Assembly (NCBI RefSeq): GCF_018141165.1
Contig: NZ_CP058557.1
Span: 1,178,001-1,242,000, forward strand
Direction: 5' to 3'
Length of the DNA: 64,000 bases
From: Alkaliphilus sp. B6464
GTDB taxonomy: Bacteria; Bacillota; Clostridia; Peptostreptococcales; Natronincolaceae
Part shown: positions 1-64,000 of the stretch, in pieces
Layout: each line of letters starts with the position of its first letter
How positions within the stretch are numbered: position 1 is the stretch's first letter
The notes under the pieces: model-generated
The model's database searches: none
Told to the model about the DNA's origin: nothing
What the model saw: the letters and a program-made list of their open reading frames with translations, nothing else
Translations under genes and position numbers: made by a program

Positions 1-1544
1 AGCCTAAAGTAGCAACAATTATTCAGGATGGAAAAGAAGTTAAAATTTCTATAGAAGAAGTAGAAGTAGGACATATCATAATTGTAAAACCTGGCGAAAA
101 AATACCAGTAGATGGTATAGTAAAGGAAGGATATACTTCTATTGATGAGTCTATGCTAACTGGTGAAAGTATCCCAGTAGAGAAAAATAAAGGAGATAAG
201 GTGACTGGTGGAAGCATTAATAAAAATGGATCTATTACCTTTGAGGCAACAAAAGTTGGAAAGGATACTGCATTAGCACAAATAATTAGATTAGTAGAAG
301 ATGCACAAGGTTCTAAAGCTCCTATCGCTAAAATGGCTGATATTGTTTCAGGATACTTTGTACCTATAGTTATTGGCATCGCTATTGTTGCTGGGATAGT
401 ATGGTATGTAACAGGAAATTCACTAAACTTCGCTCTAACCATATTTATTTCTGTATTAGTTATTGCTTGTCCTTGTGCCTTAGGTCTAGCTACACCTACA
501 GCTATTATGGTAGGTACAGGTAAAGGTGCAGAACATGGGGTACTAATTAAAGGTGGAGAGGCACTTGAAACTACACACAAAATTAAAACTGTTGTTTTTG
601 ATAAAACAGGTACTATTACAGAAGGTAAACCAAAGGTTACCGATATAGTTGTTCAAAGCGGAATAACAGAAGAAGAACTTCTACTTCTTGCAGCATCTGC
701 AGAAAAAGGCTCAGAGCATCCACTGGGAGAAGCTATTGTTAAAGCTGGGGAAGAAAAAAACTCAGAGCTGAAAAAGGTAGATAAGTTTATTGCTATTCCA
801 GGACATGGTATAGAAGTTACAATTGAAGATAAAAACATGCTACTTGGTAATAAAAAGTTAATGGATGATAGAAAGATTGCAATTACTCTCCAAAACGAGT
901 CAGATAAATTAGCCACTGAAGGTAAAACACCAATGTATATTTCTATAAATGGAGAATTAGCAGGTATTATTGCTGTTGCAGACGTTGTAAAAGAAAGCAG
1001 TAAAGCTGCTATAGCTGCTCTTCATAAACTGGGGATTGAAGTAGCTATGATAACTGGAGACAATAGGAGAACTGCTGAGGCTATAGCAAAACAGGTAGGA
1101 ATTGATATAGTATTGGCAGAAGTATTGCCTGAAGATAAGGCTAATGAAGTTAAAAAGCTACAGGCTACAGGCAAGAAAGTTGCAATGGTTGGGGATGGTG
1201 TTAATGATGCACCAGCACTGGCTCAAGCTGACATAGGAATGGCTATAGGATCTGGTACAGATGTTGCTATGGAGTCTGCTGATATTGTACTAATGAGAAG
1301 TGACCTAATGGACGTTGTAACAGCTATTCAATTAAGCAAGAAGACTATTACAAATATTAAACAAAACCTATTCTGGGCCTTCGGTTACAACACTGCTGGT
1401 ATACCAATTGCAGCAGGTCTATTATATGCATTAGGTGGACCGCTTTTAAACCCTATGTTTGCAGCAAGTGCTATGGCTTTAAGCTCTGTTTCAGTAGTTA
1501 CAAACGCTTTAAGATTAAGAAGATTTAAACCATCTCACCGTTAA
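1..1544 (+). CDS. copA: Copper-exporting P1B-type ATPase, 5' end outside the window
   Basis: Pumps Cu(I) (possibly Ag(I)) out across the cytoplasmic membrane at the cost of ATP. The frame is open from base 3 with no start codon, so the gene begins before the window. In order I see the actuator TGES loop near base 160, the intramembrane metal-site CPC motif at 468-476, the phosphorylation motif DKTGT near 600, the SEHPLG motif of the nucleotide-binding domain, the hinge GDGVNDAP near 1190, and the last membrane pair before the stop. CPC occurs in both Cu+ and Zn/Cd pumps; the copper-chaperone gene 92 bases downstream favours copper. The N-terminal metal-binding domains are not visible here. 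Confidence 0.95.
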
Positions 1545-1636
1545 TAATATGAAAAAATATTAAACATTAAATGAAATTATGGCAACACAATAAAATCTAC
1601 TATATATCTAAAATTTAAAAACTGGAGGAATATACA

Positions 1637-1852
1637 ATGAAAAAGAAAATTATGATTGAAGGTATGACTTGTGGACATTGTTCAGGAAGGGTAGAAAAAG
1701 CATTAAAAGCACAAGAAGCCGTAAAGGAAGTAACTGTTGACTTAGCAGGTAAAAATGCTATAGTGGAACTTTCAGCAAATATTTCTGATGAAGCTATTAA
1801 AGAAATAATAGAAGATGCAGGATATGATGTAATAGATATTAAAAACTTATAG
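1637..1852 (+). CDS. copZ: CopZ-like copper chaperone (HMA domain)
   Basis: A 71-residue single heavy-metal-associated domain that would carry Cu(I) in the cytoplasm and hand it to the upstream ATPase. The metal loop GMTCGHC places the two ligand cysteines at residues 12 and 15, and the length matches a free-standing ferredoxin-like HMA fold. A good ribosome site (actggagg) lies about 10 bases before the ATG. It follows copA by 92 bases on the same strand and ends at a strong terminator, so the two are probably co-transcribed. No copper-responsive repressor (CsoR or CopY) is visible, but the upstream part of the operon is outside the window. Confidence 0.93.
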   Translation: MKKKIMIEGMTCGHCSGRVEKALKAQEAVKEVTVDLAGKNAIVELSANISDEAIKEIIEDAGYDVIDIKNL

Positions 1853-1868
1853 AATTATTTAACAAAAG

Positions 1869-1912
1869 AGCGTAAAGACTGCTAATACTAAAGGCTAGTC
1901 TTTACGCTTTTA
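1869..1912 (+). terminator. Rho-independent terminator after copZ
   Basis: A perfect 12-bp stem (1869-1880 with 1897-1908) is followed by a T-rich tail. It lies 16 bases after the copZ stop and ends the copper operon. Confidence 0.9.
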
Positions 1913-2011
1913 TTTATGCATTAATCAGTCCTATTTTAATATCTTGAAAAACATTAATTCTTTATAGTCAAAAATTTAATAAGTATTTAATTTTATATAA
2001 AATAAATAATT

Positions 2012-2051
2012 AAGGCACCTAAGGATTTGTTATCCTAAGGTGCCTTTTTAG
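2012..2051 (+). terminator. Second terminator-like hairpin
   Basis: A 15-bp stem with one mismatch (2012-2026 with 2032-2046) is followed by TTTTTA. It is a second terminator about 100 bases after the first, with no gene between them. It further insulates the adhesin operon from the copper operon. Confidence 0.8.
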
Positions 2052-2389
2052 TAGAATAAGTATTGAGCTAAGTAAATAGATCTATAATTGTAAAAAAAAT
2101 CCTATTTTAAATAGAAAATCATTCTTAATGTTCAGAAAATGTTCAGACATATTTTGTTAAAATTTACATATGCTTTTATAGTTATAGTATCAGATAAAAA
2201 TATTATAGGCAATACGGCCCTTTGGCCTATAATATAGAACTATTTCAATGAAGCTGTCATATAAGCTATTTATGAAAGGAGCGGATTATTGCAGTGTTGT
2301 AAAGAAAATACAATGGAGATTTACATATGATAAGAGCATAAAGTAGCATAGAGTCATTAATTTAGAAGAAGGGAGGGAGTTTTTAAAAT
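2052..2389 (+). promoter_or_regulatory. Long leader of the adhesin gene with a 10-bp hairpin
   Basis: No gene is seen here. At 2201-2234 there is a perfect 10-bp stem with a 14-base loop that itself contains GGCCctttGGCC. No T-run follows, so it is not a classic terminator. The SD gaagggaggg ends about 10 bases before the adhesin ATG. I compared the leader with the c-di-GMP-I and c-di-GMP-II aptamer cores and neither is present. It may be an mRNA-stabilising or regulatory structure; its function is unknown. Confidence 0.35.
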
Positions 2390-5300
2390 ATGATATTTCA
2401 AAAAAGTAGAAAGAAACGAAGAATCAGTGGCTTTATGATTTTAGTTATGTTGTTAACAGTTATGAGCGGTGTCTTTACAGAAAGCTTTTTAGTCTATGCG
2501 AATGAAGGAGATACTGATTTAGTAGAAGTAAGTGGTGAAGTTGTTTCTACTGAAGATAATGAAAATGATAATGATAATACAGCACAAGAACCAGAGGACT
2601 TGGAAGAACTAGGACCGGATGAAAATGAAGAAGATATAGAAGGTAACGAAGAAGAAACAGAAACTATACCTGAAGATGAAATAGAAGAAGTAACTCCAGA
2701 GGAAGGCACTACGGAAGGGATACTTCCTATAATACCAATGATTGAGCCTATAGAAGACCCTAAAGACTTAGGAGATATCTTTACTTTTAAAAGTTTAAAG
2801 GTAGGAGAAGAAGAATTTGACGAAAATAGCCAATCAATTATTATAGAAAAGGATATAATTGTAAAACTTGAATATGGCTGGGAAATTGAAAGTGGGGTTA
2901 CTGTAAACTCAGGAGATACAGCAAGTATTAAAGTACCAGAAGCTTTTAAATTTCCAAAAGATTTTAATGGTAATATAACAGTAGATACAGTAGATGGTAA
3001 AACTATTGTAGGCACATTTAATCTATCTGCCGAAACAAACATATTAGAGTTTGTTTTTAATGATGAAATTGCAAGTAGTGGAGTAAAAAATGGTGTTGTA
3101 GGTTTTGGAGTAGAATTTAACTTAGAGAAGTTTAATGAAAGCACTATCCAAAAAATCGAATTTAATGACAAAGTGAATAAGGAACTAACAATAACTCTTA
3201 AACCTAAGGAAGAGGCCACTGCAATAACTAAAGCAGGGGAGCCTGATTCAAAACAAGATGCTAAGGAAATTACATGGATTATAGATGTTATAAATACTGA
3301 AAACTCTAAAATAAAAGGTGCTAAGGTTGAAGACACTATACCAGCTGGATTAAATTTACCTACGGAAATAAAAGTTTATCCATTAACCCTAGGCTATAAT
3401 GGTAGTAAAAATATAGGAGTTGAACGTTCTATTACTCCAACAATAAATGATAGAACCATTACAGTAGACCTTGGAGAAATAGAAAGCTACAGTGGATACA
3501 GGATTGAGTTTACTACTGGAATAGGGGATTATAGCAAAACTTCATTTGAAAATACTGCTAAATTTTCTTATGATGGGTCTACTCCACTAGAAGCAACAAG
3601 TACTCCAGTGAAGATTACTAGAAGTAAGCTTATAGAAAAAGATGGGAGCCAAGATGGACAAAAAGATATAATAGAGTGGACTATCGACGTGAACAAAGCC
3701 GGACGTAATATAACAGATGCTATTGTTGAAGATATACTACCAGAAGGATTAGTCTTAATTAAGGATTCTATAAAAATATATGAGCTTACAAAAAATGGAG
3801 AGGATTGGATCGAAGCTGATGTAACTAGTGAATTTAATTCAGGAGATATTTCTGATATTTCTAATATTAAATTAGGAAATATCGGAACAAAAGCGTATAG
3901 AATTAAGTTCAAAACAGATATAGATTATAGCAAAGTGAACAATGGTAACTATGAAAAAGACGGCAATTCATTTACTAATAAAGTAATTTTGAAAGATGGA
4001 AGTGCCGAAATCGATTCTAGCGAAAAGAAAGTTTATGTAGCAAGAAAACCTATATTAAGAAAAGAAGGTAAATCTGCCGAAAAGTATGATGACAAAACTA
4101 TTACGTGGACCATACATGTAAATGAGGCTAGGCATCCAATAAATAAGGCACAAATTACCGATTTAATTCCAGAAGGATTAAAGTTGAACAAAGATAATAT
4201 AAAAATATTTAAAAATAACACAGAAGTAAATGAGGGATATACTATAACTACTAACCCCGAGAAGCCTACTGGAAAAGAAGATACAACTCTAACAATAAAT
4301 TTGGGGGATATAGACAAAGACTATTATAAAATAGAATACGTTACGGAAATAACTGATTTTACTGAAGGGAAAACATTTGAAAATAGGGTTTATTTAACGG
4401 GATATGGTGTTGGAAACGGTGGTACAATACCCCCAGCTCCAGTTAAGCCTAAAGATAATTCGTATAAGAAAGAATTTGTTAGCACTGACTATGAAGCAAA
4501 AACCATTAGCTGGAGAATTACTATAGACCCAATTAAAGATCCTATAGCAAACCTTAAAATTATAGATACTTTCCCTAATAAAGGTTTAGTATTGTTAGAA
4601 GATACATTAAAAGTAGAACCAGGATTTGAGAGGGATACTGATTATACCATTAAACCGCGTACCGAGGATGGTGTAACTGGATATCAAAAAGGATTTGAAA
4701 TTGAATTTAAAGAAAATGCTTTACCCCTAAATAAAAAAATCACTATTACCTATAAAACTTCTTTTGATCCAGAAAAAGGGATAGAAGAAAATACTGCGAA
4801 TGGATTATATGAAAACAAAGCTCAATTTATAGGAACAACTAAAAGTGGTAAAGATATAGAAAAAGATTCTAAGGATTCAACAACTGTAAATACAGAATCT
4901 TGGTTTAGTGGTAAAAAAGAAGGTAAAAGAATACATGAAGGTGAAGAAGGACGAACTAATGGGTGGATCAGTGGCAAGGAGAGAAAACTTCAGTGGGAAG
5001 TATATATAAACTATCTGAAACAAAGCCTTGGTAGTAGTGTTACTGTAACTGATACTTGGGAATATGAAGGACTCCTTGATGAAGATAGTATTGAAGTTAG
5101 ACAGTATAAAGTAAACCCAAATGGAACAACAGATATTCTTAATGACTCTTTAGTAAAGGGAGAAGACTATACAGTTTCTTCTAACGAGGATAAAAAAGGC
5201 TTTACACTAACCTTTAATAAAGAAGTTAAAGAAAGATATGTAATAATATATACAACCAGTGTAGATGGTAAATCGAAAAATGAATATATGAATAGAGCTG

Positions 5301-7048
5301 AAGTTAAAATTGGAGAACAATCATCAACATATGCAGGTACAGTAGCTTATTCCGAGTATAACGAGTTCCTATCAAAGGAAGCTATAAATGTAAATGGGAC
5401 GAAGGTTTATACAGATGACGAGCTTAACTGGGAGATTATTATAAACAGAAGCTTGTCAGAAATTGAAAATGCTAAGGTAGTAGACACTATAAGCCCAGGT
5501 CTTGTATATGTGGTAGATAGTCTTAAGGTATATAAAATTGTTGGTGAAGAAGAGGTTATTCTAACAAATAGGTATACTTTAGAAACAGAAAATAATGATT
5601 TAAATGAAACTATTTTAACGATAGAATTTCAAGATAAAATTGATTCTAAGTATGTAATAAGATATAGTACAGTAGTTTCAGCAGAAACTGGAGAGGTTAA
5701 TAATAAGGTTTCCTTTAGTGGTTCTGAAGAAATAGAAGAAATAGTAGAAACCACAAAGCTGAGTGCAAGGCAATTTTCTTGGGTAGGTGGAGAGATAGAT
5801 CCTAACAAAGGTAATATTAAGCTAATAAAAATTGATGGAGATTCACCTAATGAAAGAATAAAAGACGCTGAGTTCCAATTATACTATTATTTAAATGGCG
5901 AAAATAAACTAGTTGGTGAACCTATTAAGACCGATGACGATGGAGTGATTTTATTCCAAAATCTATCCTTTAGAACTTACTTCTTGGAAGAAGTTAATCC
6001 ACCAGAAGGATATCAGGCATTAGAGATACCAATAGAAATTAAGCTTTATAAGGAAGAAGTAAGTGAGGATTATGATAATAAAACAAGGACAAAAACTTTA
6101 GAAGTTAAAAACTACAAGCTTGGTTCACTAGCTATCAAAAAAGTAGATTCTAAAGATGAAACTAAGGTTTTAGCTGGAGCAGAGTTTAAACTTAAGAATA
6201 CTGAAACTAACAATGAGTATATTCTAATAACAGATGATAATGGATTAGCAAAGCAAGAAAATTTACCACAAGGCACATATACTTTAAGAGAAACAAAACC
6301 ACCAAAGGGATATAGATTAGACTCTAAGACTCACACTATAGTTATTAGTGGAAGTGATGAAGAAGACAAGGAACTTCATATTGATCTATCTATATCAAAT
6401 ATAAAAACACCACCACAGCCAGTTTTAGGTGGGTTAAGTATTAAAAAGATAGATAGTAAGGATAGCACAGTAGCATTATCAGGAGCAGAGTTTGAGGTTA
6501 AAGACTCTAAAGGAGAAGTAGTAGCTGTACTAACAACCGATAAAAACGGAGTAGATACGGTTACAGGCTTACCATTAGGGAAATATACACTGGTTGAAAC
6601 AAAAGCTCCAAGAGGATATGATTTAGATAAAACTATTCATGAATTAACAATAAGTAGTTCTATTACTGTTAATTTGGTTTTGAAAAATATTAAAGTACCA
6701 ACTACACCTGGCGGAGAAGATCCAGATGAGCCAGACAAACCAGATAAACCAAATAAGCCAAATAAACCAAATGAGCCAGATAAACCAACAGAACCAGTAG
6801 AACCACAGGAGTATGTTGAGCCAGAAGAACCAGAGACTCCTGTAGTTGAAGAAACTATACCAGAGGAAGTTCCTGTAGATGACGGGGTTGAGGTACCAGA
6901 TGATGGTATACCACTTGGAACTATAACAGATTTTGAAACTGAGAAATTACCCCAAACAGGTGAAGGAAGTCCTCTTATGACGTATTCAGTTGGGCTGTTA
7001 CTAATTATTTTAGGTTGGGTAACAATAAGAAAGAAAGCTGCCCAATAA
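2390..7048 (+). CDS. Giant LPXTG-anchored surface adhesin with Cna-type domains
   Basis: A 1552-residue cell-wall-anchored protein. Residues 1-38 are a long signal peptide (basic KKRR, then a hydrophobic core). Residues 40-120 are a very acidic Glu/Asp/Pro stretch. From about 290 to 1130 six related segments begin near residues 292, 424, 567, 702, 863 and 1008. Each carries a W-x-I-x-[IV] strand followed by a D-x-[ILF]-P/S-x-G-L turn, as in Cna collagen-binding/DUF11-like adhesin modules. Three Cna_B (SpaA-like) domains follow at about 1141-1230, 1243-1333 and 1346-1435; such domains usually lock with intramolecular isopeptide bonds. A Pro-Lys repeat (about 1442-1484), the sortase signal LPQTG at 1520-1524, a membrane helix and a KK tail end the protein. 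The sortase gene follows directly. The ligand cannot be told from sequence. Confidence 0.92.
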   Translation: MIFQKSRKKRRISGFMILVMLLTVMSGVFTESFLVYANEGDTDLVEVSGEVVSTEDNENDNDNTAQEPEDLEELGPDENEEDIEGNEEETETIPEDEIEEVTPEEGTTEGILPIIPMIEPIEDPKDLGDIFTFKSLKVGEEEFDENSQSIIIEKDIIVKLEYGWEIESGVTVNSGDTASIKVPEAFKFPKDFNGNITVDTVDGKTIVGTFNLSAETNILEFVFNDEIASSGVKNGVVGFGVEFNLEKFNESTIQKIEFNDKVNKELTITLKPKEEATAITKAGEPDSKQDAKEITWIIDVINTENSKIKGAKVEDTIPAGLNLPTEIKVYPLTLGYNGSKNIGVERSITPTINDRTITVDLGEIESYSGYRIEFTTGIGDYSKTSFENTAKFSYDGSTPLEATSTPVKITRSKLIEKDGSQDGQKDIIEWTIDVNKAGRNITDAIVEDILPEGLVLIKDSIKIYELTKNGEDWIEADVTSEFNSGDISDISNIKLGNIGTKAYRIKFKTDIDYSKVNNGNYEKDGNSFTNKVILKDGSAEIDSSEKKVYVARKPILRKEGKSAEKYDDKTITWTIHVNEARHPINKAQITDLIPEGLKLNKDNIKIFKNNTEVNEGYTITTNPEKPTGKEDTTLTINLGDIDKDYYKIEYVTEITDFTEGKTFENRVYLTGYGVGNGGTIPPAPVKPKDNSYKKEFVSTDYEAKTISWRITIDPIKDPIANLKIIDTFPNKGLVLLEDTLKVEPGFERDTDYTIKPRTEDGVTGYQKGFEIEFKENALPLNKKITITYKTSFDPEKGIEENTANGLYENKAQFIGTTKSGKDIEKDSKDSTTVNTESWFSGKKEGKRIHEGEEGRTNGWISGKERKLQWEVYINYLKQSLGSSVTVTDTWEYEGLLDEDSIEVRQYKVNPNGTTDILNDSLVKGEDYTVSSNEDKKGFTLTFNKEVKERYVIIYTTSVDGKSKNEYMNRAEVKIGEQSSTYAGTVAYSEYNEFLSKEAINVNGTKVYTDDELNWEIIINRSLSEIENAKVVDTISPGLVYVVDSLKVYKIVGEEEVILTNRYTLETENNDLNETILTIEFQDKIDSKYVIRYSTVVSAETGEVNNKVSFSGSEEIEEIVETTKLSARQFSWVGGEIDPNKGNIKLIKIDGDSPNERIKDAEFQLYYYLNGENKLVGEPIKTDDDGVILFQNLSFRTYFLEEVNPPEGYQALEIPIEIKLYKEEVSEDYDNKTRTKTLEVKNYKLGSLAIKKVDSKDETKVLAGAEFKLKNTETNNEYILITDDNGLAKQENLPQGTYTLRETKPPKGYRLDSKTHTIVISGSDEEDKELHIDLSISNIKTPPQPVLGGLSIKKIDSKDSTVALSGAEFEVKDSKGEVVAVLTTDKNGVDTVTGLPLGKYTLVETKAPRGYDLDKTIHELTISSSITVNLVLKNIKVPTTPGGEDPDEPDKPDKPNKPNKPNEPDKPTEPVEPQEYVEPEEPETPVVEETIPEEVPVDDGVEVPDDGIPLGTITDFETEKLPQTGEGSPLMTYSVGLLLIILGWVTIRKKAAQ

Positions 7049-7098
7049 AAGGCATAAGTAACAGGGTTTAACAATAAATATACTTAAAGTATTTAGAC

Positions 7099-7145
7099 AA
7101 TAAGTTCTCCAACTAAAGAAGATGGGGGACTTATTGTTCCATTTT
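7099..7145 (+). terminator. Hairpin between adhesin and sortase genes
   Basis: A 12-bp stem containing two G-T pairs (7099-7110 with 7124-7135) is followed by gttccattttt. It probably attenuates read-through from the adhesin into the sortase gene rather than stopping it fully, because the tail is imperfect. Confidence 0.6.
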
Positions 7146-7190
7146 TAGACGACATGATATTAATAGTGTATAAATTTATTGGAGGACATA

Positions 7191-7877
7191 ATGAAAAATA
7201 GATTATCTATAAAAAATGTACTAGCAATAACATTAATTGTTATTGGTAGTGGCATTATTTTGTACCCAAATTTGCGTAATTTTTATTATGATATAAAACA
7301 ACAAGAGATTAAGAATAATTATATTGAAAGTATGAGTGCAATTCATGCTATAGATGATGATACGAACCAAGATATGGATAACATTAAAGATAATATAATT
7401 GAAGAAGATGAAAGCCTTGAAGATCAGATGGTACACCAATCGGAGAATAAAAAGATGTTAGAATTAGATAAACAATGGCCTGTTGAGGCTACCTTAATAA
7501 TTGAAAAAATTGATCTATTAATGCCAATATTAAAAGGTGCAACAAAGGAGCATTTAAATGTTTCTATATCCAGTATTAATAACACCGGAAAGCCTTGGGA
7601 AGGAAATAATTATGCAATAGCAGGACATAGAAGTAGAAAATATGGGCGTCATTTTAATAGATTAAATGAATTGGAAATCGACGATGAAATTTCAGTGATG
7701 GATACAAAAAATAATGAGTTTATTTATAGGGTTTTTAGCAAAGAAATAGTAGACGAGAATGAAATTTCAGTATTGGAAAACTGTAATAAAAGTGAACTAA
7801 CATTGATTACTTGTGATCCCATTAATGTAAAAAATCCACCAACACGATTAGTAGTGAAAGCCATCCAGATTAATTAA
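7191..7877 (+). CDS. Sortase
   Basis: A membrane-anchored transpeptidase that cleaves LPXTG-type signals and joins the protein to the cell wall; the LPQTG adhesin just upstream is its obvious substrate. I start it at the ATG at 7191 because GGAGG at 7181-7185 is correctly placed; an earlier TTG at 7179 lies before that site. The 228-residue protein has one N-terminal membrane helix (about residues 8-28), a charged linker, then the sortase barrel with the catalytic His in AGHRSRKYG, the catalytic Cys in TLITCDP and the Arg in PTRLVV. The TLITC signature and the lack of a C-terminal helix resemble class D or E enzymes more than SrtA, but I would not fix the class. Confidence 0.9.
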   Translation: MKNRLSIKNVLAITLIVIGSGIILYPNLRNFYYDIKQQEIKNNYIESMSAIHAIDDDTNQDMDNIKDNIIEEDESLEDQMVHQSENKKMLELDKQWPVEATLIIEKIDLLMPILKGATKEHLNVSISSINNTGKPWEGNNYAIAGHRSRKYGRHFNRLNELEIDDEISVMDTKNNEFIYRVFSKEIVDENEISVLENCNKSELTLITCDPINVKNPPTRLVVKAIQIN

Positions 7878-8150
7878 ATTTTATTTTGAGAAAAGCAAGT
7901 ATATTTAGCTGTATTAAAAAATTATATGTTAAGTTTATATAAGTTAGGGTATTTATATGACAACAAGCTAGATAAAAATAATAAGATTAATAATAAGAAT
8001 GTATTTGAGATTATTAATAGGATAATAAAAAAAATATTATTAAATGAATTATTAAAAACAAATATTTAAAGCTTTTAAACTATATAAAACTAGGACAAAT
8101 TGTAGTATAGTAAAAGATAATTAAATATATTTATCAGGTGCTTTCCACCG

Positions 8151-8235
8151 ATAAAGGCAAATCTAGTGAAAGCTAGAGACGCAAAGCTAAAGGGCCTTCC
8201 TTAGAAATAAGATGGTAGCCAGTTACCGAAAGGGG
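8151..8235 (+). ncRNA. c-di-GMP-I (GEMM-I) riboswitch
   Basis: The conserved core of the GEMM-I aptamer is present in order: AAAGGCAAA, a stem capped by a GAAA-type tetraloop (tctag-tgaaag-ctaga), GACGCAAAGC, GGGCC, then GGTAGCCAGTTACCG. The closing stem P1 pairs ctttc (8151-8155) with gaaag (8228-8232). The 3' strand of P1 overlaps the Shine-Dalgarno sequence AGGGGAG (8232-8237) of the gene starting at 8243, and no terminator lies between. Control is therefore probably at translation, with c-di-GMP binding expected to hide the ribosome site. Recognition is strong; the direction of control is inference. Confidence 0.92.
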
Positions 8236-8242
8236 AGTTTTT

Positions 8243-9040
8243 ATGTTAAAGCTACGTAAAGTAATTTCTTTATTAGTTATTATTTTATCAGTATACTCCA
8301 CAGTAGTTTTTGCACAGGCTTCTACTCCAAGTATTGATAAAACCAAATTAGATGCTGGATTAGTAAGTATTAATTATAATCCTCAAAAACAAGTGACTAC
8401 AAAAGTAATTATTAGTAAAGGGGATGTGAAGTATACTTATAACCTAAAATCAAATAATAGTTTTCCATTACAGTTTGGAGATGGAGAGTATACAATTTCT
8501 ATTTTAGAAAATGTGGAAGGTAATAAATACAAGCTAGTAGAAAAAGAGGATGTTATTTTGAAATCAACAAATAAAAACGAAGTGTTTTTACAATCCATCC
8601 AAATGATTGACTGGAATAATGATATGATCCCTATTAAAAAGGCTAGAGAATTAACTAAGGATGCTAAAAATGATAAAGATAAAGTTACTGCAATATATAA
8701 TTATATTATAAACAATATTAGTTATGATAATAATAAAATAAACAACATTAGCACAGAATATATACCTTCTATAGAGGAAACATTAAAAGTATCCAAAGGA
8801 ATATGCTACGATTATTCAGCCTTATTTGCGGCAATGCTTCGAAGTGTAGATGTTCCTACAAAACTAATGATGGGACGTAAAAGTGATATTGATACATATC
8901 ATGCTTGGAATCAAGTATACTTAAACGATACTAATGAATGGATTACTATAGATACTACTTATGATGCCGCTAAAAAAACAAAGTCACCTAATTTAATGAT
9001 TAAAAACGAAAAAGAATATTCTATAGAAAAACAATATTAA
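8243..9040 (+). CDS. Secreted transglutaminase-like protein under c-di-GMP control
   Basis: A 265-residue exported protein with a signal peptide at residues 1-25 (cut likely after VFA-Q-A). A beta-rich middle is followed by a transglutaminase-core domain from about 130. The papain-like triad is visible: Cys in KGICYDYSALFAAM, His in YHAWNQVYL and Asp in ITIDTTYD. The family includes cysteine proteases and cross-linking enzymes acting on surface proteins or peptidoglycan; the exact reaction is not known. It is monocistronic, opening right behind the riboswitch and closing with a strong terminator. Lying next to the adhesin and sortase, it may process or cross-link surface protein when the cell changes between motile and sessile states. 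Confidence 0.88.
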   Translation: MLKLRKVISLLVIILSVYSTVVFAQASTPSIDKTKLDAGLVSINYNPQKQVTTKVIISKGDVKYTYNLKSNNSFPLQFGDGEYTISILENVEGNKYKLVEKEDVILKSTNKNEVFLQSIQMIDWNNDMIPIKKARELTKDAKNDKDKVTAIYNYIINNISYDNNKINNISTEYIPSIEETLKVSKGICYDYSALFAAMLRSVDVPTKLMMGRKSDIDTYHAWNQVYLNDTNEWITIDTTYDAAKKTKSPNLMIKNEKEYSIEKQY

Positions 9041-9080
9041 ATACTATTATTATGTATAAAAATTAATTGTATATAGAACT

Positions 9081-9119
9081 AAAGCAGTTGGCTTTTATTC
9101 AAAGCTAACTGCTTTTTAA
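9081..9119 (+). terminator. Terminator of the transglutaminase-like gene
   Basis: A 15-bp stem (9081-9095 with 9101-9115, one G-T pair) runs into a short T tract. Confidence 0.88.
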
Positions 9120-9207
9120 TATAAATAAGTAGTTTTAAGGCTTTAGAAAGCTAAACAATTAGTATATTTTAATAAACTAGAATGGTTAAGGACTTATTAT
9201 TGAACTA

Positions 9208-9216
9208 TGTTATAAT
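9208..9216 (+). promoter_or_regulatory. Extended -10 promoter for the 33-residue peptide gene
   Basis: TGt-TATAAT (9208-9216) is a consensus extended -10 element located 40 bases before the peptide start. I see no good -35 box, which is usual for extended -10 promoters. Confidence 0.5.
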
Positions 9217-9249
9217 AAACCTATCCTTCCAAGAAAGAAGGGAGGTGGA

Positions 9250-9265
9250 TCACAATTGTCACAAC
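9250..9265 (+). repeat. 16-bp direct repeat, copy 1
   Basis: tcacaattgtcacaac, identical to 9396-9411. This copy contains the TTG start codon of the small peptide gene. The core acaattgt is itself a palindrome. Confidence 0.85.
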
Positions 9266-9357
9266 CAACAAAAGAAAAAGAGTACATAGTAAAGCTTATA
9301 ACAGCAATAGCAGCCTTAATTACAGCAATAGCAACGTTAATATCCGCAATAAAGTAG
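9256..9357 (+). CDS. Small amphipathic/hydrophobic peptide (33 aa), toxin-like
   Basis: TTG start with a strong ribosome site (gggaggtgg) eight bases upstream, then 33 codons and TAG. The peptide has a short polar head (SQPTKEKEY) and a long Ile/Ala/Thr/Leu helix with near-repeats (ITAIAALITAIATLISAIK). It would insert in or lie on the membrane. Such single-helix peptides include type I toxins, holin-like peptides and signalling peptides; I cannot assign it to a named family. It has its own promoter-like element and a tight terminator, so it is expressed as a mini-unit. The whole unit is bracketed by 16-bp direct repeats. No antisense RNA gene was recognised. Confidence 0.6.
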   Translation: MSQPTKEKEYIVKLITAIAALITAIATLISAIK

Positions 9358-9391
9358 AAAAAGCAGGTGTTCGCGCACCTGCTTTTTCTTT
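9358..9391 (+). terminator. Terminator of the 33-aa peptide gene
   Basis: A perfect GC-rich stem with A/T extension, gcaggtg (9363-9369) with cacctgc (9376-9382), is followed by TTTTTCTTTTT. It starts directly after the stop codon. Confidence 0.92.
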
Positions 9392-9395
9392 TTCG

Positions 9396-9411
9396 TCACA
9401 ATTGTCACAAC
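9396..9411 (+). repeat. 16-bp direct repeat, copy 2
   Basis: Identical to 9250-9265, at a distance of 146 bases, just after the terminator. Confidence 0.85.
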
Positions 9412-9571
9412 ACAATTATTTGATTTATTGATTATATATAATATACCACATTTGCGAAGATTTATGCAATATTATAATAAAATGTTTCTATATATAAATG
9501 AGTCATAGCATAAACTTTGTATTTAATTCCGAATCACATATAAAATTTAAATCTACAATTAATTGATGTTT

Positions 9572-9820
9572 TTATCGTGTAATAATAATAAAAAGCTTAA
9601 TACATGCTGCAATTCCAATTAATATAGCAGTTAGACTCATTAGCGAAAAAACAAATTTGTTCCAACGAATGGAAGTGGGAGTTACATTTACAGGATTAAA
9701 TTTTTCAGAACTTGTATACATTTTTTCAGCTAAAAAATTTAAATGTAATATTGCCAATATACCTGTAGGAAGTAGCAATGAAAATAATGCAAAGAATAGA
9801 ATATCGCTGAATTTTTCCAA
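9572..9820 (-). CDS. Small two-helix membrane protein, unknown
   Basis: Not recognised. It has two hydrophobic segments (about residues 5-27 and 55-80) separated by a polar loop containing EKMYTSSEKF, so it is a small integral membrane protein with both ends probably on the same side. I place the start at TTG (9820) because AAAGGAG lies eight bases upstream; the GTG at 9829 touches that ribosome site and is unlikely. It follows the truncated gene at 9842-10237 by 21 bases on the same strand, so both were probably one transcription unit. Confidence 0.6.
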   Translation of the reverse strand: MEKFSDILFFALFSLLLPTGILAILHLNFLAEKMYTSSEKFNPVNVTPTSIRWNKFVFSLMSLTAILIGIAACIKLFIIITR

Positions 9821-9841
9821 GTAAGTCACTCCTTTTATATA

Positions 9842-10237
9842 TTATCTAGTTCCTAAACTATACCATTCATAATTATCTAAATCTGAAGTTTCAATCTTAT
9901 CTTTAATAATATTCTGTAAATCAATTATTATATATGGATCTGCATATACTATTTCATACTTATCACTAGTTTTGTTCATAGCTCGTACTATTAGAATAAA
10001 TGTTTCGCTATCATTTACTTGATACCCTTCTTTTAGTAAGTTAACATTTATGGGCTCAGAAATTAAATAATGAGTTATTTTATTTTGTTTAATTCTTTTC
10101 CATTCGTTTTTCACTGTTATCTCGGCATTTCCTATTAATTTGTTTTCAAACTCAGTCAGTTTACTTTCAAGGACGTACTTTCTGTAATTTTCAAGCACTG
10201 ATTGCATGTTTATAAAAAATACAGCTAATCTATCCAT
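9842..10237 (-). pseudogene. Truncated gene of unknown function, 5' end lost
   Basis: The open frame runs for 131 codons, but neither ATG (10237 or 10207) has a ribosome site. The first ten or so codons overlap the left edge of the truncated MBOAT fragment on the other strand. The simplest reading is that the real 5' end is gone and the frame extends by chance across a rearrangement point at about 10205-10235. The surviving part is soluble and alpha/beta, with a Glu/Lys-rich helix then strands (THYLISEPINVNLL, FILIVRAMN, YEIVYADPYIIIDL). It vaguely resembles the C-terminal Tim44-like domain of some clostridial membrane proteins, but I would not assign it. Confidence 0.45.
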
Positions 10238-11001
10238 TATTGAGTCTTGGATTGGAATAATATGTTACAGCCTCCAAATATATTTTGATTTTAGTGGCTA
10301 TAGTGATATGGCAATAGGGCTTGGGAAATTATTTGGATTTGATTTCTTAGAAAACTTCAATTACCCATATATATCCCAGTCGGCTTCTGAATTTTGGAGA
10401 AGATGGCATATCTCTTTAGGTAGCTGGTTTAGAGATTATGTCTATATTCCCCTAGGAGGTAATAGGGTATATAAAATAAAATCATATATGAACTTATTTA
10501 TAGTATGGTTTTTAACTGGTCTATGGCATGGCGCAAACTGGGCCTTTATTATTTGGGGTCTATATTATGGCGTTCTTATCATATTAGAAAAGGCCTTTTT
10601 AGAAAAGTTATTGAGGAGATTACCAAAAATATTGAGACATATTTATTTATTATTAATAGTGGTTAATAGTCCTTATTGGATGGATATTTTTCAGGGTGGA
10701 CAATATAAGCCAGGGATTAGCCTTTATCAAAGTAATGATTGGATTAGGTACAAACCCAATAATCAATAACAATGTCTTAATCTATATCAATGATTATTGG
10801 TATATTATGATTGCATCTGGAATTTTTTCAACTCCAATAGTAAAAAAGATCAAGGATGCTGCTCTAAAAACAAACCAAAAATTATTGGAAAACAGTATAG
10901 CTTATGGACTTCATAGCTCGATACTTATTATTTGCATGTTTATAGTTATCGTTTTATTAAGTAGTTCTAGTTATAATCCGTTTTTATACTTTAGATTTTA
11001 G
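10206..11001 (+). pseudogene. Truncated and frameshifted MBOAT O-acyltransferase
   Basis: Remnant of a membrane-bound O-acyltransferase of the DltB/AlgI/PatA type, which moves acetyl groups across the membrane onto cell-surface polysaccharide. The N-terminal half is missing; homology begins at ESWIGIICYSLQ (about 10237) and includes the FDFSGYSDMA and WRRWHISLGSW motifs and the catalytic His in GLWHGANWAF. Near 10665-10672 the frame shifts: the family's GWxFFR segment continues as LIGWIFFRVDN in the frame that then runs to 11001. Its right-hand neighbour is a remnant of the partner DHHW protein. An intact MBOAT lies at 22751-24172. Confidence 0.85.
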
Positions 11002-11018
11002 GAGATGAGGATCTTAAA

Positions 11019-11433
11019 ATGAATAAGAAAAAAGCAAAATATATTGTAGTTCCGTTTTTAGTAATCATGTGAGAAAGATAAAAAAGTCCAGGAAGAAGAT
11101 GTTATTGCTACCTTAAGAAACAAAAATAAATGGGATTATGGAGGAGCCTATATTAGAGGTAATGTTTGTAACATACTCAAAATAAAAAATGATAATGCTC
11201 TAACAGATAAAAAGATGCTTGTTTTTAGAGATTCTTATCAGGCACCTACAACATTAATGTTTGCTGATTTATTTAGTGAAGTTCAATTTATTGACCCTAG
11301 AAATATAGAGAATATTAAAATGAGTTATGAAGAGATTATCCAAAACAGTGATTCTGATATAGTTGTGTTTATGTACAATAGTTCCGGATTTGATTCTATG
11401 ATTAAAAATATGATTGATAAAGGCATTAGTTAA
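11019..11433 (+). pseudogene. DHHW/AlgX-type acetylation partner, internally deleted
   Basis: A start (ATG 11019) encodes a signal-anchor beginning MNKKKAKYIVVPFLVIM and then stops at TGA 11070. Another frame picks up from about 11074 and carries the C-terminal part of a DHHW-type SGNH protein, with KKMLVFRDSYQAPTT as the family's hydrolase-like strand and SDIVVFMYNSSGF. Most of the protein between is missing. DHHW/AlgJ-AlgX-type proteins complete O-acetyl transfer outside the membrane for MBOAT partners. Together with the MBOAT remnant this is a dead second acetylation locus. Confidence 0.8.
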
Positions 11434-11550
11434 AACAAATTGAGTGAAGAATATTATAAGAATAATTAAAGATCCAACTGAAGTGCACCTTAAATATTAG
11501 TCACGAATCTTCCGAATGCCGTTCGTATAAACTTTAAACTTAGACACTAT

Positions 11551-11798
11551 ACGATTATTCTGATTATTGCTACAACCGGAATCAAAGCAACTGATGCATT
11601 AAATGCTCACTTCAGGATCTTCGATATGTACACGTTCTTTATGCAGCTAGGCTTGGTGCAAGTGTAGACGATATATCAAAATAACTAGGCTGGAATGATA
11701 CAAATCTTATTTATAAGTATCACGGTATTGTAGATAAGCTTATATATTCTGCAAATTCATATACCGAGGTATTCTTTGATCATATTTTAAATAAATAA
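11551..11798 (+). pseudogene. Tyrosine recombinase catalytic domain remnant
   Basis: Frame from 11551 reads TIILIIATTGIKATDALN, the box I strand-helix of tyrosine recombinases (usually ATTGLR-x-x-E/D-L). Without the expected 100 or so intervening residues, a second frame from 11610 reads LQDLRYVHVLYAARLGAS, DDISK, a stop, then LGWNDTNLIYKYHGIV. This matches box II (HxLRHxxA...G, LGH, nucleophile Tyr). An internal deletion, a frame change and an in-frame TAA show that it is dead. It may be what is left of an integrase that once mobilised this scrap region. Confidence 0.65.
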
Positions 11799-11921
11799 CG
11801 ATCATTGTAGGTGAATAATTCTATCTTCTTTTGATCTATATTAAAATATTATTTTATATTATCATTATACATCTAAAAAGATGATAAGATATAGCTATTA
11901 TTTAAATACTTGTAAAATTTC

Positions 11922-12368
11922 TTATGGATGACTTACATAGACATGTGAGACTTTACCATAATAATCGCTTAATTTTACAATAGCTACAGTAGTCGGAAAT
12001 CCTATGTTTTCCCTATATTCAGTAGTATGTTTTATCATTATTCCAATGCCATAAGCTTTGTCTGGTACAACTTCAATGATTTTAGGTATTTGATTGTTTG
12101 TTATGAAATACTCATACCTCTCTTTACCTAAATCAACACTACCACTAAAGTTTATTGTCTGATTCGGATGATCATTATCTATAACCGCTTCCATTTCTCT
12201 TATCCATTTATCTACTTCGCTTATTTCATTCTGAACTTCTTTTGGAGCATTTTCAAATAAAATTATTTCATAACTCATTTTCTTATTTGCTTCTCTATTA
12301 CAACCTACCAAAAATAGACTGCTACAAATAATTAATGCAACACCTAAGATGATATATTTACTTCTCAT
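11922..12368 (-). CDS. Lipoprotein of unknown function
   Basis: A 148-residue exported lipoprotein. The signal peptide ends in a lipobox LVGC (Cys at residue 23), so the mature protein is lipid-anchored outside the membrane. The rest is a small soluble domain with no family I recognise. The ribosome site AAAGGAG sits six bases before the ATG, and an extended -10 promoter (minus strand) is visible at 12462-12470. It lies alone among pseudogenes. Confidence 0.75.
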   Translation of the reverse strand: MRSKYIILGVALIICSSLFLVGCNREANKKMSYEIILFENAPKEVQNEISEVDKWIREMEAVIDNDHPNQTINFSGSVDLGKERYEYFITNNQIPKIIEVVPDKAYGIGIMIKHTTEYRENIGFPTTVAIVKLSDYYGKVSHVYVSHP

Positions 12369-12788
12369 AATATCACTCCTTTTTATAATTCTTTTTATGT
12401 ATAAAATCAGTAGTATTAGGTATGCATATTTTACATCAAATACGCAATAACCTACAATTATATTATACCAGTATTTCCCTTATCGTTAAATGTTTTTGTA
12501 AATATCACCATTATTTATTTTAACCTGTTCCTTTAATTCCCTCTGGGATGTCTAGGCCATGAACAACTGGTTCGCATACATATATATGATAAATAAGTAC
12601 TTACTATCAAATACTATAATACACAATAGTAAAATTGCTTTCGCCGCCCGCCCGATGGCTTCTAGGGGAGGTGCGAGTCTAGATTCGATGCAAAATTTTG
12701 ATAGGAAAATTAGCACTGTTGTTTTATGTTGGGTATTATGATATTTAATAGGAACATAGTATTATGGGAAGATTTTTGGAGGTGCTTT
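12369..12788. other. Gene-free stretch with a GC-rich scrap
   Basis: No gene is supported here. At 12462-12470 the minus strand reads TGg-TATAAT, an extended -10 promoter for the lipoprotein. At about 12640-12690 there is a patch of clearly higher GC (cgccgcccgcccgatgg and on) unlike the surroundings. I checked it for a tRNA shape and found none. It looks like a foreign remnant of unknown kind. Confidence 0.4.
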
Positions 12789-13073
12789 ATGGAGCTCTTT
12801 TTAGATGAGTATGAGTTAGGGGTATTGAGTGTATTTGTTTTCAGACTAAAATCAGATACTGCAGCTCGTGACTATAAAAGAGAAATCAATAACTTTAAGA
12901 AGTTTATAAGTAAAGATATAGTAAGTGCTACTGACCAAGACGTAAATAATTACTTAGAGTTCCTGAAGAAAGAAGGGAAGGCTGCTACTATCATTCGGCG
13001 GATTTATAGCCAGCTGCTTGTAAGCTTGCAGATATACCTTTGTTTACTAGCATTGAAATATAAATACTTATAG
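12789..13073 (+). pseudogene. Tyrosine recombinase N-terminal (core-binding) domain only
   Basis: ATG at 12789 with GGAGG six bases before it opens a 94-codon frame. The part ARDYKREINNFKKFIS, then TDQDVNNYLEFLKKEGKAATIIRRI, is the four-helix SAM-like core-binding domain found at the N terminus of XerC/D-type and phage tyrosine recombinases. The frame ends where the catalytic domain should start, so this protein could bind DNA at best. A terminator follows. The catalytic remnant at 11551-11798 is upstream, so the two cannot be one gene without rearrangement. Confidence 0.7.
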
Positions 13074-13110
13074 TAAATATAGATTATTTTATACTATCAC
13101 GAGACATCTG

Positions 13111-13141
13111 AAAAGACTCCTGAAGTGCAAGAGTCTTTTTA
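13111..13141 (+). terminator. Terminator after the recombinase fragment
   Basis: aaaagactc (13111-13119) pairs with gagtctttt (13131-13139), ending in a T run. Confidence 0.8.
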
Positions 13142-13229
13142 GATACTAGTTTGTACAGTTTATTATATATATCTAATATCTACATAGTCTAAACTATTAA
13201 TATTAATTAGGTTATATTCAAAAGCTACT

Positions 13230-13793
13230 TTAATGCAGTGATTCATATATTATTTTAGCTTCATTTAATTTAGGTAATAGTGGTTTGTAGCGTTGTTCAG
13301 AATGAGCTAAAAGGTCTGCTTTTTGAAAACAGAAAAGGTATGGCATAAGCTCATCTCCTACCAAGTTAATTCCTTCTTTAACGCCTTCTACTGTAGGGAT
13401 GATTTTATAATCATGATATTTAATAAGTCTACATATCTTATCTATAAAATCTACTTCATATCCGAGTCTTGTTAAAATTAGGTTTGCGATTATTACACTT
13501 GCTTCCTCATGTCCCTTAAAACTATCAACATTATTAACAGTAGTTTTTCTATAAGGTTTACCTATATCATGTAAAAGTGCTGTTATCTTTAAAGTTGAAT
13601 CAAAATCTACTTTGTTCACTGTTTCTAATATGTGATCAAATACATTGTAAATATGATAAGGCATATTCTGTTCACAATTAACACAAATAATAAGTTCTGG
13701 AATAATTCTAAGGATTTCATCCCTGTCATCTTTTATATCCTTGCTTGAAACAAGTATATAGTTTAATTTCTCTTTATCTGCTGAATATGTCAT
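13230..13793 (-). CDS. HD-domain phosphohydrolase
   Basis: A 187-residue soluble protein made almost entirely of an HD domain, with metal ligands visible in HIYNVFDHILE (first His), LLHDIGKP (His-Asp pair), the following FKGHEEAS and the later KYHDYKI. The pattern is that of stand-alone HD hydrolases related to the HD domain of tRNA nucleotidyltransferase, which cleave phosphate esters or nucleotides; the substrate is unknown. The ribosome site AAAGGAG is about nine bases before the ATG. It appears to be monocistronic, with a strong terminator of the upstream gene (13849-13888) behind it. Confidence 0.85.
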   Translation of the reverse strand: MTYSADKEKLNYILVSSKDIKDDRDEILRIIPELIICVNCEQNMPYHIYNVFDHILETVNKVDFDSTLKITALLHDIGKPYRKTTVNNVDSFKGHEEASVIIANLILTRLGYEVDFIDKICRLIKYHDYKIIPTVEGVKEGINLVGDELMPYLFCFQKADLLAHSEQRYKPLLPKLNEAKIIYESLH

Positions 13794-13848
13794 ACTATCT
13801 CTCCTTTTAATAAATCAATATATTATATATTGATCTGTATTACACTAA

Positions 13849-13888
13849 AAACCTAGTCCAACGCCTTTAATGGTGCTGGACTAGGTTT
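13849..13888 (-). terminator. Terminator of the pentapeptide-repeat gene
   Basis: A 14-bp stem with one mismatch (13875-13888 with 13849-13862) is followed on the minus strand by TTTTAG. Confidence 0.8.
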
Positions 13889-13964
13889 ACCCATTCTAAT
13901 TATTGTAACACAACCATTTTTTACTTTATATAAGTATATTTTTTTATGTCAGTCAGGCAGTTAA

Positions 13965-14816
13965 TTATTTTGACCAATAGGTTGGTCGAACCAGCATCAT
14001 AGGTAGCTTTGTAAGAGAATCACCCTTAGCTGTATTGAGTTGGGCTTGAGTAAGAAAGATGCTATTTGTGAGATTAGCTCCACTAAGATCGGCGTCTCGC
14101 AAATCAGCCCCGATGAGATCGGCCCCACTCAAATCGACTCCTCTAAGGTTTGCTGCAATAAGACATGCTCCCCTCAGGTCTGCACCTTTAAGATTGGTTT
14201 TTCTTAGGTCTGTGCCAAAATAATCTAATCGACGAGAGTTGGCATTCCGATTTCTTGAAGGAGTGTTCTTTCTACTGCGGGCTTTAGTACGCACCAGCTC
14301 ACTGGTATTTTTAAGCAGTATGTTAACTTTGGCTCGATGATCTACCACATCCAGTGCTAATAGAGAGTCAACATCAAGAAGGGTAAGGTGTTCAGTATTG
14401 TACAGTAATGAACTTATCTCCTCTTTAATACCGTGGTCCGTTTGCAGGATAAATGCTTGAGTAAGATACCATAGCATTTCATGAAGCTGCCTCATAATCA
14501 GGAACGCCTCAAACATTTGCTTAGCAGATTCGGGGGCTTGTCTCCAGTCATGTCCGCCACAGGTAACTTGAGCTACCTTTTGACCAGCACCAAAGCAATC
14601 ATAGGCAGTACAACCCTTAAGACCCTTATCCCTAAGATTTTTGTGAACAGAGCAGGTAAAGTTCGATTGTAAGTTTATGCAAGGCTTACCGGCATCTTTA
14701 TTCGTTGGGAAACCTTCCGAAGCTGAAAAGTACAATGCTACACAGCATAGACCGAAACAATTTCCACAGTCAGCACTCAATTCTTTATTACGCTTATCTT
14801 CATGTGTATATATCAT
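13965..14816 (-). CDS. Pentapeptide-repeat protein with Cys-rich N-terminal domain
   Basis: About 283 residues. The N-terminal 75 residues are Cys-rich (CGNCFGLCC, then further Cys around NFTCSVH and GCTAYDCFG), suggesting a bound metal or Fe-S cluster. The middle is helical, followed by a basic linker. From about residue 200 there are some eleven tandem A(D/N)LxX pentapeptides (GADLRGA, GVDLSGA, DADLSGA and so on), which fold as a right-handed beta-helix. Pentapeptide proteins can mimic DNA or serve as scaffolds; the combination with a Cys-rich head is known in Gram-positive bacteria but has no fixed function. The second ATG (14816) is nine bases from GAGG; the first (14822) is only three, so I prefer the second. 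The codons look more GC-rich than the neighbours, so transfer is possible. Confidence 0.82.
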   Translation of the reverse strand: MIYTHEDKRNKELSADCGNCFGLCCVALYFSASEGFPTNKDAGKPCINLQSNFTCSVHKNLRDKGLKGCTAYDCFGAGQKVAQVTCGGHDWRQAPESAKQMFEAFLIMRQLHEMLWYLTQAFILQTDHGIKEEISSLLYNTEHLTLLDVDSLLALDVVDHRAKVNILLKNTSELVRTKARSRKNTPSRNRNANSRRLDYFGTDLRKTNLKGADLRGACLIAANLRGVDLSGADLIGADLRDADLSGANLTNSIFLTQAQLNTAKGDSLTKLPMMLVRPTYWSK

Positions 14817-15144
14817 ATTCATTTACCTCTTATTAGAAAAATACAAATGGCTTTTACTTTTAAAGTATATCATATACAGCGTGTATTTCAACGTCTATAT
14901 AACTCTCGCGCTGTAATTTTTCACGATTCTACAATAAATTATAGCTAAATTATACCGTTACATACAAGGTATTACTATATCCTAACGAGGGTGGTTTATA
15001 CCAGTTCAGTTTAAAATGAGAAAAAGAAGTACTCAGTTTTAAACCGAGCTATAGTTCAATCAAAGTTTTAATAGCTATAATAAAATCTATATGTGGGATA
15101 ATACAGAAAACATACGTGGATTTATTATTTATAGTAAAATTTAG
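14817..15144. other. Intergenic region without genes
   Basis: No gene is seen. An imperfect inverted repeat lies around 15006-15045 (cagtttaaaatgag against ctcagttttaaac). Otherwise the sequence is plain AT-rich. Confidence 0.4.
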
Positions 15145-15186
15145 TGCCCAAATAATAAGATAATATATAACCTTATTATTTGGGCA
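15145..15186 (-). terminator. Terminator after mltG
   Basis: A perfect 15-bp stem (15172-15186 with 15145-15159) lies 30 bases after the mltG stop. The tail on the minus strand is only moderately T-rich. Confidence 0.7.
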
Positions 15187-15216
15187 TATTTAAAATTAAA
15201 ACTATTAAATTTCTAT

Positions 15217-16236
15217 TTATTTCTTATTTCTATTTCGATATTTATCTACATATTTTAAATGTTCATCATATGTTTTGGTAAACACATGGCCGTCCTCTTT
15301 TTCACTTAATACATAGTATAGATATTCGTGATTTTCTGGATATAGGGCTGCATGTATGGAAGCCTTACTTGGTGATGCTATAGGCCCCGGGGGTAAACCA
15401 ATAACTTTATAGCTATTAAATGGAGTAGGTTTTTCAAGATCAGATGTATATATATCCGATTTATGTTCCTTACCTTTGCCAACCCCATATATGACTGTTG
15501 CATCAATCTGAAGAAGCATGTCCTTTTCCAAACGATTATAAATTACCCCACTAACCGCGGATCTCTCTCCATCGTGCTTTGCTTCTCGTTCTATTAGAGA
15601 AGCTATAGTAAGTATATCATGTATTGAAAGATTTAGTTCTTTTGCTCTATTTTTATACTCGTCTGTAAATACATTGTCCATTGTTTGTGCAAGACGCTTG
15701 ACTATGTCTTCAACTGATTGTTTTTCTGTAAAATGGTAAGTATCTGGATATAAATAGCCTTCTAAATTAAAATAAAGATTTTTAGTATCAAAATCATAAT
15801 TACCGTTATCAAAGTATTTTTGTGTAGCTTCAATAAATTCGTCTTTAGTACCAAAACCAAGTTCTTCTACCTTCTGGGCAATTTGATAAAGAGTAAATCC
15901 TTCAGGTATAGTTAGTATAACGGGTTTGTCTGGAATACCTTTTTCTAATAATGCAAAAATATCATTTAATGTGGAGTTAGAAGGGATTGAATATGTCCCA
16001 GGTTTAATTTTACGGTCTACCCCTGCAGCCTTCGCTTTGTAACGGAACCAAATCTTACTTTTAATTATTCCTTTATCTAATAATGTATTAGATACCGTGT
16101 TAAGGGAAGCGCCTTGGGGAACTATTATTTCTATAGTATCAACATTGGTAGACGTAGATAAATATGATGGTACAAATAATACAGAGGCTCCTACTAGAAG
16201 CCCAATAACTATTAATATATATAATATTTTTTTCAT
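15217..16236 (-). CDS. mltG: Endolytic murein transglycosylase MltG
   Basis: Membrane-anchored lytic transglycosylase that cuts nascent glycan strands and so helps set peptidoglycan chain length. It has one N-terminal helix (residues 3-22), a LysM-like subdomain (VPQGASLNTVSNTL) and the YceG catalytic domain. The latter carries LEGYLYPDTY, the catalytic Glu in ASLIEREAK, and the conserved SGVIYNRL, LQIDATVIYG and LPPGPIASPS motifs. The 339-residue length is normal. I start at the ATG at 16236, which has GAGG six bases upstream; a longer frame starting at 16257 has no ribosome site. Confidence 0.95.
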   Translation of the reverse strand: MKKILYILIVIGLLVGASVLFVPSYLSTSTNVDTIEIIVPQGASLNTVSNTLLDKGIIKSKIWFRYKAKAAGVDRKIKPGTYSIPSNSTLNDIFALLEKGIPDKPVILTIPEGFTLYQIAQKVEELGFGTKDEFIEATQKYFDNGNYDFDTKNLYFNLEGYLYPDTYHFTEKQSVEDIVKRLAQTMDNVFTDEYKNRAKELNLSIHDILTIASLIEREAKHDGERSAVSGVIYNRLEKDMLLQIDATVIYGVGKGKEHKSDIYTSDLEKPTPFNSYKVIGLPPGPIASPSKASIHAALYPENHEYLYYVLSEKEDGHVFTKTYDEHLKYVDKYRNRNKK

Positions 16237-16402
16237 TTTACACCTCACAAGTTTCAAATAAAAGCTTTTATACTATTTTAACACTTTATTTAAGAAAGTG
16301 CATTAATAATTATTAATTAAGAGACCGAGGAATAGTTTTGAAACCCCTAGTTATTGGATAAAATTGCAGCTAATGGGCATAAGTGCAAGGGTTTATAAAT
16401 TA

Positions 16403-16411
16403 TGCTATAAT
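16403..16411 (+). promoter_or_regulatory. Extended -10 promoter upstream of the acyltransferase gene
   Basis: TGc-TATAAT at 16403-16411 is a consensus extended -10, about 70 bases before the start codon. Confidence 0.5.
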
Positions 16412-16479
16412 ATCTTTAGTTTATTTAAGGTAGCTTTTTATAATAAAAACCTAATCTTAATAGGAAAGAGGAGATTCTT

Positions 16480-17532
16480 GTGATTAAAAAGGAGAGAATA
16501 GATGAAACCAATATTATTCGAGGCATTGCTTGTTTATCAGTAGTATTAGTCCACATTACGGCAGGACCTGTAACTACACTTGAAGTTGGCAGTATTCATA
16601 GTATTATATTTACTCTATTAAATCGTGGGTCAAGATTTACAACTCCAACTTTTATTTTTCTTAGTGGATTAACGTTATTCTATAGCTATGAAGAAAGAAA
16701 TTTTAAATATGGAAAATTTTTAAGAAGGAGATTTAATGCTACGTTAATACCTTATGGGATTTGGAGCATTATTTATTTTTTATACTTCTATTCTCAAGGT
16801 ATATATATACTATCTTTAGGGATGTTTGTAGAAAATATTTTGTTGGCTAATATGAGCTATCATTTATATTTTATATTAACAATTACACAGTTTTATATAT
16901 TATTTGGAATATTTCTTTACGGATACAAGAGATTTAATTCCCATATTTTATTAAGTTTATCTCTAATGTTTAACTTATTATTTTTAAAATATGTATCGAT
17001 GCCATATTCTGATAGGTTTTTTATGACTTATATATTTTTCTTCTCGCTAGGATGCTATGTAGCTAAAAATCTATCTATAATTAAGAAGCTTGTTGTAAAG
17101 CTAAGGTACCTCCTTCTAATATGCTATATTAGTGTAGTAATTTATGATAGTTATTTATTTTATCAATACTATATTTTAAATAAAGCAGTAGATGTTTTTG
17201 GAGTTTTAGTAATATGGATTTTGTTTGGAACTATTTCAATTTTTCTACTTATGTCTATAGGTATTGGTATTTTAGAAAGATATACAAAAATTACGAATGT
17301 TTTAAAAACTATTAGTAAAAGCTCCTATTATGTTTATTTAAGCCATCCATTAGTACTTAATATATCAGATAAGTGGCTTTTAGAAAGTGGAGTTTACTCT
17401 ATAACAGGAAGAGCTATACTTAATGCGATTATTGTTTACAGCGTTACATTAGGATTAAGTATTGGATATACAAAGTTGAAAACAAATATAAAAGGTAGAA
17501 CTGATATGTTGAATAAAAAGGCTTCTATTTAA
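16480..17532 (+). CDS. Acyltransferase 3 family membrane protein
   Basis: A 350-residue polytopic protein of about ten helices. It would transfer acyl (usually O-acetyl) groups to surface polysaccharide or peptidoglycan. The family signature is visible: N-terminal DETNIIRGIACLSVVLVHIT with the conserved Arg and His, and RGSRFTTPTFIFLSG. The start is GTG with AAAGAGGAG six bases upstream. The last 84 or so bases are repeated, slightly diverged, at 21447 on, right before the SGNH gene. This suggests that acyltransferase, SGNH hydrolase and MBOAT once stood next to each other before a 4-kb cassette came in. Confidence 0.88.
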   Translation: MIKKERIDETNIIRGIACLSVVLVHITAGPVTTLEVGSIHSIIFTLLNRGSRFTTPTFIFLSGLTLFYSYEERNFKYGKFLRRRFNATLIPYGIWSIIYFLYFYSQGIYILSLGMFVENILLANMSYHLYFILTITQFYILFGIFLYGYKRFNSHILLSLSLMFNLLFLKYVSMPYSDRFFMTYIFFFSLGCYVAKNLSIIKKLVVKLRYLLLICYISVVIYDSYLFYQYYILNKAVDVFGVLVIWILFGTISIFLLMSIGIGILERYTKITNVLKTISKSSYYVYLSHPLVLNISDKWLLESGVYSITGRAILNAIIVYSVTLGLSIGYTKLKTNIKGRTDMLNKKASI

Positions 17533-17573
17533 ATTATGATAAATGTCATATAATTGAAAGTTATTAACGATTA
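17447..17573 (+). repeat. 127-bp direct repeat, copy 1 (3' end of the acyltransferase gene)
   Basis: Aligns without gaps to 21447-21573, exactly 4000 bases away; by eye 119 of 127 positions agree. It covers the last codons and stop of the acyltransferase gene and 41 bases of its 3' flank. Sequence identity stops abruptly at 17574. Confidence 0.95.
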
Positions 17574-17752
17574 AAAATAGAAGAAGTAAAAGAGAATTTG
17601 ATTTAGAAAGCTGGATGGAACGTGCAAAAATCTTAAATATCAAAGAGTTAAATAGTTTTATTTCAGGCATAAAAATGGGTTTAGAAGCACTTAAAAGAAC
17701 TAATAAAATTTTGACATTAATATCTCCCTTGAGTTATATTTACGATTCATGA
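17573..17752 (+). pseudogene. C-terminal scrap of an ISL3-like transposase
   Basis: The frame reads KNRRSKREFDLESWMERAK, then ILNIKELNSFISGIKMGLEAL, and ends at TGA 17750-17752. This matches the C-terminal pattern of ISL3-type (IS204/IS1001/IS1165) transposases, which end in a Trp-rich helix and an L-x-x-F-x-x-G-[IL]-x-x-D-x-x-A-[VL]-x-x-A helix. Nothing upstream remains. It lies exactly at the left junction of the 4-kb cassette. Confidence 0.5.
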
Positions 17753-17804
17753 ATAGTAAAGAACGACCCGAAGGGATAAGAGAAACGCAGAAAGGGGAAA
17801 AATT

Positions 17805-18512
17805 ATGTTCACGAATATATTAGTTGTGGATGATGAAAAGGAAATTGCGGATCTGGTGGAATTATATCTCAGCAACGAGGGCTTTACCGTTTATAAGTTC
17901 TACACTGCTGCAGAGGCACTGAAATGCATCAGCACCACAAAACTGGATCTGGCAATTCTGGATATCATGCTCCCGGAAACGGATGGATTTACCATTTGCT
18001 CGAGAATCCGGGAGAGTTATCACTATCCTGTGATTATGCTGACTGCCAAGGTCGAGGATATCGATAAAATCAAAGGCCTTACCCTCGGTGCTGATGATTA
18101 TATCACAAAACCCTTCAATCCATTGGAAATGGTTGCAAGAGTCAAGGCCCAGCTAAGACGCTATACCCGCTACAATAATTTTGACGGAAAGACTCTTGAA
18201 GATAGTAACGAGTATGATTTTTCAGGGTTGATCATCAATAAAGATACTCATAAATGTTCTCTTTACGGACAAGCCTTGACGCTGACTCCTATCGAGTTTT
18301 CGATTCTCTGGTACCTATGCGAAAACAGAGGCAAGGTGGTCTCCTCAGAGGAGCTTTTTGAGGCGGTTTGGGGCGAAAGTTATATGGATAACAACAACAC
18401 CGTCATGGCACATATCGGACGGATTCGAGAAAAAATGAAGGAAGCACCGAGGAACCCGAAATTTATTAAGACAGTATGGGGGGTTGGTTATCAAATTGAA
18501 CAAGATGAATGA
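17805..18512 (+). CDS. VanR-type response regulator (OmpR family)
   Basis: A 235-residue receiver plus winged-helix protein. The receiver shows the acidic pair in VVDDEKEIADLVELYL, phosphoacceptor Asp in LAILDIMLP and the conserved Lys in DDYITKPFNP. The effector domain shows LTPIEFSILWYLCENRGKVVSSEELFEAVW in pieces and ends VWGVGYQIE. Similarity to vancomycin-resistance VanR is strong by eye (EIADLVELYL, LAILDIMLP, GADDYITKPF, LTPxEFSIL). No vanH/A/X-type gene is near, so it should not be called a resistance determinant. It is translationally overlapped by the kinase gene. The likely target in the cassette is the GH26 gene. Confidence 0.88.
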   Translation: MFTNILVVDDEKEIADLVELYLSNEGFTVYKFYTAAEALKCISTTKLDLAILDIMLPETDGFTICSRIRESYHYPVIMLTAKVEDIDKIKGLTLGADDYITKPFNPLEMVARVKAQLRRYTRYNNFDGKTLEDSNEYDFSGLIINKDTHKCSLYGQALTLTPIEFSILWYLCENRGKVVSSEELFEAVWGESYMDNNNTVMAHIGRIREKMKEAPRNPKFIKTVWGVGYQIEQDE

Positions 18513-19623
18513 TAGAAGCTTCCGAGATAGACTGACCGTTCGATTATTCAGACAGTTTACCTTTGTGGTTACCGTATTTACCATAGTGCTAGCGGGAATA
18601 TTCCTTCTAGGTTACTTTATCGGACATAATGTCATTGATTGGCATGGTCCCTTGAATTTTGCTTTTAAATTCGTTAAAACCATTGATAATTTTAAGATTT
18701 ATATTTTCATCCTGGTATGGGTGATTGGGTTTCTGGTGATTATGATGAGCTTGTGGAGGAAAACCATAGACTATGCCACTCAGATGATCAATTCCATCGA
18801 GGGCCTGTATGGCTCTGATACAGATCTGGTCAATCTGCCCGATGAACTGAAGGATGTAGAAGACAGACTGAACCAAATCAAGTATAACAGCCTCCGAAAT
18901 CAACAATTAGCGAGAGAAGCCGAACAGCGGAAAAACGATCTGGTAGTCTATCTTGCCCATGACCTGAAAACACCTCTGACCTCTGTCATTGGCTATTTGA
19001 CCCTGCTTCGTGACGAACAGCAGATTTCCGCCGAATTGAGAGAAAAATACTTATCCATATCGGTAGAAAAAGCGGAACGCCTGGAAACACTCATCAATGA
19101 ATTCTTTGAAATCACCAGATTCAATCTCAATGAGATGGTTTTGGAAACCACGAAGGTAAATCTTACACGAATGCTGGAACAGATCACCGATGAGTTTAAA
19201 CCGATGATGCTTCCCAAGGGTCTGACCTGCAAGGTAAAAGCAGAGAAGGATATCCTGATCCGCTGTGATGTAAAAAAGCTGGATCGTGTCTTTGACAATC
19301 TGATTCGCAATTCTATCAACTACAGCTATGAAAACAGTGAGATCCTGATAACTGCAACCCCAAGCGAACAAGTTGTTACCTTGAAGTTCCGCAATCACGG
19401 AGATACCATCCCGGAACAAAAGCTAAACCACATCTTCGGACAATTTTATCGTTTGGATACGGCGAGAACGACACAATCCGGCGGAGCTGGCCTCGGACTT
19501 GCCATTGCCAAGGAAATTATAGATCTTCATGGAGGTTCGATTACGGCATACAGCGAAAACGACATAATCGAGTTTACCATTGAACTCCCAGTGGAGTTAA
19601 TAGAAAAAGTAGGAAAATCTTAA
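18505..19623 (+). CDS. VanS-type sensor histidine kinase
   Basis: A 372-residue membrane kinase, partner of the preceding regulator, overlapping its end by eight bases. It has two transmembrane helices (about 20-40 and 67-87) with a short 25-residue outer loop, a linker, then the HisKA motif YLAHDLKTPLTS with the phosphorylated His at about residue 152. ATPase boxes follow: N in NLIRNSINYSYE, and G boxes around GGAGLGLAIAKEI. The short outer loop is typical of VanS-like and intramembrane-sensing kinases that react to cell-wall-active compounds. I start at ATG 18505 because it is the first good Met; ribosome binding probably relies on coupling to the upstream gene. Confidence 0.88.
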   Translation: MNDRSFRDRLTVRLFRQFTFVVTVFTIVLAGIFLLGYFIGHNVIDWHGPLNFAFKFVKTIDNFKIYIFILVWVIGFLVIMMSLWRKTIDYATQMINSIEGLYGSDTDLVNLPDELKDVEDRLNQIKYNSLRNQQLAREAEQRKNDLVVYLAHDLKTPLTSVIGYLTLLRDEQQISAELREKYLSISVEKAERLETLINEFFEITRFNLNEMVLETTKVNLTRMLEQITDEFKPMMLPKGLTCKVKAEKDILIRCDVKKLDRVFDNLIRNSINYSYENSEILITATPSEQVVTLKFRNHGDTIPEQKLNHIFGQFYRLDTARTTQSGGAGLGLAIAKEIIDLHGGSITAYSENDIIEFTIELPVELIEKVGKS

Positions 19624-19669
19624 GATATTCATCTGTAAATATGAGGTTTTCCTTAAGGATAATCAAATA

Positions 19670-19722
19670 AAAAGCACTGATTCATTCCGTATAATAGATA
19701 CTGAATGAATCAGTGCTTTTAT
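19670..19722 (+). terminator. Terminator of the VanRS-like operon
   Basis: A perfect 18-bp stem (19670-19687 with 19703-19720) with a 15-base loop, ending in TTTTATTTT. It separates the two-component genes from the GH26 gene. Confidence 0.92.
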
Positions 19723-19780
19723 TTTGCCGATCTAAGCACATCACATTCATCGTGAAAGTAAAATAAGGGGGGAATCCAAA

Positions 19781-21367
19781 ATGAATGACATAGGAAAATA
19801 CCACGTTAAAACCAAAATATCCAGAACCATAAAAGTTTTATCTTATGGGCTGATCGTAGGATTATTATTGATCATAGCATACGCTGCAAATTTTGGACCA
19901 GATAATAATCAAAATGCCTTTTCTCGTTTAGAGAACATGGGGGCTTATGATAAATTTACCAACTATGTTGATGGGTACAGCTTGAACGTAGATCAGAATA
20001 TGAAGGTGGATATGAGCTATTCCGGTGTCGGTGCGGTTTTAGAAAATAAAAACAAAAGAATAGAAATTTATAAGCAGGAGCTGTCTAAAGATGTAAGCCA
20101 GGCGGCTTATATCAATTACTCCAACAAGTTTTTATCTAATACGGCTAATCATGTAAAAGAATATGAAAGCAAATCGATAAAAAACGGGGAAAACGTTCAT
20201 GTCCTTCAATGGTCTAGACAAAAGCTTAGTCGGGTTAAAAATGACATGAATTACTATGTTTCTATAGAGATATTTTCCGGGACAAGAGTGGTATACACCA
20301 TTTTGGTGAAATCCACAGTTCCTCTTGATACGACGGGCGGTTACCAGTATCTCATCGATCATTTCACCACTTTTGCTCCAACCAAGGCTCCTTACATGAG
20401 AGTGGCAAAGTCTGTTCCCGTGGAGGAAAGGGGCTGGAATCAGGAGACAAAGGATGCACTTCAAACATATTTCGGTAAGGATAGTGTTCTGACCTGGGGC
20501 ATTTTCGAACCTAGCGCGCCGGATGACTTTACCCAGTTGAAGCATCTGGAAACCTCCATGGAATATGAGTTTCCATTCCTGCTGAATTACACTAGCTTTG
20601 AAAACAAATATCAGCACCCGAACCTGAAATCCCGTCTTGAGAACGCGTATAAGAATCATAAAATTCTGGAGTTGACGCTGCAGACCTCATGGAAGCAAGA
20701 TGGGGAAGGGAATATGGTCTATGATATTTTGAACGGGGAATATGATGAATTTTTGAAGGATTATGCCAAGACTGTAAGTGAATTTGACCATCCGGTTCTG
20801 TTTCGGCTGGGCAATGAAATGAATGGTGACTGGTGTCCTTATTCGAGCTACCATACTTCCAAGGACACGATGATCTTCAAGGAATTCTATCGTTATGTCT
20901 ATCAAATATTTGAAGATGCAAAGGCTGATAATGTGATCTGGGTCTGGAATCCAAACGGAAAATCTTTCCCGGACTTCAACTGGAATGATGCTTCCATGTA
21001 TTATCCGGGAGACGAATATGTCGATATTGTCGGTTTAACTGCCTATAACACAGGAACCTATTATCCAGCAGAGAACTGGACGGAATTCGATGTTCTGTAT
21101 GATCCTCTCTATGCTGAGTATGATAAGCTTTATGAAATGCCGATGATGATTACAGAATTTGCTTCCAGCAGTGTCGGCGGAGATAAGAATCAATGGATCA
21201 GAAACATGTTTTCCCATATTAATAAATATGAAAACATTAAAGTTGCAATCTGGTGGGACGGCCGTGACTTGGATGCTGACGGAAACGTAGCAAGACCGTA
21301 TTTTATCGATGAGACACCGGATATTATCCAGACATTTAAGGAACGGCTGAAGACATTCAAGAAATAG
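19781..21367 (+). CDS. Glycoside hydrolase family 26-like protein, membrane-anchored
   Basis: 528 residues. It has an N-terminal signal anchor (about 18-40), a stalk domain (about 45-200), then a TIM-barrel of GH26 type. The acid/base Glu is in FRLGNEMNGDW (about residue 346) and the nucleophile Glu in MITEFASSS (about 459); the Trp-rich IWVWNPNG and VAIWWDGRD strands fit clan GH-A. GH26 enzymes cut beta-mannan, mannan-like or mixed beta-glucans; in a polysaccharide cluster it may trim the cell's own exopolysaccharide. The substrate is unknown. It lies in its own unit behind a terminator, with the ribosome site ggggggaa close to the ATG, and shares the GC-rich codon use of the VanRS genes. 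Confidence 0.85.
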   Translation: MNDIGKYHVKTKISRTIKVLSYGLIVGLLLIIAYAANFGPDNNQNAFSRLENMGAYDKFTNYVDGYSLNVDQNMKVDMSYSGVGAVLENKNKRIEIYKQELSKDVSQAAYINYSNKFLSNTANHVKEYESKSIKNGENVHVLQWSRQKLSRVKNDMNYYVSIEIFSGTRVVYTILVKSTVPLDTTGGYQYLIDHFTTFAPTKAPYMRVAKSVPVEERGWNQETKDALQTYFGKDSVLTWGIFEPSAPDDFTQLKHLETSMEYEFPFLLNYTSFENKYQHPNLKSRLENAYKNHKILELTLQTSWKQDGEGNMVYDILNGEYDEFLKDYAKTVSEFDHPVLFRLGNEMNGDWCPYSSYHTSKDTMIFKEFYRYVYQIFEDAKADNVIWVWNPNGKSFPDFNWNDASMYYPGDEYVDIVGLTAYNTGTYYPAENWTEFDVLYDPLYAEYDKLYEMPMMITEFASSSVGGDKNQWIRNMFSHINKYENIKVAIWWDGRDLDADGNVARPYFIDETPDIIQTFKERLKTFKK

Positions 21368-21446
21368 CTGAATTGGAAGCCGTTGGATTAGGATCTGCTT
21401 ACGGCTGATATTACTCATATACCGGAAACAAATCAGGGGGATATTG

Positions 21447-21573
21447 CATTAGGGTTAAGTATTGGATATACAAAGTTGAAAACAAATATAAAAGGTAGAA
21501 CTGATATGTTAAATAAAAAGGCTTCTATGTAAATTGTAATAAATTGCATAGAATTGAAAGTTATTAACGATTA
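21447..21573 (+). repeat. 127-bp direct repeat, copy 2
   Basis: Counterpart of 17447-17573. It contains the acyltransferase tail codons (without the rest of that gene) and ends 22 bases before the SGNH gene. The left edge is abrupt, right after the GC-rich cassette sequence. Confidence 0.95.
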
Positions 21574-21595
21574 CTGTATAATTGGGTTAGTTTAA

Positions 21596-22720
21596 TTGAT
21601 AATGGAGGTGTTTACTATTTTATCTCAAAAGCTTAAAAGTAGCTCTTCAAATAAAGTAATTTTTTATTGTATTATTTATTTAATAGCATTACAATTTATA
21701 ATTAATGCCTGTGTTCCAAGTAGAGTAGTATATAACCATAGACTAGATTATGACTTGGTTAAAGATAGGCCGACAAATATAGAAGCAGTTCTAAAGGAAA
21801 TAAAAACAATAATAGCTAATGAAGAATTGGATGATTATGTTGTTATCTTAGGGGACTCTGTATCCTATAGTAGTCCAGGGCTTTCCAATACTTCCATAGG
21901 GTACTATTTAAATCAAATAGCCCAAGATAAAGGGAAAAAATTTAGAATCTTTAATTTAGCAATGCCATCTATGCAGGCGGGCGATATCTATACTTTATTA
22001 TTAAAAATGGATCAGTATGGAATATCGAGAGATAATGTAATAATTAATGTACTTTATGCAGGGTTTGTAGAGAAACTGGATACACCGCCCGTATTTTGGC
22101 TGGATAAGCAACTAAAGCATATGGATCCCATTACTTACAAAGAGATCAATACTTTAGGTGCTAAAGATGAGAAAAAACAATCACAAATTGTAGCGTTGGC
22201 CCAAAATATTAAAGACAAGCTTTATGAAAACATACCTCTTTTTCAATATAAGGATTATTTACAGGTTTATATAAAAGAAGAATTAGGGAAGCTTAGAGGT
22301 CATGTTGTATATGCTAGTGAGCCAGTACAGCCATGGTATGAAAAACCTTTTTTAAAGGATTTATTAGCAGAATATCAGTATCAAATCGGATTTAATCCTA
22401 CCCTATTTGTTATGAACAATACGAATCCACAAATATATTTCCTTGAAAAAATTATAAATCTTCAAGAAGGGAAGAATACGCTAATATATCTAGCACCTAT
22501 TAACGAGGAATTGGTAGGAGAATATTTGGATAAAGAAAATTACTTTAAAAATGTAAAGACTATTGATGATTACTTTGCGCAAAAACCTGTAAAGTATATT
22601 AACTATTATGGAAAGATGCCTTTTGATTTATTTTCTGACCAAGTTCATTATACAGCTGATGGCTATAAATATTTAGCAGATCTATTGTGGGATCAAATAG
22701 CAGTGTGGAACCTTCAGTAG
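21596..22720 (+). CDS. SGNH/GDSL-type hydrolase, MBOAT partner
   Basis: About 370 residues with one N-terminal membrane anchor (about 18-40) and an outer SGNH domain. Block I is VVILGDSVSYS (catalytic Ser) and block V is FSDQVHYTADGY (Asp/His). Such proteins work with MBOAT transporters to place acetyl groups on extracellular polysaccharide; the MBOAT gene follows by 30 bases. The start is unclear: GGAGG (21604-21608) is followed at the right spacing only by ATT (21617), whereas TTG (21596) lies before it. An ATT start, or leaderless use of TTG/ATG upstream, must be considered. Confidence 0.8.
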   Translation: MIMEVFTILSQKLKSSSSNKVIFYCIIYLIALQFIINACVPSRVVYNHRLDYDLVKDRPTNIEAVLKEIKTIIANEELDDYVVILGDSVSYSSPGLSNTSIGYYLNQIAQDKGKKFRIFNLAMPSMQAGDIYTLLLKMDQYGISRDNVIINVLYAGFVEKLDTPPVFWLDKQLKHMDPITYKEINTLGAKDEKKQSQIVALAQNIKDKLYENIPLFQYKDYLQVYIKEELGKLRGHVVYASEPVQPWYEKPFLKDLLAEYQYQIGFNPTLFVMNNTNPQIYFLEKIINLQEGKNTLIYLAPINEELVGEYLDKENYFKNVKTIDDYFAQKPVKYINYYGKMPFDLFSDQVHYTADGYKYLADLLWDQIAVWNLQ

Positions 22721-22750
22721 ATTATAACCTATTAGATGGAGGAGGAGCTT

Positions 22751-24172
22751 ATGCTTTTTCATAGTTTTGAATTTATTTTTCTATTAATTATGGCTTTTAT
22801 TTTGTTTTATCTTTTCCCTAAGAAAAGATTGTGGATGCTAGCAATAGCTAACTTAGTATTTTACGGTGTATCCGGAATTGGGTATTTAGGAATATTTTTA
22901 GCTGTATCCTTAACTACCTATTTCTGTTCCCGTAAGCTGTCGTCTCCTAATGGGAAAATATATTATTTAATTGCAATTATTATTAACTTAGGTAACCTAG
23001 TGTTTTTTAAATATACGGGATTTATTTTAAGAAACATTGAAATGGCTCTTAATATTCATTTTCCATGGCAGGACGCTTTATTAGCAAAAATTATACTGCC
23101 TGTTGGTATTTCTTTTTATACATTCCAGCTTATAGCATATGTAGTGGATGTTTGGAGAAAAGATATAGAGCCTTGTAAATCTTTTGTTGAATTTTGGGTA
23201 TTTATTGCATTTTTCGCCCAATTAATTGCAGGTCCTATTATGCGTGGAGAAGAATTTTTACCACAGGTTGCAAAGTTGAAAGAAATTAAATATGATGAAA
23301 GAAATATTAGATATGGACTATATTACATTGCAATGGGTATGACTAAGAAACTAGTATTCGCAGATATGCTAGCTCCTAAGGTTCAGTATTATTTTGGTCA
23401 AGCTAGTCAGTTAGGAACATTAGATTCTTGGTTTGCAGCATACCTGTTTGCCTTTCAAATTTACTTTGACTTTTCTTCCTACAGCGAAATTGCCGTAGGT
23501 ATTGGCCATTTATTTGGATTTAAAATGGCAATTAACTTCAAGACACCTTATCTAAGTGGAAATGCGTCGGAATTTTGGAAGAGATGGCATATTACATTGT
23601 CATCTTGGATAAAAGATTATATTTATATTCCATTAGGGGGCTCCAGAAGAGGATTTCCTATGCAATGTGTATTTTTATTAACTGCTATGACTCTTTCTGG
23701 CCTGTGGCATGGAGCAGCTTGGGGTTTTATTGTTTGGGGTATTTATCATGGACTTCTTAGTGTAGCCCATAAAGTATATACTCGTATGTTAAAAGGCAGA
23801 AATCTAACATTTATTAAAAGTAAGGCTTATAGATGGATTACTGTATTTGTATTCTTTCAACTAACTACTATTGGTTGGGTATTCTTTAGAGCAGAGAGCT
23901 TGCAAGATGCTATTCGTATGGTATGGAAGATGATATCTTTCTCAGATATTAGGTTCAGCAGTATGTATATTCTTTACTTTGGATTTATTGCATTTTTATG
24001 GTTTCTACATTTTGCGGAATTTGCTATACGAAACAATGCACACAAACTTATTAATACATGGAGGGCTTATTGCCCAGATTATATTAGGGCAGCGGCTTAT
24101 GTAATGATATTTATAACCTTAGTAATGTTTACTCAAAGAGAACAAAGTTCATTTATCTATTTTCAGTTTTAG
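22751..24172 (+). CDS. MBOAT family O-acyltransferase
   Basis: A 473-residue polytopic membrane protein of the AlgI/DltB/PatA type that passes acetyl groups from the cytoplasm to the outer face for transfer to polysaccharide. Motifs visible are YFDFSSYSEIAVG, WKRWHITLSSWIKDYIYIPLGG in pieces, and the catalytic His in LSGLWHGAAWGF. I start at ATG 22751, five bases after GGAGGAGG; a Met at 22736 lies before this site. It forms an operon with the SGNH gene and ends in a strong terminator. It is the intact counterpart of the broken MBOAT at 10206-11001. Confidence 0.92.
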   Translation: MLFHSFEFIFLLIMAFILFYLFPKKRLWMLAIANLVFYGVSGIGYLGIFLAVSLTTYFCSRKLSSPNGKIYYLIAIIINLGNLVFFKYTGFILRNIEMALNIHFPWQDALLAKIILPVGISFYTFQLIAYVVDVWRKDIEPCKSFVEFWVFIAFFAQLIAGPIMRGEEFLPQVAKLKEIKYDERNIRYGLYYIAMGMTKKLVFADMLAPKVQYYFGQASQLGTLDSWFAAYLFAFQIYFDFSSYSEIAVGIGHLFGFKMAINFKTPYLSGNASEFWKRWHITLSSWIKDYIYIPLGGSRRGFPMQCVFLLTAMTLSGLWHGAAWGFIVWGIYHGLLSVAHKVYTRMLKGRNLTFIKSKAYRWITVFVFFQLTTIGWVFFRAESLQDAIRMVWKMISFSDIRFSSMYILYFGFIAFLWFLHFAEFAIRNNAHKLINTWRAYCPDYIRAAAYVMIFITLVMFTQREQSSFIYFQF

Positions 24173-24210
24173 ATAAAGCCAAAACACCTATATAGGTGTT
24201 TTGGCTTTAT
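24173..24210 (+). terminator. Terminator of the SGNH-MBOAT operon
   Basis: A perfect 18+2+18 palindrome begins directly at the MBOAT stop. With two central bases it would form a long hairpin with a small opened loop. Confidence 0.85.
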
Positions 24211-24412
24211 AACGTATAGGAATATATTAGTATTCTTAATATATTTTTGTAAAATGGTGTTTCAGTGAGCTTATTAATTTAAAGAGCTTCGACAGAAGCC
24301 TATGTTTTATTTAATGGATAGCATTTAAAATAGTGTATATAAATATATTAGAGTTATATAATGAAAAGTTATCACAAGTATAATATATTTTGTACTAGAG
24401 GGGTTATAGCTT

Positions 24413-25066
24413 ATGTCAACTAAAAAAAAATTATTAACTGCTTTGAGTATATTAATAGTTATTTTCATAATATATAAATTAGAAAAACAAAGCATACACA
24501 GGCCTGTTTTTAATGTAGAATATATACAGCATATTGTGGAATCCTTCGGCATACTAGGAATATTAGTATATATTCTAATAAATTCTATTAGACCATTTTT
24601 ATTTATCCCAACTACCATTATGTTTATTAGCGGTGGTGTTATTTTTGGAACTATTAGAGGAAGTATATATACATTAACAGGATTAATGGTTGCTTCATCT
24701 CTCTCGTTTTTTTTGGCAAGAAGGTTTCAAAAACCATTTAAAAAGATATTCGGGAATAAGTATTTAAGTAAAATAAATAGTTTAAGCAATGATCAGGTAA
24801 TAAGAGGATTATTTGTAATGAGGGTATCACCAGCTTTCCCTTTTGATCCTGTTAGTTATGGTTCAGGGATATCTCATATGTCTTACAAGCAGTTTTGTAT
24901 TGGCACCCTATTAGGTGCATTCCCTAAGGTAATACTTTATACATTTTTAGGTGATCAAATAAATAATATATTTTCCTTGCAAACATTGATAGTTTTCGTC
25001 ATATTATTAATTTTAGCCCTGTGTCCGTACTTTTTTCGAAAAAAACCTCAAGCTTTCAACAAATAA
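24413..25066 (+). CDS. DedA/TVP38 (VTT domain) membrane protein
   Basis: A 217-residue protein with five or six helices and the VTT/SNARE-associated signature: RPFLFIPTTIMFISGGVIFG, a small-residue helix, and the F-x-x-R-x-x-P-x-x-P-x-D-x-x-S-Y motif (MRVSPAFPFDPVSYGSG). Relatives are scramblase or carrier-lipid flippase candidates (undecaprenyl phosphate or phospholipid transport). It is monocistronic as far as visible. Confidence 0.88.
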   Translation: MSTKKKLLTALSILIVIFIIYKLEKQSIHRPVFNVEYIQHIVESFGILGILVYILINSIRPFLFIPTTIMFISGGVIFGTIRGSIYTLTGLMVASSLSFFLARRFQKPFKKIFGNKYLSKINSLSNDQVIRGLFVMRVSPAFPFDPVSYGSGISHMSYKQFCIGTLLGAFPKVILYTFLGDQINNIFSLQTLIVFVILLILALCPYFFRKKPQAFNK

Positions 25067-25149
25067 TACATATTTCCCAGGAAATGTTGCAGGATTTTAC
25101 AAGCTTATGTAGAATTATCCCTTAAGATAGTATTTAAGGGGTGACATTA

Positions 25150-25347
25150 ATGTTTCAAATGCTTATAGGTATCGCTTTTTTAGGACTAATTACTATACCA
25201 GTATTCATATTAATTTTAGCTTTACGTCAAAACTTACTTGAATGTTTGAAACCTAAACCTAAAGCAAAGCGAAAACATGTTACAACCAAATCTTATTATA
25301 AAGATTCGGATGAGTTATTGCCAGTAAAATTAAGAGTTATAAAATAG
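25150..25347 (+). CDS. Small single-helix membrane protein, unknown
   Basis: 65 residues: one hydrophobic helix (about 5-27), then a Lys/Pro-rich cytoplasmic tail (KPKPKAKRKH). The family is not recognised. ATG 25150 is chosen because AAGGGG lies eight bases upstream. It has its own terminator. Confidence 0.6.
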   Translation: MFQMLIGIAFLGLITIPVFILILALRQNLLECLKPKPKAKRKHVTTKSYYKDSDELLPVKLRVIK

Positions 25348-25348
25348 T

Positions 25349-25380
25349 CTATTTCCACATAAATGGGGATAGATTTTTTT
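25349..25380 (+). terminator. Terminator of the small membrane protein gene
   Basis: A 9-bp stem with two G-T pairs (25349-25357 with 25364-25372) is followed by ATTTTTTTATT. Confidence 0.85.
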
Positions 25381-25587
25381 ATTGATTAAGTCAAATTTGT
25401 TTCGAACAATGTACAGGAATAGTGAATAACATAGTAAATATAGGGCAAAATAAAAGGTAAAACAAGTTATTATAATAACTGTGACAGAAATTTGTACAAA
25501 GTTTCAAAAGAATATACTTATTTAACATCTGAGGCTTATGCCTTAGAACTTAAAGTAAAAATTTTTTTATAAGGTTGGTGGATATAT

Positions 25588-25800
25588 ATGGATGAGAGAT
25601 TACAGTGTCATCTTTGCAATAAAGAAGATAACGAAGGAATTATTATACTTAATAAATACATATGTAGAGAATGCGAACTGGAAATAATATCCCCATCAGT
25701 TGATGAACTTAAATATGAAGTAATTAAAAGAAGCATGAAGGATATTTGGAAAGGCGTTTTTATTAATATAAATGTAAATAGTAATGGGATTTCTTTTTAG
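25588..25800 (+). CDS. csfB: Gin/CsfB anti-sigma-G factor
   Basis: A 70-residue zinc-finger protein that binds and inhibits sigma-G in the wrong cell or time during sporulation (in Bacillus also sigma-E). Visible features are two zinc knuckles, CHLCNKE and YICRECE, the GI-I-L-x-x-YIC spacing, and the C-terminal amphipathic helix ending DIWKG. The position in front of a yaaO-tmk-yaaQ-holB-yaaT block matches Bacillus. The gene implies that the organism forms endospores. The stop codon lies inside the loop of a perfect 18-bp hairpin. Confidence 0.85.
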   Translation: MDERLQCHLCNKEDNEGIIILNKYICRECELEIISPSVDELKYEVIKRSMKDIWKGVFININVNSNGISF

Positions 25801-25818
25801 GAAATCCCATTACTATTT
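25776..25818 (+). terminator. 18-bp hairpin across the gin stop codon
   Basis: A perfect stem pairs 25776-25793 with 25801-25818; the left arm encodes the last codons of gin and the loop carries the stop. No T-run follows on either strand, so it may be an mRNA-end stabiliser rather than a clean terminator. Confidence 0.6.
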
Positions 25819-25910
25819 AAGTGAAAATTACAATATTAGACGACATTTTAACACTTTAAAAAATCATCATAAATTCTAAACTCAATAGGAATACATAATT
25901 TTACTTAAAC

Positions 25911-26078
25911 TTAGTGACTTCCAATTTTGTTTTTCATATTTTCAAAGGATATTTTTCCTCTTTCACTTTTAACTTGTTCTATAGGGACGGAAAGCATTTG
26001 GGAGATTTCTATATCTGACTTTTTACTACCATAAGCCATTAAAAATTCCTTTAAGTTAGTAATTTTATTTTCTCTCAT
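25911..26078 (-). CDS. Short protein with helix-turn-helix-like pattern (55 aa)
   Basis: A 55-codon frame on the minus strand with AAAGGATGG about nine bases before its ATG. The peptide is mostly helical: KITNLKEFLMAYGSKK, then SDIEISQMLSVPIEQVKSER, which looks like a helix-turn-helix of the S-x-x-x-I-S-x-x-L-x-V-x-x-x-x-V type. No family is recognised. It is transcribed away from the sporulation operon and could be a small regulator; it may also be a chance frame. Confidence 0.5.
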   Translation of the reverse strand: MRENKITNLKEFLMAYGSKKSDIEISQMLSVPIEQVKSERGKISFENMKNKIGSH

Positions 26079-26324
26079 TAGCAGTCACCATCCTTTTCTA
26101 AGAACATTTTACATAGAAAATGAAAAAATCCTACACTACTACCAATATTTTGATTCCCCAGACCTCACATTGCCTTGTATATTATACAGGCATAGTCTGT
26201 AGTAATATTATTTCTAAAGGATAAAGGTTTTATACATTGAAAGGGGAAAAAAATTTTTTCTCGAATAATATATATAAAGTCGTATTATGATATTACATAA
26301 CTAAAGTAAAAAAGGAGGTAAAAA

Positions 26325-27761
26325 ATGACTAGGGCTCCTATTATAGATCAACTATTAGAACTAAATAATCAAGACATAGTATCATTTCATGTCCCAGGAC
26401 ACAAAAATGGGAGGATTTATAGTAAAATTTCATATAAAAAGTTTCAAGATATTGTATATAACTTAGATACTACAGAAATTCCTGGAACCGATAATCTGCA
26501 CAATGCTAAACATATAATCAGACAAAGTCAGGATAAGGCTAGCAAAATTTTTAAAAGTGAGGAGACATTCTTTTTGGTAAATGGTAGTACAGCTGGCATA
26601 TATAGTATGATAATGGCCTCCACCTGTCCGGGAGATAAAATACTTATAGATAGGAATTGTCATCAGTCAGTAATAAATGCTAGTATACTGGGTGACTTGG
26701 TACCAATATATGTTTATCCTAACATGGATGAAGAACAGGGAATTGCAATGGGAATATTACCGGAAGATATTGAAAAACAATTGATGGGGCATAATGATAT
26801 TAAAGCAGTAGTACTTACTTATCCAACTTACCATGGTATTGCATGTGATTTAAAAAAAATAAGGGAAATAGTACATAAATATGATAAAATACTATTAATA
26901 GATGAAGCTCACGGCGCACACTTTGGATTAAGTGAATATTTGCCTCCATCTGCCTTAAGCTGTGGAGCAGATGGAGTGGTACAAAGTACTCATAAAACAT
27001 TACCTTCTTTTACGCAAAGCTCTATGCTTCATGTACAGGGAGATAGAATAGATAGGGAGAAACTGAAGTTTATGCTTAGAATCCATCAAAGCAGCAGTCC
27101 ATCATACTTATTATTATCTTCTTTAGATTTTGCAGTTATGGTTTATGAAACTGAGGGTAAATATTTAATGAAAGCTTTACTTGAAAATATTAACAATTTT
27201 AGGGAAATGGTTTATAAACTAGGCAAAGTAAGTATAATGAGTAAGGATATAATAGGGATTAAGGGAGTCCATGCTATAGACCCTACTCGACTATGGTTTG
27301 GGTTAAAAGGTATTACAGGATATAAGCTGGAGCAAAGACTTAGAGATGAATTTAATATACAGATGGAGCTGTCTAATAATTATGGTGTATTGGCAGTAAC
27401 ATCAATTGCTAATGATACACAGGATTTTTACAAGTTGCTAAGTGCTCTTGATATAATTTCTAAAGAAGAAACAAATAAAAACTCTGATGAGCTACAAACT
27501 TTTATATACAAAATGCCTGAACAGGTTTTTACTCCAAGGCAAGCTTTATATAAGAACAAGAAAAGAGTATTGCTTAAGGAAAGTAGCGGCTATACTAGCG
27601 GGGAATATATAATACCATATCCGCCAGGTATTCCATTAATTGTTCCAGGGGAAAAAATTAATGATGAAATTATAGAACATGTTACAGCTATTATTCAGTC
27701 TGATAAAGAGATTTTAGGACTTAAAGATGCTAGTTACCACTGTATTGAAGTATTAGCATAG
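26325..27761 (+). CDS. Orn/Lys/Arg decarboxylase-like PLP enzyme (YaaO type)
   Basis: A 478-residue fold-type I PLP enzyme. It shows the FHVPGHKNG start typical of the family, the NGSTAGIYSM phosphate-binding segment, IDEAHGAHFG (cofactor Asp) and the PLP lysine in STHKTLPSFTQ. It has the length of the short Gram-positive forms lacking the N-terminal wing domain of E. coli decarboxylases. It would decarboxylate arginine or lysine, or a related amino acid, for polyamine formation; the substrate cannot be read. It sits between gin and tmk as yaaO does in Bacillus. Confidence 0.88.
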   Translation: MTRAPIIDQLLELNNQDIVSFHVPGHKNGRIYSKISYKKFQDIVYNLDTTEIPGTDNLHNAKHIIRQSQDKASKIFKSEETFFLVNGSTAGIYSMIMASTCPGDKILIDRNCHQSVINASILGDLVPIYVYPNMDEEQGIAMGILPEDIEKQLMGHNDIKAVVLTYPTYHGIACDLKKIREIVHKYDKILLIDEAHGAHFGLSEYLPPSALSCGADGVVQSTHKTLPSFTQSSMLHVQGDRIDREKLKFMLRIHQSSSPSYLLLSSLDFAVMVYETEGKYLMKALLENINNFREMVYKLGKVSIMSKDIIGIKGVHAIDPTRLWFGLKGITGYKLEQRLRDEFNIQMELSNNYGVLAVTSIANDTQDFYKLLSALDIISKEETNKNSDELQTFIYKMPEQVFTPRQALYKNKKRVLLKESSGYTSGEYIIPYPPGIPLIVPGEKINDEIIEHVTAIIQSDKEILGLKDASYHCIEVLA

Positions 27762-27860
27762 GTTAATCTATAGAATAGGTAAAGACTTAGCTCTTATGGA
27801 CTTTTAGAACTATCAGCCATCGAACAAAGTATAAAATAAAATAGCATATGAGGTGATTAG

Positions 27861-28490
27861 GTGAACAAAGGATTATTTATTACTATAGAAGGCCCAGATG
27901 GTGCTGGAAAATCTACACAAATTCCTTTTATTAAGAGGTTTTTAGAAAAAAAAGGGTATGAAGTATTATTAACAAGAGAGCCTGGAGGAACTGTAATAGG
28001 AGAGAAAATTAGAGGGTTAATTTTGGATAAAAGCCATCAAGAAATGTCAGATATTACTGAAGCTCTATTATACGCAGCTTCTAGAGCACAACATGTGGCA
28101 GAGCTTATTATTCCAGCTCTCAATGAGGGAAAGATTGTACTATGCGATAGATTTGTAGACTCAAGTATGGTTTACCAAGGAAAAGGTAGGGGTATAGGGT
28201 TAGAATCTATTAAAAATATTAATGATTTTGCTACTAACGGACTAAGGCCTAATCTTACTATTTTACTAGATATAGATCCTGAAGTAGGATTAAAACGTAT
28301 TAAGGCTACAAAAGAAGTAGATAGATTGGAGCAGGAAAAATTAGATTTCCATAGAAAAGTTTATGAAGGATATATGGAGCTTATTAATATGTATCCAGAG
28401 CGTATTAAGGTTATTAGTGCGAATCAATCTATTGAAGACATAAGTAAGGATATTGAAAGTAAATTAAAAATATTAATAGGGGAGGAATAA
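27861..28490 (+). CDS. tmk: Thymidylate kinase
   Basis: Phosphorylates dTMP to dTDP with ATP. 209 residues. P-loop GPDGAGKST at residues 10-18, TREPGGTVIGEKIR (substrate-binding DR[Y/F]-type partner), CDRFVDSSMVYQG, and a lid region with DRLEQ. GTG start with GAGGTG upstream. Start of a tight operon: four bases to darA, then holB and ricT. Confidence 0.96.
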   Translation: MNKGLFITIEGPDGAGKSTQIPFIKRFLEKKGYEVLLTREPGGTVIGEKIRGLILDKSHQEMSDITEALLYAASRAQHVAELIIPALNEGKIVLCDRFVDSSMVYQGKGRGIGLESIKNINDFATNGLRPNLTILLDIDPEVGLKRIKATKEVDRLEQEKLDFHRKVYEGYMELINMYPERIKVISANQSIEDISKDIESKLKILIGEE

Positions 28491-28494
28491 TTTT

Positions 28495-28824
28495 ATGAAA
28501 TTAATTATTGCTATTGTTCACGATGAGGATGTTCACCATCTTATAGATGATCTAACTAAAGATAAGTTCATGGTGACTAAATTAGCTACTACAGGGGGAT
28601 TTTTAAAGGCTGGAAATACAACACTGTTAATCGGTGTAGAAGATGATAAAGTAGATCGGGTTATTGAAATTATTAAAAATAATTGCGAAACAAGAAATCA
28701 GATGGTTACTGCACCGACTCCAATATCTGGAGCTGCAGGAGTTTTTATTCCATATCCTATAGAGGTTAAGGTTGGAGGGGCAACAATATTTGTTGTAGAT
28801 ATAGAAAAACATTTAAAACTGTAG
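28495..28824 (+). CDS. darA: Cyclic di-AMP receptor DarA/PstA (YaaQ)
   Basis: A 109-residue PII-like trimeric protein that binds c-di-AMP in Firmicutes. The family segments KLATTGGFLKAGNTTLLIGV, ending in the loop before DKVD, and the C-terminal YPIEVKVGGATIFVV are all present. Its downstream action is still not well known in the family. It lies four bases after tmk, the usual place. Confidence 0.93.
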   Translation: MKLIIAIVHDEDVHHLIDDLTKDKFMVTKLATTGGFLKAGNTTLLIGVEDDKVDRVIEIIKNNCETRNQMVTAPTPISGAAGVFIPYPIEVKVGGATIFVVDIEKHLKL

Positions 28825-28843
28825 TAGAAAGTAGGGACAGAGA

Positions 28844-29833
28844 ATGGCCTTTAAAGGTATTGTTGGGCAGGAAAAAGCTATAGAGAGCTTAAAACGAGCT
28901 CTAGAGCATGACCAAGTGGCCCATGCCTATTTGTTTGAAGGAGCAGAAGGACTAGGCAAGAAAGCTATAGCTCTAGAACTAGCCTCTGCTCTAGTTTGCA
29001 ATAGTAATAAGGACAGGCCATGTGGAAAATGTAGTAGTTGTGTAAAGGTAAGCAGCGGTAACCATCCTGAAATTAAAGTAATTGAAGGTAAAGGAACAAT
29101 AAAGGTCGATGAAATACGGGAGCTTATAAAGGATATACAACTAAAGCCCTATGAAGGCACACGAAAAGCCTATATTATATGTAATGCAGATAAAATGAAT
29201 ATACAAGCACAAAATGCTCTTTTAAAAACATTAGAAGAACCTCCTCTTTATGTTACTTTAATTCTGCTAACTACAAAGGGAAATAGCCTACTGCCTACAA
29301 TTGTTTCTAGATGTCAAACTATAAAGCTAAATCCTGTACGTTTAGAGGATATAAGATCATATTTAATTAATAGTAAAAATATTGATATGGAGAAAGCACA
29401 GATGCTTGCGGCTTTTTCTGGTGGGATTGTAGGTAGAGCAATCGAACTATTAGACAACCCTGATTTTCATCAAAGAAGAGAAGGGGTTATTAAATTATGT
29501 AACAATTTAATGGGTACAAAACTCCTTAGCATATTAGATCAAATTTCGTTTTTTGAGGAACAAAGACCATATACTGAAGAGATTTTTGATCTTATGGTTA
29601 GCTGGTATAGGGATCTTATGGTATATAAGGAAACGGGAAGTATGGATCTTGTAATAAATGTAGATAAAAAAGAAGAGATAGATTTTCAGGTAAAAGGAAT
29701 AGATTTAGGGAAAGTTAGAGATATTATTTTTATAATAGAAAAAGCAAAAAATAATTTGAAAAGCAATGTTCAATTCCACTTGAATATAGAAGTAATGCTT
29801 TTAAATATCCAGGAGGTATTATCTAAATGGTAA
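28844..29833 (+). CDS. holB: DNA polymerase III delta' subunit
   Basis: Clamp-loader subunit, 329 residues. AAA+ fold with P-loop-like FEGAEGLGKKAIA, a four-Cys zinc module (CNSNKDRPCGKCSSC), the sensor region NALLKTLEEPP and SRCQ (arginine-finger SRC motif). Ends by overlapping the start of ricT by seven bases. Confidence 0.94.
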   Translation: MAFKGIVGQEKAIESLKRALEHDQVAHAYLFEGAEGLGKKAIALELASALVCNSNKDRPCGKCSSCVKVSSGNHPEIKVIEGKGTIKVDEIRELIKDIQLKPYEGTRKAYIICNADKMNIQAQNALLKTLEEPPLYVTLILLTTKGNSLLPTIVSRCQTIKLNPVRLEDIRSYLINSKNIDMEKAQMLAAFSGGIVGRAIELLDNPDFHQRREGVIKLCNNLMGTKLLSILDQISFFEEQRPYTEEIFDLMVSWYRDLMVYKETGSMDLVINVDKKEEIDFQVKGIDLGKVRDIIFIIEKAKNNLKSNVQFHLNIEVMLLNIQEVLSKW

Positions 29834-30714
29834 CGGTTGTAGGAGTAAGATTCAAAAAGGCAGGAAAGATATACTATTTTGATCCTAGCGACATAGAAAT
29901 AAATAAAAATGATTCTGTTATTGTTGAAACTGCTAGAGGGGTAGAATTTGGACAGGTTGTAGTTGGGCCAAAGCAGGTTTTAGAAGAAGATATTGTTAGC
30001 CCTTTAAAATCCGTTATCCGTATTGCCACAGAAGAAGATGAAAACCAGCATACAGAGAATAAGATAAAAGAAAAGGAAGCTCTAGAAGTTTGTACTGAAA
30101 AAATACGAAAACATGACCTAGATATGAATCTAGTAGATGTTGAATATACATTTGATAATAATAAAGTAATCTTCTATTTTACTGCAGATGGTAGGGTTGA
30201 TTTTAGAGAGTTAGTAAAGGATTTAGCTTCTGTTTTTAAAACAAGAATAGAACTAAGGCAAATAGGTGTAAGAGATGAGGCAAAAATGCTCGGAGGAATT
30301 GGTCCATGCGGTAGATCACTTTGTTGTTCCACTTGGCTTGGCGATTTTGAGCCAGTTTCAATTAAAATGGCTAAGGATCAAAATCTTTCTTTAAATCCTG
30401 CTAAAATTTCGGGTATTTGTGGCAGATTATTTTGCTGTTTAAAATATGAGCATGATGTATACGCACAAATCCTACAAAAACTGCCGAATGTGGGCTCTAT
30501 AGTTTTAACTCCAGATGGAGAAGGTATTGTAGTTGAAGCCAATGTATTATTAGAGTTTGTGAAGGTTAAAATTAATAATCCTAATGATAATAATGGAGAA
30601 ATTAAATCCTACTTTTTACATGATGTAACTAAGGTTAAAGAAGTTGAAGTAGAAGATGAATTAGATATTCCAGAAGAGCTAAAATCTGAATTGAAGAAAT
30701 TAGATGAAATATAG
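29827..30714 (+). CDS. ricT: RicT/YaaT, PSP1-domain protein
   Basis: A 295-residue PSP1 protein. In Bacillus RicT joins RicA and RicF in the Fe-S-carrying Y-complex that helps RNase Y process mRNA and is needed for sporulation and competence. The conserved Cys clusters GPCGRSLCCSTWLGDF and GICGRLFCCLKYE are intact. The ribosome site AGGAGG lies inside the end of holB. It ends the tmk-darA-holB-ricT run. Confidence 0.93.
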   Translation: MVTVVGVRFKKAGKIYYFDPSDIEINKNDSVIVETARGVEFGQVVVGPKQVLEEDIVSPLKSVIRIATEEDENQHTENKIKEKEALEVCTEKIRKHDLDMNLVDVEYTFDNNKVIFYFTADGRVDFRELVKDLASVFKTRIELRQIGVRDEAKMLGGIGPCGRSLCCSTWLGDFEPVSIKMAKDQNLSLNPAKISGICGRLFCCLKYEHDVYAQILQKLPNVGSIVLTPDGEGIVVEANVLLEFVKVKINNPNDNNGEIKSYFLHDVTKVKEVEVEDELDIPEELKSELKKLDEI

Positions 30715-30792
30715 ATTTATATAGTATGTAATAATAATAAAAGGAAAAGCTTATATAGAATGGTTTATACATTACCATAGGAGGTGGTTATG

Positions 30793-30963
30793 ATGGCTTA
30801 TGTAATTACTGATGAGTGTATTAGCTGTGGTGCTTGTGAGTCAGAATGTCCAGTAGATGCTATTACAGCTGGCTCAGACAAATATGTTATAGATGCTGCA
30901 ACATGTATCGAATGTGGAGCTTGTGCAAATGTATGTCCAGTAGATGCACCAATTCCACAATAG
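30793..30963 (+). CDS. 2[4Fe-4S] ferredoxin
   Basis: A 56-residue clostridial-type ferredoxin, missed by a 60-codon cutoff. It has two full cluster motifs, CISCGACESECP and CIECGACANVCP, each followed by VDA. It carries electrons at low potential for enzymes such as 2-oxoacid:ferredoxin oxidoreductases. There are two ATGs in a row; I chose 30793 because it is better spaced from aGGAGGTGG. Own terminator follows directly. Confidence 0.97.
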   Translation: MAYVITDECISCGACESECPVDAITAGSDKYVIDAATCIECGACANVCPVDAPIPQ

Positions 30964-30990
30964 GACCCTTAGATAAGGGTCTTTATTATT
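30964..30990 (+). terminator. Ferredoxin terminator
   Basis: gaccctt (30964-30970) pairs with aagggtc (30975-30981), then TTTATTATT. The following bases up to 31254 hold no gene that I can support. Confidence 0.82.
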
Positions 30991-31254
30991 GCAATAAAAA
31001 ATATAGGTTCTCTAATTACTAAAGTACTATTAACTGATTTTTACGACTTTTATAACTAATGTAACATATTGAATAATCAATGCTTATATATTTACAAGGC
31101 GCTTTTATAGAGTTTATAAAAAATAGCAGGTCATATTTACTTATTACTATTGCAAAGTTAAGTAATATTTTCTATTATAGTATGGGAGTATTATTATATA
31201 GTTATTAATGAAATACATAGCCTGAATTATCTAAAAGTTATAGGAGTTGATATT

Positions 31255-32514
31255 GTGGCAGAACATGTAATAGATAATGCAAAAAAATGTTTGCAATGTA
31301 AAAATCCAAGATGTCAAAAAGGGTGTCCTATCAATACCCCTATAAAAGAAATGATCAATTTATTTTTAGAAGGAGACATTAATGGGGCTGGAAAAATTGT
31401 ATTTGAGAACAACCCATTATCTGTAGTATGCTCTTTAGTATGCCCCCATGAAAGGCAGTGTGAGGGTAGTTGTATATTAGGAATAAAATCAAGTCCTGTT
31501 AAAATAGGTGATATAGAGAACTATATTTCAGACTATAGTTTAAATTTAATAGATTTAAAACCGGAGAAAAAACGCAAAGGTAATATTGGAATAATAGGCT
31601 CTGGTCCAGCAGGTATTACTATAGCCTTACTGCTAGCCTTAAAAGGATATAATATTACAATATTTGAAGCTAAAGATAAGATAGGTGGAATGCTTAGATA
31701 CGGAATTCCGGAGTTTAGATTACCTAAAGATATTTTAGACAAAATTAAAAATAGATTAGTAGAGCTAGGTGTCGTAATTAGACCTAACGTATTAGTAGGT
31801 TCTAGAATAACCATTGAAGAGTTGTTTAGAGACGGATTTGATGCTATATTTATCGGTACAGGTGTATGGCAACCTAAAAAGCTAAATATTAAAGGTGAAG
31901 GCTTAGGACATGTTCATTTTGCAATTGACTATTTAAAAAACCCTGATGTATATAAATTAGGAAATAAGGTGTGCGTTATTGGTGGTGGAAACGTTGCAAT
32001 GGATGTAGCTAGAACAGCTATTAGAAAAGGTTCTAAAGAGGTTACTATAATGTATAGGAGAGGCACTGAAGATATGCCTGCAACTAATCATGAAATAGAA
32101 TATGCTAAGGTAGATGGAGTTAAGTTTGAGTTGTATAGGGCTCCTATTGAAATTACAGAGGAAGGTATAATTTATATTGAAACTAAGATGGTAGCTGACG
32201 AAGCTGGAGAAAGACTTGTTGCTGTAGATGGTTCTGAAAGCTTATTTGAGTGTAACTCTATTATAGTTGCAGTTAGCCAAGGACCTAGAACTAATATAAT
32301 ATCTACAACAAAAGGAATAGAGGTAAACGAAAGAGGATTAGCGATAGTAGATGAAGATGGCAGAACTACTAAAGAAGGAGTTTTTGCATCTGGGGATGTT
32401 GTTACTGGAGCGAGAACTGTTGTAGAGGCAGTAAAATATTCGAAGCATGTAGCTGAGGCTATTGATAAATATGTTAGTGAAAAATATGGGAAAAAATCTA
32501 ATAAAGTATGTTAA
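31255..32514 (+). CDS. GltD/NfnB-like NAD(P)H-dependent flavin Fe-S oxidoreductase
   Basis: A 419-residue protein of the small-subunit glutamate synthase family. N-terminal Cys-rich domain with CLQCKNPRCQKGC and CSLVCPHERQCEGSC for [4Fe-4S] clusters; FAD Rossmann fold (GIIGSGPAGITIALL); NAD(P)H Rossmann fold (VIGGGNVAMDVA); C-terminal FAD contact (GVFASGDVVTG). Without a GltB-type partner nearby it may pass electrons between NAD(P)H and ferredoxin-type partners. It should not be called a glutamate synthase with certainty. GTG start, AGGAG eight bases upstream. Confidence 0.85.
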   Translation: MAEHVIDNAKKCLQCKNPRCQKGCPINTPIKEMINLFLEGDINGAGKIVFENNPLSVVCSLVCPHERQCEGSCILGIKSSPVKIGDIENYISDYSLNLIDLKPEKKRKGNIGIIGSGPAGITIALLLALKGYNITIFEAKDKIGGMLRYGIPEFRLPKDILDKIKNRLVELGVVIRPNVLVGSRITIEELFRDGFDAIFIGTGVWQPKKLNIKGEGLGHVHFAIDYLKNPDVYKLGNKVCVIGGGNVAMDVARTAIRKGSKEVTIMYRRGTEDMPATNHEIEYAKVDGVKFELYRAPIEITEEGIIYIETKMVADEAGERLVAVDGSESLFECNSIIVAVSQGPRTNIISTTKGIEVNERGLAIVDEDGRTTKEGVFASGDVVTGARTVVEAVKYSKHVAEAIDKYVSEKYGKKSNKVC

Positions 32515-32521
32515 TTAAAAT

Positions 32522-32567
32522 AAAAATCAAGGGTATAGACATAAGTGCTTATTCTTGATTTTTTTTA
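32522..32567 (+). terminator. Terminator after the oxidoreductase gene
   Basis: aaaaatcaag (32522-32531) pairs with cttgattttt (32554-32563), followed by a T run. Confidence 0.75.
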
Positions 32568-32699
32568 ATTTTATTATTTAGAGTAAACATATAAAATGGT
32601 ATTATTTTATATTGTATATCTTTTATGTTATAATCATATGAAATTTATATCCAATTTAAAGTATTCAAAAAATAAGACATGATAAAAAAATATCAAGAG

Positions 32700-32728
32700 T
32701 TGAAAAAATATTCTAAAAGATGTATTAT
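32700..32728 (+). promoter_or_regulatory. Sigma-A promoter of the glycine cleavage operon
   Basis: TTGAAA (32700-32705), 17 bases, TATTAT (32723-32728), placed about 50 bases before the glycine riboswitch. Confidence 0.7.
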
Positions 32729-32779
32729 TGTCTTATAAAGCGCTATATAAAAAACATACATACAGTACCAGATGATAAC

Positions 32780-32957
32780 AACGAGAGATATCCACTAGGG
32801 TAGCCGAAGAAGCAATGTAAAAGATGCCAATTTTTTTACAGAAACTTTCAGGCAGAAGGATCGTTGTTTGATGGAACTCTGAAGAGCCCGTATATGCGGC
32901 GCCGTAGGAGAAATACATTTTAGTGTAGAAACTCTCAGGCAAAAATACAGAGGACAT
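32780..32957 (+). ncRNA. Tandem glycine riboswitch
   Basis: Two consecutive glycine aptamers. The first has GAGAGA, GCCGAAGAAGCAA, then AAACTTTCAGGCAGAAGGA and GAACTCTGAAGAGCCC. The second has CGCCGTAGGAGAAAT, GAAACTCTCAGGCAAAAATACAGAGGAC. It would switch on the glycine cleavage operon when glycine is high. The following hairpin at 33042-33063 contains GGAGGA and TCCTC arms without a U-tract. Confidence 0.95.
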
Positions 32958-33041
32958 GATGGCAGATTTTCTTACTATTCCATTATGTTCTTATTTTTTG
33001 CATAAATTATGAGAATATATTTTAAACTTGGGAATAGTTTT

Positions 33042-33063
33042 GTATGGAGGAATTTCCTCATAC
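33042..33063 (+). promoter_or_regulatory. Hairpin in the expression platform of the glycine riboswitch
   Basis: gtatggagga pairs with tcctcatac across three bases. It lies between the aptamers and gcvT and may be part of the switching structure. No T tract, so not a standard terminator. Confidence 0.45.
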
Positions 33064-33129
33064 TATTAATTAAAATGATGTACTAGCTTTAATTTAGGGT
33101 AAATTATTATAAAAGAGGAGGAGATATTT

Positions 33130-34236
33130 ATGACCGAGCTGCGCAGAACATCCTTGTATGAAGCACACAAGAGACATGGCGGCAAATTAGTTGATTATGC
33201 AGGATGGGAAATGTCAGTACAGTTTGAGGGATTAACAGCTGAACACGAGGCAGTAAGAACAGCAGCAGGAATATTCGATGTATCTCACATGGGGGAAATT
33301 GAAGTAAAGGGGAATCAAGCAGAGGATTTTGTTCAGTACCTAGTTACAAACGACATATCTGTGCTTGAAGATAACCAAATTCTTTATACCTTCATGTGTT
33401 ACCCAGATGGAGGAGTAGTAGATGACCTTTTAGTCTATAAGTTTAACAATAATCATTACTATCTAGTAGTTAATGCAAGCAATGTTGATAAAGATTATGA
33501 GTGGATGAAGCAAAATTTAGGTAAATATGATGCAGAATTAATCAATATTTCTGAGGATGTATCAGAAATTGCTATTCAAGGGCCAAAGGCTCAAGAAATA
33601 TTGCAAGAGCTTACTGATACAGATCTTTCAGAAATAAAGTTCTTCTATTTAAAAAGAGATGTAAATATAAATGGTGCTAACTGTCTTGTTTCAAGAACAG
33701 GCTATACTGGGGAAGATGGTTTTGAAATTTACTTAGATCATAAAGATGCTAATGATTTGTGGGAAAAGCTTATGGAAGTTGGTAAAGATAAAGGATTAAG
33801 GCCAGCGGGACTTGGAGCAAGGGACACCTTGAGGTTTGAAGTTGCCCTACCTCTTTATGGCAATGAAATCTCCCAGGATATTAGTCCTCTAGAAGCGGGA
33901 TTAGGCTTTTTTGTAAAGTTAAATAAAACTGACTTTATTGGTAAGGATGCCCTTGTTAAGCAAAAACAAGAGGGGTTAAAGAGAAAACTAGTGGGATTTG
34001 AAATGAAAGAAAATGGAGTACCTAGACATGGATACGAGGTTATGGCCGATGGAAAGGTTATAGGCTTTGTAACTACTGGGTATAATTCTCCAAGTCTGAA
34101 GAAAAATATTGGTTTTGCTTTAGTTGATGCTAAGTATGCAGCCTTAGGTACACCAATAGAAATTAAAGTTAGAAAGAAAATTTTAAAGGCAGAGGTAGTT
34201 GGTAAAAAGTTTTATGATAAACATACTAAAAAATAA
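33130..34236 (+). CDS. gcvT: Glycine cleavage system T protein (aminomethyltransferase)
   Basis: Transfers the methylene of aminomethyl-lipoyl-GcvH to tetrahydrofolate, freeing ammonia. 368 residues of normal length. FDVSHMGEI, the folate-binding Asp region, TGYTGEDGFEIY and LGARDTLRFE are all present. First gene of gcvT-gcvH-gcvPA-gcvPB behind the glycine riboswitch; the gap to gcvH is 69 bases. Confidence 0.97.
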   Translation: MTELRRTSLYEAHKRHGGKLVDYAGWEMSVQFEGLTAEHEAVRTAAGIFDVSHMGEIEVKGNQAEDFVQYLVTNDISVLEDNQILYTFMCYPDGGVVDDLLVYKFNNNHYYLVVNASNVDKDYEWMKQNLGKYDAELINISEDVSEIAIQGPKAQEILQELTDTDLSEIKFFYLKRDVNINGANCLVSRTGYTGEDGFEIYLDHKDANDLWEKLMEVGKDKGLRPAGLGARDTLRFEVALPLYGNEISQDISPLEAGLGFFVKLNKTDFIGKDALVKQKQEGLKRKLVGFEMKENGVPRHGYEVMADGKVIGFVTTGYNSPSLKKNIGFALVDAKYAALGTPIEIKVRKKILKAEVVGKKFYDKHTKK

Positions 34237-34305
34237 CTTTAAATAAATATCTAAAAAATAAAAAACAATAGAAAATAATAAAAACAATTAAAGGAGGAGT
34301 ATGGT

Positions 34306-34689
34306 ATGAAAATTGTAGAAGGACTTTTATATTCAAATGATCACGAGTGGGTAAAGGTAGAAGGAAATAAGGCTTACATTGGGGTTACAGACTATGCACA
34401 ACATGCATTAGGAGAAATCGTTTATATTGAAATGCCAGAAGTCGGGGATGAGTTTGACAAAGGTGATGTTTTTGGTGTTGTTGAGTCTGTAAAAGCAGCT
34501 TCTGACTCATATCTGCCAGTTTCAGGAAAAGTAGTTGAGATTAATGAAGCTCTAGAAGATTCTCCTGAACTTGTAAACGAAGATGCTTTTGCTAACTGGA
34601 TTTTAGCAGTTGAATTAACAGATGAATCTGAACTTGGAACATTAATGAATGATGTAGAATACAAAGAGTTTTGCGATAAGGAGGAATAG
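34306..34689 (+). CDS. gcvH: Glycine cleavage system H protein (lipoyl carrier)
   Basis: 127-residue lipoyl-domain shuttle. The lipoylated Lys sits in [20 protein letters not shown] and [19 protein letters not shown] are family signatures. GGAGG upstream. One base separates it from gcvPA. Confidence 0.97.
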
Positions 34690-34690
34690 T

Positions 34691-36031
34691 ATGCATAGGT
34701 ACATACCTAATACAGACACCGATGTCAAGCGAATGCTGGATGCTATTGGAGCTAACTCCATGGAGGATCTGTTTAAGGACATACCTAAAGGACTTCAATT
34801 AGGTAGAGAACTTAATATAGAAGGACCATATTCCGAAATGGAAATAGTTCGCCATATGAAAGACCTTAGCGGAAAAAACAAAAGTACAGATGATCTAGTT
34901 TGCTTCTTAGGGGCAGGGGCATACGATCACTATATTCCTAGCGTAATTAAACATCTAGCGGGAAGATCAGAGTTTTATACAGCTTATACTCCATATCAAC
35001 CAGAAATTAGTCAAGGTACCCTACAAGCAATATTTGAGTATCAAACTATGATCTGCAGTTTAACAGGTATGGATGTAGCGAATGCTTCTATTTATGATGG
35101 TGCGACTGCGTGTGCTGAAGCGGCAATAATGGCAGCTGATAATACAAGACGTAAATCCATTGTTGTTTCTTCAACGGTACATCCTGAAGTAAGAAATGTT
35201 TTAAAAGTATATATGGGATTTAGAAATATTGAAGTAGTCGAAGTAGATATGCAAGATGGAGTAACAGATATAGACAAATTGAAGTCTGTAGTTGGAAAAG
35301 ACACCGCAGGAGTTATAATCCAAAACCCGAACTTCTTTGGTATTATTGAAGATATAACAGAGGTTGAAAAAATTACTCATGAAAATAAAGCACTATTTAT
35401 TAATTATGTAGATCCTATTTCATTAGGAATATTAAAAAGTCCAGGAGAACTAGGTGCAGACATAGTTGTTGGAGAAGGCCAATCATTAGGAAATAGCTTA
35501 AACTTTGGTGGACCATATTTAGGCTTCTTTGCAACTACATCTAAGTTAGTTAGAAAGATTCCTGGAAGAATAGTTGGTCAGTCTGAGGATGTAGATGGTA
35601 AGAGAGCGTTTGTTCTTACATTACAGGCAAGAGAGCAACATATTAGAAGATATAAAGCTACTTCAAATATTTGTTCTAACCAAGGGTTAGTTGCTCTTAT
35701 GGCTTCTATTTATCTAACTACTTTAGGTAAAAAAGGAATTAGAGAAGTAGCTATGCAAAGTACTCAAAAAGCTCATTATGCTTTTAATGAGATTACTAAG
35801 GGTGGTAAGTTTAAACCATTATTTGATAAGCCATTCTTTAAAGAGTTTGCAGTAACTAGTAATTTAGATAGCTCTAAGGTTAATGAAGAGTTATTGAAGA
35901 ACAACATCCTTGGAGGATATGAACTTAAAAAAGAATATTCAGAGTTAGATAATGGATTGTTGTTATGTGTAACTGAGAAAAGAACTAAGGAAGAAATAGA
36001 TAAATTGGCTAGAGTAATGGAGGTGATATAA
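34691..36031 (+). CDS. gcvPA: Glycine dehydrogenase (decarboxylating) subunit 1
   Basis: N-terminal half of the split P protein, 446 residues, as usual in Firmicutes and archaea. It forms an A2B2 complex with GcvPB to decarboxylate glycine onto lipoyl-GcvH. Family motifs [19 protein letters not shown] and [10 protein letters not shown] are present. Its TAA overlaps the ATG of gcvPB by one base, which keeps the two subunits coupled. Confidence 0.97.
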
Positions 36032-37491
36032 TGAATACAGACTACACTAAACTAATCTTTGAAGTTTCTCAAGAAGGTAGAAAGGCATATAGCCTACCCA
36101 AATGTGATGTAGAAGAGGTTAATATTGAAAGTCTAATTCCGAGTGGGTTTTTAAGTGATAAGGAATTAGATTTGCCAGAGGTAAGCGAAGTAGATGTTAT
36201 TAGACATTACACTCAATTATCTAGTAAAAATTATGGAGTAGATACAGGTTTTTATCCATTAGGATCTTGTACTATGAAGTATAACCCTAAAATAAATGAA
36301 GATATGGCATCGCTTTCTGGATTTAGCAACATACATCCTTACCAACCAGTAGAAACCGTACAAGGAGCTTTAGAGCTTATGTATGGACTAGATAAAATGC
36401 TGGCAGAAGTAGCTGGTATGGAAAGAATGACTCTTCAGCCTGCAGCAGGAGCTCATGGTGAGCTTGTAGGATTAATGATAATAAAGGCTTACCATGATAA
36501 GCGGGGAGATAAGAAAAGAACAAAGATTATAGTTCCAGATTCTGCCCATGGAACAAACCCAGCTAGTGCAGCTGTTGCTGGTTTTGATATTGTGGAAGTA
36601 AAATCCGATAAAAATGGAGCTGTTGATCTAGAAAGCCTCAAGTCAGTTTTAAGTGATGAAATTGCCGGATTAATGTTAACAAATCCAAGTACTCTTGGAC
36701 TTTTTGAAACAAATATTAAAGAAATTGCAGATTTAGTTCATGAAGCAGGTGGCTTATTATATTATGACGGAGCAAATATGAACGCAATTTTAGGTATTAC
36801 TAGACCAGGAGATATGGGATTTGACGTAGTTCATTATAATATACATAAAACTTTCTCAACACCTCATGGTGGTGGAGGTCCTGGAAGTGGACCTGTAGGA
36901 GTTAGAAAAGATTTAGTAGAGTTTTTACCTTCTCCAGTTGTAGAGAAAAAAGGGGATAACTATATACTAGATTATGATAGACCACACTCTATAGGTAAAA
37001 TAAAGAGTTTTTATGGACATTTTGGAATACTTGTTAGAGCATATACTTATATACTTTCATATGGGCCCGGACTTAAAGAGGTTAGTGAAAAGGCAGTGCT
37101 TAATGCAAACTACATGATGCATAAATTAAAGGAAAAATATTATCTTCCAATAGAGCAAGTATATAAACATGAATTTGTATTAGGAGGCCTAAATGAGGAT
37201 ATACTAGGAATATCTACACTTGATATTGCGAAACGCCTACTTGATTATGGATACCATCCACCTACAATTTACTTCCCACTTATAGTAAATGAGGCAATAA
37301 TGATAGAGCCAACAGAAACTGAAAGTGTGGAGACTCTAGATAGATTTATAGATGCGATGAATAAAATTGCTGATGAAGCAAAAGAAAACCCTGAATTATT
37401 GAAGAATGCTCCTCATAACACCCATGTAAGAAGAATAGATGAAGCAAAGGCAGCTAGAAACTTAATAGTTAAGTGGGAAAAAAGTGAGTAA
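36031..37491 (+). CDS. gcvPB: Glycine dehydrogenase (decarboxylating) subunit 2
   Basis: The PLP-carrying half of the split P protein, 486 residues. PLP lysine in [28 protein letters not shown] and [12 protein letters not shown] are conserved. Last gene of the operon, with a terminator 27 bases later. Confidence 0.97.
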
Positions 37492-37517
37492 AAACAATAG
37501 TTAACATATTTATACTG

Positions 37518-37551
37518 TTGTAACTCCCTCTTGAAAAAGAGGGAGTTACAA
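37518..37551 (+). terminator. Terminator of the gcv operon
   Basis: A perfect 15-bp stem (37518-37532 with 37537-37551) capped by a GAAA tetraloop. The tail is only weakly T-rich. Confidence 0.8.
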
Positions 37552-37656
37552 TGTTTAATAAAGAAAACTTGCTTCAGATGTAATGCTTAATTCCTATTCC
37601 TGTAAAAGCGGGAATATTAGCAGTACACTGAAGATGAAAACTAAGGAGGAAAGATA

Positions 37657-37959
37657 ATGTTGTTTGGACAAGATGGGAATTTAGAGCAAGATTTACTAAA
37701 TAGTATAAAGAAATCTATAGATGATAGAGTTGCTAGCGCTTGTGAAACGTGAGACATGGCAAGTGTACTTGCACCCGCCTGGGGCGTTAAAGAAATGACA
37801 GATCCAGATAAAGCACAAGAAATAAGAGAATACATGCAAAGCGTGGCAGGTTCTAATTTCACACTATCATCTGGTGAAACAGTAACTGTAATAAAAGGTG
37901 ATGTAAAGGAAAAGAATGGTGAGGCAATACTAATTTTTAGATACCAAATAGTAAAATAG
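37657..37959 (+). CDS. Candidate selenoprotein with a CxxU motif, family unknown
   Basis: ATG 37657 has a perfect ribosome site (AAGGAGG, seven bases away). The frame runs 31 codons, meets TGA at 37750-37752, and stays open in the same frame to TAG at 37957. Read as selenocysteine this gives 100 residues with Cys29-Glu-Thr-Sec32, a CxxU redox-type motif. The N part (DGNLEQDLLNSIKKSIDD) is helical and the C part (FTLSSGETVTVIKGDV and ILIFRYQIVK) is beta-rich. A GC-rich hairpin, CGCC-TGG-GGCG at 37776-37786, lies 23 bases after the TGA. It can be extended by ctt/aag pairs (37768-37770 with 37790-37792), in the range expected of bacterial SECIS elements. The gene lies between terminators, so it is its own unit just after the gcv operon. 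I do not recognise the family. A simple nonsense mutation remains possible. Confidence 0.6.
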
Positions 37960-37988
37960 TATTGCAGTATCATAAAAAATAAATAAGA

Positions 37989-38022
37989 ATACCCTCTGTT
38001 TATATGGCAGAGGGTATTTTTA
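37989..38022 (+). terminator. Terminator of the candidate selenoprotein gene
   Basis: ataccctctg (37989-37998) pairs with cagagggtat (38008-38017), followed by TTTTTAT. Confidence 0.9.
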
Positions 38023-38058
38023 TCAATTATAATATAAGTATGAGAAAATTATATTATT

Positions 38059-38235
38059 TATTGTATTTCTATTAAAATAAACGAAGAGTTAAGTAGCAGA
38101 CTTGCAAAAGCTGATAATTTAATTGAAAGACTAGTGCTGCATGATCTGGCAATTCGTGTTGCATACATTCTTTTAAGTATGATAGGGATAGATGGGAATG
38201 TTAAGCCTATCTCAACTGAGTCTAGTTTACAATAA
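38059..38235 (+). pseudogene. Fragment of a Crp/Fnr-type regulator
   Basis: An open stretch without a start codon reads INEELSSRLAKADNLIERL, then VLHDLAIRVAYILLSMIG and ends at TAA 38233. This is the dimerisation-helix end and first part of the DNA-binding domain of Crp/Fnr regulators (LSxRLxxAxxxIExLxLxDxxxRVAxxLL). The cyclic-nucleotide-type sensor domain and the helix-turn-helix are gone. It directly precedes the sigma54 activator. Confidence 0.65.
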
Positions 38236-38246
38236 GGAGAAGGTCT

Positions 38247-40334
38247 ATGAAAAAAAAGTTAGCTATTTTATGTTATAGCCAGGCAACCTTAAATATGTAT
38301 TATGAGCAAATAAGAAGTTTGTTCCAAGAAAATCTCCATATTGAAAAATACTGTATAGAGGGTGGCTCTATTACAAAGGAAATAATAGCAGATTTAGTTT
38401 TAGTTCCTTCTTTTGATGCCTTTGATAAGGTTCGGCGATTTATTAAAAAAACGGATAAGGTTTTATTCGTCCATAGAACAATATCAAAATTAGGGTTAGA
38501 TAAGATTATGGATATTAGGAAAGGAACGGATGCTTTCCTTTTGGATGAAAGCATAGAAATGTCAAAACAGATGGTTTCTACCCTATATCAGATTGGAGTT
38601 AATCATATTAACTTAATACCCACATGTCCACAGGAGAAGTTGGAACTGGATAATAAAACAATAATTATTTTAGGTAAATCTAGCTATAATCTTGATGGAG
38701 CTAAGGAGATTATTAATATAGGAAATAGTTTATTGGATATTAATACAATAATTGAAATTGGAGTTAGATTAGATCTCTTATACATATTAAACAGACAAAA
38801 TATTGGAAAAAGCTATAGAGAGATTGCAACAGCCAACTATGGCCTTTCGCAGATTTTAGGTATAACAAATATGTCTGAAGGACAATTGGATATACTACTT
38901 CAAATTATAGATGATGGAGTAATAGGAATTGACTCTAAAGGAACTATATTTTTATATAACGAAAATGCGGAACAGACAACAGGGTATAAAAGTAAAGAGG
39001 TTATGAATAGAGATGGAATAAAATTATTTCCTCAAATTCCATTTAAAAATGTCTTAGAAAATTTACAGTCTGTAAAGGAAATACTAATAAAAATAAATGG
39101 TATTGATCTAATAGTATCAGTAGATCCTATTATTCATTCGGAAAGACTATATGGGGCGGTAGCTATTATTAGAAGGTTTAGTGATGCAGAGAAGAAACAG
39201 CATAGGCTAAGAGCTAAGGTTATTGGGAAAGGTCATAAAGCTAAATACAATTTTGGAGATATAACCGGAGAAAGCGATGCTATAAAAAAATCTATAGAAA
39301 TAGCAAAACGAATGGCAAAGTCTAATTCTTCTATATTAATAACCGGAGAAAGTGGAACAGGTAAGGAGATTTTTGCTCAAGCAATACATAATAATTCCCG
39401 AAGAAGAAATTTTCAATTTGTTGCTATTAACTGTGGTGCTCTACCTGAGAGCCTTTTAGAAAGCGAACTTTTTGGATATGAGGAAGGAGCCTTTACTGGG
39501 GCCAGAAAAGGTGGTAAACCGGGTCTATTTGAACTTGCTCATAATGGAACACTATTTTTAGATGAAATAGGAGAAATGCCACCGAGTCTTCAAATGAGAC
39601 TGTTAAGGGTCCTGCAGGAAAGAGAGGTAATGCGCTTAGGTGGAGATAGTATAATAAATGTTGATATTAGAATAATTGCTGCTACTAATAAAAATTTAAA
39701 GGAAATGATGGAAACGGGAGAGTTCAGAGAGGATTTATATTATAGACTAAATGTGTTACCCCTTAAAGTTCCTCCATTAAGATCTAGAAAAAAAGACATA
39801 TTGCCATTGATAGAACAGTTTAAGAGAGAGTTTAGAGGCTCCTTTCAATTATCATTACCTGCAGAGGAATTGATCCTATCATATAACTGGAAAGGCAACG
39901 TAAGGGAACTAAAAAACTACATAGAATATTTAGTTAGTTTAGAAATTAGGGAAGTAGATATAAAGGATTTACCATTTGAAATAGCGGACGGATTAAAAGA
40001 AGAAGTATATGATGGAATAAAATATGAAGGATGCGATAAAGCGGTAGAAGAAGAGCTTGTGGAGAATCTTACAAAAGATATAGGGAAAAACTTAGATAAA
40101 TATATTTTTGTATTAGATGAATTAGAAAAGGCTTTTATACAAAATAAAAGATTAGGACGAAGAAGCATATTATATGCAGCAAAGGAAAAGAATATTTTTA
40201 TTAGCGAACAGGAAATAAGAAATATTATTACTTCTTTAGAAGAAAAGAAAATGGTTAATATTTTTAAAGGACGTGGAGGAACTGTAATTACAGAGCATGG
40301 GATAAGAGTATTAAAAGAATTAAAAAGGGTCTGA
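38247..40334 (+). CDS. Sigma54-dependent transcriptional activator with PAS domain
   Basis: A 695-residue enhancer-binding protein. Residues 1-195 form a PrpR-N-like receptor module, 215-320 a PAS domain (DDGVIGIDSKGTIFLYN). The AAA+ domain from about 345 has Walker A GESGTGKE, the sigma54-contact loop GAFTGA, Walker B LFLDEIGEM and the arginine-finger region FREDLYYRLNVLPL. The C terminus is not the usual Fis helix-turn-helix; it looks like a winged helix (SEQEIRNIITSLEEKKMV, GRGGTVITEHG). It would activate RNA polymerase-sigma54 in response to a small ligand. The nearest -24/-12 promoter I see is upstream of iorA (44342-44358), which makes that operon its likely target. Confidence 0.9.
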   Translation: MKKKLAILCYSQATLNMYYEQIRSLFQENLHIEKYCIEGGSITKEIIADLVLVPSFDAFDKVRRFIKKTDKVLFVHRTISKLGLDKIMDIRKGTDAFLLDESIEMSKQMVSTLYQIGVNHINLIPTCPQEKLELDNKTIIILGKSSYNLDGAKEIINIGNSLLDINTIIEIGVRLDLLYILNRQNIGKSYREIATANYGLSQILGITNMSEGQLDILLQIIDDGVIGIDSKGTIFLYNENAEQTTGYKSKEVMNRDGIKLFPQIPFKNVLENLQSVKEILIKINGIDLIVSVDPIIHSERLYGAVAIIRRFSDAEKKQHRLRAKVIGKGHKAKYNFGDITGESDAIKKSIEIAKRMAKSNSSILITGESGTGKEIFAQAIHNNSRRRNFQFVAINCGALPESLLESELFGYEEGAFTGARKGGKPGLFELAHNGTLFLDEIGEMPPSLQMRLLRVLQEREVMRLGGDSIINVDIRIIAATNKNLKEMMETGEFREDLYYRLNVLPLKVPPLRSRKKDILPLIEQFKREFRGSFQLSLPAEELILSYNWKGNVRELKNYIEYLVSLEIREVDIKDLPFEIADGLKEEVYDGIKYEGCDKAVEEELVENLTKDIGKNLDKYIFVLDELEKAFIQNKRLGRRSILYAAKEKNIFISEQEIRNIITSLEEKKMVNIFKGRGGTVITEHGIRVLKELKRV

Positions 40335-40348
40335 AGAATTCAGACCCT
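40326..40348 (+). terminator. Convergent terminator between the activator and ribH
   Basis: agggtctga (40326-40334) pairs with tcagaccct (40340-40348). The left arm includes the stop codon of the activator. Confidence 0.7.
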
Positions 40349-40374
40349 AATTGTTGCTATATCATATAAGATTT

Positions 40375-40836
40375 TTAAATCTCTTTTAGTAAGTTAGTCA
40401 TTTCAATAGCAGTAACAGCTGCATCATAGCCTTTGTTTCCTGACTTAGTCCCTGCCCGTTCAATAGCTTGCTCGATAGTATCTGTCGTAAGCACGCCAAA
40501 TATTATAGGAATCTCTGTATCTAGGGAAACACTAGCAACGCCCTTAGTTACTTCGCTAGATACATAGTCAAAGTGAGGAGTAGCACCTCTTATAACAGCA
40601 CCAAGGCATATTATGCCATCATATCTTTCGGACTTAGCCATTTTTTTTGCCACAAGTGGGATTTCAAATGCTCCAGGCACCCAAGTAATATCAATATCCG
40701 CCTCTTCAACACCGTGACGCTTTAAGGCATCAAGTGCTCCTGATAAAAGTTTGCCTCCAATAAATTCATTAAATCTTCCTACTATAATACCGAATTTTAA
40801 TCCCTGAGAAATTAATTTACCTTCAAATATATTCAT
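40375..40836 (-). CDS. ribH: 6,7-dimethyl-8-ribityllumazine synthase
   Basis: Condenses 3,4-dihydroxybutanone 4-phosphate with the ribitylamino-pyrimidine to lumazine. 153 residues, normal. [47 protein letters not shown] (catalytic His) and [14 protein letters not shown] are all present. Last gene of ribD-ribE-ribBA-ribH; four bases from ribBA. Confidence 0.97.
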
Positions 40837-40839
40837 TAT

Positions 40840-42048
40840 TTATGCCTCCTTAAATTTCAACATATGTCCTAATTTTTCTTGTTTAGTTTTTAAATAATAA
40901 GCATTTCGCTCATTATGATTCATTTGGATGGGAACTCTTTCTATAATTTCCATGCCATATCCAGCTAATCCTGACAACTTTCTAGGATTATTAGTCATTA
41001 GTCTAATTTTTTTAACTCCAAGATCAGCTAATATTTGAGCACCGATACCATAATCTCTCATATCCTCAGGGAATCCTAGGGCTAGATTTGCTTCAACTGT
41101 ATCCATTCCCTCATCTTGAAGAGCATACGCCTTTAGCTTATTTATTAATCCTATGCCTCTACCTTCTTGACGCATATAGACTAATATTCCTCGACCTTCC
41201 TTATTAATTTGTTCCATAGCAGTAGCATATTGCTCGCCACAATCACAACGCGTAGACCCAAAAGCATCCCCGGTAAGACATTCAGAATGGACACGAACTA
41301 GGACAGGCTCTCCATCATCTACATTACCCTTCACTAAAGCAACATGATGCTCCCCATTTAATTTATTTTCATAGCCTATGATTTTGAAATCTCCGTATTT
41401 TGTGGGCATATTAGCTTCTGTTACATGTTCTATAAGCATTTCATTCTTTCTTCTATATGCAATTAAGTCAGCTATTGTAATTATTTTTAAATCATGCTCT
41501 GTTACAAAATTCATTAGTTCGGGGACTCTCGCCATAGTACCGTCTTCATTCATTATTTCACAAATTACACCGGCGGAATATAATCCAGCAAGTCTTGCTA
41601 AATCAACAGCAGCTTCTGTATGACCAGCTCTTTTTAATACGCCGCCTTTTCTTGCTTCTAATGGGAATATATGTCCTGGTTTTCTGAAGTCTGAAGCTTT
41701 CGCATCTGGGTCTAAAACTTTTTGGATTGTAAAGGCTCTTTCCTGGGCAGATATTCCTGTAGTTGTCTCAATAGCATCAATAGATACGGTGAATGCGGTT
41801 TGATGATTATCAGTATTATGCTGCACCATTTGAGGAATGCACAGATCATTTAGTCTAGTCCCAAGAATAGGCATACATATTAGCCCACGACCATATTTAG
41901 CCATAAAATTTATAGCTTCTGGAGTTACCTTTTCAGCAGCCATAAGAAGATCTCCTTCATTTTCGCGGTCTTCATCGTCTACAACTACTATAATTTTACC
42001 CTGCTTAATATCCTCAATGGCCTCTTCTATAGTGTTAAATTTGGACAT
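40840..42048 (-). CDS. ribBA: Bifunctional DHBP synthase / GTP cyclohydrolase II
   Basis: 402 residues. The N-terminal half makes 3,4-dihydroxy-2-butanone 4-phosphate from ribulose 5-phosphate ([22 protein letters not shown]). The C-terminal half opens the GTP ring ([21 protein letters not shown] with the zinc Cys residues, RQEGRGIGL). Both active sites look intact. Confidence 0.97.
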
Positions 42049-42100
42049 TTTTAATTCACTCCTTTTATTTGATGGATTACAGTGAAGATTATTTTAAACC

Positions 42101-42751
42101 TTACAAAAAACCATGGTTATTTAAAAACTCCATATCTACTTCTAATTTAGAGGGAGCCTCTTCTTTAAAGGATAGAAACCTTTCGATATATTTTCCAATC
42201 ATATCTCCCTCAAGGTTTACTTCCTCACCTATGTTTTTTGTAAGGAGAGTTGTTACTTCCTTTGTGTGGGGAATGACAGACACTCTGAAAATCTCATTAT
42301 CTACATAAGCAACTGTAAGACTAATTCCATCAATTGCAATGGAGCCTTTATATATTACATACTTTAAAATATTAGAAGGCGCCGCTATGGAAACCCAGAT
42401 AGCATTGTCTTCTCGTCTAAAATCTTTAATAATACCTACTCCATCAATATGACCACTTACTAGATGTCCACCTAAACGATCTCCTAGCATTAATGCCCTC
42501 TCTAAGTTAACCTTACTTCCAGGTTTTAAGTTATTTAAGTTAGTTTTCCTCATTGTTTCTGCCATAACATCAACTTGGAAGCTACTAGCCATAAAGGCTG
42601 TTACAGTTAGACAAACACCGTTGGTTGCAATACTATCTCCTAGTTTAATATTTTCAAGTATTTTATTAGCTTTAATAACAATACTTGCGGATTTAGCCCC
42701 ATTTAAAATCGATTGAACAGTTCCTATCTCTTCAACAAGTCCTGTAAACAA
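42101..42751 (-). CDS. ribE: Riboflavin synthase alpha chain
   Basis: Dismutates two lumazines to riboflavin. 216 residues with the two internal lumazine-binding repeats (MFTGLVEEIGTV with SIATNGVCLTV; SGHIDGVGII with SIAIDGISLTV). Four bases after ribD. Confidence 0.96.
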   Translation of the reverse strand: MFTGLVEEIGTVQSILNGAKSASIVIKANKILENIKLGDSIATNGVCLTVTAFMASSFQVDVMAETMRKTNLNNLKPGSKVNLERALMLGDRLGGHLVSGHIDGVGIIKDFRREDNAIWVSIAAPSNILKYVIYKGSIAIDGISLTVAYVDNEIFRVSVIPHTKEVTTLLTKNIGEEVNLEGDMIGKYIERFLSFKEEAPSKLEVDMEFLNNHGFL

Positions 42752-42754
42752 AGA

Positions 42755-43855
42755 CTATACCTCCTTTCTTATATAGGCTTCTATCATTACATCATCCTTA
42801 AATCTGAAAACATCTATATTTTTAAGGAATATGGCATCTTTCATATATGGAATACCCTTTCCACCAACTGGGCTTTTAGATGAGCTTCCACCTATAATCT
42901 TAGGTCCTATAAATGAAATTACCTTATCCACAATTCCTTCTGCGAGAGCTGTATAGTTTAGTGTACTTCCACCTTCTAAAAGTACACTATCAATTTTTCT
43001 CTCTCCTAATGATCTCATAAGATAGGATAAATCTACCTTATTGTTTTTAAGAGGTACAATGATGAAGTCTGCACCTAATTCTTCAATATATTTTAGTTTT
43101 TCTCTATTAGTGGCTTCCGTTGTTGCTATTATAGTTTTTGTATTATTATCACATTGTAGAACATTTGCATCTAAAGGGATGTTTCCCCTTGTATCTACAA
43201 CTATTCTAATGGGATTTTTTTTATCTATACTATCTAGCCTGGTTGTAAGTAGAGGATCATCAGCTAAAACCGTGCCTATTCCAACCATTATGGAAGTAAA
43301 TCTATGACGCAGCTCATGAACATAGCGTCTAGATTCTTCATTGGTAACCCAACGAGAATCTCCAGTATAGGATGCGATTTTACCGTCTAGGGTCATTGCT
43401 GTTTTAAGAACACAGAAGGGACGTCCTGTTGTAATAAATTTAATGAAAACTTCATTTAGCTTTTTTGCCTTATCCTCTAATACACCTATAGCTACTTCGA
43501 TCCCATGCTCTCTTAATATACTAATTCCTTTACCAGCCACAAGAGGGTTAGGGTCTTCCATGGCAACCACAACCTTTTTAATACCTTTTTTAATAATAGT
43601 GTTAACGCAGGGTGGGGTTTTTCCAAAATAAGAGCAGGGCTCTAGGGTTACATACATTGTGGCCCCTGTAACATCTTCTTTAGTATTGTTAAAGGCATTA
43701 ACCTCAGCATGAGCGTCTCCGTATTTTTTGTGATAGCCTTCGCCAATAATCCTGCCGTCTTTAACTATTACTGCTCCCACTAATGGATTAGGGCTGGTAT
43801 AACCAATACCGAGCTTTGCTAAGTCTAAAGCTCTAGCCATATATAAATAATCCAT
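42755..43855 (-). CDS. ribD: Bifunctional pyrimidine deaminase/reductase
   Basis: 366 residues. The deaminase domain has the zinc site HAEVNAF with PCSYFGKTPPC; the C-terminal reductase domain has DGKIAS, VGIGTVLADDPLLT and LEGGSTLNY. First gene of the riboflavin operon, 23 bases after the riboswitch terminator. Confidence 0.96.
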   Translation of the reverse strand: MDYLYMARALDLAKLGIGYTSPNPLVGAVIVKDGRIIGEGYHKKYGDAHAEVNAFNNTKEDVTGATMYVTLEPCSYFGKTPPCVNTIIKKGIKKVVVAMEDPNPLVAGKGISILREHGIEVAIGVLEDKAKKLNEVFIKFITTGRPFCVLKTAMTLDGKIASYTGDSRWVTNEESRRYVHELRHRFTSIMVGIGTVLADDPLLTTRLDSIDKKNPIRIVVDTRGNIPLDANVLQCDNNTKTIIATTEATNREKLKYIEELGADFIIVPLKNNKVDLSYLMRSLGERKIDSVLLEGGSTLNYTALAEGIVDKVISFIGPKIIGGSSSKSPVGGKGIPYMKDAIFLKNIDVFRFKDDVMIEAYIRKEV

Positions 43856-43878
43856 ATTTTCACCTCAATTTTTTAAAT

Positions 43879-43911
43879 ATAAAAAAGCCCTGATAAAAAT
43901 TATCAGGGCTT
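43879..43911 (-). terminator. Terminator of the FMN riboswitch
   Basis: On the minus strand aagccctgata (43911-43901) pairs with tatcagggctt (43895-43885), followed by TTTTTTAT. Lying between aptamer and ribD, it is the off-state structure of the riboswitch. Confidence 0.92.
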
Positions 43912-43974
43912 GGTTCCACAAATTAACCCAATAAGAACTATATAAAAATAGAACTTAAAGAGTATAATAACTTT

Positions 43975-44085
43975 TCCTTCTTTCATCCAGACTTTACTGT
44001 CGGTACTGGAATTGCACCAGTTCTGCCAAATAGGCTCGCGGACTTTACCGCCGGTAGGGACTTTCACCCTGCCCTGAAGGACATT
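43975..44085 (-). ncRNA. FMN riboswitch (RFN element)
   Basis: Reading on the minus strand, the RFN core is complete: AGGGCAGGGTGAAAGTCCC, TACCGGCGGTAAAGTCCGCGA with GCC, GCAGAACTGGTGCAATTCC, and CCGACAGTAAAGTCTGGATG, closing with GAAGGAAAA. FMN binding would favour the terminator at 43879-43911 and stop the rib operon. Confidence 0.97.
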
Positions 44086-44106
44086 CAATATTTATTTAAC
44101 AGCTTA

Positions 44107-44135
44107 AGATTAACATTGATTTTAAATTAAGTCAA
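44107..44135 (-). promoter_or_regulatory. Sigma-A promoter of the riboflavin operon
   Basis: On the minus strand TTGACT (44135-44130), 17 bases, TAATCT (44112-44107), about 20 bases before the riboswitch. Confidence 0.75.
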
Positions 44136-44229
44136 TATGTATTTTGTAATTTTAAGAATTATTATTAGCTTATTTAGATGAATTCTTAAGTGGTATTTTT
44201 AATAATATAGTGATAAGAATTTAAATGTA

Positions 44230-44291
44230 TTTAAGGGTTTAATGGGTGAAAAAAATTACCCCATTAAACCCTTAAATTGCTTAATGGGGCG
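44230..44291 (+). promoter_or_regulatory. Probable enhancer site of the ior operon: 17-bp inverted repeat plus a third half site
   Basis: tttaagggtttaatggg (from 44230) is followed after about 14 bases by its perfect inverted copy. A third partial copy, cttaatgggg, stands at 44280-44289. It lies 50-110 bases upstream of the -24/-12 promoter, where sigma54 activators bind. No T-run follows, so it is not a simple terminator, although it could form a hairpin. Confidence 0.6.
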
Positions 44292-44341
44292 AAAACAAAA
44301 GCTACTATGGCTGAAAAGTCTAAATATTTAGTCATAAAATT

Positions 44342-44358
44342 TTGGCATAAAATTTGCA
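44342..44358 (+). promoter_or_regulatory. Sigma54 (-24/-12) promoter of the iorA-iorB-buk-hisC operon
   Basis: TTGGCA-taaaa-TTTGCA: GG at 44344-44345 and GC at 44356-44357, separated by exactly ten bases as required for sigma54. It is followed by a 205-base leader with a 12-bp hairpin at 44477-44515 of unknown role. Confidence 0.75.
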
Positions 44359-44574
44359 AGTCTAATAATAGGATGAATTATTAAAATGAAATCATTATTA
44401 CTTTGCACTCTAATAAGGTACAAGTTTTCTGATTGTTTATAGCATTTTAAGAAGTAATAAGTTAGTAATATTGTACACACTTAAATTTGTAAGAAAGTTT
44501 AAAAAATTTAAGTGTAACATGGGTCTATGCAATAGCATCAGACGAATTTTATAAATATAGGAGGGGGACAAAAA

Positions 44575-46353
44575 ATGAAACAATTACTTACAGGCAATGA
44601 AGCTGTTGCCAGAGGGGCCTATGAAGCAGGTATTACATATGCTGCGGCTTATCCGGGAACACCAAGTACAGAAATTTTAGAAAATATTGCACCCTACAAA
44701 AAGGAAATAATAGCAGAATGGGCCCCAAATGAAAAGGTTGCTTTAGAATCTGCAATAGGTGCTTCTGTTGTCGGTGCTAGATCTTTAGCTGCAATGAAAC
44801 ACGTAGGTGTAAACGTAGCAGCTGATCCATTTTTTACATACGCATATACAGGGGTCAATGGAGGAATGGTACTTGTTTCTGCAGACGATCCAGGATGTCA
44901 TTCTTCTCAAAACGAGCAGGATAATAGACTATATGCTAAGTTTGCAAAGGTAGCCATGGTAGAGCCAAGCGACAGCCAAGAGTGTAAGGATATGGTAAAG
45001 ACTGCTATAGAAATAAGTGAAAGATTTGATACATTAGTCCTTTTTAGAATGACAACTAGGGTATGTCACGGAAAGAGTCTTGTTGAATTTGGCGAGAGGG
45101 AAGAAGTAGGTATAAAGACTTACGATAAAAAGCCTCAAAAATACGGTGCAATACCAGCCCATGCAAGACAGCTTAGAGTAGTATTAGAAGATAGATTAAA
45201 GGAATTAGAAAAGTTTTCTAACGAAACAGATCTAAACTTCTTCGAGTGGAACGATAAAAAAGTTGGTATTATTTCATCTGGAGTAGCTTATCAATATGCT
45301 AAAGATGTATTTGGAGATACTGTTTCATATTTAAAGCTAGGATTTACCCATCCTCTACCGATGGATAAAATAAATGAGTTTGCTAATGGAGTAGAAACAC
45401 TTTATGTAATAGAAGAGCTAGAGCCTTATATTGAAGATCAGTTAAAGGCAGCAGGGATTGCCTGTATAGGAAAAGATAAAATTCCTAATATAGGAGAGTT
45501 AAATCCTGATATTATTGCAAAGGCTTTATTGGGAGAAGAAAGGGAAATAGTTGATTACGACAGGAATGTTGCCGTAAACAGACCTCCAACACTTTGTGCA
45601 GGATGTCCACATAGAGGCTTTTTCTACGAGCTAAGCAAGAGAAAAGATATTATAGTTAATGGAGATATTGGATGTTATGGCTTAGGTATAGCGCCACCAC
45701 TTAGTACAGTAGATACTATCATATGTATGGGCGCCAGTATTAGTATGGCCCACGGAGCTCAAAAAGTGCTTAACAGACATGAAAGCAATAAGAGAATGGT
45801 GGCTGTAATAGGTGACTCCACATTCTTCCATACTGGTGTTAATAGTCTGATCGACACAATGTATAATAGAAGCAATACAATAAATGTTATTATGGATAAC
45901 AGAATTACAGGTATGACTGGTCATCAGGAGAATCCTGGAACAGGGTATACTCTTCAAGGAATGCCTACAAAGGAGATAGATATCCCTGCTTTATGTAAGG
46001 CTATTGGAATAGAGCATATTAGAACAGTTAACCCATTAGACTTAAAAGCAACTAAGGAAGCTTTAGATTGGGCAACAAGCTTAGATGAGCCTTCTGTTAT
46101 TATTACAAGATGGCCATGTGTTCTTAAAAAACTTTCAACTCAGGATAAAGAAGAATTCGGTGATTATAAAGGATTATGTGAAGTTAATCACGAAAAATGT
46201 ATTGGATGTAGAATGTGTGTTAGAACAGGGTGTCCTGCACTTCGGTTTGATAAGTCAATAAAGAAAGTTACAATCGATAAAAATCAATGTGTAGGCTGTG
46301 AAGTATGTCTTCAAGTATGTCCGACAAAAGCTATTAGTAAGGTGGGTGAATAA
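44575..46353 (+). CDS. iorA: Indolepyruvate:ferredoxin oxidoreductase alpha subunit
   Basis: Oxidises aryl pyruvates (from Trp, Phe, Tyr) with CoA to aryl-acetyl-CoA, CO2 and reduced ferredoxin. 592 residues: an N-terminal pyrimidine domain (LLTGNEAVARGAYEAGI), the TPP-binding domain with GDIGCYGLG and GDSTFFHTGVNSL, and the C-terminal 2[4Fe-4S] domain with CIGCRMCVRTGCP and CVGCEVCLQVCP. The ribosome site GGAGGGGG is near-perfect. One base separates it from iorB. Electrons probably go to a ferredoxin such as that at 30793. Confidence 0.95.
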   Translation: MKQLLTGNEAVARGAYEAGITYAAAYPGTPSTEILENIAPYKKEIIAEWAPNEKVALESAIGASVVGARSLAAMKHVGVNVAADPFFTYAYTGVNGGMVLVSADDPGCHSSQNEQDNRLYAKFAKVAMVEPSDSQECKDMVKTAIEISERFDTLVLFRMTTRVCHGKSLVEFGEREEVGIKTYDKKPQKYGAIPAHARQLRVVLEDRLKELEKFSNETDLNFFEWNDKKVGIISSGVAYQYAKDVFGDTVSYLKLGFTHPLPMDKINEFANGVETLYVIEELEPYIEDQLKAAGIACIGKDKIPNIGELNPDIIAKALLGEEREIVDYDRNVAVNRPPTLCAGCPHRGFFYELSKRKDIIVNGDIGCYGLGIAPPLSTVDTIICMGASISMAHGAQKVLNRHESNKRMVAVIGDSTFFHTGVNSLIDTMYNRSNTINVIMDNRITGMTGHQENPGTGYTLQGMPTKEIDIPALCKAIGIEHIRTVNPLDLKATKEALDWATSLDEPSVIITRWPCVLKKLSTQDKEEFGDYKGLCEVNHEKCIGCRMCVRTGCPALRFDKSIKKVTIDKNQCVGCEVCLQVCPTKAISKVGE

Positions 46354-46354
46354 T

Positions 46355-46933
46355 ATGTCAGAGGTTAAAAGTTTATTATTAGTTGGAGTAGGTGGACAGG
46401 GAACTATTCTTGCCAGTAAAATATTATCAGCAGGTTTAGTAGATGCCGGCTATGATGTTAAAATGTCAGAGGTTCATGGTATGGCACAAAGGGGTGGAAG
46501 TGTTACTACTCAAGTCAGATTTGGGGAAAAGGTATATGCTCCTATTATAGGAAAGGGCCAGGCAGATATTTTAGTTTCCTTTGAGGCTATGGAGGCTATT
46601 AGATGGCTAGAATATTTGAACCCTAAAGGAAAGGCTATAGTTAATGAGTATGAAATACCTTCTGCACCAATCCTTATGGGAAATGCAGATTACCCAGAAG
46701 GAGTAATAGAGAAGATAAAAGAAAAAGTAGATACTAATGTGTTAGATGCAGGGAAGATTGCAGAAGACTTAGGGAATTCCAAAACTATGAATATAGTTCT
46801 TTTAGGAGCTCTAGTTAAAGCAATGAATCTTACTGATATAGATTGGGAAAAGGCAATAAGAGAAAGCGTAAAAGAACAATTTATAGATATTAATATAAGA
46901 GCATTTAACGAAGGAATGAAGGCAGTATCTTAA
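46355..46933 (+). CDS. iorB: Indolepyruvate:ferredoxin oxidoreductase beta subunit
   Basis: 192-residue gamma-type subunit that completes the IorAB enzyme. GVGGQGTILASKIL and the V-HGMAQRGGSVTTQVRFG signature are present. I start at ATG 46355, which follows the iorA stop at once and has AAGGTGGG upstream; a longer in-frame extension into iorA lacks a ribosome site. Confidence 0.95.
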   Translation: MSEVKSLLLVGVGGQGTILASKILSAGLVDAGYDVKMSEVHGMAQRGGSVTTQVRFGEKVYAPIIGKGQADILVSFEAMEAIRWLEYLNPKGKAIVNEYEIPSAPILMGNADYPEGVIEKIKEKVDTNVLDAGKIAEDLGNSKTMNIVLLGALVKAMNLTDIDWEKAIRESVKEQFIDINIRAFNEGMKAVS

Positions 46934-46959
46934 TCAACCATATTAGAGGAGGAAAACAA

Positions 46960-48024
46960 GTGTCTTTTAAAATACTAGCTATAAACCCAGGATCAACTTC
47001 AACAAAAATCGCAATATATGAGGATACTAAAGAAATATATAAAAAGAATATAGAGCACCCTAGTGAAGAGATTGCAAAATATAAAAGTATTACAGATCAA
47101 TACGAGATGAGATATAAGCAAATAATGGACTTTTTAAATGAAAACAACTTTAATGTAAAAGAGCTTACAGCAGTGGTAGGTAGGGGTGGCCCACTTCCTC
47201 CAGTACGTTCGGGAGCCTATAGAGTAAACGATGCGATGGTTGATAGATTAAAGAACAGACCAATAATTGAGCATGCATCTAATTTAGGAGCAATAATAGC
47301 TAAGGAAATAGCAGAATCCATCGGAGTAGAAGCATTTATTTATGATTCTATCTCCGTAGATGAGTTAGATGATATTGCAAGAATTTCAGGTGTAGCTGAT
47401 ATAGAAAGACAGAGCCTAACCCATTGTCTTAATATGAGGGCAGCTGCTATAAAGACAGCTGGAAGTATAGGTAAAAACTATAAGGAATGTAACTTTGTAG
47501 TTGCCCACTTAGGTGGGGGAATATCCTTAAGTGCTCATAAAAAGGGTAGAATGGTAGATATGGTATCGGATGTAGAAGGACCATTTTCACCAGAGAGAGC
47601 TGGTGTGCTACCTACTGATAAGCTAGTTAGTATGTGTTATACTAATGAGCAACCTATTGTAAAGAAAAAGCTTAGGGGTAATGGTGGTTTAGTATCCTAC
47701 CTAAATACAAATAGCGCCCTAGAGGTGGAAAATAGAATTAATAATGGAGACGAATATGCAAAACTTGTTTACGAAGCCATGGCTTATCAAATTGCGAAGG
47801 CTATAGGCGAGCTTTCTGTAGTGTTAGAAGGAAAAATAGATAAAATTATACTTACTGGTGGAATTGCATATTCAGAAATGCTTACAGATTGGATTGTAAA
47901 GAGGGTAGCTTTTATTGCTCCAGTGGAAATATTACCAGGCGAAAACGAGCTAGAGTCTTTAGCTCTGGGGGCCTTAAGAGTGCTTAAGGGGGAAGAAGAA
48001 GCATACGAATATGATTTAGATTAA
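46960..48024 (+). CDS. buk: Butyrate kinase family acyl-phosphate kinase
   Basis: Converts an acyl phosphate plus ADP to the acid and ATP. 354 residues, acetate-kinase fold: [40 protein letters not shown], and [12 protein letters not shown] start with GAGGAGG. Placed after iorAB it could harvest ATP from aryl- or branched-acyl phosphates, but no phosphotransacylase gene (ptb) is in the operon, so that step must be encoded elsewhere. Confidence 0.92.
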
Positions 48025-48058
48025 TAAATATATTGATACTAAGGAGAGTGTAGGTTAT

Positions 48059-49171
48059 ATGTCTAAAAATTTGTTTAGAAAAGAACTAGATGCACTAAGA
48101 CCTTATGTTCCTGGAAAACCTATTGAAGAGGTACAAAAGGAATATGGAATAGATCAAATAGAAAAATTGGCATCTAATGAAAATCCTCTAGGACCTTCAC
48201 CAAAGGCAGTAGAGGCTATTAAGAGAGAAGCAGAAAATATTAATATTTATCCAGATGCCTATGCAATGAAATTAAAGCAAGAAATTGCTAAAAGAACTAA
48301 TTTAAGTCATGAAAATATAGCTACAGGGAATGGTGGAGAGCAGATTATACAAATAATTGCTCAAACATTTATAAGCCATGGTGATGAAGCTTTAATGGCG
48401 GATACTACCTTTGGATTATATGAAACAAGTGTACTTAATATGGGTGGTGTTCCTATTCAACTACCATTAAAGGACTATAAGCACGATCTAGATGGATTTA
48501 TCGAAAGAATTAATGATAAAACAAAAATAATTTATATTTGTAATCCAAACAATCCTATAGGCAATATTCTATCAAAGGATGAGATTGAAAACTTTGTAGC
48601 TAAGGTGCCAGAGGATATTGTAATTGTATTTGACGAGGCATACTATGATTATGCTAAGGTTAATCCAGACTATCCAGAATCTCTTCATATTTTGGCTGAA
48701 AGACCAAATACTATTTTACTTAGAACCTTCTCTAAGGTGGCAGGTATTGCTGGAGTTAGGGTAGGCTATGCCCTTACATCTAGGGAGATTGCAGCTCAGA
48801 TGGGAAAAGTTAAGGATGTGTTTAATGTTAACGTATTAGCCCAAGCTGCTGCGCTAGGCGCGTTAGAAGATACAGAGCATATTGAGAAAACTATTAAGTT
48901 AAACTACGATTCCATAGCTATTATGGAAAAGTATTTTGAGGAAAATGACTTAGAATATATAAAGTCTAATGCAAACTTTATATTTGCAAATATAAATACC
49001 CATTCTAAGCCAGTATTCGAAGAGCTAATGAAGCAGGGAATAATCATTAGACCAGGCTACCTATGGAAGTGGGATAATTGGATAAGAGTTAGTACTGGAA
49101 CTATTGAACAAACCGAAAAGTTTATTAATAAACTTGATGGGATTCTTAAAGCTGAGGCTGTTAGTTGTTAA
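48059..49171 (+). CDS. hisC: HisC-family aminotransferase, probably aromatic
   Basis: A 370-residue PLP aminotransferase of the histidinol-phosphate family: [31 protein letters not shown] and the PLP lysine in [17 protein letters not shown]. The family also includes enzymes acting on Phe/Tyr/Trp. No other his gene is near, while IorAB, which uses aromatic 2-oxo acids, is in the same operon. I therefore infer it makes aryl pyruvates here. A broken partial copy of this gene lies at 54782-54902. Confidence 0.88.
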
Positions 49172-49198
49172 ATCATATTATATTAAGTTTATGTTAAT

Positions 49199-49232
49199 AA
49201 AGGGTAGATGTTCTTTGGAATATCTACCCTTT
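49199..49232 (+). terminator. Terminator after hisC (convergent)
   Basis: aaagggtagat (49199-49209) pairs with atctacccttt (49222-49232). It can serve both the ior operon and the minus-strand gene ending at 49270. Confidence 0.82.
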
Positions 49233-49269
49233 AATTATACTATTAGTATATGTGGATTATTTCGAATTC

Positions 49270-49614
49270 TTATTTTTCCTGACGCATTTCCTCAAACCAT
49301 TCATCAAGGTTTTCATCATCGTTTTTTTGAATAACTAATGATGACTCAGCTTTTATTTCTTTGATATATGTAGACGGTTTGCGAAGCATCCATCCTGCAG
49401 TGAATATGAGAACAGCAAAAAGTATATATTGTAAGGAATTTGACATATAGAAATTAGCAATATCAAACTCATTTCCACTTGCTACCAAGTGTCCTGAATC
49501 TATTGCACCAGATATATAGTTATGACAATGTATAAAAGCCCATATAGAATAGGCGGTAAGCAAGCCGGACAATACAAATAGAATTATGCTGAATATGGAA
49601 TAATTCTTTTTCAT
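49270..49614 (-). CDS. Two-helix membrane protein linked to the ABC exporter
   Basis: 114 residues with two transmembrane helices (about 8-28 and 60-80) and an acidic C-terminal tail (NDDENLDEWFEEM). No family is recognised. The ribosome site GGAGGG is nine bases from the ATG. It is the last gene behind the exporter operon, 97 bases after the ATPase. Confidence 0.6.
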   Translation of the reverse strand: MKKNYSIFSIILFVLSGLLTAYSIWAFIHCHNYISGAIDSGHLVASGNEFDIANFYMSNSLQYILFAVLIFTAGWMLRKPSTYIKEIKAESSLVIQKNDDENLDEWFEEMRQEK

Positions 49615-49711
49615 TATTTATTTCCCTCCATTGCGGATATTTTATCACTAATGTATCCGCTAAGCCTTAAAACTATGGCTTGCGGATATTTATGCCAGGT
49701 TATCATTTTTT

Positions 49712-50386
49712 TTAGGTTTGCGACTTTAACACCATAATGTTTCCATCGCTTATACCCAAAATTACGTCCGCGATAGCCGTAACCCTTTTAGAGTGGGTAA
49801 CAATGATTACGCACTTGCCTTCGTCATGGGCCAGTGACGCAAAAATCTTTAATATTTCCGATTCCGTATCTTTATCCAGATTTCCGGTCGGTTCATCAGC
49901 TATAATAATATCGGGATTGTGCGAAAGCGCCCGCGCGATGCCAACGCGCTGCTGCTCTCCTCCTGAAAGCTTTAATACTTTCCTTTCGGCTGTTTCTCTG
50001 TCTATGCCAACCTTTTCGAGAATGGCATATGCAAACTCTGTTTTATTTTTTTCAGTGCTTTTGCTGATATTCATCGAAAGTACGATATTTTCAACTGCGG
50101 TGGCGTTAGTAATCAGATTATATGCTTGAAAGACCACGCCAATGCCTTGCGCCCGATAATCATCGCGGTCTATTTTGTTTAAGTCATTATCCTTATATAA
50201 AATCTCGCCGTTTTTACAGATATCGAGACCCGCAATTAAGGATAACATAGTTGACTTGCCCGAGCCAGATTTGCCAACGATTGTGTAAACTTTTCCTGAC
50301 TCAAATTCTGCACTTATACCCTTGAGAACATTTTTCTTAACGCCCTCGTATTTGTAGGACACGTTTCTCAGTGTTAATACACTCAT
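49712..50386 (-). CDS. ABC transporter ATP-binding protein (MacB/LolD type)
   Basis: A 224-residue ATPase: Walker A VGKSGSGKST, Q-loop VVFQAYNL, signature LSGGEQQRVGIARAL, Walker B IIIADEPTGNLD. It belongs to the MacB/FtsE/LolD group, which pairs with FtsX-like permeases in mechanotransmission-type exporters rather than ordinary importers. I start at ATG 50386, because AGGTG is six bases upstream; a GTG at 50395 touches the stop of the permease gene. GC-richer than the neighbours to the left. Confidence 0.93.
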   Translation of the reverse strand: MSVLTLRNVSYKYEGVKKNVLKGISAEFESGKVYTIVGKSGSGKSTMLSLIAGLDICKNGEILYKDNDLNKIDRDDYRAQGIGVVFQAYNLITNATAVENIVLSMNISKSTEKNKTEFAYAILEKVGIDRETAERKVLKLSGGEQQRVGIARALSHNPDIIIADEPTGNLDKDTESEILKIFASLAHDEGKCVIIVTHSKRVTAIADVILGISDGNIMVLKSQT

Positions 50387-50395
50387 AAATATCAC

Positions 50396-51829
50396 CTAAT
50401 TCCTTTCCATTAGAATTTTAATCGGCTCGTATTTTGTGATCCTGCCGACAGATGCAAAGCCAGCTAGAGACGCGAGCAGCAGCGCCAGTGCTATGATTTG
50501 AATGATTGTGTTAGGGGCGAGCGAGATATCAATATTACTTAACGGTTCCGCATTATTTGACGACGATGAAGAAAGCTGCGGCATCATCATGCCCCCGCCG
50601 TTGCCCTGGGCATTTCCTACCGCCTCTGCCGCTTCTATCTGATTTGCAAGCAATGCATTCGTAATCGGCTGCGCCGCCAAACTGCCTGCGCCAAGTCCCA
50701 ACAATAGACATAAACAAGTAATTATCAGCATTTCTGACCATAATCCAAAAGCAACCTTGTGCTTTTTCATACCCATGGCACGAAGAACGCCGATTTCATA
50801 TTTCCTTTCTCGTATAGCGATGGAAGAAAGAAGTGCGATAATGATGCCACCAAATATCAGAACCACAATCATAAACGTCACGGCTATACCCTTTAGGCCT
50901 TCCACAGGGCCGACAATTTTGCTGTACGAGACTTCGTCTGTGGTAACATTAAAAGTCTTGGCCAATCCCTTTGCATATACCTCTTCTGCAAATGCGTCTA
51001 ACATGCCAGGCTCTTTCAGGTAGTATTTAGCTTCTACTTTTATCCCTGTCATATCAGGCTGTATTTCCTGCACGACAGTCTCATAATTTGTTAATATTTC
51101 ATTGCGACGGTTGGTAAAAGCGTTTCTCATAGAGCCTTCCGAGTATTCGTCGGTTACGTCATAATATGTTCCTACTACTGTCAATTCATAAGACGTATCA
51201 GCTCGTACACCTTCCTGCATGTTTCTCAATTCGCTGTAAAATGGCAGCGTGTCGCCAAGCTGGATGCCGTTTGCCTCCGCCAAATCCGTGCTGATGATAC
51301 ACTCGTTCATTTCTTGCGGCATTCTGCCTTCGGCAAGCTCTCTCATTCCTTCTTCAAACTCAGTAAATTTATTACCAAAAAGGTTCATCATAAATTGCAT
51401 CGGCGGGTCCATCGCTATGTCCGGACTGCCACCCATCATCCTTATACCACTGCCACCGCCAAGCTCTGCGTCAATCGGAGTGATTGATTCACTGTTTACG
51501 CCCGAACTAGCTGTATATACGCTGTCTTGCAGATATTCTGACTCCCCAAAGGCAATAAGTTGATCTGCCGGGATTGTTGGGATGCGAACCATAACTCGTC
51601 CATCAGTGCTGTTAGCCATTGCCTCATCGCGTATTTTCTGCATGTCTGGTTGAAGGGTTATTTCTGCCCCAAAACGACTTTTATAATCGTCAATAATTTG
51701 GCTTGTTGTATTGCTAATCATAAGCGCAATTACCGAAGTAATAATGACTGCAAAAATAATTGTGCCAATCAATATATTTCTGCCGCGATTACGCAGAACA
51801 TTGCGAAAAGCATTTTGAAAAATATACAT
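50396..51829 (-). CDS. MacB/FtsX-type ABC transporter permease
   Basis: A 477-residue permease with an N-terminal helix, a large extracellular domain of about 270 residues (MacB-periplasmic-core-like), then three C-terminal helices (about 305-335, 355-385 and 440-460). The last loop is rich in Gly/Met/Ser/Asn (GNGGGMMMPQLSSSSSNN). It works with the next ATPase, probably to export or remove a peptide or lipid-targeting compound. The SD AAGGAGAGG is well placed. It has its own promoter with the same operator motif as the regulator gene (51884-51915). Confidence 0.9.
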   Translation of the reverse strand: MYIFQNAFRNVLRNRGRNILIGTIIFAVIITSVIALMISNTTSQIIDDYKSRFGAEITLQPDMQKIRDEAMANSTDGRVMVRIPTIPADQLIAFGESEYLQDSVYTASSGVNSESITPIDAELGGGSGIRMMGGSPDIAMDPPMQFMMNLFGNKFTEFEEGMRELAEGRMPQEMNECIISTDLAEANGIQLGDTLPFYSELRNMQEGVRADTSYELTVVGTYYDVTDEYSEGSMRNAFTNRRNEILTNYETVVQEIQPDMTGIKVEAKYYLKEPGMLDAFAEEVYAKGLAKTFNVTTDEVSYSKIVGPVEGLKGIAVTFMIVVLIFGGIIIALLSSIAIRERKYEIGVLRAMGMKKHKVAFGLWSEMLIITCLCLLLGLGAGSLAAQPITNALLANQIEAAEAVGNAQGNGGGMMMPQLSSSSSNNAEPLSNIDISLAPNTIIQIIALALLLASLAGFASVGRITKYEPIKILMERN

Positions 51830-51850
51830 GTTATCCTCTCCTTAAAAAAT

Positions 51851-51881
51851 TTTTAGGTGACTTCCGGTTAGTCACCTAAAA
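51851..51881 (-). promoter_or_regulatory. Hairpin with U-tract in the permease leader
   Basis: On the minus strand ttttaggtgact pairs with agtcacctaaaa, followed by a run of six T and then the permease ribosome site. It may be a leader attenuator, or a 5' stabilising hairpin, since the predicted transcript start (about 51877) lies within it. Confidence 0.6.
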
Positions 51882-51883
51882 AC

Positions 51884-51915
51884 AGAATAACATCCCTGTC
51901 TAACCTTAATCTAAC
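51884..51915 (-). promoter_or_regulatory. Operator and promoter of the ABC exporter genes
   Basis: On the minus strand GTTAGATTAAGGTTAGAC (51915-51898), eight bases, then TATTCT (51889-51884). The 11-bp direct repeat of GTTAGA replaces a -35 box, as in promoters activated by OmpR-family regulators. The arrangement is the same as at 54087-54118. Confidence 0.65.
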
Positions 51916-51919
51916 TTTT

Positions 51920-51984
51920 AAGATTGGTGCAAAAAAATTAACCAGCACTGCAATTATGCTGGTTAATTTTTTTGCACCAATCTT
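51920..51984 (-). terminator. 28-bp perfect inverted repeat between kinase and permease genes
   Basis: 51957-51984 is the exact reverse complement of 51920-51947, with a nine-base loop. It contains a run of seven T or A in each arm and begins in the stop codon of the kinase. It would act as a bidirectional terminator; the length is unusual. Confidence 0.8.
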
Positions 51985-53408
51985 TATTTACATGGCAAAT
52001 CCATTCTGAACAATACACCGTCCCGTGTGCTTTCCAGTGAAAATTCAATTTTCATAATATCTAACGCTTTTTTTACAATGGTTAGCCCTAGTCCGCTTCG
52101 TCCTAAATCTCGATTTCTTGCTTTATCCTCCCTATAAAAAGGCTCAAAGAGCTTAGGTAATATTTCGTCCGGAATATCTGCATTCGTATTGATGATGCAT
52201 AAGCGAACGCCGCCCTTTGTTTTGCTAGTATTGATTTTAATTTTCCCTTTTTGAGGCGTGTTCTGTACTGCATTCATAATGACATTGGATAATACTTTTC
52301 CAAAAAGCTTGGTGTCGACTGCGCAAACAACATTTTCAGCGATATCAACATTTATACTCTGCTCTTTAGCATCCGCTATAGCGTGATAAGGAGATAATAT
52401 TTTCGATACAAAGCTTCCCAGATTGATGTGTTCTTTTTCAAGAGCTATGGTATCTTCATTCAAGCTTACGATTTCTAGAATTTCGGAAACAAGCTTGTTT
52501 TGTTCAGCCATCATCCTCAGGCATTCACGCAGGTACTGCGGATATTCTGAAATCTCTATCACGTTCTCAAGCATACCTTCAAGCAGAGCGCTAGTTGCGG
52601 CAATTGGAGTCTTTAACTCATGTGAAGCTGCCGAGAAAAAGTAGCGTTGATTTTCTTCCATCTTTTTTTTTCGCTCTATTTCTATTTCAAGCTGATTGAT
52701 TGTTGCTTTCAGCGTTTTATACATTTTATAGACATCCTGCGCAAGTCGGCCAATTTCATCCTTGCGGACATCAGGAGCCGGAACAAACTCTAAATCGGAC
52801 ATCTTCTTCGTATCACTGACTATCTTCTTGATTGGATTTGCGATCCTTCCGGCAAATATGACTGCCGCGAGCGCACTTGCCATAATTATTAAAAGTAAAG
52901 CCATGAGGGCTTTTTCGGTAAACTTGTTATATATGTCTGTACTGGATATAGTGCCGCTAACAAACAACCGTACGTTTTCGGAAGCAAGAGTTACAAATTG
53001 AGTCTGTTGACCCTTTGAGCTGGCGGTAAAATGAAACTTATTTTGCGTCAAATGATAACCTTTGACAATAACATTTTTGGGGTTGAGCAAAAGCACGTCG
53101 TTTTCAGGCATGATAAAGTTTTTGGTTTTGTATAAAATTTCTTTATCCAAGGATATAAAAGAAAATTCAAAAGAAGCATTTTTCTTATGAAAATCTACTG
53201 CGACTTCAATGATTTCCTCGTTGGTTTTTCCCTCTAACTGGCGTAGAAGAGGCTCGAATACAGTCGATATCTGCTGCCTTTGTGCAGATTCTACAACTGT
53301 TTTAATCTGTTCAGCAAAAAAGGCAAACGTAATGACTATGACCAGAATCAAAATTAGCATCGTATAAGAAAACACCTTGCCGAAAATGCCCAAAACTCTA
53401 TGCTTCAT
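51984..53408 (-). CDS. Sensor histidine kinase of the ABC-exporter system
   Basis: 474 residues with two membrane helices (about 12-32 and 168-188), an outer sensor domain of about 135 residues, HAMP (about 190-245), coiled linker, HisKA (SAASHELKTPIAATS with the phospho-His) and HATPase (NVIMNAVQNTPQ, GRSGLGLTIVKKA). Overlaps the regulator gene by 11 bases. Likely senses the compound exported by the following transporter. Confidence 0.92.
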   Translation of the reverse strand: MKHRVLGIFGKVFSYTMLILILVIVITFAFFAEQIKTVVESAQRQQISTVFEPLLRQLEGKTNEEIIEVAVDFHKKNASFEFSFISLDKEILYKTKNFIMPENDVLLLNPKNVIVKGYHLTQNKFHFTASSKGQQTQFVTLASENVRLFVSGTISSTDIYNKFTEKALMALLLIIMASALAAVIFAGRIANPIKKIVSDTKKMSDLEFVPAPDVRKDEIGRLAQDVYKMYKTLKATINQLEIEIERKKKMEENQRYFFSAASHELKTPIAATSALLEGMLENVIEISEYPQYLRECLRMMAEQNKLVSEILEIVSLNEDTIALEKEHINLGSFVSKILSPYHAIADAKEQSINVDIAENVVCAVDTKLFGKVLSNVIMNAVQNTPQKGKIKINTSKTKGGVRLCIINTNADIPDEILPKLFEPFYREDKARNRDLGRSGLGLTIVKKALDIMKIEFSLESTRDGVLFRMDLPCK

Positions 53409-54069
53409 TGCTTACGTCCTCCAAACAATAACCCACTCCTTTAACGGTTTTTATGATATTAACAGGAAGCTTATCCCGCAGTTTCTTAATACTGGCGTGA
53501 ACTATGCCCTCATTACCGTCAAAGTTGTATCCCCATATTTTTATAATCAACGTTTCGTGTGTAACTATTTTTCCTTTATATTGCACGAAAAGGGCTAATA
53601 TGTCAAACTCCTTTGGTGTAAGTTGTATGTTTTCGCAATCATATCTGGCGCTGTAGCTCTCAGGGTATAATGTCATTTTGCCTAACGTTATTTCCTTTCT
53701 GATTGCTCCACTGCGCCGCAGAAGTGCTTCAACTCGTTTTACAAGAATCTGCATGGAGAAAGGTTTGATAACATAGTCGTCTGCTTCGTTTGAAAAAGAC
53801 ATAAGCTGATTTATGTCGTCACTCAACGCAGTCATCATCAAAACAGGAGTATCATGCATTTTTCGCAATTCCTTTAGAAGTTCCTGACCATTCATACCGG
53901 GAAGCATGATATCAAGTATAATAAGATGATAATTTTTATTATACAATTGTTCCAGTGCCTCATCTCCGTCCGAACAGATATCTACAAAATAGCCTGTCTT
54001 AATCAAGAATTTCGCTACCATATTACAAATATGCATATCATCCTCAACAACCAGTATCTGAATATCCAC
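53398..54069 (-). CDS. OmpR-family response regulator of the ABC-exporter system
   Basis: 223 residues. Receiver with VVEDDMHICNM, phospho-Asp in LIILDIMLPG, Lys in DDYVIKPFS; winged helix with LTPKEFDILALFV and a C-terminal TVKGVGYCLE. GTG start with GAGGTG upstream. It probably binds the direct repeat GTTAGATTnnnGTTAGA seen both before its own gene and before the permease. Confidence 0.93.
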   Translation of the reverse strand: MDIQILVVEDDMHICNMVAKFLIKTGYFVDICSDGDEALEQLYNKNYHLIILDIMLPGMNGQELLKELRKMHDTPVLMMTALSDDINQLMSFSNEADDYVIKPFSMQILVKRVEALLRRSGAIRKEITLGKMTLYPESYSARYDCENIQLTPKEFDILALFVQYKGKIVTHETLIIKIWGYNFDGNEGIVHASIKKLRDKLPVNIIKTVKGVGYCLEDVSNEA

Positions 54070-54086
54070 ATAATCACCTCTGAAAT

Positions 54087-54118
54087 ATTATAGCATGGTA
54101 ATCTAACTCAAATCTAAC
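54087..54118 (-). promoter_or_regulatory. Operator and promoter of the response regulator gene
   Basis: On the minus strand GTTAGATTTGAGTTAGAT (54118-54101), eight bases, TATAAT (54092-54087), then a short leader to the GTG start. Same layout and spacing as the permease promoter. Confidence 0.7.
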
Positions 54119-54250
54119 AATATTAAATACGGTAAAAAATGGTTATATAATAATATAGTAAAGTGTTCTATTGATATATTTATAAGCATATGGTAAAATA
54201 TACCTAATGCTTATTTGTCTATCACTTAAATTTATATATGGAGGAATCAT

Positions 54251-54642
54251 ATGAAAAAAAATATATATGCTTCATATATTCTATCAATATATTTATTTAT
54301 GCTACAATAACGTATTTAACTATTGAGAGTTTTTCAGATATACATTCGTTTTTCAATAGACTTCAATTCTATCAAATAACAAATATAAATACTTCCATAC
54401 AATATACTCATATATATTTAACTCTTTTTTTTATCATCTTTATAACTATTCCTTTGATGCGTAGGTTTTTTGACTTTCCTAATAAATATATTGGAGTATC
54501 ATTTTATATATTTGGTATAATTATGCTGGCATATTCAATATTTAAATATTATTCCTTTAGAGCTTTTCAAACGTTATTAACTATCACTTTTGTAATAGTA
54601 GCTATATTTTGGTATATAATACTAAAGTTCTTTAGAGAATGA
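54251..54642 (+). CDS. Membrane protein with an A8 tract at the start (apparent frameshift)
   Basis: The ribosome site GGAGG (54240-54244) is correctly spaced for ATG 54251, but that frame stops after 19 codons. The long frame, which holds four membrane helices (about 131 residues), is reached if the run of eight A right after the ATG becomes nine: the product would start MKKKYICFIYSINIF. So the gene is either recently broken, or expressed by slippage at the A tract, or phase-variable. The only in-frame ATG (54238) lies before the ribosome site. Family not recognised. Confidence 0.55.
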
Positions 54643-54781
54643 TCTATGATTTAAATGTATAATACTATTCGTAGCTATTAATGTAAGATATTAAAAATAT
54701 AATAGTATTAATATCTAAATTGAAAATTTCAATTGGAGTGTATTATTTGATATCTATACAATGAATTTAAAGCAACAGACT

Positions 54782-54902
54782 GATAACTTTGTAGCTAGAG
54801 TACCAGAGTATGTTGTAATTGTATTTGATAAGGCATATCGAACAGCTAATGAAGCAAGGAGTAATCATTGGACCAGGCTACCTATGGAAGCGGGATAAAT
54901 GG
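54782..54902 (+). pseudogene. hisC fragment with a large internal deletion
   Basis: The first half (54782-54835) matches hisC around 48588-48642; the second half (54838-54902) matches hisC around 49016-49081. About 370 bases between are gone. Base identity to the intact hisC is high, with several substitutions. No start or ribosome site. The sequence between 54643 and 54781 holds nothing I recognise. Confidence 0.85.
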
Positions 54903-54945
54903 TAAAAAGAAGAACGATATAACTATGTATATTTTTATAAAATTA

Positions 54946-55246
54946 AGCATATTTAGTTAAAGAAGCTTGACCTTCAAAACGGTTAATATCACTAATTTCA
55001 GCTAAAAGACCTGCTGCATAAACAGGACCAATGCCTGGAATGGTTCGCAAAGTATTAGGAATACCATCAACAAGTTTTCCAATACTTAGGATTAATGTTG
55101 TAAACTTTAGCATTTAGATCTCTTAGATATTCAGTACCTTTTAACTTGTTATCAACAGTAAAAGCTTTAAGTTTATCACCATTAGTATCAAGAATACAAA
55201 CTTTCATATCAAAAGAACTAATGTCAATACCAACAAAATGTCTCAT
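54946..55246 (-). pseudogene. IS110-family transposase remnant
   Basis: From ATG 55246 (with AAAGGAGG before it) the frame reads MRHFVGIDISSFDMKV, CILDTNGDKL and so on for about 58 codons, then a TGA. This is the N terminus of the DEDD domain of IS110-family recombinases with its first Asp. After a deletion, another frame carries TLRTIPGIGPVYAAGLLAEI, the start of the Transposase_20 domain. The rest is missing, so it is dead. Confidence 0.85.
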
Positions 55247-55262
55247 GAAGTTAGCCTCCTTT

Positions 55263-55560
55263 CATAGTAGGATCAAGGGAAATGAACTCTTCAGGATGTC
55301 CCCAGCGCTTTCGTTGATCAATCGGCCTCGCATATAAGAACTTACTCTGGTTTTTGGGCTACCTGAAAGCTGCTATCTTTCAGCGAAGATTATCAGAGGG
55401 AACAGCCTGCTGGTTAGAAGTTTAAACGAATGCTAGGGAGACAGACCTAGAAAGTAGTCAAAGCTACAGGAGACGAAAGAATTTCCACAAGTGATTCTCT
55501 AAGATTATTATCTTGGAACATCGCCAAAAGTCAAAGACCCTATGAAATATTTTTATATAT
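55263..55560 (-). mobile_element. Structured 5' non-coding region of the IS110 element (possible bridge-RNA locus)
   Basis: The 300 bases before the transposase remnant are more GC-rich than the surroundings and contain several inverted repeats (for example gctgaaag with ctttcagg on the minus strand, 55365-55405). No gene is seen in it. In the IS110 subgroup the long 5' non-coding region encodes the bridge RNA that pairs donor and target DNA. Position and structure fit, but I cannot fold it here. Confidence 0.5.
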
Positions 55561-55644
55561 TTATTAACACAATTCGATTGTCAAAGAACAGCTGGAAACT
55601 GAATAAAAAATTATTTTAAATATATTATACTAGGAGATATATAG

Positions 55645-55812
55645 ATGGAAAATAATGATGAACATATTTTTTATAATTTAATTATTCTTTCTATACTCAC
55701 AATAGTAGCTATAATATTTACTGAAGTTCTAAATAATGTTAAAGTTATTTATTATTATTCAGTAATTCTTGGAATAGTATATATTTTTAATTTAAAACTA
55801 AGAAAAAACTAG
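55645..55812 (+). CDS. Small two-helix membrane protein (55 aa)
   Basis: ATG with AGGAGA seven bases upstream; two hydrophobic segments (about 10-28 and 33-50) and a basic end (KLRKN). Family unknown; too short for most gene callers. tattatac about 15 bases before could be a -10 box. Confidence 0.5.
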   Translation: MENNDEHIFYNLIILSILTIVAIIFTEVLNNVKVIYYYSVILGIVYIFNLKLRKN

Positions 55813-55887
55813 AGATCTCTCCGCATCTTTAACTGAATCTATGAGTTGATCAAGTTCTCTAATATTTAATTCCCTAATATATGACAT
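55798..55887 (-). CDS. Very short peptide, perhaps a gene remnant (29 aa)
   Basis: ATG with an excellent ribosome site (AGAGGAG, seven bases), encoding the charged peptide MSYIRELNIRELDQLIDSVK and nine more residues. It ends inside the gene on the other strand. It may be the N-terminal stub of a gene cut off by rearrangement. Confidence 0.3.
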   Translation of the reverse strand: MSYIRELNIRELDQLIDSVKDAERSLVFS

Positions 55888-56010
55888 TTTATTTCTCCTC
55901 TCTTTGTTGTTTTTTTGCAAGACTCTCTCTATTGGCCAACTATTTTCGTCTTACACTATATAAAAGGAGATTTAAGTTAAAATAATCAACCATTTTTAAA
56001 ATTTATTTTA

Positions 56011-56170
56011 CTATTCATTCCTTTGTGTTGTTACATATGCTTTAACTTCTTCTACATCTTTTTTACATCTTCAAAAACATTTAGCTTACCTGTTAATGTA
56101 GAAATAATTTCCCGATATTTACATTCTCTTTCTTCTTGTTTGATATCTCTTTTTTCTTGAGCTTTTAAAA
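56011..56170 (-). pseudogene. BhlA/UviB-like holin remnant
   Basis: The minus strand reads KAQEKRDIKQEERECKYREI, then ISTLTGKLNVFEDVKK and, one base out of frame, DVEEVKAYVTTQ before TAG. This is the C-terminal coiled part of BhlA/UviB holin-like proteins (ER-x-x-KYQEII-x-x-LT-x-KLNVVE-x-[IV]-x-x-DV). The membrane helix is missing and an A run has lost one base near 56060. Confidence 0.65.
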
Positions 56171-56243
56171 TTATGAAGAAAAAATATATATACTTTATAT
56201 ATTTTCATTAGCGTTCAAAATTTATTTAAGAAGATAGACGTTG

Positions 56244-56275
56244 AAAAAAGCTCCTCACATGAGAAGCTTTTTTGT
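56244..56275 (-). terminator. Terminator of the RsiV-like gene (bidirectional)
   Basis: A 14-bp stem with one G-T pair (56244-56257 with 56260-56273) with A and T runs at the ends. Confidence 0.85.
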
Positions 56276-56284
56276 ATTAAAGAT

Positions 56285-57040
56285 CTATTTAATAAAGGAA
56301 GGAGAAACAACATCTTTCAAAATACTATTTGGAATTTCAAACTCTATTATGCCAGATGAATAAGGTGCGATTTCATATTGGCCAAAGTAAATAACTAGCT
56401 TTCCATCTTTTATAAAGAAGGATTGTTCATCATTAATACCGCTAAATACTTCTACTTCGTCTGGGAAAAACTTATCTGGATCTTCTTTTATTTGTTTTTG
56501 TATCTCTTCGTTAATTACTTTTTTATAGTCACTTCCTTCTTTAAAGAAGTCCTCTAAAGCAATTTCTTTACCAGTTCTTAGATCAAAGTTGTAAGGAACT
56601 TTTACACTCATACCATGAGCACCACCAGTGTATTGGTAGTTTAAAACTGTTACGCTTATTAACTCACTATTTGCTGTATAGACTTCGTAATCTACTAATA
56701 ACTCATACTTATGAAGTTCTATATTTTCTTTTTTTGCATCTTTAAAATCATTCTCAGCCATTTGTGATAGTTCTTCTTTTATTTTTAATGCATCTTTTTC
56801 AAGAAGAGTGTTTATTTCATTTAAAAGTTCCTTATTATTTTCGCTAGAGAACACAGGAAGTTTAATGCTACTTTCTAATGTTTCGTTATCGTCGGATATT
56901 GCTTTAGTCTCTACTTCTAAGGTTTGTACTATGCCTTGCTGCTTACTACCATAGGTTGAAGGAGTCATTCCATTTGCACAACCTGCAGTTACCGAACCAA
57001 TTAATATAAGCATTACAGGGATAAAAATTTTTCTTTTCAT
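56285..57040 (-). CDS. RsiV/PdaC-like lipoprotein (DUF4163-DUF3298)
   Basis: A 251-residue exported lipoprotein: signal peptide with lipobox VTAGC, a DUF4163-like stretch (about 45-140) and a DUF3298 domain with YTGGAHG, FDLRTGKEIALEDFF and the final EIAPYSSGIIEFEIP. The same pair occurs in the outer part of the anti-sigma factor RsiV, which binds lysozyme, and in deacetylase PdaC; here there is no cytoplasmic anti-sigma part. It may bind muramidase or peptidoglycan. ATG 57040 is chosen for the ribosome site AGGAGAG; an earlier start lies before it. Confidence 0.82.
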   Translation of the reverse strand: MKRKIFIPVMLILIGSVTAGCANGMTPSTYGSKQQGIVQTLEVETKAISDDNETLESSIKLPVFSSENNKELLNEINTLLEKDALKIKEELSQMAENDFKDAKKENIELHKYELLVDYEVYTANSELISVTVLNYQYTGGAHGMSVKVPYNFDLRTGKEIALEDFFKEGSDYKKVINEEIQKQIKEDPDKFFPDEVEVFSGINDEQSFFIKDGKLVIYFGQYEIAPYSSGIIEFEIPNSILKDVVSPSFIK

Positions 57041-57335
57041 AAATATCTCTCCTATCAAATTTTGTTTAATAATTTAAAGCATAATAAGATTTACTACTTG
57101 AGTTTTTTTATATTATGTATTGACCCTATAGTATATCTTATGAACTTTTTTTGCTTTACAAACTAATTAAAAGAAATTACAAAAAGGTTAAAGAAAAAGG
57201 CAATAGTTACTAATAGGTAAAACTTTAACTTTTTTCATAAGTTTAAGGCCATATTTTATAGCTAGATGAAGAAAACTATAGTAAAATACAGATAAGTAGA
57301 TAATCGAGTATATAAATAAAGGGCAGGTGTTATGT

Positions 57336-58037
57336 ATGCAAGAAGAAAGAATAAAAGTACTAGTTGTTGAGGATGAGTCCTCCATTAGAAAATTTTTATC
57401 TATCAATTTAAATAGAGAAGGTTTTGAGGTTTTAGAAGCTGCATCTGGAGAAGAAGCTCTGGATATAATACGAAGAGTACAACCTAGAGTAGTAGTCTTG
57501 GACCTTATGCTCCCTGGTATAGATGGATTTGAAGTATGCCAGAGTGTTAGAAAATCTATACCAAATATAGTTATTATTATGCTAACGGCTAAAAGTCAAG
57601 ACATGGATAAAATAATGGGATTAGAGCTGGGCGCCGATGACTACATGGTAAAGCCATTTAATCCGCTGGAGCTAATTGCTAGAATAAGAGCAAACCTTAG
57701 AAAAATTGACAATGCAAGGGGTCAATTGAAAAAGGCTATTACCTTTAGAGAATTTGAGTTAGATTTAGAGGCACAAAAGTTCTATAAAAGAGGAATCGAA
57801 ATAGAGCTTACTCCCATAGAGTTTTCAATGATGAAGATGTTTATGGAAGGCAACAATAAGGCATTTAGTAGAGATGAAATTTTAAATATAGTATGGGGCA
57901 AAAATTACTTTGGCGATATGAAAACTGTAGATGTTCATGTGAGAAGAATAAGAGAGAAAATAGAGGATGATCCATCAAGTCCACAAATAATAGAAACTGT
58001 TTGGGGAGTTGGCTATAGACTAAGGGGAGCAAAGTAA
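57336..58037 (+). CDS. OmpR/PhoB-family response regulator
   Basis: 233 residues. Receiver VVEDESSIRKFL, phospho-Asp in VVLDLMLPG, Lys in DDYMVKPFNP; effector LTPIEFSMMKMFMEG, ending VWGVGYRLRGAK. ATG 57336 is preferred over the GTG at 57327, because AGGTG lies upstream of the former. First gene of a three-gene operon with a kinase and a lipoprotein. Confidence 0.93.
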   Translation: MQEERIKVLVVEDESSIRKFLSINLNREGFEVLEAASGEEALDIIRRVQPRVVVLDLMLPGIDGFEVCQSVRKSIPNIVIIMLTAKSQDMDKIMGLELGADDYMVKPFNPLELIARIRANLRKIDNARGQLKKAITFREFELDLEAQKFYKRGIEIELTPIEFSMMKMFMEGNNKAFSRDEILNIVWGKNYFGDMKTVDVHVRRIREKIEDDPSSPQIIETVWGVGYRLRGAK

Positions 58038-58038
58038 T

Positions 58039-59430
58039 ATGAAGAGTATAAAAAAGAGATTAGCAATTAATTTCATATTTATTGTTGTGATTACTGTTGT
58101 TACTCTTGAAATATTTTTGATTAATATAGTTAAGGAAAATTACTATAAAAATTTAGAAGAAAGTCTAAATAATCAAATTAGGCTTTCAGCCGATTTATAT
58201 TCTAGATATTTTTCTGATGCAACGCTTCACGAAAATATATTAAATAATGTAGATACTTTTTGGAAGCAAACAAAGGCTCAAGTAGAAATATTAGACAAGA
58301 GTGGGATGGTATTAATGGATTCTATTGGAGTCATTTCACCTAATCCTATAAATACAGAGGATGTAATTAAGGCTATTAATGGTGAAAGAGGAACATGGAT
58401 AGGAAAAGTAGAGTACGATGAACATAAGGTTATGGCTATTTCATATCCTCTAAAATCTGGAGAAAATATTGTTGGAGTATTAAGATTTATTACATCCTTA
58501 AGAGAGGTAAATCAAGATATAAAAACTATATCTTTAATCTTTATTGGATTTGGGGGTATCGTAATTTTAATATCCAGTCTTGTTGCTGTTTTATTAGCCA
58601 ACACTATAATAGGCCCATTAAAAAGCGTAACCGAATCTGCTGAAAAAATGGCTCTTGGAGATTTTAAAACAAAAAGCATAAAAAAATATGACGATGAAAT
58701 TGGAAAACTATCGGATACTTTAAATTATATGGCTCAAGAGATTATGAAGAAGGATGCACTTAAAAATGATTTTATTTCGTCTGTATCTCATGAGCTAAGA
58801 ACTCCCTTAACCTCTATTAAAGGTTGGGCGATTACCTTAAAGCATAGTTATGACGATCGAGAAATTTTGTCCGACGGATTAGATATTATTGAAGCTGAAA
58901 GTGATAGATTGACTAATATGGTAGAGGAACTTTTAGATTTTTCTAAGTTTGTATCCGGAAAGATAACTCTTGAAAAGGAAGATTTAAATATTAATAACAT
59001 AATAGAGCATATTAGAAAACAATTAACACCAAGGGCTACTAGAGACAATATAAACTTTAAGGTTATGGTAGAGGATAATATGCCAATTACCTGCTCTGAT
59101 GGTAATAGGTTAAAGCAAGTATTTATTAATGTTTTAGATAATGCATTTAAATTTACTCCATCTGGAGGTAGTGTTGTTTTAACTGCATCTTATGAAGATA
59201 ATAATTTTGTTTTTAATATAAAGGATACAGGCTGTGGTATAGCAGAAGAAGATCTACCAAAGGTTAAAGAGAAATTCTACAAGGGAAAAACTAGTCAATC
59301 TCAGAGTGGAATTGGATTATCTATATGCGACGAAATAATTAAGTTAATGAATGGAACATTTGAAATTAGAAGTGAACTTAATAGGGGTACAGAAATAATA
59401 ATTAATGTACCATTCGAGGAGTGTGTTTAG
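58039..59430 (+). CDS. Sensor histidine kinase (WalK/PhoR-like)
   Basis: 463 residues with two helices (about 8-30 and 166-188), an outer PAS-like sensor (about 31-165), HAMP, HisKA (SVSHELRTPLTSIKG) and HATPase (NVLDNAFKFTPSGG, DTGCGIAEED, SGIGLSICDEI). One base from the regulator gene and directly abutting the lipoprotein gene. Confidence 0.93.
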   Translation: MKSIKKRLAINFIFIVVITVVTLEIFLINIVKENYYKNLEESLNNQIRLSADLYSRYFSDATLHENILNNVDTFWKQTKAQVEILDKSGMVLMDSIGVISPNPINTEDVIKAINGERGTWIGKVEYDEHKVMAISYPLKSGENIVGVLRFITSLREVNQDIKTISLIFIGFGGIVILISSLVAVLLANTIIGPLKSVTESAEKMALGDFKTKSIKKYDDEIGKLSDTLNYMAQEIMKKDALKNDFISSVSHELRTPLTSIKGWAITLKHSYDDREILSDGLDIIEAESDRLTNMVEELLDFSKFVSGKITLEKEDLNINNIIEHIRKQLTPRATRDNINFKVMVEDNMPITCSDGNRLKQVFINVLDNAFKFTPSGGSVVLTASYEDNNFVFNIKDTGCGIAEEDLPKVKEKFYKGKTSQSQSGIGLSICDEIIKLMNGTFEIRSELNRGTEIIINVPFEECV

Positions 59431-61014
59431 ATGAAGACAGTTAAGATATTAGTTTTTTTACTTGCTATAAGTCTAATGCTTTCCGCCTGTTCAAGTCCTA
59501 GTACAGATTCCGCAGAAAAGATAGTACCTCCTCAAAATCAGCTAATACCAATTAGAGGGACCTGGGAAATATCTGAGGTTTTAATGACTACTTCTTCTAA
59601 TAAAGAGGAAGATAAAGAAGAATGGTTGGGTAAAAAGGCGCAGTTTTCTGACAGATATATGTCCTTAGGAGAATCTATCTTAGAAAATCCCCAATATCAA
59701 ATGAAGAGGGTAAATGGAGAAGAATACTTATTGTTCAATTCTAAATCATTACCATCGAATTTTGTATTTCCAAATAAGGAAGTAGAGGTAATTACTGTTA
59801 TAGATCAAGACAAGTTTTTTTGTGAGGTTTTAATAATAAAAGAGAATGAGCTAATATTAAAAATACAGGGTAATAGTTTTTATTTAAGTAAAATATCAGA
59901 TGAAGTTGACCAATATATTTCAAGTAAAAGTGATGATGAAAATAATCAAGAGATAAATATACAAATTGAAAAAGATAGCTTAATTCACACTGGCGTTTTA
60001 ATAGGTCTTAGATCTGAAAATAAGAGTAACAGCGATGACTCTGAAAATGAGTACAACTACAGAACATTGTGGATTTCATCAAAAAATAATGAAATAAATC
60101 CTATTTTAGAAATAGAAAATATATTTTTTCCACGTAGAAGTGGGTTTTGGAAAATAGAGACGAAAAAGGCAGCCCAAGATGGTAGATCAGAACAATATAT
60201 ATTAGCTAATAATGTTTTGATGGAAGACAATAAGGCAGAAATACAATTAAAGGCTAGAATGATGCGGAATGAGGAGATACCCACAAATGATGGAGATGTA
60301 ACATCAGAGCTAGATTTTTCCAGGTGGGGAGAAAAAATAGGGGAAATAAAAAGGAAAATTAATTATGTTGGTAATGATTATATATCTGTTGAAACTATAG
60401 GAAAAGGAGAATATATTGTAGGAAGTGAAAACTGGGAAAGTAGTAAGCTACAGATACTTCCTATAGATGGATTGCCTAATGGTCGTGGAGTAAAAATATC
60501 AGATATCTTAGATGAAACGGGTGTTATATCCATAAAGTCTGCATGGGAGAGGGCGATTAACTATCTAGAAATAGATAATCGCAATATTTTATATAGGGAA
60601 GAATTACTAGAAAACTTTGGAATGGAGAGAAAGCTAGGACATTGGTTTTTAAAAGGAAGAATTAATTATACTAAGGAGAAAGAATTTAATGTGGCTGATT
60701 ATAGTATTAACTTAATACCGCCTCCCAAGGTAGTATTTTATGATACTTTATTTGTGCCTTGGACAAATATAAAAGATAGAGTACCAAGGGCTTTAGATGC
60801 ATATACATCTCCTAATAAAGATATAGCTATAGTCCTTACAAAAAGAGAGCTTCTTATTTATGACATATATGGTAATGATTTAGGAAGGTATCCTAAGGAG
60901 AGATTAAAGCTAAAAGAAGGAGAAACCATTATAATGGCAGAATGGGCAACAGGGCAATATGTAGAAAGCTGGGAAGGTATATTCCAAAAATCTGGAGGTC
61001 AGCTATTAGATTAA
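59431..61014 (+). CDS. Large lipoprotein co-encoded with a two-component system
   Basis: 527 residues. Signal peptide with lipobox LSAC (Cys at about 20), so anchored outside the membrane. A first domain (about 45-165) resembles a lipocalin-like beta barrel in strand pattern (GTWEISEVLMT, YLLFNSKSLP); the C-terminal half repeats W/Y-rich strands. No named family. The position suggests it is a sensor accessory or the main target of the kinase. Confidence 0.75.
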   Translation: MKTVKILVFLLAISLMLSACSSPSTDSAEKIVPPQNQLIPIRGTWEISEVLMTTSSNKEEDKEEWLGKKAQFSDRYMSLGESILENPQYQMKRVNGEEYLLFNSKSLPSNFVFPNKEVEVITVIDQDKFFCEVLIIKENELILKIQGNSFYLSKISDEVDQYISSKSDDENNQEINIQIEKDSLIHTGVLIGLRSENKSNSDDSENEYNYRTLWISSKNNEINPILEIENIFFPRRSGFWKIETKKAAQDGRSEQYILANNVLMEDNKAEIQLKARMMRNEEIPTNDGDVTSELDFSRWGEKIGEIKRKINYVGNDYISVETIGKGEYIVGSENWESSKLQILPIDGLPNGRGVKISDILDETGVISIKSAWERAINYLEIDNRNILYREELLENFGMERKLGHWFLKGRINYTKEKEFNVADYSINLIPPPKVVFYDTLFVPWTNIKDRVPRALDAYTSPNKDIAIVLTKRELLIYDIYGNDLGRYPKERLKLKEGETIIMAEWATGQYVESWEGIFQKSGGQLLD

Positions 61015-61040
61015 CAGAAAGTTTTATAAAAATATTTAGT

Positions 61041-61066
61041 GGGATGAGAAGGTAGCTCCTCATCCC
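61041..61066 (+). terminator. Hairpin after the lipoprotein gene
   Basis: gggatgag (61041-61048) pairs with ctcatccc (61059-61066). The tail is not T-rich, so terminator strength is doubtful. Confidence 0.5.
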
Positions 61067-61069
61067 TTG

Positions 61070-61210
61070 CTATTTGTAGAGGAATATGAAAAACAGCTTA
61101 TTCAATCAACTCTTAAAGTAGCTGGATAGAATTGTGCTATGGTAGCTAGAACTCTTAAAATTCCAAAATAAACACTTCATGGTAAGGCAAAGAAATATGG
61201 ATTGCTCTGA
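61070..61210 (+). pseudogene. C-terminal Fis-type helix-turn-helix scrap of an NtrC-family regulator
   Basis: The frame reads VEEYEKQLIQSTLKVAG, stop, NCAMVARTLKIPK, stop, TLHGKAKKYGLL, stop. This matches the Fis-like end of sigma54 activators (L-E-K-x-x-I-x-x-A-L-x-x-x-x-G-N-x-x-x-A-A-x-x-L-G-I-x-x-x-T-L-x-x-K-x-K-K-Y-G-L). Three in-frame stops show it is dead. Confidence 0.75.
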
Positions 61211-61318
61211 TTGGAGGGAGATAAATTATAAAAGTAAATGGAGAATTGGTTTCTCCAGAAGATTCAGCTAGCTTTAAAATATTATATTTCATTTCAGCTG
61301 AGTATTTAGATCTTGCCA
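61154..61318 (-). pseudogene. IS3-family OrfA N-terminal stub
   Basis: ATG 61318 (GGGGGT upstream) reads MARSKYSAEMKYNILKLAES, the start of an IS3-type OrfA helix-turn-helix protein, and then runs into unrelated sequence. On the outer side 61329-61340 and 61368-61379 form a 12-bp inverted repeat (ccctatatgtta). The minus strand nearby reads TGTTAGACAGATTAAA, like an IS3-group end. Confidence 0.65.
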
Positions 61319-61422
61319 TAAAAATACCCCCTATATGTTATTCAGATTTTTGTTTATTTAATCTGTCTAACATATAGGGAGCATATCATTTGAACTTTTA
61401 CTGTCGCATTTTATATCTATAG

Positions 61423-62979
61423 CTATACAATTTTAGTTGTCCAAGTCTCACAGTTCCAAACATCTGTAACAACATCTCGATAAAATTCAGGTTCGTGACA
61501 AATAAGAAGAATACTGCCTTTATAGTTCTTTAGTGCTCTCTTTAACTCGTCCTTCGCATCTACATCTAAATGGTTAGTAGGCTCGTCTAAAATTAATAGG
61601 TTAGTTTCCTTATTAATAAGCTTACATAAACGTACTTTGGCATGCTCACCGCCGCTTAGTACAACAACCTTACTCTCAATATGTTTTGTAGTTAATCCAC
61701 ATTTTGCAAGGGCTGCACGAACCTCGTATTGAGTAAGAGAAGGAAAGTCCTGCCATACTTCTTCAATACAGGTGTTGTAGTTAGCTTCCTTTATTTCTTG
61801 CTGAAAATAGCCAGTGGCTAGGTTATCTCCAAGCTCTACATCACCAGAAATAGCCTTTATCTCTCCAAGTATACTTCTAAGGAGTGTTGTTTTACCAAGT
61901 CCGTTGGCGCCTACTAGAGCTATTCTTTGTCCACGTTCCATTCTTAAGTTTAGTGGCTTAGAAAGAGGCTCATCATATCCTATTACTAAGTTTTTTGTTT
62001 CAAATATTAGCCTACCGGGGGTTTTAGCTTCTTTAAAGTTAAATTCAGGTTTTGGCTTTTCGTCTGGTAGCTCTATAATATCCATTTTATCAAGCTTCTT
62101 TTGTCTAGACATTGCCATGTTTCTAGTGGAAACCCTAGCTTTGTTTCTAGCCACAAAGTCTTTTAAATCTGCAATTTCTTGTTGTTGCTTTCTATGGGCA
62201 GCTTCAAGCTGTAATTTTTTAGATTCATAAATATTAGTAAAGTTATCATAATCTCCTACATAACGATTTAATTCCTGATTTTCCATATGGTATATTAAGT
62301 TAATAACGCTATTAAGGAAAGGAATATCGTGTGAGATTAAAATAAAGGCATTTTCATATTCTTGTAAATATCTTCTTAGCCACTCAATATGCTGCTCATC
62401 TAAATAGTTGGTAGGCTCGTCTAATAGAAGTATGTCTGGTTTTTCAAGAAGAAGCTTAGCTAGTAAAACCTTTGTTCTTTGCCCACCACTTAGGTCCTGT
62501 ACATCACGATCAAGACCAATATCTTCTAGCCCAAGTCCCCGACCAATTTCTTCGACTTTAGAATCGATAATATAAAAGTCATTATTAGTTAATGTATCTT
62601 GTATTGTTCCCATATCCTCGAGGAGTTTTTCTAATTCATCTTCTGATGCATCAGCCATTTTATTACATATTTCATTCATTTCAGTTTCTAGATCAAATAA
62701 ATATTTAAATGCTCCCTTGAGCACATCTCGTATAGATGTTCCCTTTTCAAGAGCTGTATGCTGGTCTAAATATCCAACTCTTACACGTTTTGACCATTCA
62801 ATCTGTCCATCATCTGGATCTAATTTTCCAGTAATTATATTCATAAAAGTAGATTTACCTTCACCATTAGCTCCTATAAGGCCAATATGCTCTCCTTTTA
62901 AAAGACGGAAAGAAACATTATTGAATATGGCACGATCTCCAAAGCCGTGGGTTAGGTTTTTAACTGTTAAAATACTCAT
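61423..62979 (-). CDS. ABC-F family ATPase
   Basis: 518 residues with two ABC domains on one chain and no membrane part: Walker A GANGEGKST and GANGLGKTT, signatures LSGGQRTK and LSGGEHAK, and DEPTNYLD and DEPTNHLD, with a charged linker between. ABC-F proteins act on ribosomes (translation factors such as YbiT/EttA, or antibiotic protection). The linker is of ordinary length and gives no sign of a resistance-type arm. I start at ATG 62979 (GGGAG six bases upstream); a longer frame to 63015 lacks a ribosome site. Confidence 0.92.
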   Translation of the reverse strand: MSILTVKNLTHGFGDRAIFNNVSFRLLKGEHIGLIGANGEGKSTFMNIITGKLDPDDGQIEWSKRVRVGYLDQHTALEKGTSIRDVLKGAFKYLFDLETEMNEICNKMADASEDELEKLLEDMGTIQDTLTNNDFYIIDSKVEEIGRGLGLEDIGLDRDVQDLSGGQRTKVLLAKLLLEKPDILLLDEPTNYLDEQHIEWLRRYLQEYENAFILISHDIPFLNSVINLIYHMENQELNRYVGDYDNFTNIYESKKLQLEAAHRKQQQEIADLKDFVARNKARVSTRNMAMSRQKKLDKMDIIELPDEKPKPEFNFKEAKTPGRLIFETKNLVIGYDEPLSKPLNLRMERGQRIALVGANGLGKTTLLRSILGEIKAISGDVELGDNLATGYFQQEIKEANYNTCIEEVWQDFPSLTQYEVRAALAKCGLTTKHIESKVVVLSGGEHAKVRLCKLINKETNLLILDEPTNHLDVDAKDELKRALKNYKGSILLICHEPEFYRDVVTDVWNCETWTTKIV

Positions 62980-63047
62980 ATTATTCTCCCTTCGATACTT
63001 GTTATACACTGACATACATAATAGATTATATATGACAAAAGGGATAT

Positions 63048-63971
63048 TTAAAAGAAAATTTTCTGCATTCGTTTTTTAGCCATATACATTGCCCCTATAA
63101 TTCCAGGATCTTGTATTTGAGACAACTCTACATGTATCTTATTTTTCATGACGGGGTATATATACTGGTTAAATTTATTATTTACCCTTTCGATAAAATT
63201 AGGTGTAGAAACTGTAACCCCTCCACCGATTACGAAAATGTGCGGATTTACAACATGTGCAATTGCTGACATTCCTCTTGCCAGTGAATCAACTACTATT
63301 TCTGCAATTTCAGACGCTATAGTATTACCATTATTAGCTAAACTAAATATTTCATTAGCATACTGTATATTTAAGCCTTTATCCTTAGCCATTCTTAAAA
63401 TACTAGTGCCACTTACAAAGCTTTCCAGGGATCCATAGTTTAAGTAGCCATGTTTAAATTTACTTTCTCTTACTATAATATTAGCAATTTCTCCTGCATG
63501 TCCAGTAGAGCCTGAGATTATTTCTTCATTTATACAAAGACCACCACCAACACCAGTTCCTATAGCAATATAAAAAACTATTGGGAACCCTTTTCCAGCT
63601 CCATCTAAAGCCTCTGCAAGTGCTCCTACATTACAATCATTTTCAATAAAACAAGGAGTGTTAAAATATTGTTCTAGAGTTTTCGATAAATGAATATTTT
63701 TCCATCCATGCAGATTAACAGCATTTAGTACTATACCTTTGTAAGGATCTAGCGATCCGGGCATACCGATTCCAATAGCTTCAATATTATAGTTACCTTT
63801 AACTGTACTTATCATAGATTTTAATTTTTCTATAATGTATTCTGGTCCATTTTCAGCTTCCGTCAATTCTCTTTTTTCTTTTAAAATAACACCTTCATTA
63901 TTAAGCAAGCCTACACGAATATTTGTACCACCTAAGTCGATTCCGATCCAATATTTTTTATCCAAGTACAT
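63048..63971 (-). CDS. ROK-family sugar kinase or regulator lacking the zinc motif
   Basis: About 307 residues. The ATPase fold is clear: IGIDLGGTNIRVGLL, GIGMPGSLDP, ENDCNVGALAEA (catalytic Asp) and IGTGVGGGLCI. The usual ROK zinc site C-x-C-G-x-x-G-C-x-E is replaced by FKHGYLNYGSLES without Cys, and the E-x-G-H motif reads EIAN. It may be an N-acetyl-sugar or glucose kinase of a divergent kind. ATG 63971 is annotated; TTG 63965 has a better distance to GGGG and cannot be excluded. The upstream region is cut by the window end. Confidence 0.8.
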   Translation of the reverse strand: MYLDKKYWIGIDLGGTNIRVGLLNNEGVILKEKRELTEAENGPEYIIEKLKSMISTVKGNYNIEAIGIGMPGSLDPYKGIVLNAVNLHGWKNIHLSKTLEQYFNTPCFIENDCNVGALAEALDGAGKGFPIVFYIAIGTGVGGGLCINEEIISGSTGHAGEIANIIVRESKFKHGYLNYGSLESFVSGTSILRMAKDKGLNIQYANEIFSLANNGNTIASEIAEIVVDSLARGMSAIAHVVNPHIFVIGGGVTVSTPNFIERVNNKFNQYIYPVMKNKIHVELSQIQDPGIIGAMYMAKKRMQKIFF

Positions 63972-64000
63972 CACCCCACAAAGTTATTTTAGATTTAAAA

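Follow-up and report, generated by a model that had tools for sequence, protein, structure and literature searches.

The DNA analysed here (the window) is a stretch of 64,000 nucleotides from Alkaliphilus sp. B6464. It contains an operon-like series of glycine cleavage (gcv) genes and, behind them, a small gene with an in-frame TGA, here referred to as prpU. The features of this locus are as follows (window coordinates, strand, description):

32768-32954, +, glycine riboswitch (RF03166) 5' of gcvT
33130-34236, +, gcvT (Pfam PF01571/PF08669)
34306-34689, +, gcvH, the lipoyl carrier and proposed partner of PrpU (Pfam PF01597)
34691-36031, +, gcvPA (Pfam PF02347)
36031-37491, +, gcvPB (NF003346, 788.9 bits)
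37520-37549, +, 13-bp perfect inverted repeat with a GAAA loop and no T run, between gcvPB and prpU
37643-37649, +, ribosome binding site AAGGAGG, 7 nt 5' of the ATG
37657-37959, +, prpU, predicted 100-residue selenoprotein with Sec as residue 32 (C29-E-T-U32), based on the reading frame and on a TGA column in 34/34 family genes
37750-37752, +, predicted Sec codon TGA, based on the frame and the alignment of family members
37759-37772, +, second small hairpin GCAAG-UGUA-CUUGC, past the UGA and ahead of the SECIS-like hairpin, also predicted for several relatives
37776-37786, +, putative bSECIS hairpin CGCC-UGG-GGCG (4 bp, 3-nt loop, 27 nt past the UGA)
37990-38016, +, terminator-like hairpin 3' of prpU (9 bp, then a T run), based on sequence and fold

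The prpU frame on the + strand comprises 31 codons from the ATG at 37657, the TGA at 37750-37752, and 68 sense codons up to the TAG at 37957-37959. Read through the TGA, its product would be a protein of 100 residues and 11,036 Da (MLFGQDGN...ASACETUDMASVLAPAWGVKE...LIFRYQIVK). The AAGGAGG site, the ATG, the 31 codons, the in-frame TGA within C-E-T-TGA, and the 68 sense codons described in the original prediction were all verified. The terminator that it placed after the gene was confirmed as a terminator-like hairpin at 37990-38016 with the arms TACCCTCTG and CAGAGGGTA, followed by a T run; this hairpin is missing from the consensus scan, as its loop of 9 exceeds the scan maximum of 8.

The end of gcvPB is located 165 nt upstream of the prpU ATG on the same strand, in agreement with the predicted position beside the glycine cleavage genes, and the consensus scan lists no promoter-like site between the two genes. 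Judged from this arrangement, the gcv genes and prpU are likely co-transcribed in the window. The inverted repeat between them (-26 kcal/mol over 61 nt) could be a site of transcript attenuation or processing, and through it, prpU may be expressed at a lower level or separately. In Peptoclostridium acidaminophilum, a terminator-like repeat likewise precedes prpU (L092). A sigma-54 type activator is encoded downstream of prpU. On the other side of the operon, ahead of the glycine riboswitch, a GltD-like NAD(P)H/Fe-S (FAD/Fe-S) oxidoreductase is encoded at 31255-32514 (+), which scores below the cut-off of all NCBIfam models listed.

Relatives of the prpU product were collected by a protein search of 60 related genomes, with the gene present in 12, and by a profile search of three overlapping draws. 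Of the 393 genomes drawn from the order, 27 gave a match, as did 2 of the 398 drawn from the phylum and 8 of the 291 drawn from the class. The two phylum matches are the window's own genome and a genome of another class (G435), which is the single genome available for its order, and two of the eight class matches had already been seen. In total, the family comprises 34 genomes, the window's included, which come from the order of the window's genome, from further orders of its class, and from one other class. All 34 genes contain a single TGA at one shared column with a Cys three residues earlier, the motif being C-x-T-U in 33 members and C-x-S-U in one (L046). The identity of 27 aligned members to the window protein ranges from 34 to 96%, and residues R24, C29, U32, G43, V44, R95, and Y96 are invariant among the 28 aligned sequences. 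Neither Cys nor any other sense codon occurs at the TGA column among the members found. Furthermore, no Cys homologues were detected at E <= 0.001 in the 393 order, 398 phylum, and 291 class genomes (overlapping draws), in 11 gcv regions of 10 gcv-positive genomes without PrpU, or in the gcv regions of the four members that carry PrpU elsewhere. The original prediction had looked to homologues with either Cys or TGA at position 32 for support, and it is the TGA form that was encountered at this column in 34 of 34 cases. Downstream of the TGA, 18 of the codon changes between the window gene and L036 are synonymous and 10 non-synonymous (dN 0.106, dS 0.695), and the codons past the TGA are, by this comparison of genes, under purifying selection.

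The machinery for selenocysteine insertion, which the original prediction had expected in the same genome, is present: selA, selB, selD, and tRNA-Sec were all found, within 12 kb. The selD frame (L062:171-1241, +) runs through an in-frame TGA as well (356 codons), and SelD of this genome is probably a selenoprotein itself. SelB is above the cut-off in all 28 member genomes tested, i.e., the members except the six found last, and is absent from 4 of the 20 non-members tested.

For bacterial SECIS elements, a published model (PMC13188914) specifies a loop of 3-9 nt with a G in the first two positions, a stem of 4-16 bp, a spacing of 16-37 nt, and an MFE of <= -7.5. The GC-rich hairpin noticed in the original prediction is indeed present at 37776-37786, 27 nt past the TGA, and the window gene fits the model with a UGG loop, 4 bp, and a spacing of 27; the value of -10.4 applies to its 32-nt sub-window, which also contains the second hairpin. 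The three outer pairs (CTT/AAG) gained by the proposed extension of the hairpin to 37768-37792 are separated from its stem by an internal loop; in the minimum-energy fold of the 60 nt past the TGA, this stretch is paired differently. The RNA tests cover 28 members, i.e., the family except the six later class members. Of these 28, 23 satisfy the model, compared with 30 of 500 TGAs picked at random in the window, with sub-window energies to which a neighbouring hairpin may contribute in members and random sites alike. In a synonymous recoding test, the average fold of the 28 genes is stronger than that of the recoded sequences (mean z -1.21), with p<0.05 in 6 of them; the window's own gene is not stronger in this test (z +0.26). 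RNAalifold returned no consensus structure among the members, and loop and spacing vary among the 28 (UGG at 27 in 7, GUG at 26 in 12, other combinations in 9). As SECIS evidence, the window's hairpin thus agrees with the published model and is not unusual relative to synonymous recoding. Because of the latter, it is weak evidence when taken alone, and the evidence from the group is good.

Since the TGA column is constant in 34/34 genes, the codons past it are under purifying selection, SelB is present in 28/28 genomes, and the window's genome has sel genes of its own, the UGA at codon 32 is almost certainly read as selenocysteine. The gene had been proposed as a CxxU selenoprotein gene, which the conserved TGA and the sel genes of the genome support. 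A true stop, whether it separates two short ORFs, arose by nonsense mutation, or serves a programmed truncation, is hardly credible by comparison. A 67-codon ORF is present behind the TGA, from the ATG at 37756, and the ordinary behaviour of the window gene's hairpin upon recoding would suit a stop. However, a single TGA shared across several families and two classes, a column free of sense codons, selection past the TGA, and complete sel machinery argue against it, and a plain nonsense mutation, which had been doubted from the start, is ruled out by the TGA in all 34 genes.

The family is not a new one, as had been assumed initially. In 2014, PrpU was named as an 11-kDa CxxU selenoprotein of Eubacterium (Peptoclostridium) acidaminophilum DSM 3953 that shares an operon with glycine decarboxylase genes (PMC4056300), and it was also named in Clostridium litorale DSM 5388 (PMC4118067). 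P. acidaminophilum was reported to be without dihydrolipoamide dehydrogenase (PMC4056300, PMC4118067). Genome G208 of our collection is P. acidaminophilum DSM 3953, as 12 kb of its second contig are 100% identical to NZ_CP007453.1. Its sole family match, L057, shares 44% identity with the window protein and is located behind gcvT-H-PA-PB-fhs, as described for PrpU; the matched part has 10,736 Da, the frame is 3 residues longer, and the motif is CATU (CETU in the window). Because size, motif, and operon agree, L057 is taken to be the protein named PrpU, and the window gene very probably belongs to the PrpU family. A new selenoprotein family is rejected, given that both genome announcements already carry the name. 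Like PrpU of P. acidaminophilum, the product of the window gene is a CxxU protein of about 11 kDa whose gene is linked to glycine decarboxylase genes; in contrast to that species, fhs is missing between gcvPB and prpU, and Lpd genes are present in the genome.

In the searchable literature (subscription papers lie outside it), PrpU occurs as the name of a selenoprotein only in PMC4056300 and PMC4118067. Word searches of a 2022 and a 2026 review did not find it, and Table 1 of the 2026 review, with 119 families, lists neither PrpU nor a glycine cleavage-linked entry, although another name is possible. A 2006 list of 11 selenoproteins of Alkaliphilus metalliredigens, as far as the accessible part of that source goes, is also without PrpU. 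In the accessible part of their paper, the authors of deep-Sep state that the method may miss selenoproteins without Cys homologues (PMC12013277). PrpU genes have probably been called as truncated ORFs or overlooked entirely. The present analysis adds how widespread PrpU is, that its Sec is constant, and that it is tied to the genes of glycine cleavage and to lipoyl genes.

This selenoprotein family is not covered by any Pfam or NCBIfam model, as none of the 28 members searched has a Pfam or NCBIfam match near a curated cut-off. A plasmid search with the PrpU protein matched nothing, and the single PDB sequence match has an E of 0.77. Two other selenoproteins resemble it in part. GrdA (glycine reductase selenoprotein A, PF04723) is likewise a small CxxU selenoprotein that functions in the glycine metabolism of clostridia, but PrpU has no Pfam match to it, and the genomes carry a grdA gene apart from prpU. 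PrdC (TIGR04481), a CxxU selenoprotein, has been proposed, in the part of the source consulted, to pass electrons to a Stickland reductase (PMC3091704); it differs in being a large RnfC-like protein, to which PrpU shows no Pfam or NCBIfam match.

Throughout the family, prpU is found in similar company. In 30 of 34 members, the gcv genes precede prpU on its strand, and the gene directly upstream is gcvP in 16, fhs in 7, lipA in 1, and another or none in 4 of 28 loci, and gcvP in all six later class members. The four unlinked members (G020, G154, G169, G187) have gcvT-H-P-P operons elsewhere in the genome. Downstream, 13 of 28 loci and L085 have lipB as the next gene, lplA follows in L088, and lipA is no more than 8 kb away in 13 of the 28 loci; gene names were assigned by NCBIfam on one representative each and for the remainder via BLAST clusters. 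A strong GcvP (>400 bits) is present in 28/28 members versus 9/16 SelB-positive non-members (Fisher 0.0003), the latter picked by kinship and not randomly, with related genomes that are not independent. There are nine relatives with SelB and gcv genes and without PrpU. It is likely that PrpU works with the glycine cleavage/lipoyl machinery.

Dihydrolipoyl dehydrogenase (Lpd, TIGR01350) is above the cut-off in 24 of 34 members and missing in ten (G098, G107, G143, G169, G208, G362, G807, G862, G927, G946), where at most 26 candidates per genome were scored in one of the two scans, G362 and G946 are <85% complete, and G208 (P. acidaminophilum) is narrowly under the cut-off (399.7 of 408.8 bits). 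For the same species, the accessible part of a 2025 paper reports no convincing gcvL (PMC12674515); a word search of that paper did not find PrpU. Lpd is missing in 10/34 members versus 0/9 SelB- and gcv-positive non-members (p = 0.089). In L037 and L042, lpd is located inside the gcv region too, and in G010 it follows lipA in a gcv-lipB-lipA cluster without PrpU. A role as strict replacement of Lpd is rejected by these counts; with three Lpd genes above the cut-off in the window's genome and at least one in 24/34 members, PrpU is not simply an Lpd substitute. Of the 34 members, 32 have GrdA (only partial in G012), the two misses being genomes that are 83% and 85% complete. It is also found in 16/16 SelB-positive non-members, and co-occurrence with GrdA is therefore rejected as proof.

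Taken as a whole, these data are best explained by a Sec-containing PrpU that functions with the glycine cleavage system and probably serves as its electron carrier (probability roughly 0.6); for the narrower claim that it is the electron carrier for GcvH, the chances seem about even. SelB and tRNA-Sec would decode the UGA at codon 32, aided by the hairpin ~27 nt downstream. Once glycine has been oxidised, the dihydrolipoyl arm of GcvH would reduce the C29-x-x-U32 thiol/selenol pair, which would then hand the electrons to thioredoxin and return to the selenenylsulfide. This route could supply glycine reductase (GrdA) with electrons and would require neither a dedicated dihydrolipoyl dehydrogenase nor NAD+, and the direction of flow could reverse during glycine synthesis. 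Such an electron drain from dihydrolipoyl-GcvH to thioredoxin/glycine reductase fits the data and also the suggestion of the PrpU authors. A 1991 paper reportedly, going by its title, deals with a thioredoxin-elicited dihydrolipoamide dehydrogenase activity. PrpU is proposed here for the same step as dihydrolipoyl dehydrogenase (GcvL/Lpd), i.e., the re-oxidation of dihydrolipoyl-GcvH; the latter, however, is a large FAD/NAD flavoprotein, whereas PrpU has 11 kDa and no recognised cofactor domain. As its gene is found downstream of gcv in 30/34 hosts and always encodes Sec, PrpU would be a direct and testable candidate for the unloading of GcvH in Stickland bacteria without dihydrolipoyl dehydrogenase.

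The lipoyl genes around prpU could also indicate that PrpU serves the lipoylation of GcvH, e.g., octanoyl transfer, sulfur insertion, or keeping the thiols of LipA or GcvH reduced. The adjacent lipB (13/28 loci and L085), the nearby lipA (13/28), and lplA in L088 speak for such a role, which is nevertheless unlikely: four loci with fhs upstream (L053, L057, L058, L061) are without lipB/lipA cluster genes within 8 kb, G010 has both genes in its gcv cluster and PrpU is absent, and a CxxU pair is, by established chemistry, better suited to thiol exchange than to sulfur insertion. It is likewise improbable that PrpU connects glycine cleavage to a partner other than thioredoxin and glycine reductase, such as the oxidoreductase at 31255-32514 or another flavoprotein. 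That gene precedes the riboswitch in the window, and GrdA fails to separate members from SelB-positive non-members, but only 4 of 28 loci have a counterpart of this oxidoreductase gene within 8 kb, and one of the four has it on the downstream side.

Rather improbable, too, is a protective or repair function, in which PrpU would act on the glycine cleavage complex as a peroxidase, a reductase, or a trap that captures lipoyl groups after their oxidation or alkylation. Homology to thiol oxidoreductases is known for many small CxxU selenoproteins (PMC13188914), and the gcv linkage would be compatible with such a function. However, the tight tie to a single pathway and Sec in 34/34 genes do not favour it, and no peroxiredoxin, glutaredoxin, or AhpD is among the weak Pfam/NCBIfam matches of the 28 members.

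A two-sequence structure model of PrpU (mean pLDDT 78.9, pTM 0.62) predicts a long helix (residues 9-31) that ends at the CxxU motif and is followed by a mixed alpha/beta part. Foldseek gave no match to this model at E <= 0.001, and the best VIA-align Z of 6.4 (ribosomal protein S8) is within the range of common arrangements. Lastly, the window contains two further riboswitches, namely, a c-di-GMP-I riboswitch at 8146-8230 (+) and an FMN riboswitch at 43971-44085 (-), which is located upstream of the genes at 40375-43855; from their sequence, we take the latter to resemble a riboflavin operon.
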